From positions 1 through 36,238 of the forward strand of contig JAGWZR010000001.1 in the NCBI GenBank assembly GCA_018968795.1: 36,238 nt of DNA, in the 5' to 3' direction. Origin of the DNA: Planctomycetota bacterium. GTDB taxonomy: Bacteria > Planctomycetota > Brocadiia > Brocadiales > Brocadiaceae. The notes beneath the pieces were generated by a model. It was not told the DNA's origin, made no database searches, and was given only the letters and a program-made list of their open reading frames with translations. Position 1 is the stretch's first letter. Each line of letters begins with the position of its first letter. Both the position numbers and the translations under genes were made by a program. Of this stretch, positions 1 through 36,238 are shown piece after piece.

Positions 1-101
1 ATCCATTTAGCTCCCTTTCCTGGATAAAATTTGCAAAGCAAATTATTGTTTATTTCGAAAGGAGGTAAATAACTGCCAGTTCCTATTATCTTAGTTTTCA
101 C
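1..101 (-). CDS. Partial 3-oxoacyl-ACP synthase III (FabH/KAS III-like), N-terminus only
   Basis: Read on the minus strand, a GTG at 99-101 opens a frame with no stop up to the window edge (33 codons). An AAGGAG stands eight bases before the GTG, so the start is well supported. The peptide begins VKTKIIGTGSYLPP, which matches the usual opening of KAS III enzymes (a KxxIxGTGxYLP pattern). KAS III condenses an acyl-CoA with malonyl-ACP to start fatty acid chains, and relatives serve in specialised lipid or polyketide pathways. The catalytic Cys-His-Asn residues lie outside the window, so activity cannot be judged. The stretch after the first 16 residues (INNNLLCKFYPGKGAKW) differs from housekeeping FabH, where a DTSDEW motif is common, so a specialised paralogue is possible. 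It follows the membrane protein gene at 146-736 by 44 bases and probably shares its transcript. Confidence 0.6.
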   Translation of the reverse strand, partial: MKTKIIGTGSYLPPFEINNNLLCKFYPGKGAKW

Positions 102-145
102 CTATATCACTCCTTTTTGAAATTCAGGGTTAGTTAATCTTTACA

Positions 146-736
146 CTACTGAAGCTTTACCGATAGGGTAATTAATCGAGTTACAGCAAAATAGCAAATA
201 AAAGAACCAAGTCCAAGATGAGACCAGAATCTAATTGCCTTTGGGTAAAGATAAGCAATAACACTCATTACTATTCCAAATATATCAACACACATAGAAA
301 TTTTTAAATCTATAGGTACAGTTTTATTAGGTGAAATATGACAGTAACAGCATCCTTGTCTAAGTAATATTGCGCAGAAAAGAAAGATGAACATTCCAAT
401 GGATATTTTCAGTAGATAATCCTTCGTCCATGACTCATTAATGATTTGCACTAAAATAATGAATGGAAGACTGACGAAAAACAAATCAAAAAACAAAAGG
501 ATGCGTCTGTAAGGTACTCCAAGTGTTGTATGATACGTGTATAGAACAATATATAACTCTAAGAAAATCAACAGCGCTAATAATTGCAAATTAAATCTGA
601 AATTTTTTATGAAGTATTTAAAGTTTAAAATTTTTCCATTAGTATTAATAAAGGATTTAGAGGTTTCCATGAGTAAGACAGTAAGGATAACAACCTGGGC
701 ATATTCAAGGAATTTAAGTAAATAATTATTTTCCAT
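146..736 (-). CDS. Hypothetical multi-spanning membrane protein
   Basis: The protein has 196 residues and I do not recognise its family. It starts at an ATG with GGAGG six bases upstream, so the start is secure. About six hydrophobic stretches are visible (near residues 10-25, 50-68, 78-98, 108-126, 148-166 and 172-190), separated by short polar loops, so it is probably an inner-membrane protein. A cysteine/histidine cluster, CCYCH, lies near residues 128-132 at the end of the fourth helix and could bind a metal or haem or form a disulfide; this is inference only. The gene sits 44 bases ahead of the partial KAS III gene on the same strand, which suggests a role in lipid or secondary metabolism. 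It could also be an unrelated orphan. Confidence 0.7.
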   Translation of the reverse strand: MENNYLLKFLEYAQVVILTVLLMETSKSFINTNGKILNFKYFIKNFRFNLQLLALLIFLELYIVLYTYHTTLGVPYRRILLFFDLFFVSLPFIILVQIINESWTKDYLLKISIGMFIFLFCAILLRQGCCYCHISPNKTVPIDLKISMCVDIFGIVMSVIAYLYPKAIRFWSHLGLGSFICYFAVTRLITLSVKLQ

Positions 737-848
737 TTAATACCTCCATATCAAGAAGATATCACAAATACAGTAAGTTACCAAAATAACTAAAGCTTCT
801 CACTTCTGAAAAGGATGAGTTAATAGCAGCCACCCTTCCTATAGTGTA

Positions 849-1036
849 TTATAGGCATACCAACTTCTGAACGAAATCCTCAAAAACTCCTTTTGGCGAA
901 AGTACTGTCCACATAATACCTCTCCCCATAAAAGGTAATGGTTTTAAGCTAGTCAATTTATAGCCTAACCCTTGTTTATTATCAAGGTAATTTCAGGCAT
1001 GATGTTATAGTAATTGCACACGAATGACAATGAAAA
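849..1036 (-). pseudogene. Decayed VOC/glyoxalase-fold protein, C-terminal fragment with a frameshift
   Basis: On the minus strand a stop-bounded frame of 47 codons (992 down to the TAA at 849-851) reads GLGYKLTSLKPLPFMGRGIM and then SPKGVFEDFVQK. This resembles the last strand pair of vicinal-oxygen-chelate proteins (a G-x-L-x(n)-P-x(n)-R-I-x-W-x-x-SP-x-G-V-x-x-E-F-V-Q pattern). The expected metal-binding Glu near the end appears as E-D in FEDFVQ. Just upstream, a different frame reads VCNYYNIMPEI, which could be the preceding part of the same domain, so a single-base frameshift near 990-1000 is likely. No complete start or N-terminal half is visible. It is best read as a gene relic; assignment rests on motif resemblance only. 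Confidence 0.42.
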
Positions 1037-1041
1037 TACCC

Positions 1042-1071
1042 CTTAATTCCTTTTAGAAAAGGGGAATTAAG
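1042..1071. terminator. Inverted repeat downstream of dinB, possible terminator or dispersed hairpin
   Basis: CTTAATTCC at 1042-1050 pairs with GGAATTAAG at 1063-1071. Inside it TTTT pairs with AAAA around a two-base loop, with GG bulged on one side. The hairpin lies 40 bases beyond the dinB stop, so it could end that minus-strand transcript, although the following T run is short. A related but less regular hairpin with the same CCCCTT...AAGGG flavour stands at 29212-29251, which suggests a dispersed repeat family. Confidence 0.45.
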
Positions 1072-1110
1072 AAATTCATTTTCCAAAGGGCGCTATCTGT
1101 ATTCCGGTGT

Positions 1111-2139
1111 TTACACCTTCTCTAATCCTCCTACCCTCACCCCTAGAAGCCGTACCTTCTTTTTCAGTTCAAATCTTTTGAGACAATCGAAGGCAGCCAT
1201 TCTTATCTTATCCACCAAATTCGTTGATACTACAAGAGTTTTTGCCCTTGTGTGAGTCTTAAAATCACTGAATCTCACCTTTACCGTAACTGTCCTCCCC
1301 TTATAGCCAGCCTGTTTCATATCATCAGCAACTTCCCTTGTGAGTCCCGCAATGGTCCTTGCTATGTCCTGCCAGTTGCCGATATCCTTTTCAAAGGTAA
1401 TTTCTCTACTCGTAGATTTTGGCTCCCAGTGAGTAACAAGAGGACTCTCGTCTATCCCCCGTGATGCCTCGTAGAGATATCTCCCGTAAGACTCCCCAAA
1501 TCTCTCAATAAGTTTATTCAGAGGTAACGATGCCAGTGCTCCGATGGTTTCAATATCCATTGTCTTTAAGTATACCTCTGTCTTTGGCCCAACGCCCCAG
1601 AGTTTTCTCACGGGTAATGGCCATATACGGCTTTCTATGTTATCCTTCATAATTATGGTAAGTCCGTCAGGCTTTTGCATATCAGAGGCAATTTTTGCAA
1701 GGAGCTTGTTAGGCGCTATTCCAATGGAACAGGTAAGACCTGTCTCATCTATGATCTTCAATTTAATCTCTTTTGCAATCTCCTCCGATGGTTTGTCTAT
1801 ATTAGATATATCAAGGAATGCCTCATCAATTCCGACATCTTCCATTATTGGACAGAATTTTCTCAGGACACCTTTTATCCTTCCAGAAACCCGTGAATAT
1901 GCCTCGTAATTCACAGGAAGAAAGACAGCATGAGGGCAGAGTTTATATGCGGTTCTCATTGGCATTGCGGAATGTATCCCGAACTTTCTGGCATCATAGG
2001 ATGCAGTTGAAACCACTCCTCTTTTGGTGGGATCTCCGCTACCTCCAATTACCAAGGGCTTACCTATTAATGCGGGATTTATCTTTTGCTCAACCGCAGC
2101 AAAGAATGCATCCATATCTACGTGAAGGATTCGTCTCAT
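1111..2139 (-). CDS. dinB: DNA polymerase IV (Y-family translesion polymerase)
   Basis: It performs error-prone translesion synthesis past damaged bases. The N-terminus carries the Y-family motif I, HVDMDAFFAAVEQ, whose first Asp binds metal. The second catalytic motif, GIDEAFLDIS, supplies the Asp-Glu pair. SYDARKFGIHSAMP, typical of the fingers, and a helix-hairpin-helix thumb region (KLWGVGPKT) follow, then a little-finger domain in the last 110 residues. I choose the ATG at 2139 (342 residues), because the family begins directly before R-x-I-x-H-x-D-M-D; a GGGGTGA lies nine bases ahead. The in-frame TTG at 2175 has no ribosome site and adds 12 residues without family support. No LexA-like palindrome was recognised upstream. 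The gene stands alone, 263 bases after the cobA-hemD stop. Confidence 0.93.
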   Translation of the reverse strand: MRRILHVDMDAFFAAVEQKINPALIGKPLVIGGSGDPTKRGVVSTASYDARKFGIHSAMPMRTAYKLCPHAVFLPVNYEAYSRVSGRIKGVLRKFCPIMEDVGIDEAFLDISNIDKPSEEIAKEIKLKIIDETGLTCSIGIAPNKLLAKIASDMQKPDGLTIIMKDNIESRIWPLPVRKLWGVGPKTEVYLKTMDIETIGALASLPLNKLIERFGESYGRYLYEASRGIDESPLVTHWEPKSTSREITFEKDIGNWQDIARTIAGLTREVADDMKQAGYKGRTVTVKVRFSDFKTHTRAKTLVVSTNLVDKIRMAAFDCLKRFELKKKVRLLGVRVGGLEKV

Positions 2140-2197
2140 AGCATGAGTTTCACCCCGCTCTTTTAGTCTGGCCAAGAATAGACACGAATGTGTGCTA

Positions 2198-2203
2198 ATT
2201 ATA
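2198..2203 (-). promoter_or_regulatory. Candidate -10 element upstream of dinB
   Basis: A perfect TATAAT on the minus strand, about 59 bases before the preferred dinB ATG. No convincing -35 hexamer lies 17 bases upstream, so this is a weak or activator-dependent promoter, or chance in AT-rich sequence. Confidence 0.3.
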
Positions 2204-2438
2204 CTTTAGAAATTATTGGCTACCGGTTACCTTTGGAATACCACGAAACGTACAAATTCATAATTTAACTACTCCTTTGCTTTTGTGGCTGATGGTGTAG
2301 TTGCTCTGAGGGATATGTTCTAAGGAATAATACCTTCTCCGTCTTATGGTATTTGCCGCTCTCGGATTTGCAATTGAGGATTTCAGACGATTGAGTTTAA
2401 TCAAAAGCTACACGGAATCCTTGTTTTATAAAGGAGAA

Positions 2439-3974
2439 CTAAGAGGATTTTCTCATCGTGGAAGTCGTGCTTTCCATGATGGCATTCACCAATCCAGGGA
2501 TGGTATATTCCTTGGCTTTAATATCGACATGGAGCCCCAATTCTTCTGCAGTTTGTGTGGTAATGGGGCCAATGCTGGCAAACTGGACGCGTCCGTTTAA
2601 GGACGAAATGTTTTTCTCACCAACGATTTGAATAAAGTTTCTTACTGTGGATGAGCTGGTGAATGTTACAATATTAACCTCGCCATTTTTGATTTTTTCA
2701 ATAAGGTTAATATCTTTAGGTTGTGCCATGACGGTCTTATAAGCCACAAGGTCTGTAACCTTTCCCCCTAACTTTTGAAGCTCTTCTGGGAGAAAGCTTC
2801 TGGCTATATCCGCCCTTGGTAATAAGAATTTTTCACCTTTTATAGCCGTTACCTTCTTTAACTCTTCTACAACGGACTCTGCAACAAACTTGGGCGGCAT
2901 GCAATCAACCTTTATGTGATATTTTTTTATTCCTTCTTCCGTTGCAGGGCCTATAGTACAAAGCTTGAGACCTTTCAGTTCCCTGATATCCTTTCCTAAC
3001 TCGAACAGCCGTTGGAAGAAGGCGTCAACCCCGTTAATGCTGGTAAAAACAAGCCAATTATAAGAATGAATATTTTTAATGGCTTCGTCCAGCGGCTGAA
3101 TGGAATCAGGTTTTGCAATTTCAATGGTGGGAAATTCAATGACGTGGGCGCCATATTCGTATAATTTATCGGCAAACTCACTGGCCTGCTCCCTCGAACG
3201 CGTCACGACAATCGTTTTCCCAAACAACGGTTTGGTCTCAAACCAGTTGAGTTGATCCCGGAGTTTTACAACCTCACCGACTATCGTAATTGCCGGAGGT
3301 TTTATGTCTTTGGCTTTTTGTACAATGGTACCCAGCGTTCCTACCACGGTTTTTTGTTGAGTCGTAGTTCCCCACCGGATTACGGCAACAGGGGTATCTT
3401 TGGAACGGCCATGTTTCATAAGTTGTTCGGTAATGTAAGGGAGGTTCTTAATCCCCATATAAAAAGCAAGTGTGCCGATACCGGTGCTAATCTTTGCCCA
3501 GTCAATGGAACTTTCGTCTTTTGTGGGGTCTTCGTGTCCGGTGATCAGTCCAAAGGTAGAGGTGCAGTCACGATGGGTAACAGGAATACCTGCATAGTTA
3601 GGGGTTGCAATGGCTGCAGTAATGCCGGGAACGACCTCGAAAGGGATATGGTTTTCGTGGAGCACCAGCGCCTCTTCTCCGCCGCGTCCGAAGACATACG
3701 GATCTCCACCCTTTAATCGTGTGACAATTTTGTCTTCCAGCGCCTTTTTTACAATGAGTTCATTAATCTCTTCCTGCTCAAGGGTGTGCGCGCCTCCCTG
3801 CTTACCCACGTAGATAAATTCTGCTTCAGGCTTGGCAATTTTGAGGAGGTCGACATTTACCAGATAATCGTAAATAAGCACGTCGGCTTTCTTAATACAT
3901 TCCAGGCCTTTTACGGTGATAAGGCGTGGGTCGCCAGGGCCTGCGCCTACAAGATATACCATACTGCGTTTCAT
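2439..3974 (-). CDS. cobA-hemD: Uroporphyrinogen-III C-methyltransferase / uroporphyrinogen-III synthase fusion
   Basis: Two enzymes in one 511-residue chain. Residues about 1-245 form a SUMT (CobA) domain: VYLVGAGPGDPRLIT near the start, then RLKGGDPYVFGRGGEE and VPGITAA, the SAM-binding signatures. This half methylates uroporphyrinogen III to precorrin-2, leading to sirohaem, cobalamin or haem d1. Residues about 255-505 form a HemD domain (KTIVVTRSREQASEFADKL, later FTSINGVDAFF and FTSSSTVRNF), which closes hydroxymethylbilane into uroporphyrinogen III. Such fusions are known in several phyla and place both steps of the branch point in one protein. ATG at 3974 has a GAAAGG about ten bases ahead. 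The gene appears monocistronic: no other tetrapyrrole gene is adjacent. Confidence 0.93.
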   Translation of the reverse strand: MKRSMVYLVGAGPGDPRLITVKGLECIKKADVLIYDYLVNVDLLKIAKPEAEFIYVGKQGGAHTLEQEEINELIVKKALEDKIVTRLKGGDPYVFGRGGEEALVLHENHIPFEVVPGITAAIATPNYAGIPVTHRDCTSTFGLITGHEDPTKDESSIDWAKISTGIGTLAFYMGIKNLPYITEQLMKHGRSKDTPVAVIRWGTTTQQKTVVGTLGTIVQKAKDIKPPAITIVGEVVKLRDQLNWFETKPLFGKTIVVTRSREQASEFADKLYEYGAHVIEFPTIEIAKPDSIQPLDEAIKNIHSYNWLVFTSINGVDAFFQRLFELGKDIRELKGLKLCTIGPATEEGIKKYHIKVDCMPPKFVAESVVEELKKVTAIKGEKFLLPRADIARSFLPEELQKLGGKVTDLVAYKTVMAQPKDINLIEKIKNGEVNIVTFTSSSTVRNFIQIVGEKNISSLNGRVQFASIGPITTQTAEELGLHVDIKAKEYTIPGLVNAIMESTTSTMRKSS

Positions 3975-4001
3975 TTAATAAAACCTTTCAATAGTTAGTT
4001 G

Positions 4002-4030
4002 ATTGTATAGAAATTCTCATTTGGGCACAA
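4002..4030 (-). promoter_or_regulatory. Candidate promoter for cobA-hemD
   Basis: On the minus strand TTGTGC (4025-4030) is followed after 17 bases by TACAAT (4002-4007), 28 bases from the ATG. The -35 is imperfect; the -10 is good. Confidence 0.4.
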
Positions 4031-4084
4031 TAGATGAACACAGACACTAATTACCCCAAAAAAATATTACCTGTGTGTATCTAT
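4031..4084. repeat. Imperfect inverted repeat upstream of cobA-hemD
   Basis: ATAGATGAACACAG (4031-4044) and the reverse complement of CTGTGTGTATCTAT (4071-4084) agree at 12 of 14 bases, with a 26-base spacer. The motif resembles the arms of the element at 25651-25787, so both may belong to one dispersed repeat family. Confidence 0.35.
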
Positions 4085-4158
4085 AAAAATCTGCGTCCTA
4101 TTCAAGAATCCATGAAAAAATTATCATATTGAAAATTTATACATTAATCAACTTTGTT

Positions 4159-5958
4159 CTACGGTTTTTGTGCAGCCTTTTTATAATAAGCCATCGTTTC
4201 TTTATTAGCCTCTATTCTTTCGATAGCCTCAATCGCATTTTCTCGAATATCGGCATTTTTGTTATTGGTCAGATCACGAAGTGCAGAAAGGGCCTCTGGA
4301 TTACCAATCCTGCCTAATGCCCAGGCTGCAGAACTTACGACTGCGGGTTCTTTGTCCTTGAGCGCCCATATGAGTGAAGTAACTGCCCTTTCATCCCCAA
4401 TCCAACCGAGAGTTTGCGCCGCACGTTCTCTTGCAAACTTGTTAATTTCATGCAGTGCGCTAATTAATGGCCTTACTGCGGGAGCGCCGATCTTTGCCAG
4501 CGCCCAGCTTGCCCTGCGCCTCGTTGCTTCTTCATTATCTCTCAAGGCGCTTATCAATAAAGGGACAGATTTTTTGCCCATTGTTGATAATGCCCATGCA
4601 GCCCTCGTACGTGTCCATGCAGCATCTTCCCCTGCATCTGTAGTAAGAATGTTGGCGAGGGTACCCATAGCCTTATCGCTCCCTATATGACTGAGTGCAT
4701 CAACGCAGGCGCTCTTCACATACCAGTTTTTTTCTTTCGAGAGTATATTAATCAAAGTAAAAACCACACCCTGGCCTCCTAGTGTTCCCAAAGCCCTTGC
4801 TATATCGTATTTTACTCCATGGTAGGTTTCGTTTTTAAATGCTTCGATAAGTTTTGGAACTGCTTGGGTATCGTTTAACCTTTTCAGCGCAAGCACAGCC
4901 TCCCTGCGCACCTCGGCATTTTTGTCTATCAGGAGAGATTCTATGTGTTCTCCTATGCTTTCATCACCGCAAAATCCGAGCGTCCAAGCAGCGTTTTGTC
5001 TTATGTGTGGATGTTTATTTCCAAGAAATTTTAAGAGCGGCGGTAAGGTGTAGTTCTTTGGGAATACCATCAGTCCAAGAGCGGCCGTTTTTGCCTTATC
5101 ATTGTCGTCTGTGCTTTCCATCGTCTCCAGTAATGTTTTTACTTCTTTTTGAATGTATGCGGCGTTACTGTTGGTCTCCTGCTGGGGACTAATAATTTCT
5201 TTATTCTTGAACAGTCCTTTATTAATGATTATTTTACTTTTGACGTTCAAAATATCCAATACAACACACGGATAGTCCACTAGAATAACATCCACGCCCA
5301 TCTTAACTCGCTCCTTCATGACCTTTCTGTTATCACTGTCGAGTACGAGCGAAAACGCGTATTTTTTTTCTCCATGTATACTATTAAGTTTTTCCGGAGT
5401 CATCTCCTCTTGTGATACAAATACAAGTTCTTTGCCGTGCAACTCTGCATCTTCCGGATTGAAATTGCTACACATCCCGCACAAATATACCTGTGAAGAC
5501 ATTCCGCATTCTTTGACGATGTCCAATATTCGTTTTTCCAGACAAGCCTGTTTGACATTCAGAATCAATTTGAGGTTATTGACTTTGCAAAATTTTAGCA
5601 CATCGGAAAGTAACGGCGCCCGCTCTCCCTTAAACTCATCACCGCGCCATGAACCAGCGTCATACTGCTTTATTTCAGCGTATAATAGCTGATCGATAAT
5701 GCCTCTCCCGTCAGTTGTTCTATCGATTGTCTCATCACACATCAATATAAGCTTATCGTCTTTTGTTTGCCGAACGTCGATTTCGAGCCCATCGATTCCT
5801 AATTCAAGGGCTCTTTTTAATGCAGCAAAGGTGTTTTCCGGAACATCCTCGAGAATGCCATGACGTGCAAAAATTTCGACCCCCTTTGCGTCCTCCACAA
5901 AAACCGACGCTACAGAGGAAAATACGAGTAATAAAATTATTATCAGTAAGTACCGCAT
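4159..5958 (-). CDS. Secreted GDPD-like domain fused to HEAT repeats
   Basis: The chain has 599 residues. Residues 1-23 are a hydrophobic signal peptide or anchor. Residues about 27-245 match the glycerophosphodiester phosphodiesterase barrel (VPENTFAALKRALELGIDGL, the metal ligands E59 and D61 in LEIDV, and DRTTDGRG). Residues about 270-590 are about nine HEAT/PBS-lyase-type repeats (patterns such as RENAIEAIERI, RRRASWALAKIGAPA, VSSAAWALGRIGNPEA). Two catalytic positions are unusual: the family AHRG reads A-R-H-G at 31-34, and the second histidine, normally in an H-D pair, is Cys74 (MCDE). The enzyme may therefore be inactive or altered and act as a binding or scaffold protein. It starts 13 bases after the LptC/A-like gene and is the last gene of the kds-lpt operon, so an envelope role is likely. 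Confidence 0.85.
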   Translation of the reverse strand: MRYLLIIILLLVFSSVASVFVEDAKGVEIFARHGILEDVPENTFAALKRALELGIDGLEIDVRQTKDDKLILMCDETIDRTTDGRGIIDQLLYAEIKQYDAGSWRGDEFKGERAPLLSDVLKFCKVNNLKLILNVKQACLEKRILDIVKECGMSSQVYLCGMCSNFNPEDAELHGKELVFVSQEEMTPEKLNSIHGEKKYAFSLVLDSDNRKVMKERVKMGVDVILVDYPCVVLDILNVKSKIIINKGLFKNKEIISPQQETNSNAAYIQKEVKTLLETMESTDDNDKAKTAALGLMVFPKNYTLPPLLKFLGNKHPHIRQNAAWTLGFCGDESIGEHIESLLIDKNAEVRREAVLALKRLNDTQAVPKLIEAFKNETYHGVKYDIARALGTLGGQGVVFTLINILSKEKNWYVKSACVDALSHIGSDKAMGTLANILTTDAGEDAAWTRTRAAWALSTMGKKSVPLLISALRDNEEATRRRASWALAKIGAPAVRPLISALHEINKFARERAAQTLGWIGDERAVTSLIWALKDKEPAVVSSAAWALGRIGNPEALSALRDLTNNKNADIRENAIEAIERIEANKETMAYYKKAAQKP

Positions 5959-5971
5959 TTATTTGTCTCTA

Positions 5972-7963
5972 TTATTCTGAGTTAATCTTCTTTTGATTGG
6001 TGATGAGTTGCCAATGGGGCCTTCCTTCCCAGGTAACCCGTTTCCCAGCCATATCAAAACATACATGTTCTGAAAATGTCCTTGCGCCTTCTTTCCGTAA
6101 TTCTGCCTTTGGATTGCCCGTCAGCAAGGCCGTATTTCGGATCAAATCCCAGGTGAGAAGCGACCCAAATCCCTCACTGCCGTTCAATTCCTTGCTAAAA
6201 AAATAAACATTGCCTGCGGCAATAATTTTACTTATCTTACTATTCCCGCCCAAGTAGGCGTCAATTTGGTCACCGTTCAATTTTTGCCCGCCCCGTACAG
6301 CCTGTACTTCTTCATAAAAGCTCGCCTTTTTTAGTTCGTTACTATACACCATTTTCTTCTTCCAATTAACCTTTATATCGGTTTCCTCCGTGCCTTTATT
6401 GGGGAGTGCCTTATCGCCTTTTTCGTATAAACTGCCTTCACCCTCGCAAAGGATGGTATTTGAATCTTCATAAAATAAAACCCTTGGCGAGAGGATTTGC
6501 CTTTTGTTCCCTTCTCTGAGGAGTGCAAAGGGATACCCTTTCAAGATCGTAACTTTATTTTTTGCATTCCACGTAACTCTATCTCCCACAGCCTCGCTGT
6601 AGAGGTTGTCTTTCTTATCTATGATATGAATTTTTTCCGAAGCCTTAAAACTCCGCATGTTATAATCATGATCATTAAACGTTATATCAAGATTATTACA
6701 TCGAAGAATAGAATCTTCAGTTTTAACTTCAATGTTCTTTTCAAAATTAGCTTCTCTTTTATCATCCAGGAAATTCATCTTCCCTTCCCATTTCACACTA
6801 ATGTTAGTAGTGTCATCAGGATCAGTTTTGTCTGTCTTGACCACTCTTCCTCTTCTCTTTATTCCCTTAATTTTTCTGGCTTTCAAACTGCCCGAACTCG
6901 GAACGTCTATTTTACCCGTATCTTTGTAAAAGATTATTTTCAGCGCGTCAATGTTCAGGTCGTCTTTAACAAATTCAGCTTTAATGGTGTCTTCAAGTAT
7001 TGCGCTCTGCGTATTAACGTCCCACGTTAAAAAATTCCCCTTGGCGATTTTCGTTCCTTGTGATGCGAGCACATTTCCGCTGGCAATGGCCTGTTTTGTT
7101 CTCTTTGTTTCTGGATCAAAAAAAACAGTCAGCTTATCAGAAAAAACAGTCGAACTGCCTTTTTCTACCTCTACATGGTCGTTAAAGGTCATGACATTCG
7201 CTTCTCGGTACCTATCAAACAAAAGTTGTCCGCTCGATCGGATAAATGTCTTTTCCACCACTGTTTCTTTCGTGCCATTTTCCTCAGTAATTGCGTCTTC
7301 CATAGTATTTTGCTCACTTTGTGGAGTGCTATTCGACAAGAAAAAAAGATCGTTTTTAATGCCATCCATCTCCATTTCTGCGTCTTTTTTGATCCACATC
7401 TTTTTATTGACAAGATCTATTTCACATCCTTGCCCCGTAATCTTTATACCTTTCCCATTGATGGTAACGAAATCGTCTGTATCCACAAATTTTCTTTCGG
7501 GTAAATACTTCAAATAATTCGTGGTAAGGCTTGTTTCCTCATCGAGACGAACAACCACATTGTCGGAGAGATAGCCTTCGTTAGAGGTTTTATTCATCTC
7601 CCCGCTATCAGATGTAATGAGAACAGATTGCGTTCCCCGTTCAGTATTTGCAGAATCCAGCACCTCAATCTCCGGTGCGGTGATCTTGTAAATATTATCG
7701 TTAAGCAGGAAGGTATTCTCGCCGCGCATTATGAAAACCTCTTTCCCCTTTTCATCATAGCTTGGCATTAATAGCCCTTGCACCGTTTGGGTTATGGTGT
7801 CCGTCCTGTCATGCGGCTGTTTATGTGCCGAAGATCTTTCCTTTGAAGTTCGGTTTTCCTTTTGACTATCGATGTCTTTTTTCGATTGGATAATAAGGGA
7901 TGCGATGATAAAGAGTATACATGCCGCAGGAATGCTAATGAGTAAGTATCTTCTTTTGGTCAT
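5972..7963 (-). CDS. LptC/LptA (OstA)-like LPS export protein with several repeats
   Basis: The chain has 663 residues. An N-terminal membrane anchor (about residues 5-26, after MTKRR) is followed by a periplasmic, beta-rich region. Blocks of the OstA/LptA type recur: segments resembling ITAPEIEVLDS, then W-x-x-K-x-x-A-x-F-x-x-x-V and A-x-GNV-x(n)-LTWD-x(n)-A-x-L are seen near residues 235-345, 385-490 and 535-650. LptC (about 190 residues) and LptA (about 180) normally form the beta-jellyroll bridge that carries LPS across the periplasm. Here anchor and several bridge modules seem fused in one chain. The position right after kdsD-kdsC fits the kdsD-kdsC-lptC-lptA order of other Gram-negatives. 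ATG at 7963 has no clear ribosome site. No lptB follows; the next gene is the GDPD-HEAT protein. Confidence 0.8.
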   Translation of the reverse strand: MTKRRYLLISIPAACILFIIASLIIQSKKDIDSQKENRTSKERSSAHKQPHDRTDTITQTVQGLLMPSYDEKGKEVFIMRGENTFLLNDNIYKITAPEIEVLDSANTERGTQSVLITSDSGEMNKTSNEGYLSDNVVVRLDEETSLTTNYLKYLPERKFVDTDDFVTINGKGIKITGQGCEIDLVNKKMWIKKDAEMEMDGIKNDLFFLSNSTPQSEQNTMEDAITEENGTKETVVEKTFIRSSGQLLFDRYREANVMTFNDHVEVEKGSSTVFSDKLTVFFDPETKRTKQAIASGNVLASQGTKIAKGNFLTWDVNTQSAILEDTIKAEFVKDDLNIDALKIIFYKDTGKIDVPSSGSLKARKIKGIKRRGRVVKTDKTDPDDTTNISVKWEGKMNFLDDKREANFEKNIEVKTEDSILRCNNLDITFNDHDYNMRSFKASEKIHIIDKKDNLYSEAVGDRVTWNAKNKVTILKGYPFALLREGNKRQILSPRVLFYEDSNTILCEGEGSLYEKGDKALPNKGTEETDIKVNWKKKMVYSNELKKASFYEEVQAVRGGQKLNGDQIDAYLGGNSKISKIIAAGNVYFFSKELNGSEGFGSLLTWDLIRNTALLTGNPKAELRKEGARTFSEHVCFDMAGKRVTWEGRPHWQLITNQKKINSE

Positions 7964-8011
7964 GATGGTATAAAAATAAAAACGCCTTTCATTGGTTTAA
8001 ATTACCTTATC

Positions 8012-8271
8012 CTAAAATATACTGTTTCTTCTATCATTTACTGTAAAAATAAGGTTTAATTGTTCTTCTGGAATGTAACGTGACGCCTGCTTAATTATTA
8101 CACGCAGGGTTCCCAAATCTAATTCGTCATGGATTGCGCTTGCTTCGCTCCTGCAGTGCTAATGCGTCTGAGTTTTACATGTGAGCCTTTTTGTGAATGA
8201 GATGTAAATCCAAATTTGTTTAAAATCGAAATAACTTCCTTTCCAGATAATCTTTTCAATTTAGGCGACAT
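8012..8271 (-). pseudogene. hicA: Frameshifted HicA mRNA-interferase toxin
   Basis: An ATG at 8269-8271 overlaps the hicB stop region by 11 bases and encodes 50 residues ending at TAG (8119-8121). They read MSPKLKRLSGKEVISILNKF and then GFTSHSQKGSHVKLRR, the double-stranded-RNA-binding-like HicA fold with the catalytic histidine in KGSHVKLR. The rest of the domain continues in another frame: HDELDLGTLRVIIKQASRY followed by IPEEQL, ending at TAG (8012-8014). A deletion near 8125-8135 removed several bases, so the T-I-P-x-H segment is lost and the frame changes. The first frame still holds the catalytic His, but the truncated product lacks the C-terminal helix and is probably inactive. Intact HicA would be about 80 residues. 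Confidence 0.75.
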
Positions 8272-8515
8272 TCGCTATGAGTTCCAATTCCATAGTTACT
8301 ACCAAAGTCGGATTCAGCGCCAAACCAAATTCGGACAAATCTTCGTTCTCTAAATGCAGCGCTACCGCTTCTTTGAGATTAGTAATTGTTTCATCAAGAG
8401 TTTTCCCCTGCGTAACAACGGCTATTTCCAGACACTCTGCCACATAATAATCTTCACCTTTTCTGACAAAAGCTTTAATGGTATGTTGAAAACTTTCTGG
8501 ATTTCTATCACTCAT
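8261..8515 (-). CDS. hicB: HicB-family antitoxin
   Basis: It has 84 residues and a partial RNase H-like fold of the HicB type: YYVAECLEIAVVTQGKTLDE and NLKEAVALHLE are the typical strand-helix signatures. HicB neutralises HicA and often represses its own operon, although no separate DNA-binding domain is visible in this short version. The gene begins four bases after the kdsC stop; its AAGGAG lies inside the end of kdsC, so it is translated from the kds operon message. The order hicB-hicA is the reverse of the E. coli order but occurs elsewhere. The partner toxin at 8012-8271 is frameshifted, leaving this antitoxin as an orphan. Confidence 0.85.
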   Translation of the reverse strand: MSDRNPESFQHTIKAFVRKGEDYYVAECLEIAVVTQGKTLDETITNLKEAVALHLENEDLSEFGLALNPTLVVTMELELIANVA

Positions 8516-8519
8516 ATTT

Positions 8520-9059
8520 TTAACTCCTTTCCTTTTCGGGGCGCTCCTGATAGCGTTCCAAAATAAGATGCCATTTATCTTGAAATTTCAGTACCTTTTC
8601 CGCAACCTCTCTCACTGCACCACAACCCCCCTTTGCCTTTGTTACGTAAAGTGATTGGTTTTTAACGATAGGCGAGGCATTAGCAACCGCAACAGGAAAG
8701 CCCACGAGGTGGAGTATTGGAAGATCTATAAGGTCGTCACCGATATAACATATTTCTTCATCTCGAAGCGCATATTTCTCACGTATTTCTTTATATGCAT
8801 CTAATTTATTTATAGCCCCTTGATACACATCTGTAATATTCAGTTCTTTTGCTCTATGCGTTACAGCATCACAGGTTCTTCCGCTGATAATGGCGGTTTT
8901 GATGCCAGCACGATGAAGATATGAAATACCTGTGCCATCCAACACATGGAATGCCTTTGTTTCACGTCCGTCGGAATCAATATAAATAGCGCCATCCGTC
9001 AGAACACCATCAACGTCAATAATAACAAGTTTTATATCTTTCAAAAATTTAAATACCAA
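8520..9059 (-). CDS. kdsC: 3-deoxy-D-manno-octulosonate 8-phosphate phosphatase
   Basis: A HAD-superfamily phosphatase of 179 residues that removes phosphate from Kdo-8-P to give Kdo, a core sugar of LPS. Motif I is IIDVDGVLTDG with D15 and D17 as nucleophile and acid/base; motif II is the SGR triplet; motif IV is IGDDLIDLP. The length matches the tetrameric C0-type KdsC without a cap domain. The start is a TTG at 9059 that overlaps the kdsD stop by 11 bases; no ATG is available in the N-terminal region and the ribosome site is poor, so translational coupling to kdsD is likely. An alternative TTG five codons later (9044) is possible. Confidence 0.92.
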   Translation of the reverse strand: MVFKFLKDIKLVIIDVDGVLTDGAIYIDSDGRETKAFHVLDGTGISYLHRAGIKTAIISGRTCDAVTHRAKELNITDVYQGAINKLDAYKEIREKYALRDEEICYIGDDLIDLPILHLVGFPVAVANASPIVKNQSLYVTKAKGGCGAVREVAEKVLKFQDKWHLILERYQERPEKERS

Positions 9060-10032
9060 CCTCTAACAAATCTTGTACGTCTATGATGCCAACCGGTGTA
9101 TAGGAATCATCAATCACGGGGATTTGATCTATCTTATACTCTTTTAGTATTTTGTATGCCTCAGCAACTAAACAGCGGGCATTTATGACTTTGGGCGACC
9201 GCGTCATAAACTCTTTCACCCTACCTCGCAATGATACGCCATTTTTCAAATGTCTTCTCAGATCACCATCGGTAAAAAATCCCACCAGCTTATTTTGTTT
9301 ATCGATAATACTCACAGCACCGGGTTTACCCACTGTTTCCGTCATGATTTTAAGAACCGCTGACAAAAGCGCATCCTCATCGGCCACTGGGTTTTCTTCG
9401 CCCTTGCGCATGACCATTTCTACCGTGAGTAATTTTCTACCAAGTTCTCCACCCGGATGATAGAAGGCATAGTCCTCTTTGCTAAGATTCCGCTTTTTAA
9501 ATATCGTAAGGGACAAGGCGTCACCTAGCGCAAGCATGGCGGTTGAGCTTGCGGATGGGGCGAGGCCTAATGGGCACGGTTCTTCGATCTTTCCGATATC
9601 AAGCACAACATCACTATACTGAGCCAGAGATGATTTATTATTTCCGGTGATAGCAATTACTTTCGCCCCGATCTGTTTCACAAAAGGTAAAAGCGTAACA
9701 ACTTCTGTTTCACCGCTGTTGGAAAGCGCCAGAACGATGTCGTCCACAACAACCCGTCCAAGGTCACCATGCCTTGCCTCCGACGAATGAATCCAGTACG
9801 AAGGGGTTCCCGTGCTGGCCAATGTCGCAGAAATTTTCTGCCCAATAATCCCCGCCTTCCCAATGCCAGTAACTACCACTCGGCCTTTACAGTTGAAAAT
9901 TAAATCAACGGCTCTTTGAAAATTATGATCGAGGCGGTCAATCAGATTCTTTATTGCTTCCGATTCGAGGAATAGTACATCCTTTGCGAAGGCAATGTCA
10001 GGTGAAGTTTTTTTCCCATTACTTATTGGCAT
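9049..10032 (-). CDS. kdsD: Arabinose-5-phosphate isomerase (KdsD/KpsF/GutQ family)
   Basis: This enzyme converts ribulose 5-phosphate to arabinose 5-phosphate, the first committed step to Kdo. The N-terminal SIS domain (about residues 30-180) shows VVVTGIGKAGIIGQKISATL, then STGTPSYWIHSSEARHGDLG, which contains the active-site histidine, and ALSNSGET. Two CBS domains follow (about 205-325; MTRSPKVINARCLVAEAYKI and IDQIPVIDDS). The total of 327 residues is normal for the family. It is the first gene of the minus-strand envelope operon, and the promoter at 10091-10119 fits. The ATG at 10032 has no recognisable ribosome site. Confidence 0.94.
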   Translation of the reverse strand: MPISNGKKTSPDIAFAKDVLFLESEAIKNLIDRLDHNFQRAVDLIFNCKGRVVVTGIGKAGIIGQKISATLASTGTPSYWIHSSEARHGDLGRVVVDDIVLALSNSGETEVVTLLPFVKQIGAKVIAITGNNKSSLAQYSDVVLDIGKIEEPCPLGLAPSASSTAMLALGDALSLTIFKKRNLSKEDYAFYHPGGELGRKLLTVEMVMRKGEENPVADEDALLSAVLKIMTETVGKPGAVSIIDKQNKLVGFFTDGDLRRHLKNGVSLRGRVKEFMTRSPKVINARCLVAEAYKILKEYKIDQIPVIDDSYTPVGIIDVQDLLEVGI

Positions 10033-10090
10033 TTAATCAAGATTGCATATTTTGAAATGGAATCGATGATTTTCACATGTAGCGTGATTA

Positions 10091-10119
10091 ATTATAGAGA
10101 ACAATCCCTTCATATTCAA
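10091..10119 (-). promoter_or_regulatory. Promoter of the kdsD-kdsC-hicB-lpt operon
   Basis: On the minus strand TTGAAT (10114-10119), a 17-base spacer, then a perfect TATAAT (10091-10096). It lies about 60 bases before the kdsD ATG and is divergent from the promoter at 10170-10198. Confidence 0.6.
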
Positions 10120-10169
10120 GAGAAAAGAACGGGTTGTCGACGATAAAAGGATTAATAAGTGTTCTAAGC

Positions 10170-10198
10170 TTGACAACTTATTTCCGTTGTGTTAGGAT
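10170..10198 (+). promoter_or_regulatory. Promoter of the M50 protease - scpA operon
   Basis: A perfect TTGACA (10170-10175), a 17-base spacer and TAGGAT (10193-10198). The predicted transcript begins near 10205, which excludes the upstream GTG at 10189 as a start for the next gene. Confidence 0.65.
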
Positions 10199-10230
10199 GC
10201 CGACAATTCAAAAAGGAGATTTGCGTATTT

Positions 10231-10863
10231 GTGAACTTAGCTAACTTAATTATATCTATCCCAACGATTCTTTATGCATTAACCATTCACGAATATTTCC
10301 ACGGTTGGACTGCCAATAAGTTTGGCGATCCCACGGCAAAATTGCAAGGGCGATTAACATTGAATCCCCTGGCGCATATTGACATTATGGGTGCGCTGTG
10401 TTTTGTCTTTGCCCGTTTCGGGTGGGGTAAACCCGTTCCTATAAATCCTTCCTATTTTCGGAATCCGCGCAGAGATAATATGATTGTATCCTTTGCAGGT
10501 CCCGCATCCAATTTTGTTTCTGCGTTTTTGTTTGGCGTAATTTTTCAACTGTTACGCAGTATACCATTCATCATACCGGTAAATATAGCTGCCATCTTAT
10601 ATAATTTATTAATATCAGGAATCATTATGAATCTATCGCTAGCTTTTTTCAATATGATCCCTTTGTTTCCATTGGATGGTTCTCATATCTTGGAGGGGCT
10701 GTTGCCTCATTCAATAGCAATGAAATATAAAGAAGTCGAACGCTACTGTCCCTTCATTTTGTTAGGATTGATTGTCATGGGAAATTTTACAGGATTCTCC
10801 ATTTTAAGTGTAATGCTTGGTCCACCCATTCAATACTTTCTAAGGGTATTTACAGGTTTATAA
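10231..10863 (+). CDS. Site-2 protease family (M50) membrane metalloprotease
   Basis: An intramembrane zinc protease of the short M50 type, 210 residues. HEYFH at residues 20-24, in the first helix, is the HExxH zinc site. NMIPLFPLDGSHIL in a late helix carries the third zinc ligand (the Asp of PLDG). At least four further hydrophobic segments are visible, and SFAGPASNF is the usual conserved loop. No PDZ domain is present. I use the GTG at 10231, since the longer frame from GTG 10189 would start upstream of the predicted transcription start; an AAGGAG lies 12 bases before 10231. Members of this subfamily next to scpA are common in many phyla, but the natural substrate is generally unknown. 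Confidence 0.88.
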   Translation: MNLANLIISIPTILYALTIHEYFHGWTANKFGDPTAKLQGRLTLNPLAHIDIMGALCFVFARFGWGKPVPINPSYFRNPRRDNMIVSFAGPASNFVSAFLFGVIFQLLRSIPFIIPVNIAAILYNLLISGIIMNLSLAFFNMIPLFPLDGSHILEGLLPHSIAMKYKEVERYCPFILLGLIVMGNFTGFSILSVMLGPPIQYFLRVFTGL

Positions 10864-10884
10864 TTTTTAGAGGGTAAACAAAAA

Positions 10885-11625
10885 ATGGCAAGCGAATATA
10901 AAGTAGATTTGGACATTTATAATGGCCCTATAGATTTACTCCTTTATCTGATCCGAAAAGAGGAAGTAAATATCTATGACATTCCCATCGCTCGGATTAC
11001 AGATCAGTACTTACAATATGTTGAGGTACTGCAAACCTTAGATATGAACATGGTAGGGGATTTCTTGGTAATGGCTGCCACGCTTATGTACATCAAGTCG
11101 TACATGCTCATTCCTCGCACAGAGCAACACATAAATGATGAGGATGTGGAAGACCCAAGGTTGTCACTGGTAAAACAACTACTGGAATATAAACGGTACA
11201 AAGAAAGTACCTTCATTTTGGCTGCAAAGGCCACCGAGTGGGAAAAAAAATGGACAAGAATAAACAATATCCCTTTCGGCGAAACGCCAGATAAACCAGA
11301 CAAAAAGGAAGAAGAACTACCTTTGGAAGGCGTAAGCATATGGTACCTTTTTCAAAGGTTTTCTCAACTCATGAAACAAACTTTGTTTAATGTTCCCACG
11401 AAAGTTACTTATGATGACACGCCAGTACAAGAATACATGAACGAGGTGTTAGAAAAGATACATTTCTATACTTCTATTTCATTTACAAATCTTTTTGAGG
11501 GAATAAACGAAAGGAGTAGAATTATTGGATTTTTCTTAGCCCTATTAGAACTGGTTCGTTTAAATCGGATAAAAATTGAGCAACTAGCCAACTACGCTGA
11601 CATCCAAATTTCCTCGCATCCCTAA
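10885..11625 (+). CDS. scpA: Segregation and condensation protein A
   Basis: ScpA is the kleisin that bridges the SMC heads in the bacterial condensin. The 246-residue chain begins with the typical YNGPIDLLLYLIRKEEVNIY and continues with IPIARITDQYLQYVE, the helical N-terminal domain that binds the SMC neck, and ends in a winged-helix C-terminus (FFLALLELVRLNRI). A GAGGG precedes the ATG by nine bases. It follows the M50 gene by 21 bases, as in many genomes. The usual partner scpB is not next to it and is not elsewhere in the window; smc itself lies 8.4 kb downstream in the same orientation. Confidence 0.93.
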   Translation: MASEYKVDLDIYNGPIDLLLYLIRKEEVNIYDIPIARITDQYLQYVEVLQTLDMNMVGDFLVMAATLMYIKSYMLIPRTEQHINDEDVEDPRLSLVKQLLEYKRYKESTFILAAKATEWEKKWTRINNIPFGETPDKPDKKEEELPLEGVSIWYLFQRFSQLMKQTLFNVPTKVTYDDTPVQEYMNEVLEKIHFYTSISFTNLFEGINERSRIIGFFLALLELVRLNRIKIEQLANYADIQISSHP

Positions 11626-11700
11626 CCTAAATTAAAAGTATCCTAATTTTAATTTGAAATTATTGGACTAGTTTGTTAGCATTTCGAGTTTGTTAATAAT

Positions 11701-11729
11701 TTTACCGAACATTTTAAATAGATTATAGA
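11701..11729 (+). promoter_or_regulatory. Candidate promoter for the Trm112-like gene and yidC
   Basis: TTTACC (11701-11706), a 17-base spacer and TATAGA (11724-11729), about 62 bases ahead of the ATG at 11792. The match is moderate. A 9-bp AT-only inverted repeat at 11629-11655 lies between the scpA stop and this site. Confidence 0.3.
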
Positions 11730-11791
11730 GATTAATATCGCACCTGCGACTCCAAAATACCGAATAAACGTCCTTTCCGGAGGAAATCATC

Positions 11792-11971
11792 ATGATTACC
11801 AAGGAACTGCTAGAAATTCTTGCATGTCCATTATGTAAGACAGATGTCCGGCTAGAAGATGACAGGATTGTATGTACAAAGTGTGGGCGACGCTATCCAA
11901 TAAGAGACGATATTCCTGTTATGCTTATTGATGAAGCTGAATTATCAGAAGAACCAAAAAAGGAAAATTAG
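11792..11971 (+). CDS. Trm112-like zinc-ribbon protein (YcaR family)
   Basis: A 59-residue protein. It begins MITKELLEILACPLCK, the classic opening of Trm112/YcaR proteins, and has four zinc-ligand cysteines, C12, C15, C28 and C31 (CPLC and CTKC), followed by RRYPIRDDIPVML, the usual end of the domain. A GGAGG stands eight bases before the ATG, so the start is firm. In eukaryotes and some bacteria Trm112 activates methyltransferases; the role of the bacterial small form is not settled, although it often sits near envelope or lipid A genes. Its TAG stop is directly followed by the yidC ATG with no gap, so the two are translationally coupled. Confidence 0.88.
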   Translation: MITKELLEILACPLCKTDVRLEDDRIVCTKCGRRYPIRDDIPVMLIDEAELSEEPKKEN

Positions 11972-13669
11972 ATGGATAGAAAAGCACTTATCGCTATAAT
12001 TGTTTGCGGGGTGATCATGTTATTGTATTACCCCTTTATATTACCTTTGCTCTCGCCCAAAAAGTCAAAACCCCTTACCGATGAAGCGAAAGAAGAAGCG
12101 GTTTCTGGAAAACCTTACGAAACAAAGGTTACGAAGTCTAAGTCTTCGCCGACGTTACCAACGCAACCTATCCAATCTCAATTAGACATCCCTCTAAAAG
12201 AAGTTGTCCTTGAAAATGAACTCATAAAAATAGTATGGACAAATGAAGGGGCTGCGATTAACTCTATTAAACTCAAAAAATTCAAAGATCCAGAGGCAAA
12301 AAATACGCTTGAGTTAGTAAAGGATAGCGATACTGAATATCGTTCACTTGCTATCGACAATATACTTCAAAAAACAAATTTTCAAAGTCAGCGATATACT
12401 ATTACTGAACAAGGCGAGGGGAAAATTGTATTTAGCGCTGGTTTGGGAGATGGAATCAATCTCATTAAAACCGTCAATTTGTCTCCAAATAGTTACCATG
12501 TAGATATGGAAATTGCGTTGGGAAATAATACCGATACAGAGATTTCATTGGCATACGATATCATTGCATCCTCCGCAATTACACATGAAGGCATACCCTC
12601 CACTGATATGGCGGCTACGTCCGGCGTAGATATGGGAAACAGAAAGATTAAATTAATACGTGCATCACCAAAAGAATTGCCATCTAAAAATGAATCGGTA
12701 GGTATTGTTTGGGCTGGATCAATGAATAAGTATTTTGCCACAATTTTAAAACCTGCATCCAGTGATTGGGTTGAATCCATTAATTCACAAGCATTCGACA
12801 TCCAAGGAATGCCTTCGAATGAAAAATCAGAACAAGGCGATTTTATGGTCAGTTTACAAACAAACAAACTCCGTATCCCCCCCCACGAGACCGTTAAACA
12901 TAGTTATATATATTTTATGGGACCAAAAACAGAGGCGGTTTTAGATCAATACGATACTTTGGATGCGCTTCTCAGTTACGGTTGGTTTAATTCTATTTGC
13001 AAAGTACTTTTGGCTTTTTTAAATGTCGTCCATCGTGTAATTCCCAATTATGGCATTTCAATCATTCTATTAACCATCATCATTAAGGCTATCTTATTCC
13101 CACTAACAAAAAAGAGTCAAGTTTCTATGTTTAGAATGCAACAATTGCAACCTATGATTAATCAACTCAAAGAGAAGTATAAACATGATAAACAAAGGAT
13201 GGGAAAGGAGCAGATGCTGTTATTCAAAAAATATGGGGCGAATCCAATGAGTGGCTGTTTGCCTATGTTATTGCAGCTTCCGGTTTTCTTTGCGCTCTTC
13301 CGTACGCTCCAGCTTTCTTTTGAAATGAGACAGGCTCCCTTTTTGCTCTGGATCAATGATCTCTCAAGGCCAGACACCTTGTTATTGCTTCCATTTTCTA
13401 TACCGTTCCTCGGAAAAGCACTCAATATATTGCCGTTAATTATGACAGGCGCTTCCTTTGCCCAGATGAAGTTAACGCCCAAGGCCCCCGCAGCAGATTC
13501 ACAAGCGCAAGCCCAACAAAAAATGATGTCGTTTATGCCTATCATGTTTGCATTTATATTATACCACATGCCCTCAGGTCTTACGGTTTACTGGACAACA
13601 AGTACGATATTTAGTATCATTGAAAGTCTTATAATTCGAAAAACAATTAAAAAGATAAAAACCAAATAA
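11972..13669 (+). CDS. yidC: Membrane protein insertase YidC (Gram-negative type)
   Basis: YidC inserts and folds inner-membrane proteins alone or with SecYEG. The 565-residue chain has an N-terminal helix (about 7-25), a large periplasmic beta-supersandwich domain (about 70-320), and the conserved core of five helices from about 350: YGISIILLTIIIKAILFPLT, the coiled cytoplasmic loop (MQQLQPMINQLKEKYKHDKQ), NPMSGCLPMLLQLPVFFALF and LTVYWTTSTIFSI. The periplasmic domain identifies the Gram-negative form. A GGAAAA lies before the ATG, which abuts the Trm112-like stop. The gene jag, often between yidC and mnmE, is absent. Confidence 0.95.
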   Translation: MDRKALIAIIVCGVIMLLYYPFILPLLSPKKSKPLTDEAKEEAVSGKPYETKVTKSKSSPTLPTQPIQSQLDIPLKEVVLENELIKIVWTNEGAAINSIKLKKFKDPEAKNTLELVKDSDTEYRSLAIDNILQKTNFQSQRYTITEQGEGKIVFSAGLGDGINLIKTVNLSPNSYHVDMEIALGNNTDTEISLAYDIIASSAITHEGIPSTDMAATSGVDMGNRKIKLIRASPKELPSKNESVGIVWAGSMNKYFATILKPASSDWVESINSQAFDIQGMPSNEKSEQGDFMVSLQTNKLRIPPHETVKHSYIYFMGPKTEAVLDQYDTLDALLSYGWFNSICKVLLAFLNVVHRVIPNYGISIILLTIIIKAILFPLTKKSQVSMFRMQQLQPMINQLKEKYKHDKQRMGKEQMLLFKKYGANPMSGCLPMLLQLPVFFALFRTLQLSFEMRQAPFLLWINDLSRPDTLLLLPFSIPFLGKALNILPLIMTGASFAQMKLTPKAPAADSQAQAQQKMMSFMPIMFAFILYHMPSGLTVYWTTSTIFSIIESLIIRKTIKKIKTK

Positions 13670-13685
13670 CCTCAACCCAATTCAC

Positions 13686-15095
13686 ATGCTTCCCGAAATT
13701 CAGGACACGATCGCTGCTATTTCTACTTCGTCGGGAAGGTCGTTTCACGCAATCATTAAGATCAGTGGCCCTGAGGCTATCAATTGTGTCAAAGATCTCT
13801 TTGTTCCTGCCACCCGTATAGATATAGGAACCGTTCCTACCTATACATCAGTAGATGGATATTTTCATTTAGCGGAGGATTGCATCAATAATATTCCTGC
13901 TGTCTTGTACATCATGAAACAACCCTATTCTTATACAAAAGAAGCCGTTGTGGAAATCCACACCTTGGGCTCTCCACTGCTGGCGGAAATGCTCTTAGAT
14001 GCTATTCTATCGAAAGGATTTCAAACAAAAAGAAACATCCGACTCTCACAGCCGGGTGAATTTACGAAACGTGCCTTTTTGCGCGGCCGAATAGACCTTA
14101 CACAGGCAGAGGCCACAATGCGCATCATACGCGCCAAATCAGATGGCGAACTAAAGGCATCAATTGCCCAATTGACAGGAACCGTTTCACAGCAAATTAA
14201 ACGCATGAAGGACGAAATTGTTTCTCTTTGCGCACATATAGAAGCAGCGATTGATTTTTCAGATCAGGATATTGACCTGATATCCGCAACAGAAATCATG
14301 AACAAATTAGCATCTATTAAAAAAAATATTTCTCGCCTTTTGATTCAGTCAGAGACTGGCAAGATTTCTCCTGAAGGAATTGGCGCTATTTTGTATGGTA
14401 ATCCGAACGTTGGGAAATCAAGTTTGATTAATGCTCTTTTAGGGAAAAAAAGGGCTATTGTCAGTGAAATACCCGGGACGACACGGGATATCGTCGAAGA
14501 TTTTTTAGAAATCGAAGGCATTCGTTTCAAACTAATGGATACGGCGGGAATAGACGAAGAAAAAGATACTGTTATATCCAGGGCGATTGAAAAGACGCAA
14601 TCCGCCTTGGAGAGGGCAGATATTATTATACTTGTTTTTGATGGCAATGCAGACATGGGCAAACAATCAAAGGAAATAAAACTGGATGATTTGACTCATA
14701 ACGTGATTGTTGTAATCAATAAATGCGACCTACAAAAAAATAGTTCCTTTTCAGAACTGCCGATAGCGTTTAAAAGATATCCTGTGGTACATACCTCGGC
14801 TTTGACAGGTGAAGGTTTAGAAAAACTTAAGGAAATCTTGAAAGAGATTGTTACAGAAGGTCAGTTAAATCAATCAAGCAATGTCTCGATTTTTAACGTG
14901 CGCCAAAGGGAGACACTCCAACGTTCTCTTCAATCAGTTCAACAATCCATCAAATCGGCAAAAAACAATGAAAGTTATGAATTTATAGCGTTAGACCTGC
15001 ATACGGCAACAGACACCCTCGGCGAGATTGCCGGAGAGGTCACAACGGAAGATATTTTAGATAAAATATTTTCTGAATTTTGCATTGGTAAATAA
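13686..15095 (+). CDS. mnmE: tRNA uridine-5-carboxymethylaminomethyl modification GTPase MnmE
   Basis: With MnmG this GTPase installs the 5-carboxymethylaminomethyl group on wobble uridine 34 of several tRNAs. The N-terminal formyl-THF-binding domain (about 1-120) contains [11 protein letters not shown]; a helical domain follows with [20 protein letters not shown]. The inserted G domain shows G1 at 238-246 (GNPNVGKSS), DTAG (G3) and NKCD (G4). The C-terminus ends FCIGK with the catalytic Cys466. Its 469 residues are typical. There is no ribosome site before the ATG, which lies 16 bases after yidC. mnmG is not in the window. Confidence 0.95.
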
Positions 15096-15099
15096 TAAG

Positions 15100-15567
15100 A
15101 TGTCAAAGAGACCCTCCTGGGACGAATATTTTTTGCGAATTACACGGGAGGTAGCTCAACGCTCTACATGTTTACGGAGGCAAGTAGGGGCGCTTCTGGT
15201 GATGGACAAACACATCCTAACAACCGGATACAATGGAGCGCCCAGTGGACTTCAACACTGCCTCGAGATTGGCTGTCTACGAGAGCAGCTAAAAGTACCA
15301 CCGGGAGAAAGGCACGAACTCTGCCGCGGTCTCCATGCCGAGATGAATGCCCTGCTCCAAGCATCACGGTATGGCATAAAAATTTCTGGAGCAACATTAT
15401 ACAGCACCACATATCCATGTTCCTTGTGCGCCAAGATGCTAGTCAATGCAGGAATCATACGCATCGTTACCCTTACCGATTATCCCGACGCCCTTGCCAA
15501 AGAAATACTTTCAATGGCAAATATTAAAGTAGAAATTGTAAAACTGGATAATCTCGCAAGTGAATAG
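15100..15567 (+). CDS. Deoxycytidylate (dCMP) deaminase, ComEB family
   Basis: This zinc enzyme deaminates dCMP to dUMP and so feeds dTMP synthesis. The active-site motif is HAE (residues 79-81), with the zinc cysteines C107 and C110 in PCSLC. The N-terminal part with [13 protein letters not shown] and the GYNGAPSG loop is characteristic of the dCMP deaminase/ComEB branch, which also has a second structural zinc site. The start is the ATG at 15100, four bases after the mnmE stop; the longer TTG start at 15085 overlaps mnmE and adds five residues that lack family support. It sits just upstream of the nrd genes, so the neighbourhood is concerned with deoxynucleotide supply. Confidence 0.92.
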
Positions 15568-15623
15568 TTTTAAGGACAAGAATCAATTGTTTTTTTCAAT
15601 TTACATCCACCACATAGCCTATT

Positions 15624-15659
15624 AACGCTTAAGGTTTTCTTCCCTTTAAGAGAGGCGTT
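15624..15659 (+). terminator. Possible terminator after the dCMP deaminase gene
   Basis: AACGC (15624-15628) pairs with GCGTT (15655-15659). Inside, TTAAGG can pair with CCTTTAA with bulges, and TTTATTT follows. The hairpin would separate the yidC-mnmE transcript from the nrd operon. The stem is imperfect. Confidence 0.38.
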
Positions 15660-15770
15660 TATTTCTAAACTTTATCGCCCCTCTAAAAAAATTAAACCTT
15701 ATTCGTAACATAATAAATATTTGAAAACTATCGAAATAAAAGGAGTTTTTATGCTTTTCCAAAAATCCGC

Positions 15771-15801
15771 TTGACAGACTATATCTTGTATGCTATATAA
15801 T
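15771..15801 (+). promoter_or_regulatory. Promoter of nrdR-nrdD-nrdG
   Basis: A perfect TTGACA (15771-15776) is followed after 17 bases by TATATA (15794-15799), which overlaps a perfect TATAAT at 15796-15801 (19-base spacing). Both NrdR-like boxes fall on or beside this promoter, so bound NrdR would block polymerase. Confidence 0.65.
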
Positions 15802-15822
15802 CCACTCATCAATATATAGATA
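15776..15822 (+). promoter_or_regulatory. Tandem NrdR boxes over the nrdR promoter
   Basis: Box 1 (15776-15791) reads AGACTATATCTTGTAT and matches the published NrdR-box pattern ACAC-W-ATATAT-W-GTGT at 13 of 16 positions. Box 2 (15807-15822) has the central ten bases CAATATATAG (15810-15819), all matching, with weaker flanks. The box starts are 31 bp apart, about three helical turns, which is the spacing described for functional pairs. The first box overlaps the end of the -35, and both flank the -10. The immediate downstream gene is nrdR itself, so autoregulation is expected. Confidence 0.68.
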
Positions 15823-15853
15823 TTTCTAAAACCATCGTGATCTTTTAGAAATA
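15821..15853 (+). promoter_or_regulatory. Perfect 11-bp hairpin in the nrdR leader
   Basis: TATTTCTAAAA (15821-15831) and TTTTAGAAATA (15843-15853) are exact reverse complements around an 11-base loop. The repeat ends ten bases before the nrdR ATG and runs directly into the weak AGG ribosome site. It could be a leader RNA hairpin that modulates translation, or a DNA operator for a dimeric regulator. Confidence 0.5.
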
Positions 15854-15863
15854 GGTAAACGTT

Positions 15864-16373
15864 ATGCAGTGTTTGTTTTGCAAAGTGGATAATGATAAGG
15901 TTGTTAACTCTCGCACAGCAGTAGATGGTCTGAGTATCAAGCGCCGGCGAGAGTGTTTGAGTTGCGGCCGCCGATACACGACCTATGAGCGGATCGAAGA
16001 AAATCCGTTGCGCGTGGTAAAAAAAGATGGCACGCGTGAGGCATTTGATCGCAAGAAGGTGTTGGCAGGACTGCTAAAGGCATGTGAAAAAAGACCAGTC
16101 TCAACGGATACCTTGGAAAACATCGTGAATGAAATTGAACGGGAAATCTATAACAAGTTTGATCGTGAAGTAACTTCAAGTTTTATAGGATCGTTGGTGA
16201 TGCAAAAATTGCGGGTGCTGGATATGGTGGCTTATGTCAGATTTGCGTCGGTATATAGGGAATTCAAAGATATCTCTGAATTTATTGATGAGCTAAAACC
16301 GTTAATGACAAGTGTAAAAAAGAAAAAAAAGGATGGGATTGATAACTCCCGTAGTATATCTCTTCAACATTAG
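15864..16373 (+). CDS. nrdR: Transcriptional repressor NrdR
   Basis: NrdR senses the ATP/dATP balance and represses ribonucleotide reductase genes. The N-terminal zinc ribbon has C3, C6, C31 and C34 (CLFC and CLSC) and the conserved RRRECLSCGRRYTTYER. An ATP-cone follows (about residues 46-136; VVKKDGTREAFDRKKVLAGL). The C-terminal tail after about residue 148 is lysine-rich and slightly longer than usual (169 residues against about 150). It lies 18 bases before nrdD on the same transcript and behind two NrdR-box-like sites, so it probably controls its own operon. Confidence 0.95.
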   Translation: MQCLFCKVDNDKVVNSRTAVDGLSIKRRRECLSCGRRYTTYERIEENPLRVVKKDGTREAFDRKKVLAGLLKACEKRPVSTDTLENIVNEIEREIYNKFDREVTSSFIGSLVMQKLRVLDMVAYVRFASVYREFKDISEFIDELKPLMTSVKKKKKDGIDNSRSISLQH

Positions 16374-16391
16374 ACCGGAGGGGGAAAGGGT

Positions 16392-18842
16392 ATGAGCACA
16401 ACAGCAACAACGATAGAATATGTGTTAAAACGTGATGGAAGGAAGGTGTCTTTCAACGAAAGAAAGATCGCCGATGCCATCTTTAAAGCAGCACAGGCGG
16501 TAGGAGGCGAAGACCGTGCCTTAGCAGATGAACTAGCGGTTGTTGTTGCCATGGTTCTAGAGAAAAAATACTCAGGGCAAACCCCCGGTATTGAGGATAT
16601 ACAGGACGTTGTAGAAAAGGTGCTCATTGAAACGGGACATGCCAAGACAGCCAAGGCATACATCCTCTATCGTGATAAAAGGGCGAGAAGCCGCGAATCC
16701 CTTCGTGTACGAAAGCAAACCAGGAAACGCGCAGATACGACCGATGTTTCCCTCCTGGTAAACACGGAGACAAAAGATGAAACATTTATATGGGATAAAC
16801 GGAAGATTGCAGATGCGTTGGGAAAAGAGGCCGACCTATCGGAAGAAGTTGCTGATGAAATTGCGGGTGTTGTAGAACAGAGAATCTTTTCCTCAGGACT
16901 AAACCGCATCTCAACGTCTTTAATACGGGAACTGGTAGATAATGAACTCTTCGAGAGAGGGTATAATAAGAAACTCGAAAAGCAGGCGGTAATTGGCATG
17001 CCTAAGTACGATCTTGTTGAATTGGTCATGTCAAAAAATAAAGAAAACAGCAATATTGCCACGAATAATCCGGAGGCAATTAATCTTGCAATTGCCGAAA
17101 ATACCTTAAAGCAATTTGCCCTTCAGGAGGTTTTTTCAAAGGATGTTGCGGATGCCCATCTCAGTGGGATGGTACACATCCATGATTTGGGTTATCCAAC
17201 AAGAGTATATTGTTCTTCCCATTCTTTAGAGTATTTGAAAAAATATGGGCTGTCGCTTCAAAACCTGGACACAGAATCTGCGCCTGCAAAGCATGCACGC
17301 ACCCTGACCGGGCATTTAAACACGTTCCTGGCGTCTATGCAGGCCTATTATGCTGGCGCCCTTGGTGTTGGCTATGTCAATATCATGTATGCCCCTTATC
17401 TTGAAGGAATGAGCTATAAAGAGATGAAACAAGAAGCGCAGCATCTCATCTTTAGTTGTTCACAGAGCGCTTTTTCTCGCGGGGGACAAACCTTATTCCT
17501 GGATTTCAATGTTCACACAGGCATTCCAAGATACTTAAGGAATATTCCTGCTATCGGACCCGGTGGAAAACCCACAGGAAAGACCTACGGAGATTATGAG
17601 GAAACAGCCAGGCAATTTACCCTTGCTATGCTGGACGTATGGCGCGCAGGGGATTGTTATGGACACGTTTTCGCATTTCCAAAGTGTGATTTCCATATTA
17701 ATGAAGATACGTTAAATGATCCAAAACAATACGAACTTTTGGAATATGCCTGCCAAATTGCCAGCGAGAACGGCGTTCCCTATTTCATCTTTGATAGAGA
17801 TGAGATTACGCTCTCTGCCTGCTGTCGTTTGCGTACCACAATCGACGATCATTATATGATCAAGCATCCCGAAAGTATGCGTTTCTGCGGGTTCCAAAAT
17901 ATTACTATTAACCTCCCACAGGCATCCTATAAAGCAGGTAGAGGAAATTGGGATGCACTGTACAAAGAAATTGATAAAGGCATTGATATTGCCGTAAAGG
18001 CGCATCTCCAGAAGAAGCAGTTTGTTAAAAGTTTAATGTCAAGTCCGGAAATGCCTCTTTGGGAAATTGGCAAGAAGGCCAAGGACGGCCGTCCTTATGT
18101 CGATCTGGAAACTTCAACATATATTGTAGGCATCTTAGGATTAAACGAGTGTCTCCAATTTATGACAGGGAGAGAATTGCACGAAGGTGAGGATATGATT
18201 AAACAAGGACTGCGGGTTATTTCTCACATGTATTCTCGTGTTAAGGAAGCGGGAAAGAAATACAATTTAAAATTTTCTTTAGAGGAATCCCCTGCTGAAA
18301 GCGCTAGCAGAAGACTGGCGAAGGTTGACATAAGAAATTATCCAGAAGCTGCGGATATGGTAAAGGGCAATATCGAAAGAGATGAATTTTACTATACCAA
18401 TAGCGTGCACCTGCGCCCAGATGCCCCCGTAGACATGATTACCCGTATATTCCTCCAGAGTAAATTCCATACCATGATTGAGTCGGGCGCCATTATCCAC
18501 GCATTTGTAGGAGAGGAAAGGCCACCCGCATCCAGTATAATGAACCTGGTTAAAAAGACCTTTAAAAACACTCAGGCGGCACAGGTTACAATCTCTCCAG
18601 AATTTACTATTTGCAATGAGTGCAAGAAGGTTACTCAGAAACTTACCGATATTTGCGGATACTGCGGTTCTAGGAATGTATACGGTATTTCAAGAATCGT
18701 GGGATACTTTAGTCGAATCAATAACTGGAATAAGTCTAAGATCGGCGAGCTTGCAGACAGACACAAAGGCAACTATAGTGTAAATGATTTCTTACCAAAA
18801 GAAGAGAAAGTGTTTATGGAATCATGTGTAGCAAAGTGTTGA
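16392..18842 (+). CDS. nrdD: Anaerobic (class III) ribonucleoside-triphosphate reductase
   Basis: An oxygen-sensitive glycyl-radical enzyme that reduces NTPs to dNTPs. The 816-residue chain begins with two ATP-cone regions (about 8-100, with YVLKRDGRKVSFNERKIADA, and about 128-215, with FIWDKRKIADALGKEA), which bind allosteric nucleotides. The catalytic barrel follows (SQSAFSRGGQTLFLDFN). The C-terminus has a zinc site C741, C744, C755, C758 (CNEC and CGYC) and the glycyl-radical loop SRIVGYF with Gly771. A GGAGGGGG lies ahead of the ATG. The gene is 126 bases upstream of its activase nrdG. No oxygen-dependent class I reductase is seen nearby. Confidence 0.96.
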   Translation: MSTTATTIEYVLKRDGRKVSFNERKIADAIFKAAQAVGGEDRALADELAVVVAMVLEKKYSGQTPGIEDIQDVVEKVLIETGHAKTAKAYILYRDKRARSRESLRVRKQTRKRADTTDVSLLVNTETKDETFIWDKRKIADALGKEADLSEEVADEIAGVVEQRIFSSGLNRISTSLIRELVDNELFERGYNKKLEKQAVIGMPKYDLVELVMSKNKENSNIATNNPEAINLAIAENTLKQFALQEVFSKDVADAHLSGMVHIHDLGYPTRVYCSSHSLEYLKKYGLSLQNLDTESAPAKHARTLTGHLNTFLASMQAYYAGALGVGYVNIMYAPYLEGMSYKEMKQEAQHLIFSCSQSAFSRGGQTLFLDFNVHTGIPRYLRNIPAIGPGGKPTGKTYGDYEETARQFTLAMLDVWRAGDCYGHVFAFPKCDFHINEDTLNDPKQYELLEYACQIASENGVPYFIFDRDEITLSACCRLRTTIDDHYMIKHPESMRFCGFQNITINLPQASYKAGRGNWDALYKEIDKGIDIAVKAHLQKKQFVKSLMSSPEMPLWEIGKKAKDGRPYVDLETSTYIVGILGLNECLQFMTGRELHEGEDMIKQGLRVISHMYSRVKEAGKKYNLKFSLEESPAESASRRLAKVDIRNYPEAADMVKGNIERDEFYYTNSVHLRPDAPVDMITRIFLQSKFHTMIESGAIIHAFVGEERPPASSIMNLVKKTFKNTQAAQVTISPEFTICNECKKVTQKLTDICGYCGSRNVYGISRIVGYFSRINNWNKSKIGELADRHKGNYSVNDFLPKEEKVFMESCVAKC

Positions 18843-18968
18843 GTTCCAGGAGAAAACACCTTCACATATTCCCATGTATATCAAAAACTAAAACAGAATT
18901 GTGCTTAAATAATTTTTGTTTTTGATGTGGCTTTTTGCTATTTGATTCTTTATATTTGACTTAATATT

Positions 18969-19703
18969 ATGATAGTGCCAATTAAGGGATTTATAGAAAA
19001 CAGCCTTATTGAATGGGAAGGGAAGATTGCTTCTATAATTTTTTTACCTACCTGTAACCTTCGTTGCCCTTATTGCCATGCCCCACATTTAGTTCAAACG
19101 CCAAACGAATTAGAATCCATTCCTATAGACGCTGTAATTAACAAGGTGCGGCAAAATCATGGATGGATAGATGGTGTTGTAGTTACAGGCGGTGAGCCAA
19201 CTTCACACAAGAACCTCGATACCCTCCTCAAACTGTTAAAAGACATAGGAATCATGGTACGCCTAGATACCAACGGTACAAATCCAAACATACTAAAGGA
19301 TTTAATCGATAGAGGCCTCTTAGATTGTGTTGCCATGGATATCAAGGCCCCCCTTCTGAAAGAAAAGTACGAACAGATTACTGGCGTATTGTGCAATGTT
19401 GAAGATATCATGAAAAGCATTCATATTATTATGGAAAGCGGCATTGAATACGAGTTTCGCACCACCGTATGTCCATCCCAATTAGATGGAGATGATATTG
19501 AAAAAATTGCCAAGGCTATTAAAGGCGCCGGGCGTTATGTAATACAGTCTTTTCGACCGAACCATTGCCTCGATACAAAGATGCTAAGGATTGAACCGTA
19601 CTCTGTAGAAATACTCAGGGATTTTGCAACGAGCGCCAGTAAATATGTTGACTATTGTTGCGTGCGTGGTGAAGACAGAAAGGTTTTACAGCGGAATTGG
19701 TGA
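18969..19703 (+). CDS. nrdG: Anaerobic ribonucleotide reductase activating protein (radical SAM)
   Basis: NrdG uses a [4Fe-4S] cluster and SAM to create the glycyl radical on NrdD. The cluster motif CNLRCPYC is at residues 29-36 (C29, C33, C36; CX3CX2C). GGEPTSH is the GGE-type SAM-binding motif. With 244 residues it belongs to the longer NrdG2/PflA-like branch rather than the 154-residue E. coli type. ATG at 18969 has no ribosome site; a GTG two codons later (18975) is an alternative. The 126-base gap after nrdD shows no terminator, so co-transcription is likely. Confidence 0.92.
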   Translation: MIVPIKGFIENSLIEWEGKIASIIFLPTCNLRCPYCHAPHLVQTPNELESIPIDAVINKVRQNHGWIDGVVVTGGEPTSHKNLDTLLKLLKDIGIMVRLDTNGTNPNILKDLIDRGLLDCVAMDIKAPLLKEKYEQITGVLCNVEDIMKSIHIIMESGIEYEFRTTVCPSQLDGDDIEKIAKAIKGAGRYVIQSFRPNHCLDTKMLRIEPYSVEILRDFATSASKYVDYCCVRGEDRKVLQRNW

Positions 19704-19759
19704 TTTCTTTTATCCATTTTAGTCCTAGTTATTGCCTAAAAGAGAGGGGGTGATTTTGT

Positions 19760-19846
19760 ATGGCGATGAAGAAGTGCAAAACTTCTGGAAAGACATCAAA
19801 GGGGAGTTGCAAGAAACCAGCAAAGAAGAAATCAACAAAAAAATAA
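19760..19846 (+). CDS. Possible 28-residue lysine-rich peptide
   Basis: An ATG at 19760 lies five bases after a near-complete anti-SD match (AGGGGGTGAT, 19745-19754), one of the strongest ribosome sites in the window. The peptide reads MAMKKCKTSGKTSKGSCKKP and then AKKKSTKK: 13 of 28 residues are lysine, with cysteines at 6 and 17 and no acidic residue. Such composition resembles small histone-H1-like or RNA-binding basic peptides; I assign no function. The gene is followed about 100 bases later by a strong hairpin (19950-19987), so it could form its own short transcript. A competing frame on the same strand (GTG 19750 or TTG 19732 to 19932) encodes up to 66 residues but has no well-placed ribosome site. 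Confidence 0.5.
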   Translation: MAMKKCKTSGKTSKGSCKKPAKKKSTKK

Positions 19847-19949
19847 TCAGTATTTCTAGCGATATCCAAATTTTTAAAAATAAATACCAATACAAAAAAA
19901 TAGCGCTTAGGGAATTCCTTATAATTTGTTGAACCGGTTATGTGTAGCG

Positions 19950-19987
19950 AAAGAGGGGTGTTTTGATTTATCAAAACTCCCCTCTTT
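19950..19987 (+). terminator. Strong terminator-like hairpin before smc
   Basis: A 17-bp stem (19950-19966 with 19971-19987) with a single mismatch and a four-base TTTA loop; the lower half is AAAGAGGGG against CCCCTCTTT. The RNA ends in TCTTTATT, a weak U tract. It would end the lysine-rich micro-gene transcript, and perhaps nrdG readthrough, only 33 bases before the smc ATG. Confidence 0.7.
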
Positions 19988-20019
19988 ATTGGCATATTTC
20001 CAATTTTAAATTTAGCGTA

Positions 20020-23000
20020 ATGAAACTCAAGAAACTAGAATTGTTCGGTTTTAAATCCTTTGCTGAAAAGACGGAAGTTGTCTTTGAGAATGGGATAACC
20101 GTCATTGTAGGCCCGAACGGGTGCGGAAAAAGCAATATCATCGATGCCGTCAAGTGGGTGCTTGGAGAACAAAGCGTAAAATCATTACGGGGTAACGAAA
20201 TGGCAGACGTAATCTTTAGCGGGACAGATAAACGCCCATCCCTTGGGTATGCAGAGGTATCCCTCTCCATTCAAAATAATAAAGGCCTATTACCACTCGA
20301 ATACTCCGAGGTTTGTATAACTCGCCGTTTGTATGCTTCGGGTGAATCAGAATATCTTATCAATAAGCAGCCGAGCCGATTAAAGGACATTCGAGAGCTT
20401 TTCCTCGATACTGGTTTTGGCGCAAATGCCTATTCTGTGATTGAGCAGGGAAATGTGGAAGCCTTGCTGCAAGCGGATTCTCACGAAAGGCGACTCTTAT
20501 TTGAAGAGGCTGCGGGAATCAGCAAGTTTAAATCACGCAAGAAATCTGCCCTGAGCAAGCTCGAACACGTTGAGCAAAACTTACTGAGGGTTGGTGATAT
20601 TATCGAAGAATTACAAAAACAGCTTCGTTCCGTAAAACTCCAGGCGTCAAAGGCGAGAAAATATCAAGAATATGTGGAACAATTGAAAAAACTAAAGGTC
20701 GGCCTTTCGTTAAAGAACTATTGCGATCTCAAGTGCAAAAAGGCTGATATTTCAGAACAGGTAAATCAAATTGAAGAACAAAACAAAAAGACGGCTGTAG
20801 GTATTGCTGCGCTTGAAATACAATTGAATGAGGCTGAGAATACGATAGACCAATTATTGCAACAATTATCACAGATGCAAACTGAAAGGGTAAATCTGGA
20901 AGCACAGATATCCAACAATCAAGATAAAATAAAATATGATTATGAACGCATTAAAGAACTAGAGACTCAACGTGAAAAATATATTGAACAGCAAACCGGT
21001 CTTGAAAATAAGATAGCCGAAACAAACAATAAAATTACTGAAACAAAAGAGGCTCTGGATTTACTGGAACAAGAAATTCTAAAGTTTACGGATGTTCAGA
21101 AGACAAAAGAGATATCACAAAAACAGATCAACCTCGAATGCGACCTCTTGTACCAAAGCATTGATGAAAAGAAGGCTGAGGTCATCACTATCCTTCAAAA
21201 AGAGTCTAGCTTACAGAACGAGATTGGTAGTCTAACCACCGAGAAAGATACCCTGTCAAATAGAAAATTGCGCCTTTCGAAGAGACAAGAAGAAATCAGT
21301 TCATTCATAGACGCCCTGATGTCTAAACAACAAGAAATTATGAAAGAAAAGAACATGCTGATGGAAGAGTTCAATTGTTTAGACCAAAAATTATCCACAT
21401 CAAAAGGACGTATACAAGAACTCGTACAGACGATACGGTCTTTAGATGAACAAATCAATCAGCAAAAACAATTGCAGAGCAGCAAAACTTCCCGGCATGA
21501 GGTCCTCATGGACTACGAAATGAAGGCAGAGGGCGTTGAGGCTGGCGCGAGGGTGATCTTAGAGGAAGCCAAGAAGGACTCTGCGGCGGTGAATGGCATC
21601 CGTGGCATGATTGCAGATATGTTAAAAGTTGATCTACCCTATGCGTTAGCTATTGAAACCGCTTTGGGTGAAAGGGCTCAAGGCATTATTACCGACACCA
21701 CCGCTAACGCCATCCAATCTATTACATTTCTCCAAAAGAATCAAAAAGGACGTGCAGTTTTTTCCCCGTTAGATAGAACAAACGGCAAGTCCTCCGTTCC
21801 CGAAGAAATCTTACAAAAACCCGACGTAATTGGTATAGCTGCTAAGCTTGTAAACAGCGCAGAAGAGGTTGGCAAGGTTATCGATAGTCTTCTCAATAAT
21901 ACAGTTGTCGTAAAGAATCTCAATGCGGCATTAGCGCTAAACGGTCATTCTCATGCTGTTCGATATGTTACACTCGACGGCGAATTGTTAGAACCTGAAG
22001 GCACGCTAAGCGGCGGCAAGAAGCAGGGACAGGTGGGTATCATATCCCGTAAAAGCGAGTTGAAAAAGATTGAAGAAGACTTGAGTCAAATTGAGCAAAA
22101 TCTTAAAAATTTAGAACAGGAAAAACATACTCATGTTGAGGAACTTACTGGACTCGAATTAGAAACAGCCCAATTGACGAAAAAAATAGACCAAATAAAT
22201 ATTTCAAAGATTTCCAAGGAAAATGAGCTTGCACAAAACGAACAGAAACAAAACGAATTTAATACAGAGAAAAAAATAAATGAAACCGAAATGGAAGAGA
22301 TTGATGTGGAAGTGAAAAATGCTCATGAACGGGAGAAGGCTTTGCAGGAAGAATTGAGACTTCTGAACCAGCAGCACAAACAGTTAGAACAACAGGTCGA
22401 AGAGTCCTCCGTCCTGGCAGAAGAAAAAGAACGGTCAAAAAAAGGTATCCAGGATGAAATAACTGCCTTAAAGGTCAACCTTGCTCAGAGGCAGGAAAAG
22501 AAAGACGGATTGAGTAAGGTCTTGACCAAACTTTATGCCGACCTGCGGGAAACACAGGAACAAATTAAAAATATTATCCATGAAAGCCAGAATTGTCAGC
22601 AGAAAAAGCTGGAAGCCGAGGAAGAAATCAAACATTTGGAATTCGTAGTGAACGAACTTCAAATCAAAAAAACTGCTTCAGATGAGTCGATAACCTCTCT
22701 TAAGGTAGAACAAGCGGGGCTCGAGCTTAAAGCTACAGAATTAAAGACACGCCTTGAAGGAAAACGCACAGAGCAAAAACAGCTTGAACAACAACAACAG
22801 GAATTTAAACTGAAAGAAAATGAGTATCAAATACGCATAACGAATCTGGAAGAGCGTGTACGGGAAGAATATCAACTTGATCTGGCAACCTTAGACACAA
22901 CAACAGGCGAAATCAAGCTGGAATTGAGCACACCACCGCCTGAACCTGCCGATACGGCTAATTCTCAGATTGACTTCTGGGAGGCAGTCTCCAGAGAAAT

Positions 23001-23643
23001 TGGAGAATTACAAGGAAAGATCGAAAGGTTGGGAAATGTGAACCTTGAGGCGATCAAAGAACAAGACGAGCTGGAGGTCCGTGATACGTTCCTTGTAAAT
23101 CAGAAGGAAGACCTTGAAAAGTCACATAACGCCCTGCAGAACTTGATTAAAAAAATCAATCATACCAGCCGTGAATTATTTGAGAAGACCTTTCACGACA
23201 TCCGCCAGAATTTCCAGGTAATGTTCAGAAAACTGTTTGGTGGTGGTAAGGCCGATATAATCCTTGAGGAAAACGTGGATATCCTAGAGGCAGGAATTGA
23301 AATAATGGCGCAGCCACCCAATAAAGAGCTTCGATCAATTACCCTCCTCTCAGGCGGCGAGAAGGTAATGACCACCGTAGCGTTGCTTTTTGCTGTGTTC
23401 CAATCTAAGCCCAGTCCGTTCTGCATTCTGGACGAGGCCGACGCCGCCCTGGACGAAAGCAACATCAATAGGTTCATCCATGTTTTAAAGGAATTTACTA
23501 AGGACATACAATTCCTCGTTATTACCCACAACAAGGTTACCATGGGTATTGCAGATGTTCTTTATGGAATAACGATGCAAGAGCCCGGCGTGTCAAAGAA
23601 GGTTGCCGTTAAGTTTGAGGAGATTGAGCGGAAGGTCGCTTAA
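20020..23643 (+). CDS. smc: Chromosome segregation ATPase SMC
   Basis: The condensin ATPase. The chain has 1207 residues: an N-terminal ATPase half with Walker A GPNGCGKS (31-38) and QGNVEALLQ, a first long coiled coil (about 165-500), a hinge (about 515-665; GIRGMIADMLKVDLPYALAI), a second coiled coil (about 680-1010), and the C-terminal half with the LLSGGEK signature and Walker B FCILDEADAALDE. I choose ATG 20020, since the family starts MKLKKLELFGFKSF; the longer frame from TTG 19963 begins inside the hairpin at 19950-19987. There is no ribosome site before 20020. ScpA is encoded 8.4 kb upstream. Confidence 0.96.
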   Translation: MKLKKLELFGFKSFAEKTEVVFENGITVIVGPNGCGKSNIIDAVKWVLGEQSVKSLRGNEMADVIFSGTDKRPSLGYAEVSLSIQNNKGLLPLEYSEVCITRRLYASGESEYLINKQPSRLKDIRELFLDTGFGANAYSVIEQGNVEALLQADSHERRLLFEEAAGISKFKSRKKSALSKLEHVEQNLLRVGDIIEELQKQLRSVKLQASKARKYQEYVEQLKKLKVGLSLKNYCDLKCKKADISEQVNQIEEQNKKTAVGIAALEIQLNEAENTIDQLLQQLSQMQTERVNLEAQISNNQDKIKYDYERIKELETQREKYIEQQTGLENKIAETNNKITETKEALDLLEQEILKFTDVQKTKEISQKQINLECDLLYQSIDEKKAEVITILQKESSLQNEIGSLTTEKDTLSNRKLRLSKRQEEISSFIDALMSKQQEIMKEKNMLMEEFNCLDQKLSTSKGRIQELVQTIRSLDEQINQQKQLQSSKTSRHEVLMDYEMKAEGVEAGARVILEEAKKDSAAVNGIRGMIADMLKVDLPYALAIETALGERAQGIITDTTANAIQSITFLQKNQKGRAVFSPLDRTNGKSSVPEEILQKPDVIGIAAKLVNSAEEVGKVIDSLLNNTVVVKNLNAALALNGHSHAVRYVTLDGELLEPEGTLSGGKKQGQVGIISRKSELKKIEEDLSQIEQNLKNLEQEKHTHVEELTGLELETAQLTKKIDQINISKISKENELAQNEQKQNEFNTEKKINETEMEEIDVEVKNAHEREKALQEELRLLNQQHKQLEQQVEESSVLAEEKERSKKGIQDEITALKVNLAQRQEKKDGLSKVLTKLYADLRETQEQIKNIIHESQNCQQKKLEAEEEIKHLEFVVNELQIKKTASDESITSLKVEQAGLELKATELKTRLEGKRTEQKQLEQQQQEFKLKENEYQIRITNLEERVREEYQLDLATLDTTTGEIKLELSTPPPEPADTANSQIDFWEAVSREIGELQGKIERLGNVNLEAIKEQDELEVRDTFLVNQKEDLEKSHNALQNLIKKINHTSRELFEKTFHDIRQNFQVMFRKLFGGGKADIILEENVDILEAGIEIMAQPPNKELRSITLLSGGEKVMTTVALLFAVFQSKPSPFCILDEADAALDESNINRFIHVLKEFTKDIQFLVITHNKVTMGIADVLYGITMQEPGVSKKVAVKFEEIERKVA

Positions 23644-23899
23644 CTAACCTGTAAAGTTGACAAAAGCAAAAGTACTCCCACACAAAAGGCACCAATTCTC
23701 ACCCCCACGACATCTCAAAAATTTTAACATTCCTCATAAAAGGTGTGGTATATATAGTATTCCACGCTAAGATTTTCGGTCATTACGCTTTTTCTGAATA
23801 ACAGAGCGATACCACCAAATGCCATTCTAAGGGAAATAAAGAATCTAATTGTTATACGTGCCGCACTTCATGCGAGAAAATAAAAATAACTAAATTGTA
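23644..23899. other. Intergenic stretch between smc and the comEA-like gene
   Basis: No gene found. One short plus-strand frame (about 23808-23895) has four cysteines but no start codon or ribosome site. Only the promoter at 23900-23927 is supported in the wider gap. Confidence 0.6.
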
Positions 23900-23927
23900 T
23901 TGAAAGACCTAAAATTACTGTTACAAT
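23900..23927 (+). promoter_or_regulatory. Promoter of the comEA-like/AI-2E transporter operon
   Basis: TTGAAA (23900-23905), a 16-base spacer and TACAAT (23922-23927), about 51 bases before the ATG at 23979. Confidence 0.5.
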
Positions 23928-23978
23928 GAAAATTAAATGTAAGAGCATATAAAGCCCTCACAATGGCCTGTAGAAATT

Positions 23979-24371
23979 ATGCAAATATCACAGAAGCCAT
24001 CCAGCAACTTTTCTCCCACAAAAAGGCAACTTATTGTCATCTTCTTTTTGGCAACAACGTTGTTTATTGGTGTCATAATAAAGGTTGGCAAAGATTATCA
24101 TTGGTTCCTGCCAAGAACGGAAATTATAAGCCTTCTTAAACCTGAAGATATAAAAGTCAAACTGGATATCAACACAGCTCCCTGGTATGAATTGGTACTG
24201 CTTCCCAAATTGGGTGAAACAAAAGCCATGGCAATCGTGGCTTACCGAGAAAAATATGGTGATTTTAAAACCATTGATGAGTTGTCCAGGGTAAGCGGTA
24301 TGAGTGCCTCCGTCTTAGAGACCATAAGGGATCATATAAAGATTGATCAGACACGACCAATGTCAGACTGA
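23979..24371 (+). CDS. Membrane-anchored helix-hairpin-helix protein (ComEA-like)
   Basis: The protein has 130 residues. A hydrophobic helix at about 18-36 is a membrane anchor; a linker follows. Residues about 60-125 form a ComEA-type double helix-hairpin-helix: LDINTAPWYELVLLPKLGET, then IVAYREKYGDFKTIDELSRV and SGMSASVLETI. ComEA binds incoming DNA in natural transformation, but small HhH proteins of this type also occur where competence is unknown. No comEC or comF is adjacent. It lies 19 bases ahead of the permease gene and behind its own promoter. No ribosome site is visible before the ATG. Confidence 0.82.
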   Translation: MQISQKPSSNFSPTKRQLIVIFFLATTLFIGVIIKVGKDYHWFLPRTEIISLLKPEDIKVKLDINTAPWYELVLLPKLGETKAMAIVAYREKYGDFKTIDELSRVSGMSASVLETIRDHIKIDQTRPMSD

Positions 24372-24390
24372 ATAATCGAGAATAGAATTT

Positions 24391-25644
24391 ATGGAAAAAG
24401 AGCGGCAAAAAATACTGGAAAACTTATGGGTCCGTGTGATACTCATCGGTCTTTCGATCAGTATTTTTCTGGTATTATGCTATTTTCTGAAAGGCACGCT
24501 CATCTCGCTTTTTCTGGCATTTACCGTAGCTTATATTTTCAATCCTGTAGTTAGTTTCTTTGAGCGCAGACACTGGCCATTCTCCCACACGTATATACAT
24601 CGTGGATTCGGCATTGTTATCCTCATTATTGCTGTCCTTCTGTCCACGGCTGGGTTTTTGACCTATGCGATTCCCAAAACTACCAGCGGGATTTATCAAG
24701 TGGGCTGCATGATTAAAAACCAATACCCAAAGTATGAAACTACTATCGAGACATGGATTGAAAAATATGGGAACATAGAACTCGCCAAATCAATTGAGTC
24801 GCTACTAAAAGAGCGTATCGCACCCACCCACAACCACGATCGGAAAAAGATTAAGCCTGCGGACATACAGGAAACAAATGAACAGAAACCCTCCTCCGTA
24901 CAGGAGTCCGATATCGTAAAAGAATCTCGCTTGCAAAAAATACGTTTAGCGGAGATGGCATGGGGATTCAAAAAATATATTCCACAGGCTATAGGTTTTT
25001 TACTGAACATCGTCAAGAACATCTTTTATAGCACCTTCGGGTTCCTGGGTATTATCGTAAACTTTGTCATCTTCAGTGTCGTATCTGTTTACTTGCTCAA
25101 GGACTTCAACAACATCGCAAAAAAAATTAAAGAGCTTTTCCCTTTATCGAAAAGAGAGCAGGCAGTGCGGCTCTTATCCAAGGTAAATGATAATCTTCGG
25201 TATTTTTTGCGTGGCCAGCTTATTATCTGTCTTATCCTTTCCCTCATCTACAGCATTGGTTTGACAATTGCCGGCATTCCCTTATCATTTCTCATTGGTT
25301 TTATTGCAGGTTTTGGCAATTTGATTCCATACGTTGGTACTGGAACAGGAATTGTTCTGGCTTCCGCTCTCTCACTCTTTCAATTCCACGATTTCAAACA
25401 TATACTGTATATTCTCATACCTTTTGGTGTGGGACAATTACTTGAAGGAATCGTGATAACGCCGCGGGTTATGGGAAAAGGTTTGGGATTGAGTCCCGCC
25501 ATGGTAATCCTATCTATCCTAATCTGCAGTCAATTGCTGGGATTTTTAGGTCTGTTGTTAGCTGTACCGATTGCCTCCACGGTAAAAGTTTTTATTGACG
25601 AGTTCCTTTCAAAATATAAATCCTCTCCGTATTATAAAGAGTGA
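24391..25644 (+). CDS. AI-2E family transporter (PerM/YdiK-like membrane protein)
   Basis: A 417-residue polytopic protein with about eight hydrophobic segments: 15-40, 42-60, 70-92, 200-240, 285-315 and three more up to about 395. Family signatures include FNPVVSFFERR, AGFGNLIPYVGTGTGI and LLEGIVITPRVMGKGLGLSP. Family members have been reported to export autoinducer-2 or to act in Na+/H+ exchange, so the substrate is uncertain. A polar insertion at about residues 145-180 (rich in Lys, Glu and Gln) separates the third and fourth helices. The gene is co-transcribed with the HhH protein. Confidence 0.88.
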   Translation: MEKERQKILENLWVRVILIGLSISIFLVLCYFLKGTLISLFLAFTVAYIFNPVVSFFERRHWPFSHTYIHRGFGIVILIIAVLLSTAGFLTYAIPKTTSGIYQVGCMIKNQYPKYETTIETWIEKYGNIELAKSIESLLKERIAPTHNHDRKKIKPADIQETNEQKPSSVQESDIVKESRLQKIRLAEMAWGFKKYIPQAIGFLLNIVKNIFYSTFGFLGIIVNFVIFSVVSVYLLKDFNNIAKKIKELFPLSKREQAVRLLSKVNDNLRYFLRGQLIICLILSLIYSIGLTIAGIPLSFLIGFIAGFGNLIPYVGTGTGIVLASALSLFQFHDFKHILYILIPFGVGQLLEGIVITPRVMGKGLGLSPAMVILSILICSQLLGFLGLLLAVPIASTVKVFIDEFLSKYKSSPYYKE

Positions 25645-25650
25645 TCACTT

Positions 25651-25787
25651 ACCACAGATTGACACGGAAAAGCGCGGAGAATAACGTATAATTCGGAACG
25701 TTGTACATGGAGCAGCGATTGAGGTTTTTTGTTACTCACCCCTAAAAAACGTTTTTAATTCGGTGTGATTCTGTGAAAATCCGTGGT
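25651..25787. repeat. Short element with 18-bp imperfect terminal inverted repeats
   Basis: ACCACAGATTGACACGGA (25651-25668) and the reverse complement of TCTGTGAAAATCCGTGGT (25770-25787) agree at 14 of 18 bases. The 137-bp unit has no coding frame and fills the gap between the permease and uvrB. Similar arms occur at 4031-4084. It may be a small dispersed repeat of MITE or REP type. Confidence 0.4.
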
Positions 25788-25802
25788 TAATCATTACACC
25801 AT

Positions 25803-27788
25803 ATGTCTGTTTTTAAGTTGATTTCTTCTTTTACTCCACAGGGCGACCAGCCCCGTGCGATACAACAATTAGTTGACGGGTACAAAAAAGACGTCAATTA
25901 TCAAACTTTATTAGGGGTTACGGGCTCTGGCAAGACATTTACCATGGCAAATGTAATTGCGGCGCTGGGGAAACCCACCCTGGTTATGTCTCATAATAAG
26001 ACCCTTGCAGCTCAGCTCTACAGTGAATTTAAGAGCTTCTTTCCAGAAAATGCCGTGGGATACTTTGTCAGCTATTACGACTATTATCAACCCGAGGCAT
26101 ACATTCCACAACGGGACATCTATATCGAAAAGGAAGCCACCATCAACCAGGAAATAGACCGACTACGCCTCGCCGCTACCAGCGCCCTCATGTCGCGGAG
26201 AGACGTCATCCTTGTCGCCAGTGTCTCCTGTATCTATGGTCTGGGATCCCCTGAAGAGTATCAGGAAATGTATGTGCGTCTCTGTAAAGGTGATTCAATT
26301 GAGCGGAACAAACTTTTAAGAAAACTTGTCATCATACAATATGAGCGTAATGATATAAATTTTGTTCGCGGTACCTTGCGGGTACGCGGTGACGTCGTAG
26401 AAGTATTTCCTGCCTATGAAGAAATTGCTTATCGTATAGAGTTGTTCGGAGACGAAGTGGACAGGATTTCCATAATCAATCCTGTGACCGGAAATTCATT
26501 GGGAGAAGTAAATGAGATTTCTATTTATCCGGCCAAACATTTTGTCATGCCGGAGGGAAAGATTGAAGGGGTAGTCAAATCTATCGAATACGAATTAAAT
26601 GACCGCCTCAAGGAGCTACGTTCAAAAGGAAAACTGCTGGAAGCACAGCGACTGGAGGCACGGACGCGCTACGACATGGAAATGCTCCTGGAGGTTGGCT
26701 ATTGTCACGGTATCGAAAACTATTCGAGACATCTCAGCGGCCGTGCATCCGGAGAGACGCCATACACCCTTTTTGATTACTTCTCCAAAGACTTTTTCCT
26801 TATTGTAGATGAATCTCACGTCTCTGTTCCACAAATCGCAGGTATGTACGCAGGAGATAGATCACGCAAGGAAACCCTTGTTGCATATGGATTCCGATTG
26901 CCTTCTGCGCTAGATAACCGTCCATTGAGGTTTGATGAGTGGGAGTCAAGGATTAATCAAATCCTTTTTGTTTCGGCAACGCCGGGGTCGTACGAATTTA
27001 AAAAATGTCAAGGCAAGGTAGTTGAACAAATTATTCGTCCGACTGGTCTTGTTGATCCGATAATCCATGTAAAGCCTGCAAAGACACAGGTTGAGGATTT
27101 ATTGAAGCAAATTAAAAAACGGGCGCAGAAAAAAGAAAGAGTGCTTGCAACAACCTTAACAAAACGACTTGCAGAAGACCTAAGTGAGTATATCAAGGAG
27201 GAAGGACTTAAAGGTATGTATCTCCATTCTGAGATAAATGCTATAGAAAGGGTAACTATCTTAAGGGATTTGCGGATGGGAAAATTCGATGTACTGGTTG
27301 GCGTTAATCTGCTCAGGGAGGGGCTGGATTTGCCTGAGGTCTCGCTGGTAGCGATTCTCGACGCAGACAAGGAAGGGTTTCTGCGTTCTGAAACATCCTT
27401 AATACAGACCATTGGCAGAACCGCAAGGAATGTGAATGCCGAGGTGATCTTGTATGCAGATGAAATGACAAACTCGATGAAACGGGCAATAGACGAAACC
27501 GACCGCCGTCGTGAGCTTCAAATAGCATACAACAAAAAACACAGCATCACCCCTACAACCATACAAAAAGAAATCAAGAAAGGCATCGAAGACGAGGTCT
27601 CTTCGCACAAGATCGTTTATGAAACTATAGCCGAAAGCGAAGAAGAATACATTACCCAGGAATTCATCAATGAATTAGAAGAAGAGATGCTCAGGGCAGC
27701 GGAGGCGCTGGAGTTTGAACGTGCGGCCGAGTTGAGAGACAAAATACAACAGATACGATCAAGGTATGACATCAGCAGTAAAAAATAA
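25803..27788 (+). CDS. uvrB: Excinuclease ABC subunit B
   Basis: UvrB is the damage-verifying helicase-like core of nucleotide excision repair. The 661-residue chain shows Walker A GVTGSGKT (38-45), the beta-hairpin region [12 protein letters not shown] that inserts between strands, the DESHV motif II, helicase motif VI ([20 protein letters not shown]), and a C-terminal UVR domain ([20 protein letters not shown]) that contacts UvrC. ATG at 25803 gives the family's usual opening, [17 protein letters not shown]. No ribosome site is clear. uvrA and uvrC are not in the window. Confidence 0.96.
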
Positions 27789-27995
27789 ATAAGAGCGTAC
27801 CCGCTCGGCCCGCTACGCTGTGGTTTTGCCAACCGATGGAAAAGGAATCACCCAAGCCATAATCATAGGCTTTATCAAATCTTTTATAATCACCTAAATT
27901 TAAAGCATCTTCCTTTGATGAGTTTTTTGGGATTTTGGCCGCAAATCAATCACAATGGTTTTTATTATTTTTGACTTGATTCCCCTGATTTAGAA

Positions 27996-28069
27996 TGGAG
28001 CGGGCGAGGGGAATCGAACCCCCATACCCAGCTTGGGAAGCTGGTATTCTACCACTGAATTACGCCCGC
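27996..28069 (-). tRNA. tRNA-Gly, anticodon CCC, CCA encoded
   Basis: A full cloverleaf on the minus strand. The acceptor stem GCGGGCG/CGCCCGC is perfect; the anticodon stem CCAGC/GCTGG encloses TTCCCAA, so the anticodon is CCC (reads GGG). The T arm contains GGTTCGATTCC. The discriminator is T and the terminal CCA is encoded (27996-27998). The 5' end lies one base after the stop codon of the radical SAM gene, so the tRNA is probably cut out of that mRNA's 3' end. Confidence 0.95.
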
Positions 28070-28070
28070 A

Positions 28071-29096
28071 TTATATTTCTACAGTTTGTAACTTCGATTT
28101 TTCTGAATATAGACTTGAATGATCTTTCATAATCGGCGCTGACACATTACACTGAGAGCCTTGATAAGAACCCCTCCGCTCCAGTTCACTCGTTATTCCT
28201 GCCGTAATCTCAGCCTTGCTGGCCTTCCATATCGGCGATATAAGGAAATTGCCATGCGTGTCGCCCACGAGTCTTTGTACCGTGATATCCGCCGGAATAC
28301 GTTCTAAAAAGTCAGCAGCAAGGTGGACATAGGTCTTTATATCTAACGTCTGCACCTTGCCTCTAAAATATTCTTCTGCCAGCGCTGTATTTTTAGCTAC
28401 GTATAGATGATGGAGTTTAATGCCCTGTATGCCCAAACCCGCCACGGCCTCTGCGGTTTGCAGCATGTCTTCCCTCGTCTCGCCTGGCAACCCTAAAATA
28501 ACATGAACGCATATATTGACGCAAGTTTTTTTCGTGCGATGTATAGCATCCAAAAATGCCTTGTAGTCATGCCCTCTATTAATGTGTTTGAGTGTATCGT
28601 TATGTATGGATTGAAGCCCGTACTCAACCCATACGTGATATTTTTTTGTATAGCTGTTAATAAAGCTTAAAATGTCGTCCGTGACGCAATCAGGTCGCGT
28701 GCCGATGGAAATTCCCACAATATCTTTATCCGCTAATGCTTCTTCATAACACGACCTTAAGGTTTTAACGTCTGCGTAGGTATTGGTAAATGACTGGAAA
28801 TAAGCGATAAATTTTTCCGCTCCATATCTTTTTTTATGGAATGCCTTGCCTTTTTCGATTTGCTCCTTTATGGGAATATACGATCCGTTAACGTTAGGAC
28901 TAAAGCTTTCATTGATACAATAAGTACAACCACCTACCCCGACACGCCCATCGCGATTGGGACAGGTAAAACCGGCATGGAGCGGTATTTTATGCACTTT
29001 ATAGGGAAAGTGTTCTTTTAAATATTCGCTAAAAGGAAAGAAGCGATATTTTAACAGATAAGGTTTTTGTCGCAATGACACTGATAAATTTCTCAC
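28071..29096 (-). CDS. Radical SAM protein of the YhcC/TIGR01212 family
   Basis: The protein has 341 residues. Its [4Fe-4S] cysteines are C45, C57 and C60 (TCPNRDGRVGVGGCTYC), the CX11CX2C spacing typical of the YhcC group, which has no firmly established reaction. SIGTRPDCVTDDIL and VEYGLQSIHNDTLKHINRGH are further family signatures, and the radical SAM barrel is followed by a short C-terminal region. The start is a GTG at 29096 with no ribosome site; the promoter at 29103-29131 would put the transcription start on or next to this GTG, so the message may be leaderless. The stop is followed after one base by tRNA-Gly. Confidence 0.88.
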   Translation of the reverse strand: MRNLSVSLRQKPYLLKYRFFPFSEYLKEHFPYKVHKIPLHAGFTCPNRDGRVGVGGCTYCINESFSPNVNGSYIPIKEQIEKGKAFHKKRYGAEKFIAYFQSFTNTYADVKTLRSCYEEALADKDIVGISIGTRPDCVTDDILSFINSYTKKYHVWVEYGLQSIHNDTLKHINRGHDYKAFLDAIHRTKKTCVNICVHVILGLPGETREDMLQTAEAVAGLGIQGIKLHHLYVAKNTALAEEYFRGKVQTLDIKTYVHLAADFLERIPADITVQRLVGDTHGNFLISPIWKASKAEITAGITSELERRGSYQGSQCNVSAPIMKDHSSLYSEKSKLQTVEI

Positions 29097-29102
29097 AAAA
29101 TT

Positions 29103-29131
29103 AATTTATCACGAATAAGATGAATTATCAA
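29103..29131 (-). promoter_or_regulatory. Candidate promoter of the radical SAM gene and tRNA-Gly
   Basis: On the minus strand TTGATA (29126-29131), a 17-base spacer and TAAATT (29103-29108). The expected transcription start, about seven bases on, coincides with the GTG start codon at 29096. Confidence 0.42.
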
Positions 29132-29211
29132 ACATAAACCGTCTCAAACTCTGTACCGTGAATTTAGGGGAATATTTATTCTATTCTGAAAGTCACAACC
29201 CATCTGAAAAG

Positions 29212-29251
29212 ATCCCCTTGAATCCCCTTTTCAAAGAAGAACTTAAGGGAT
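29212..29251. repeat. Imperfect hairpin downstream of rnr
   Basis: ATCCCCTTGAA and TTAAGGGAT flank a CCCCTTTTC...GAAGAA core, an irregular inverted repeat 54 bases beyond the rnr stop. The pattern is similar to the hairpin at 1042-1071. It may end the rnr transcript, although the minus-strand T run is poor. Confidence 0.35.
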
Positions 29252-29305
29252 TTCTCTTTTAGTAAAGCTTGACGACTCTACTCTTTTACAAACTTTGTGT
29301 TTGGA

Positions 29306-31447
29306 TTACTTTTTGTCATCACAATATACAAAATCTATTTCTCTTTTTAAGAAGTCTATCTTATAGATTTTTACCGTGACAACATCGCCGATTCTGTACA
29401 TTTTTCTGCGCCGAATGCCAACAAGCGCCATGCTTTTTTTATCTACACGATAGATATCATCTACGAGGGTGCGAATGTGGACAAGGCCCTCCAACAGATA
29501 TTTATTCAATTGCACAAAAAAGCCATATTCCTGAATTCCAGTGATAACACCGTCAAAGATGCTCCCAATCCGGTTTTCAAAGTACCGAAGCAGCTTTAGC
29601 TTGGTAATTTCCCTTTCGACCTCGTCTGCTCTCCGTTCGGTTAGAGAGCAATGTCCTGCCCAATCGGGCAAACAATTCATCCACGAATTTTGCACCAGGG
29701 AAGACTCTAACTGACCCGAAAAATATTGGTCTAAAATCCTATGGACAATCAGGTCTGGATAGCGGCGGATGGGCGAGGTAAAGTGGGCATAGTGGTCAAG
29801 CGCTAATGCAAAATGGCCTCCTTCGCCCTCCTTATAAACTGCCTGTTTCATCGATTTCAGGAGCACCAGATTTATGGTATAAGCCTCAGGTTTTCCGCGT
29901 ATCCTGTCTAACAACGCTTGCAGGTGTTTACTTTTTAAAGGGTCAATTTTTGCATGCTCTAAACCGCGGACAAAATCTGCGAATTCCCAAAGGTCTTCCT
30001 CTTCGGGTTCTGGATGGACACGACTTAAAAGCGGCATTTTTTTCTCAGCCATAAATGTGGCCACTGTTTCATTAGCCAGGAGCATAAATTCTTCTATTAA
30101 TTTGTGGGAGATGTCTTTTTCTACTTTTTCGATGTTTTCGATGTTACCGTGTTTGTCTAATTTTATTGAAACTTCAGGGAGGTCGAGTTCTAGAGCGCCT
30201 CGCTCAAGCCGATTTTTAAAGAGTATCTGCGCTAGATGAGACATGTCATGCAACATGTCATTGACACTGTCAGGTACGTGTATGTCCGTTTCATTATTGA
30301 GCATGGCGGTGGCTTGGTTATACGTTAATCGTTTGGTAACGTTAATAATAGAATGTCTAATCTCTGCTGTATAAAGATGTCCTTTGTGATCGATTGTCAT
30401 GAGAACGCTTTTAGTGAGACGGTCTTCCCCTTCTTTCAGACTGCAGATATTGTTTGACAACACCTCAGGTAGCATAGGGATTACTTCTCCGGGCAAATAA
30501 ACACTGGTGCCTCGATAGCGAGCTTCGTTGTCAATAGCCATATCAGGTTTTACATAATATGAAACATCGGCAACATGCACGCCCAAATGCCATTTGCCGT
30601 GTTTGTCCTTTTCAAGCGACACCGCATCGTCAAAATCTTTAGCATCTTCAGGATCGATAGTAATAATTATTTTGTTGCGCAGGTCGAGCCTATTTTGAAT
30701 TTCTTTTTGAGAAATGGTATGCGGAATATGCTTTGCCTCGTTTAGCACTTTTTGGTTGAAGGTGTATGGTAGTTTGAATTGATAAATAATGGAGCGAAGG
30801 TCAACATTCGGGTCTCCTTCTTTCCCCAAGATTTCTGTAATTTCGCCTTCTGGGTTGAGATGCCTTGATGGCCACTCTGTAATCCGAACGACTACCTTTT
30901 CTCCTGGTTGTGCATCCTTTGAAACATCTTCTGCAATATAGATGTCTTTAAATAATCGAGGGTCATCAGGGGCAACAAACCGCATTCGCTTAGTCTTTTC
31001 GAAGGTACCCACAACAAGCCCATTAACGCGCTTTAATACGTTAACGATCTGCCCGGATGCTCCTCTTCTTTTTTCTCTCTTTTTTCTGGGAATCTGGGCC
31101 GTTGTAGGAAGCCGAACCACAACGAGGTCTCCATGCATGGCGGAATTCATGTCTTCTTCATTGACATAGATATCTTCACCGCCATCTTCTTTAACTGGAA
31201 TAACAAAACCAAATCCCCTTGGATTACATTCGAGTGTGCCCACCACTAAGTGTACTTTCTTTGGATGAGCATACTGTTTTTGCTTAATCTTTACAATGTC
31301 GCCGGAAAATTCCAAATTATGCAGGAGGTCGCAGAATTGCCTGTATTCCGCATCACTGACCTCAAAATGTTCTGCTAACTCGGCAGCCGTCATGGGACTG
31401 TATTTTTTGCTAAGAATAAATTGGAGGATAGAGGCGGAATCGATCAT
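29306..31447 (-). CDS. rnr: Ribonuclease R
   Basis: RNase R is a processive 3'-5' hydrolytic exoribonuclease that degrades structured RNA. The 713-residue chain has an N-terminal winged-helix segment (about 1-65), cold-shock-type RNA-binding domains (about 70-230), and the RNB catalytic domain with TIDPEDAKDFDDAVS, whose aspartates bind metal. HYAHFTSPIRRYPDLIVHR is the second RNB signature. A C-terminal S1 domain follows (GSIFDGVITGIQEYGFFVQL). The ATG at 31447 has GGAAG six bases ahead. It follows the yhaM-like gene by 53 bases, so two 3'-5' exoribonucleases appear to share one transcript. Confidence 0.95.
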   Translation of the reverse strand: MIDSASILQFILSKKYSPMTAAELAEHFEVSDAEYRQFCDLLHNLEFSGDIVKIKQKQYAHPKKVHLVVGTLECNPRGFGFVIPVKEDGGEDIYVNEEDMNSAMHGDLVVVRLPTTAQIPRKKREKRRGASGQIVNVLKRVNGLVVGTFEKTKRMRFVAPDDPRLFKDIYIAEDVSKDAQPGEKVVVRITEWPSRHLNPEGEITEILGKEGDPNVDLRSIIYQFKLPYTFNQKVLNEAKHIPHTISQKEIQNRLDLRNKIIITIDPEDAKDFDDAVSLEKDKHGKWHLGVHVADVSYYVKPDMAIDNEARYRGTSVYLPGEVIPMLPEVLSNNICSLKEGEDRLTKSVLMTIDHKGHLYTAEIRHSIINVTKRLTYNQATAMLNNETDIHVPDSVNDMLHDMSHLAQILFKNRLERGALELDLPEVSIKLDKHGNIENIEKVEKDISHKLIEEFMLLANETVATFMAEKKMPLLSRVHPEPEEEDLWEFADFVRGLEHAKIDPLKSKHLQALLDRIRGKPEAYTINLVLLKSMKQAVYKEGEGGHFALALDHYAHFTSPIRRYPDLIVHRILDQYFSGQLESSLVQNSWMNCLPDWAGHCSLTERRADEVEREITKLKLLRYFENRIGSIFDGVITGIQEYGFFVQLNKYLLEGLVHIRTLVDDIYRVDKKSMALVGIRRRKMYRIGDVVTVKIYKIDFLKREIDFVYCDDKK

Positions 31448-31500
31448 ATTACTTCCTTATCTTCATTTTGCCGGGGAATTGGTTTCTATAATCAAAAATT

Positions 31501-32445
31501 CTATTTTTTGTAGAGTCTCCGTTCGAACATTTTAATGTACTCTGTCCACGAGCTGTTTGTGTCTTTGTGTTCGCTTATTGCCTTTGTTGCAGCTTGTACC
31601 TTCGCATCCAAATTATCCAAATGATGCAGGGCGATGGCTTCGGGTGTCCCCGGTTTTACCGGAGAACCCCACTCGTATTCTCCATGATGGCTTAAAATAA
31701 GGTGAAAAAGGACATTGCGCAGGTCAGATGGGAATCCCTCTATTTTTTGGACCTTTTCATGAATCATAAGAACGCCTGATATGAGATGTCCTGTAAGCAG
31801 TCCCTCGTCGGTATACTGAAAACTGCGTTCGCAAGACAATTCTCGAGTCTTTCCAATATCATGTAAAATGACACCGGCAACCAACAAATCCCTTTTGATT
31901 GCGGGGTAATACTTTGAAAAACTGATTGCCAATTTGGCAACCGAAAGGATGTGTTCTAATAATCCCCCTAAATAGGCATGGTGGTATTGCATGGCCGCCG
32001 GCGCGGTGGAAAATACCTTACAAAAAGATTCATCGGTAAAAAATGCATTTAAGAGTTTTGAAAGATAGGGGTCTTGAATTGTTTTGATAATCTGCTTGAG
32101 TTCATTCATCATTTCAGAAATATCTTTTTCCGTACAGGGGATGAATTCGCCCATCTGCACCTGAGCATCAGTGATAGGGCAGATTTCATTAATTCGGATT
32201 TGCAGGATATTGTTGAAGGTCTCAACAACACCTTTTATTTTTATAAATGCATCTTTATTAAAGCTATCACAGAGTTGGGGTGTTGTATCCCATTTCCTTG
32301 CTTCAATAAATCCGGATTTGTCTGCAAGTTGCAGGTTGAGATACGGCTTCTTTTCTCGTGTTTCCCTTACCTCCTTTTTCAATACAAGAAAAACATCGTC
32401 TACAAGTTCGCCGCTTTTTAGGCTGGATATGTATTTTCTGGGCAT
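31501..32445 (-). CDS. 3'-5' exoribonuclease YhaM-like (OB-fold plus HD domain)
   Basis: The protein has 314 residues. An N-terminal OB-fold (about 12-95; KPYLNLQLADKSGFIEARKW) should bind nucleic acid, and an HD phosphohydrolase domain (about 150-280) follows with metal ligands in GGLLEHILS, GVILHDIGK and HLILSHHGEYEWG. This combination is that of YhaM/Cbf1, which trims RNA (and in some reports DNA) from the 3' end. Together with the downstream rnr it suggests an RNA-turnover operon. ATG at 32445 lacks a clear ribosome site; a good promoter stands 50 bases upstream. Confidence 0.9.
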   Translation of the reverse strand: MPRKYISSLKSGELVDDVFLVLKKEVRETREKKPYLNLQLADKSGFIEARKWDTTPQLCDSFNKDAFIKIKGVVETFNNILQIRINEICPITDAQVQMGEFIPCTEKDISEMMNELKQIIKTIQDPYLSKLLNAFFTDESFCKVFSTAPAAMQYHHAYLGGLLEHILSVAKLAISFSKYYPAIKRDLLVAGVILHDIGKTRELSCERSFQYTDEGLLTGHLISGVLMIHEKVQKIEGFPSDLRNVLFHLILSHHGEYEWGSPVKPGTPEAIALHHLDNLDAKVQAATKAISEHKDTNSSWTEYIKMFERRLYKK

Positions 32446-32494
32446 TATGATAAACCACTTTCAATAGAATTTACAGGAGAGGGTATTTGTACGG

Positions 32495-32523
32495 ATTTTA
32501 CGCAAGTAACCAAACAATGTCAA
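32495..32523 (-). promoter_or_regulatory. Promoter of the yhaM-rnr operon
   Basis: On the minus strand TTGACA (32518-32523), a 17-base spacer and TAAAAT (32495-32500), about 50 bases before the ATG at 32445. Confidence 0.6.
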
Positions 32524-32555
32524 GGAGTATAAGCAGTTTGGCGTGCATTTTTTTA

Positions 32556-32584
32556 TTGCAATCAACTGTTTAACCGATTAACAT
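32556..32584 (+). promoter_or_regulatory. Candidate promoter of the nucleotide-sugar dehydrogenase - glyS operon
   Basis: TTGCAA (32556-32561), a 17-base spacer and TAACAT (32579-32584), 43 bases before the ATG at 32628; divergent from the yhaM promoter. Confidence 0.42.
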
Positions 32585-32627
32585 TTGGTTCGGCGTTTAC
32601 CCCCAATTTAAACTGCAAGATTAATAA

Positions 32628-33926
32628 ATGAGTGAATTACTCGAAAAGACTAAAACAAAAAGGGCAAAGATAGGAGTCGTTGGACTTGGTTACGTTGGAT
32701 TACCTCTTGCGCTTGAATTTGTACGAAGTGGATATTGCGTAACGGGAATTGACAAAAGCAAGGAACGTGTTGAATTCCTTAATAAAGGCAAGTCGTATGT
32801 AATAGATATAAGAGACGAAGATATTGCACAATTTGTCGAAAAGGGTCTTTTGCATGTCACCGACGATGCAAGTGTTTTATCGTCTTTGGATGTCATCAAC
32901 GTTTGCGTACCAACTCCCTTAACAAAGACGAAAGACCCTGATATGTCCTATATTATCAATGTGGGGCGGGAAATTAAAAAGTATATGCATCGGAATCAGC
33001 TCTTCATCTTGGAAAGCACTACGTATCCCGGGACGACAGAAGAACTCGTGCAACCGATGTTAGAAGAAGGCGGTCTCAAGGCAGGCAAAGATTTCTACCT
33101 TGCTTTTTCTCCCGAACGTATTGATCCTGGGAACAAGCGTTACTCTATTAAAAATGTTCCGAAGATAGTCGGTGGCGTAACTCAACAATGCACTGATCTG
33201 GCATGTACTCTCTATAGCCAGATTATTGAGACAATTGTGCCTGTTTCGTCTCCGAAAGTGGCGGAGATGGTAAAGCTCCTGGAAAATACCTTCCGCAGCG
33301 TCAATATTGCGTTGGTCAATGAGATTGCCATCATGTCAGAAAAACTTGGTATCGATGTATGGGAAGTTATCGATGCCGCAAAGACAAAACCCTTTGGCTT
33401 TATGTCATTTTACCCAGGACCCGGGCTTGGAGGTCATTGTATTCCCATTGATCCTCTGTATCTTTCCTGGGTTGCAAAAAAGAATGGCTTTGAACTGCGA
33501 TTTATTGCGCTTGCAGATCAGATAAATAGCGCCATGCCTGAGTTTGTTGTAGAAAAGATTACCGATGCGCTGAACAGTGTAGAAAAGAGCGTGAAAGGTT
33601 CGAATATCCATATCCTGGGCATCGCTTATAAAAGAGACGTCAATGATGTTAGGGAATCTCCCGCTCTTGAGATTATGAATATCTTAAGACTTAAAGGAGC
33701 TAAGGTAACGTATACAGACCCTTATATCCCAGAAATTGATTCTCAGGAACTCAGTATCAAATCAAAGCCTCTTTCAAAAGAGTTTTTATCCAAGATTGAT
33801 TGCTCTGTCATCGTGACAGATCACAGCAATTTTAATTATGACTTAATTGTGTCCCACTCCAAACTGATTGTTGACACCCGCAATGCCTTGAAGGGGATTA
33901 ACAAAAAACATATCGTGCGACTCTAA
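32628..33926 (+). CDS. Nucleotide-sugar dehydrogenase (WbpA/WecC-like)
   Basis: An NAD-dependent enzyme of the UDP-glucose/GDP-mannose dehydrogenase family, 432 residues. The N-terminal Rossmann fold carries GLGYVG (19-24); the catalytic cysteine is C271 in GGHCIPIDPLYLSW, with LLENTFRSVNIALVNEI in the central helical domain and GIAYKRDVNDVRESPA in the C-terminal UDP-binding domain. The P-L-Y motif after GHCIPID points to UDP-N-acetylglucosamine or UDP-N-acetylmannosamine 6-dehydrogenases (WbpA, WecC) rather than UDP-glucose dehydrogenase; the exact sugar cannot be fixed from sequence. The product would feed O-antigen or other surface glycans. The stop is one base before the glyS ATG. Confidence 0.9.
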   Translation: MSELLEKTKTKRAKIGVVGLGYVGLPLALEFVRSGYCVTGIDKSKERVEFLNKGKSYVIDIRDEDIAQFVEKGLLHVTDDASVLSSLDVINVCVPTPLTKTKDPDMSYIINVGREIKKYMHRNQLFILESTTYPGTTEELVQPMLEEGGLKAGKDFYLAFSPERIDPGNKRYSIKNVPKIVGGVTQQCTDLACTLYSQIIETIVPVSSPKVAEMVKLLENTFRSVNIALVNEIAIMSEKLGIDVWEVIDAAKTKPFGFMSFYPGPGLGGHCIPIDPLYLSWVAKKNGFELRFIALADQINSAMPEFVVEKITDALNSVEKSVKGSNIHILGIAYKRDVNDVRESPALEIMNILRLKGAKVTYTDPYIPEIDSQELSIKSKPLSKEFLSKIDCSVIVTDHSNFNYDLIVSHSKLIVDTRNALKGINKKHIVRL

Positions 33927-33927
33927 C

Positions 33928-36066
33928 ATGACTGACCTGCTTTTTGAAATTGGCGCCGAAGAGATTCCTGCCAGTTATATAACTCCTGCGCTTGATCAGA
34001 TGAAAGTTCTGTTTGCAGAAGGGGCAAAGAAACATCGTCTGGAGATACATTCCCTTTATTGTACCGGTACGCCGAGAAGATTAACCTTGTTCGCAAAAGG
34101 TCTGCCACAAAAACAAGAAAGTATCACGGAAGAAATCCAGGGACCATCTGCCGCTATCGCCCTTGATAAAGCTGGAAATTTTACAAAAGCCGGTTTAGGG
34201 TTTGCCAGGTCTCAGGGTGTTGAGATAAATAATCTCCTCGTAAAAAAGACTGCGAAAGGAGAATATTGTTTCGCAATCAAGAAGATAGCCGGTCGAGAGA
34301 CGCTGCACATCCTGCCGGAAATTTTAACTGAAATTATCAAGAATATTTCATTCCCAAAATCCATGAAGTGGAAAGAAAACGGTTTGTTTTTCGCCCGTCC
34401 TATACGTTCGCTTCTTGTGCTATTTGGGGATAAGGTTGTTCCAGTGGAAGTCAATGGGATTAAGGCTGACAAGTTTGCCTTTGGACATCCTTTCCTGTCT
34501 GGCAAGAGGATTGAAATTCCAGAGGCCGATTGGGACTTGTACAAGCAATTGCTCAAACAGGAAAAGGTTACCGTAGATATGGCAGAGCGTCGCGGGGCAC
34601 TGAGAACAAAAATAACAGACCTTATGACGCCCTACGGTGCATCCATTGACGACGAAGAGCTATTGGATGAGGTAACAAATTTAGTAGAATACCCCAATGC
34701 CATTGAATGCAAATTTGACGAAGAATTTCTTGACATCCCCGCAGACGTCATAGAAACCGCCATGAAGGAACATCAGCGGTATTTTCCTATTAAAAAAAGC
34801 GATGGAAAGCTTTTGAATAAATTTATAACAGCGCTCAATCGCGATGAAAGTAATGCAAATACTACCATTCGGGGTAATGAACGTGTGTTGAGGGCGCGGC
34901 TCTCCGATGCCAGATTCTTCTGGAAAGAGGATAGAAAAACCCCGCTCGAAAAGCGAGTAGAAGATTTGAAGAACCTTGCCTTCCTTGCAAAATTAGGAAA
35001 TTATTATGACAGGACAAACAGGATTGTCGATCTTTCCAATTTTCTATCACACAGATTAACCAACTTTGGTACGTTAACTATTGAAGATGCCGCATTAGTC
35101 AAACGCGCATCGCTCTTATGTAAGGCAGACCTTCTCACACAAATGGTAGGCGAATTTCCATCATTACAAGGGATTATGGGAAGGGAGTATGCCGAATGGG
35201 ACGGTGAAAACCCATCGGTTACCTCAGCAATCGCCGAACATTACAGGCCTCGCTTTGCCGCAGATAGCATTCCCGCATCGAAGATTGGAGCGGTTGTAGG
35301 TTTGGCCGATAAGTTTGACACGATATGTAGTTGCTTTGTCCTCGGATTAATTCCAACAGGTTCACAAGACCCGTATTCTTTGAGGAGGCATGCCTATGGT
35401 ATCATTCGGATATTAGAAGAGTATGGGTTTACCTTGGAACTCAAGGAAATCCTTTCTCAGGCTTTATCCCTGCTTCCCACGTTCTCGGAACGGAACAGTG
35501 AACATACCATACGCGAAAAAATAGTGTCAGGGATAAAGGAGTTTTTCAGAGACAGGCTATTCCAGATAAATATAGAAAGAGGGTGTCGCCACGACCTGGT
35601 GAATGCCGTTCTGAACTCAGGGGCAGGATTTGACGATATCTATGATTTTTCACAGAGATTAAAGACTTTATCCGGTATTTCAAAAGAAAACTGGTGGCAT
35701 GACCTTGTCACGGTTGTCGAAAGAACGTTCAATATCGGCAAAAAGGCAAGTAGCATCGGGTCGGTAGAGGAGCGTATATTTACTGAGCCAGAGGAACGCC
35801 AACTGTGGAGTGTTTACAAAAAAAATGAAGCGGATATTCGAAAATTGATAGATGGGAAAAGGTACGAAGAAGCCTCGTATGAATATTATGACGCCTTTGC
35901 CAAGCCCGTCCATACCTTCTTTGACAGGGTATTCGTGAATGTTGAAGACGAAAAGATTCGCAACAATAGACTTCTCCTCCTGAAGGAGATCAACGAGTTA
36001 TACTCCGCAAAAATAGCCGACCTTTCTCAAATCATCATCCCCAACAACAAACCAGCCAGTGACTAG
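33928..36066 (+). CDS. glyS: Glycyl-tRNA synthetase beta subunit
   Basis: The beta chain of the alpha2-beta2 bacterial glycyl-tRNA synthetase, which helps recognise and charge tRNA-Gly. It has 712 residues and the family opening LLFEIGAEEIPASYITPALD, followed by GPSAAIALDKAGNFTKAGLG, AMKEHQRYFPI and RLSDARFFWKEDRKTPLEKR, then an HD-like region (TQMVGEFPSLQGIMGREYAE) and a C-terminal anticodon-binding part (DAFAKPVHTFFDRVFVNVED). The alpha gene glyQ, often adjacent, is not in the window. The gene is coupled to the sugar dehydrogenase (one-base gap). A tRNA-Gly(CCC) lies 6 kb away on the other strand. Confidence 0.96.
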   Translation: MTDLLFEIGAEEIPASYITPALDQMKVLFAEGAKKHRLEIHSLYCTGTPRRLTLFAKGLPQKQESITEEIQGPSAAIALDKAGNFTKAGLGFARSQGVEINNLLVKKTAKGEYCFAIKKIAGRETLHILPEILTEIIKNISFPKSMKWKENGLFFARPIRSLLVLFGDKVVPVEVNGIKADKFAFGHPFLSGKRIEIPEADWDLYKQLLKQEKVTVDMAERRGALRTKITDLMTPYGASIDDEELLDEVTNLVEYPNAIECKFDEEFLDIPADVIETAMKEHQRYFPIKKSDGKLLNKFITALNRDESNANTTIRGNERVLRARLSDARFFWKEDRKTPLEKRVEDLKNLAFLAKLGNYYDRTNRIVDLSNFLSHRLTNFGTLTIEDAALVKRASLLCKADLLTQMVGEFPSLQGIMGREYAEWDGENPSVTSAIAEHYRPRFAADSIPASKIGAVVGLADKFDTICSCFVLGLIPTGSQDPYSLRRHAYGIIRILEEYGFTLELKEILSQALSLLPTFSERNSEHTIREKIVSGIKEFFRDRLFQINIERGCRHDLVNAVLNSGAGFDDIYDFSQRLKTLSGISKENWWHDLVTVVERTFNIGKKASSIGSVEERIFTEPEERQLWSVYKKNEADIRKLIDGKRYEEASYEYYDAFAKPVHTFFDRVFVNVEDEKIRNNRLLLLKEINELYSAKIADLSQIIIPNNKPASD

Positions 36067-36191
36067 ATTCCAAGTAATATAGCAAATTCCCAGATTTTTG
36101 GTTTTTGTAAGTTACAAATTGTCAAAGCGCGGCGACAACAACAGAGATGGGAAATAACAGCTGATAAAAATGTTAGGGCTTAAAATTAAAC

Positions 36192-36219
36192 TTGACATTA
36201 AAACTATGTTATGTAGAAT
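36192..36219 (+). promoter_or_regulatory. Promoter reading out of the right edge
   Basis: A perfect TTGACA (36192-36197), a 16-base spacer and TAGAAT (36214-36219). The gene it serves would start beyond 36238. Nothing else was seen between the glyS stop and this site. Confidence 0.55.
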
Positions 36220-36238
36220 TTAGATTCATTAATTTCAA

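Follow-up and report, generated by a model that had tools for sequence, protein, structure and literature searches.

The window analysed here, a stretch of 36,238 nucleotides taken as a whole, carries a gene for a GDPD-like barrel fused to HEAT repeats, and our comparison of its counterparts across the order Brocadiales gives good support to a loss of GDPD catalysis in these fusions. The catalytic set is lost order-wide, the barrel is under strong purifying selection and the gene is linked to that of a fused LptC-LptA protein (lptCA), which together lead us to regard the family as a pseudo-GDPD present throughout the order that probably serves LPS export as a periplasmic scaffold or docking protein. 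In its fullest form, this reading is of an exported pseudoenzyme that would act as a structural or docking module and would not hydrolyse glycerophosphodiesters; with secretion, inactivity and role all deduced from sequence, we judge it an evenly balanced proposition. GDPDs are commonly taken to be housekeeping enzymes of lipid degradation, and a family search would call this gene a phosphodiesterase, despite the loss of the residues of the known mechanism. The observations below point to a new function, one without catalysis, in the construction of the cell envelope.

Architecture of the fusion protein

The gene and its parts are as follows.

4159..5958 (-), GDPD-HEAT fusion protein, 599 aa, ATG start (open reading frame and Pfam)
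5893..5958 (-), N-terminal hydrophobic stretch, likely a Sec signal peptide, residues 1-22 (sequence by eye)
5239..5889 (-), GDPD-like TIM-barrel domain, residues 24-240 (Pfam, model and PDB matches)
4171..5163 (-), about nine HEAT repeats, residues 266-596, 19 helices (Pfam HEAT_2/HEAT_PBS and model)

The Pfam GDPD family (PF03009) matches the 599-aa protein with an E value of 1.2e-25 (91.5 bits against a cut-off of 23.6), best over residues 37-159, and HEAT_2 matches it at 6.5e-51. An AlphaFold2 model of the full-length protein, built on 42 aligned sequences, reached a pLDDT of 83.1 and a pTM of 0.82 and placed 19 helices between residues 266 and 596, which together with the HEAT_2 match marks tandem helical HEAT repeats; the barrel modelled alone gave 82.8 and 0.80. 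The closest PDB matches to the barrel model are entries titled GDPD, 1zcc from A. tumefaciens (Z 24.1, rmsd 2.5, 209 residues aligned) and 2pz0 from T. tengcongensis (Z 23.9, rmsd 2.6, 210 residues aligned), so that the fold is that of a GDPD TIM barrel. With these two enzymes the window barrel shares, besides the fold, the PENT, E-x-D and RTT-G-G motifs; it differs from them in its changed HR and HD histidines, its substrate-contact Arg and its third metal Glu, and in being fused to HEAT repeats and likely exported. A structure search with the full-length fusion returned separate GDPD entries and repeat proteins among its best 50 matches. A preliminary description of this DNA had proposed a signal peptide and about nine HEAT repeats; the repeats agree with the model, and the N-terminus, as judged by eye, likely is a signal peptide of the Sec type. 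The Pfam model found the fusion as the sole GDPD of the window's own genome, with no second one.

Gene neighbourhood and its bearing on function

The genes around the fusion are listed here; the names KdsC and KdsD are taken from the operon context.

5972..7963 (-), fused LptC-LptA protein, 663 aa, conserved upstream neighbour (Pfam LptC and LptD_N, LptA-like; TIGR04409; synteny)
8520..9059 (-), HAD hydrolase, read as KdsC (Pfam)
9049..10032 (-), SIS-CBS protein, read as KdsD, arabinose-5-phosphate isomerase (Pfam)
2439..3974 (-), uroporphyrinogen methylase-HemD fusion (cobA-hemD), the usual downstream gene (Pfam and synteny)

In the window the order runs kdsD-like, kdsC-like, a HicBA-like pair, lptCA, GDPD/HEAT, cobA-hemD, and the GDPD/HEAT gene starts 13 bases after that of the fused LptC-LptA protein, which scores above the cut-off of TIGR04409 and just below that of TIGR03002 (70.9 vs 71.7 bits). 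Among 52 relative loci, the upstream genes on the fusion's strand include lptCA in 49 and kdsC in 47, and cobA-hemD lies downstream on the same strand in 43, the misses in each case including contig ends. The fused lptCA has a match in 57 of the 62 genomes of the order and stands on the fusion's contig in 54 of 57 genomes (the 52 loci plus the window, G008, G025, G060 and G061 from coordinates). The exceptions are G017, where lptCA is on another contig and the fusion near a contig end, and the two f5 genomes, G036 and G039, where lptCA is present elsewhere and a Trypsin_2+PDZ (DegP-like) gene follows the fusion, a neighbour that suggests an envelope setting again. The preliminary description had the gene ending an LPS export operon. 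This holds for kdsD-kdsC-lptCA, and the arrangement is conserved, though cobA-hemD is usually next on the same strand.

This last gene also limits what position can tell us. cobA-hemD, which belongs to tetrapyrrole synthesis and is unrelated to LPS, is nearly as syntenic as lptCA, so that operon position is no proof of shared function. An incidental neighbourhood, with the protein serving as a periplasmic scaffold of a general kind and having no tie to LPS export, would also fit the generic nature of HEAT-PBS repeats and the separation of the gene from lptCA in both f5 genomes. The linkage in all but three of the genomes and the 13-base gap in the window speak against it, and we regard it as rather unlikely.

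The genomes that lack the gene do not help with this question. Matches to its GDPD part came from 55 of the 59 relatives' genomes and from 57 of the 62 genomes of Brocadiales, the genera named among the matches being Brocadia, Jettenia, Kuenenia, Scalindua and Anammoxibacter, and the GDPD-part match and lptCA are both missing in the same five genomes. One of these, G028, carries the HEAT part next to cobA-hemD on one contig, and its lack of the GDPD part is probably a contig break. The other four (G034, G040, G056 and G059) lack not only the fusion but also lptCA and an orthologue-level cobA-hemD, and the absences therefore give no independent support for the lptCA link; we rejected them as evidence, as missing sequence explains them as well as joint loss. 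LpxC, present in 60 of the 62 genomes, does not discriminate. Of the four genomes, G040 (94% complete, about 10 contigs) has LpxC and leaves the GDPD part, lptCA and an orthologue-level cobA-hemD unmatched, which may be either a missing stretch or a loss of the whole block.

Two further observations concern the window's other reading frames. Between kdsC and lptCA, within 8119-8515 (-), lie a HicA-like ORF (50 aa; Pfam HicA, E 1.6e-7, profile positions 1-27 of 58) and a HicB-like ORF (84 aa; DUF7387 below its cut-off), the latter found at the same place in 8 of the 52 relative loci, and we take them as a toxin-antitoxin-like pair lodged in the LPS operon. A hydrophobic ORF of 196 aa at 146-736 (-) has no Pfam match.

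Catalytic positions in the window protein

The GDPD of P. furiosus carries the motif HR..EN..ExD..HD; its acid and base are His17 and His59, its metal is bound by Glu44, Asp46 and Glu111, and docking adds Arg18 and Lys113 as further substrate contacts (PMC4926365). Spacing and alignment equate these residues with positions of the window protein: His17 with R32, Arg18 with H33, Glu44 with E59, Asp46 with D61, His59 with C74, Glu111 with N134 and Lys113 with K136.

5860..5865 (-), Arg32-His33 in place of the catalytic and substrate-contacting His-Arg pair (sequence and alignment; roles from PMC4926365)
5776..5784 (-), E59-x-D61, the first two metal ligands, retained in the window copy (alignment)
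5737..5739 (-), Cys74 in place of the second catalytic His (sequence and alignment)
5551..5559 (-), N134-x-K136, third metal ligand changed from Glu to Asn, Lys retained (sequence and alignment)

The HR motif of an active GDPD is thus replaced by R32-H33, its HD motif is broken by C74 and its metal site is incomplete, with E59 and D61 present and N134 as the third residue. That the family AHRG reads ARHG, that the second catalytic histidine is Cys74 and that the E-x-D pair is kept had all been read correctly from the window alone in the preliminary description; the Asn134 at the third metal ligand, absent from it, adds to these changes. A register shift of the HRG motif was considered and rejected, given that the distance from Gly34 to PENT and the other motif spacings are identical to those of ordinary GDPDs, and so was a sequencing error, since the changes recur or vary among orthologues from many genera, in an open GDPD frame.

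Loss of the catalytic set across Brocadiales

We surveyed the 55 Brocadiales proteins that were long enough, leaving out L055 and L056, which are cut by contig ends, and G028, where the GDPD part is missing. Not one of the 55 has the full set of seven catalytic residues. The canonical His is found at position 32 in 25 proteins and at position 74 in 14; Glu59 of the E-x-D pair is kept in 34 and lost in 21, Asp61 is kept in 53 and Lys136 in 40, and the third metal position (134) is never Glu and is Asp in 10. Arg33 survives in five, all within the window's family and none with His74 or Glu59. Both catalytic histidines are retained in two proteins (L025 and L030), which do not keep the remaining set. 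The Arg32-His33-Cys74 arrangement occurs in three of the 55, the window included, and hence is not a conserved motif. The lack of a full catalytic set is accordingly family-wide, and the refuting case named in the preliminary description, a lone degraded copy among normal homologues, does not hold within the order.

For comparison we used 61 ordinary GDPDs from 63 loci (L111-L173, with L117 and L133 dropped). The patterns used to find them include DRTT-G-G, whose invariance may be by construction; the catalytic columns lie outside the patterns. Columns 32, 33 and 74 have an entropy of 0 in these enzymes versus 1.91, 1.92 and 2.12 bits in 42 fusions, and column 59 one of 0.12 versus 1.95. PENT, D67, D75, D79, R80, T82, G84 and G86 are near 0 in both sets, those within DRTT-G-G being biased by the search patterns. 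By parsimony on the tree of 55, columns 32, 33, 59, 74 and 136 changed 11, 11, 9, 13 and 11 times, slightly above the domain median of 8 and about the domain average, so that five of the seven catalytic columns vary by lineage in Brocadiales and, on these counts, behave as ordinary positions, neither fixed nor hypervariable. On the same tree D61 and N/D134 changed twice each and most other motif columns once or not at all; PENT, D61, RTT, YDAG and W104 are nearly unchanged across the Brocadiales fusions.

Over 33 pairs, which are not independent, dN/dS has a median of 0.093 in the barrel against 0.166 in the HEAT part, and by this measure the barrel is under strong purifying selection and is not decaying. 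Y99, F123, K125, G161 and D209 are invariant in the fusion family and variable or different in ordinary GDPDs. The orthologues have lost catalytic residues with the fold and the gene under purifying selection, which is the mark of a pseudoenzyme. The suggestion in the preliminary description that a phosphodiesterase gave rise to a binding protein fits these data broadly, in the sense of a non-catalytic descendant.

Two other readings give the pocket a continuing function. In the first, it would bind a phosphodiester ligand such as an LPS or phospholipid headgroup without cleaving it, and the protein would be a lipid or LPS sensor or chaperone. The Asp of E-x-D in all but two proteins, the frequent Lys136, the retained EN, RTT-G-G and DAG motifs and the LPS export neighbourhood are all compatible with such a ligand. 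The Lys column, however, changed 11 times where one would expect constancy from a conserved ligand site, and the equivalent of Arg18, a docking contact in P. furiosus (PMC4926365), is kept in just five of the 55. Because of this last point binding without cleavage, while possible, is not favoured, and we hold it to be unlikely. A weak metal or ligand site could remain all the same, as E59, D61 and K136 persist in 34, 53 and 40 of the 55 proteins and D61 and N/D134 changed only twice; the unusual stability of the latter two leaves room for a residual metal site or a structural one. Moreover, the third metal position is Asp in 6 of the 61 ordinary GDPDs as well as in 10 of the 55, so that this change alone need not abolish metal binding.

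In the second reading, the protein would still be an enzyme, with altered or weak chemistry through the remaining metal ligands and replacement residues. Many members keep a partial metal site (E59, D61) and K136, two keep both histidines, and 13 of the 61 ordinary GDPDs have D or H at the third metal position. The acid and base histidines are nonetheless invariant in those 61 enzymes, and positions 32, 33 and 74 show no fixed replacement residue in the fusions. A new mechanism should fix residues, and with 9-13 changes at each of positions 32, 33, 59, 74 and 136 nothing new has been fixed at the catalytic positions; the enzyme with new chemistry offered in the preliminary description is therefore disfavoured, and we think it quite improbable.

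Neutral decay of a redundant enzyme, for which one might cite the average rate of drift at the catalytic positions and the broken frames in two genomes, is hardly credible, being contradicted by the 55-protein residue survey and by purifying selection (barrel dN/dS of about 0.09, many invariant positions) and by frames that reach at least 550 aa in 51 of 57 proteins of the order, four of the six short ones (L017, L027, L055 and L056) being cut by contig ends. In the other two, the HEAT part continues in another frame (G027: L007, and L092 around 6837-6845; G061: L184 around 8375), through either assembly error or real decay. A further match to the fusion profile was found in 9 of the 62 genomes, with a profile that may miss distant GDPDs.

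A possible role in LPS export

We return to the pseudo-GDPD as a scaffold or docking protein of LPS export, a role in export or at the outer membrane that we infer from the signal peptide, the linkage and the HEAT scaffold. The protein would be secreted to the periplasm, where the barrel would hydrolyse no glycerophosphodiesters. The HEAT superhelix would hold a partner, be it LptCA, LptD or some other factor of envelope assembly, and the barrel would offer a second interaction surface built from family-invariant residues, for example Y99, F123, K125, G161 and D209. A more specific version, to which we give tentative weight and which may well be wrong, would add a subunit peculiar to this order to the LPS export bridge of anammox bacteria: a dead phosphodiesterase barrel on a HEAT superhelix that docks LptC-LptA or LptD and takes part in building or sensing the outer membrane, in cells that are compartmentalised. 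For anammox bacteria an asymmetric outer membrane has been argued on genomic grounds, supported by transcript and proteome data (PMC3422733). A pseudo-GDPD that is strongly constrained throughout the order and encoded next to an LPS export gene would be a handle on the assembly of that membrane.

A comparable case may be the pseudokinase EcpK of Myxococcus exopolysaccharide synthesis, likewise catalytically degenerate and described in an envelope polysaccharide role, although as a kinase it belongs to an unrelated family (PMC12004946). By title or abstract start, in a literature search largely without subscription papers, we found no description of a pseudo-GDPD/HEAT protein; there is thus a weak case that a pseudoenzyme of a known family in this architecture and setting is new here.

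Origin of the fusion

A midpoint-rooted tree of GDPD domains (110 rows) sets the 44 fusions on one side of a branch with support of 100/96. Two proteins from other lineages share the GDPD-HEAT fusion. The first branch inside the clade is L109, from a MAG labelled Armatimonadota (JAUWAU010000014), which differs from the window protein in reading His-Arg-Glu-Asp-His-Asp-Lys at the seven positions; His, Arg, E-x-D, His and Lys are kept, with Asp as the third ligand, so that the catalytic positions are retained. The other, L174, comes from another order of the same class (genome G065) and shares the degeneracy of the window protein (MHWEPDK at the seven positions); it differs in its very long branch (2.37), and its place in the tree is unsure. 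None of the window's neighbour genes was found in the 7-kb locus of L174, and the 16.6-kb locus of L109 gave no match to 14 other window proteins used as queries. With L109 as query against 392 Planctomycetota genomes and at most three candidates scored per genome, no match covering both halves was found outside Brocadiales among the matches listed.

The simplest reading of this tree, in which the root is a midpoint and the intact deep branch is a single MAG, is that a working GDPD was joined once to HEAT repeats and that catalysis was then lost at or before the base of Brocadiales. A deep branch with intact residues would allow a direct test of this loss. L109 also has extra C-terminal glycan-lyase-like domains: its 1535-aa chain (7845-12452, +) combines the intact GDPD motif and HEAT repeats with DUF4962 and heparinase II/III-like domains, which suggests a glycan-degrading role for this intact relative.
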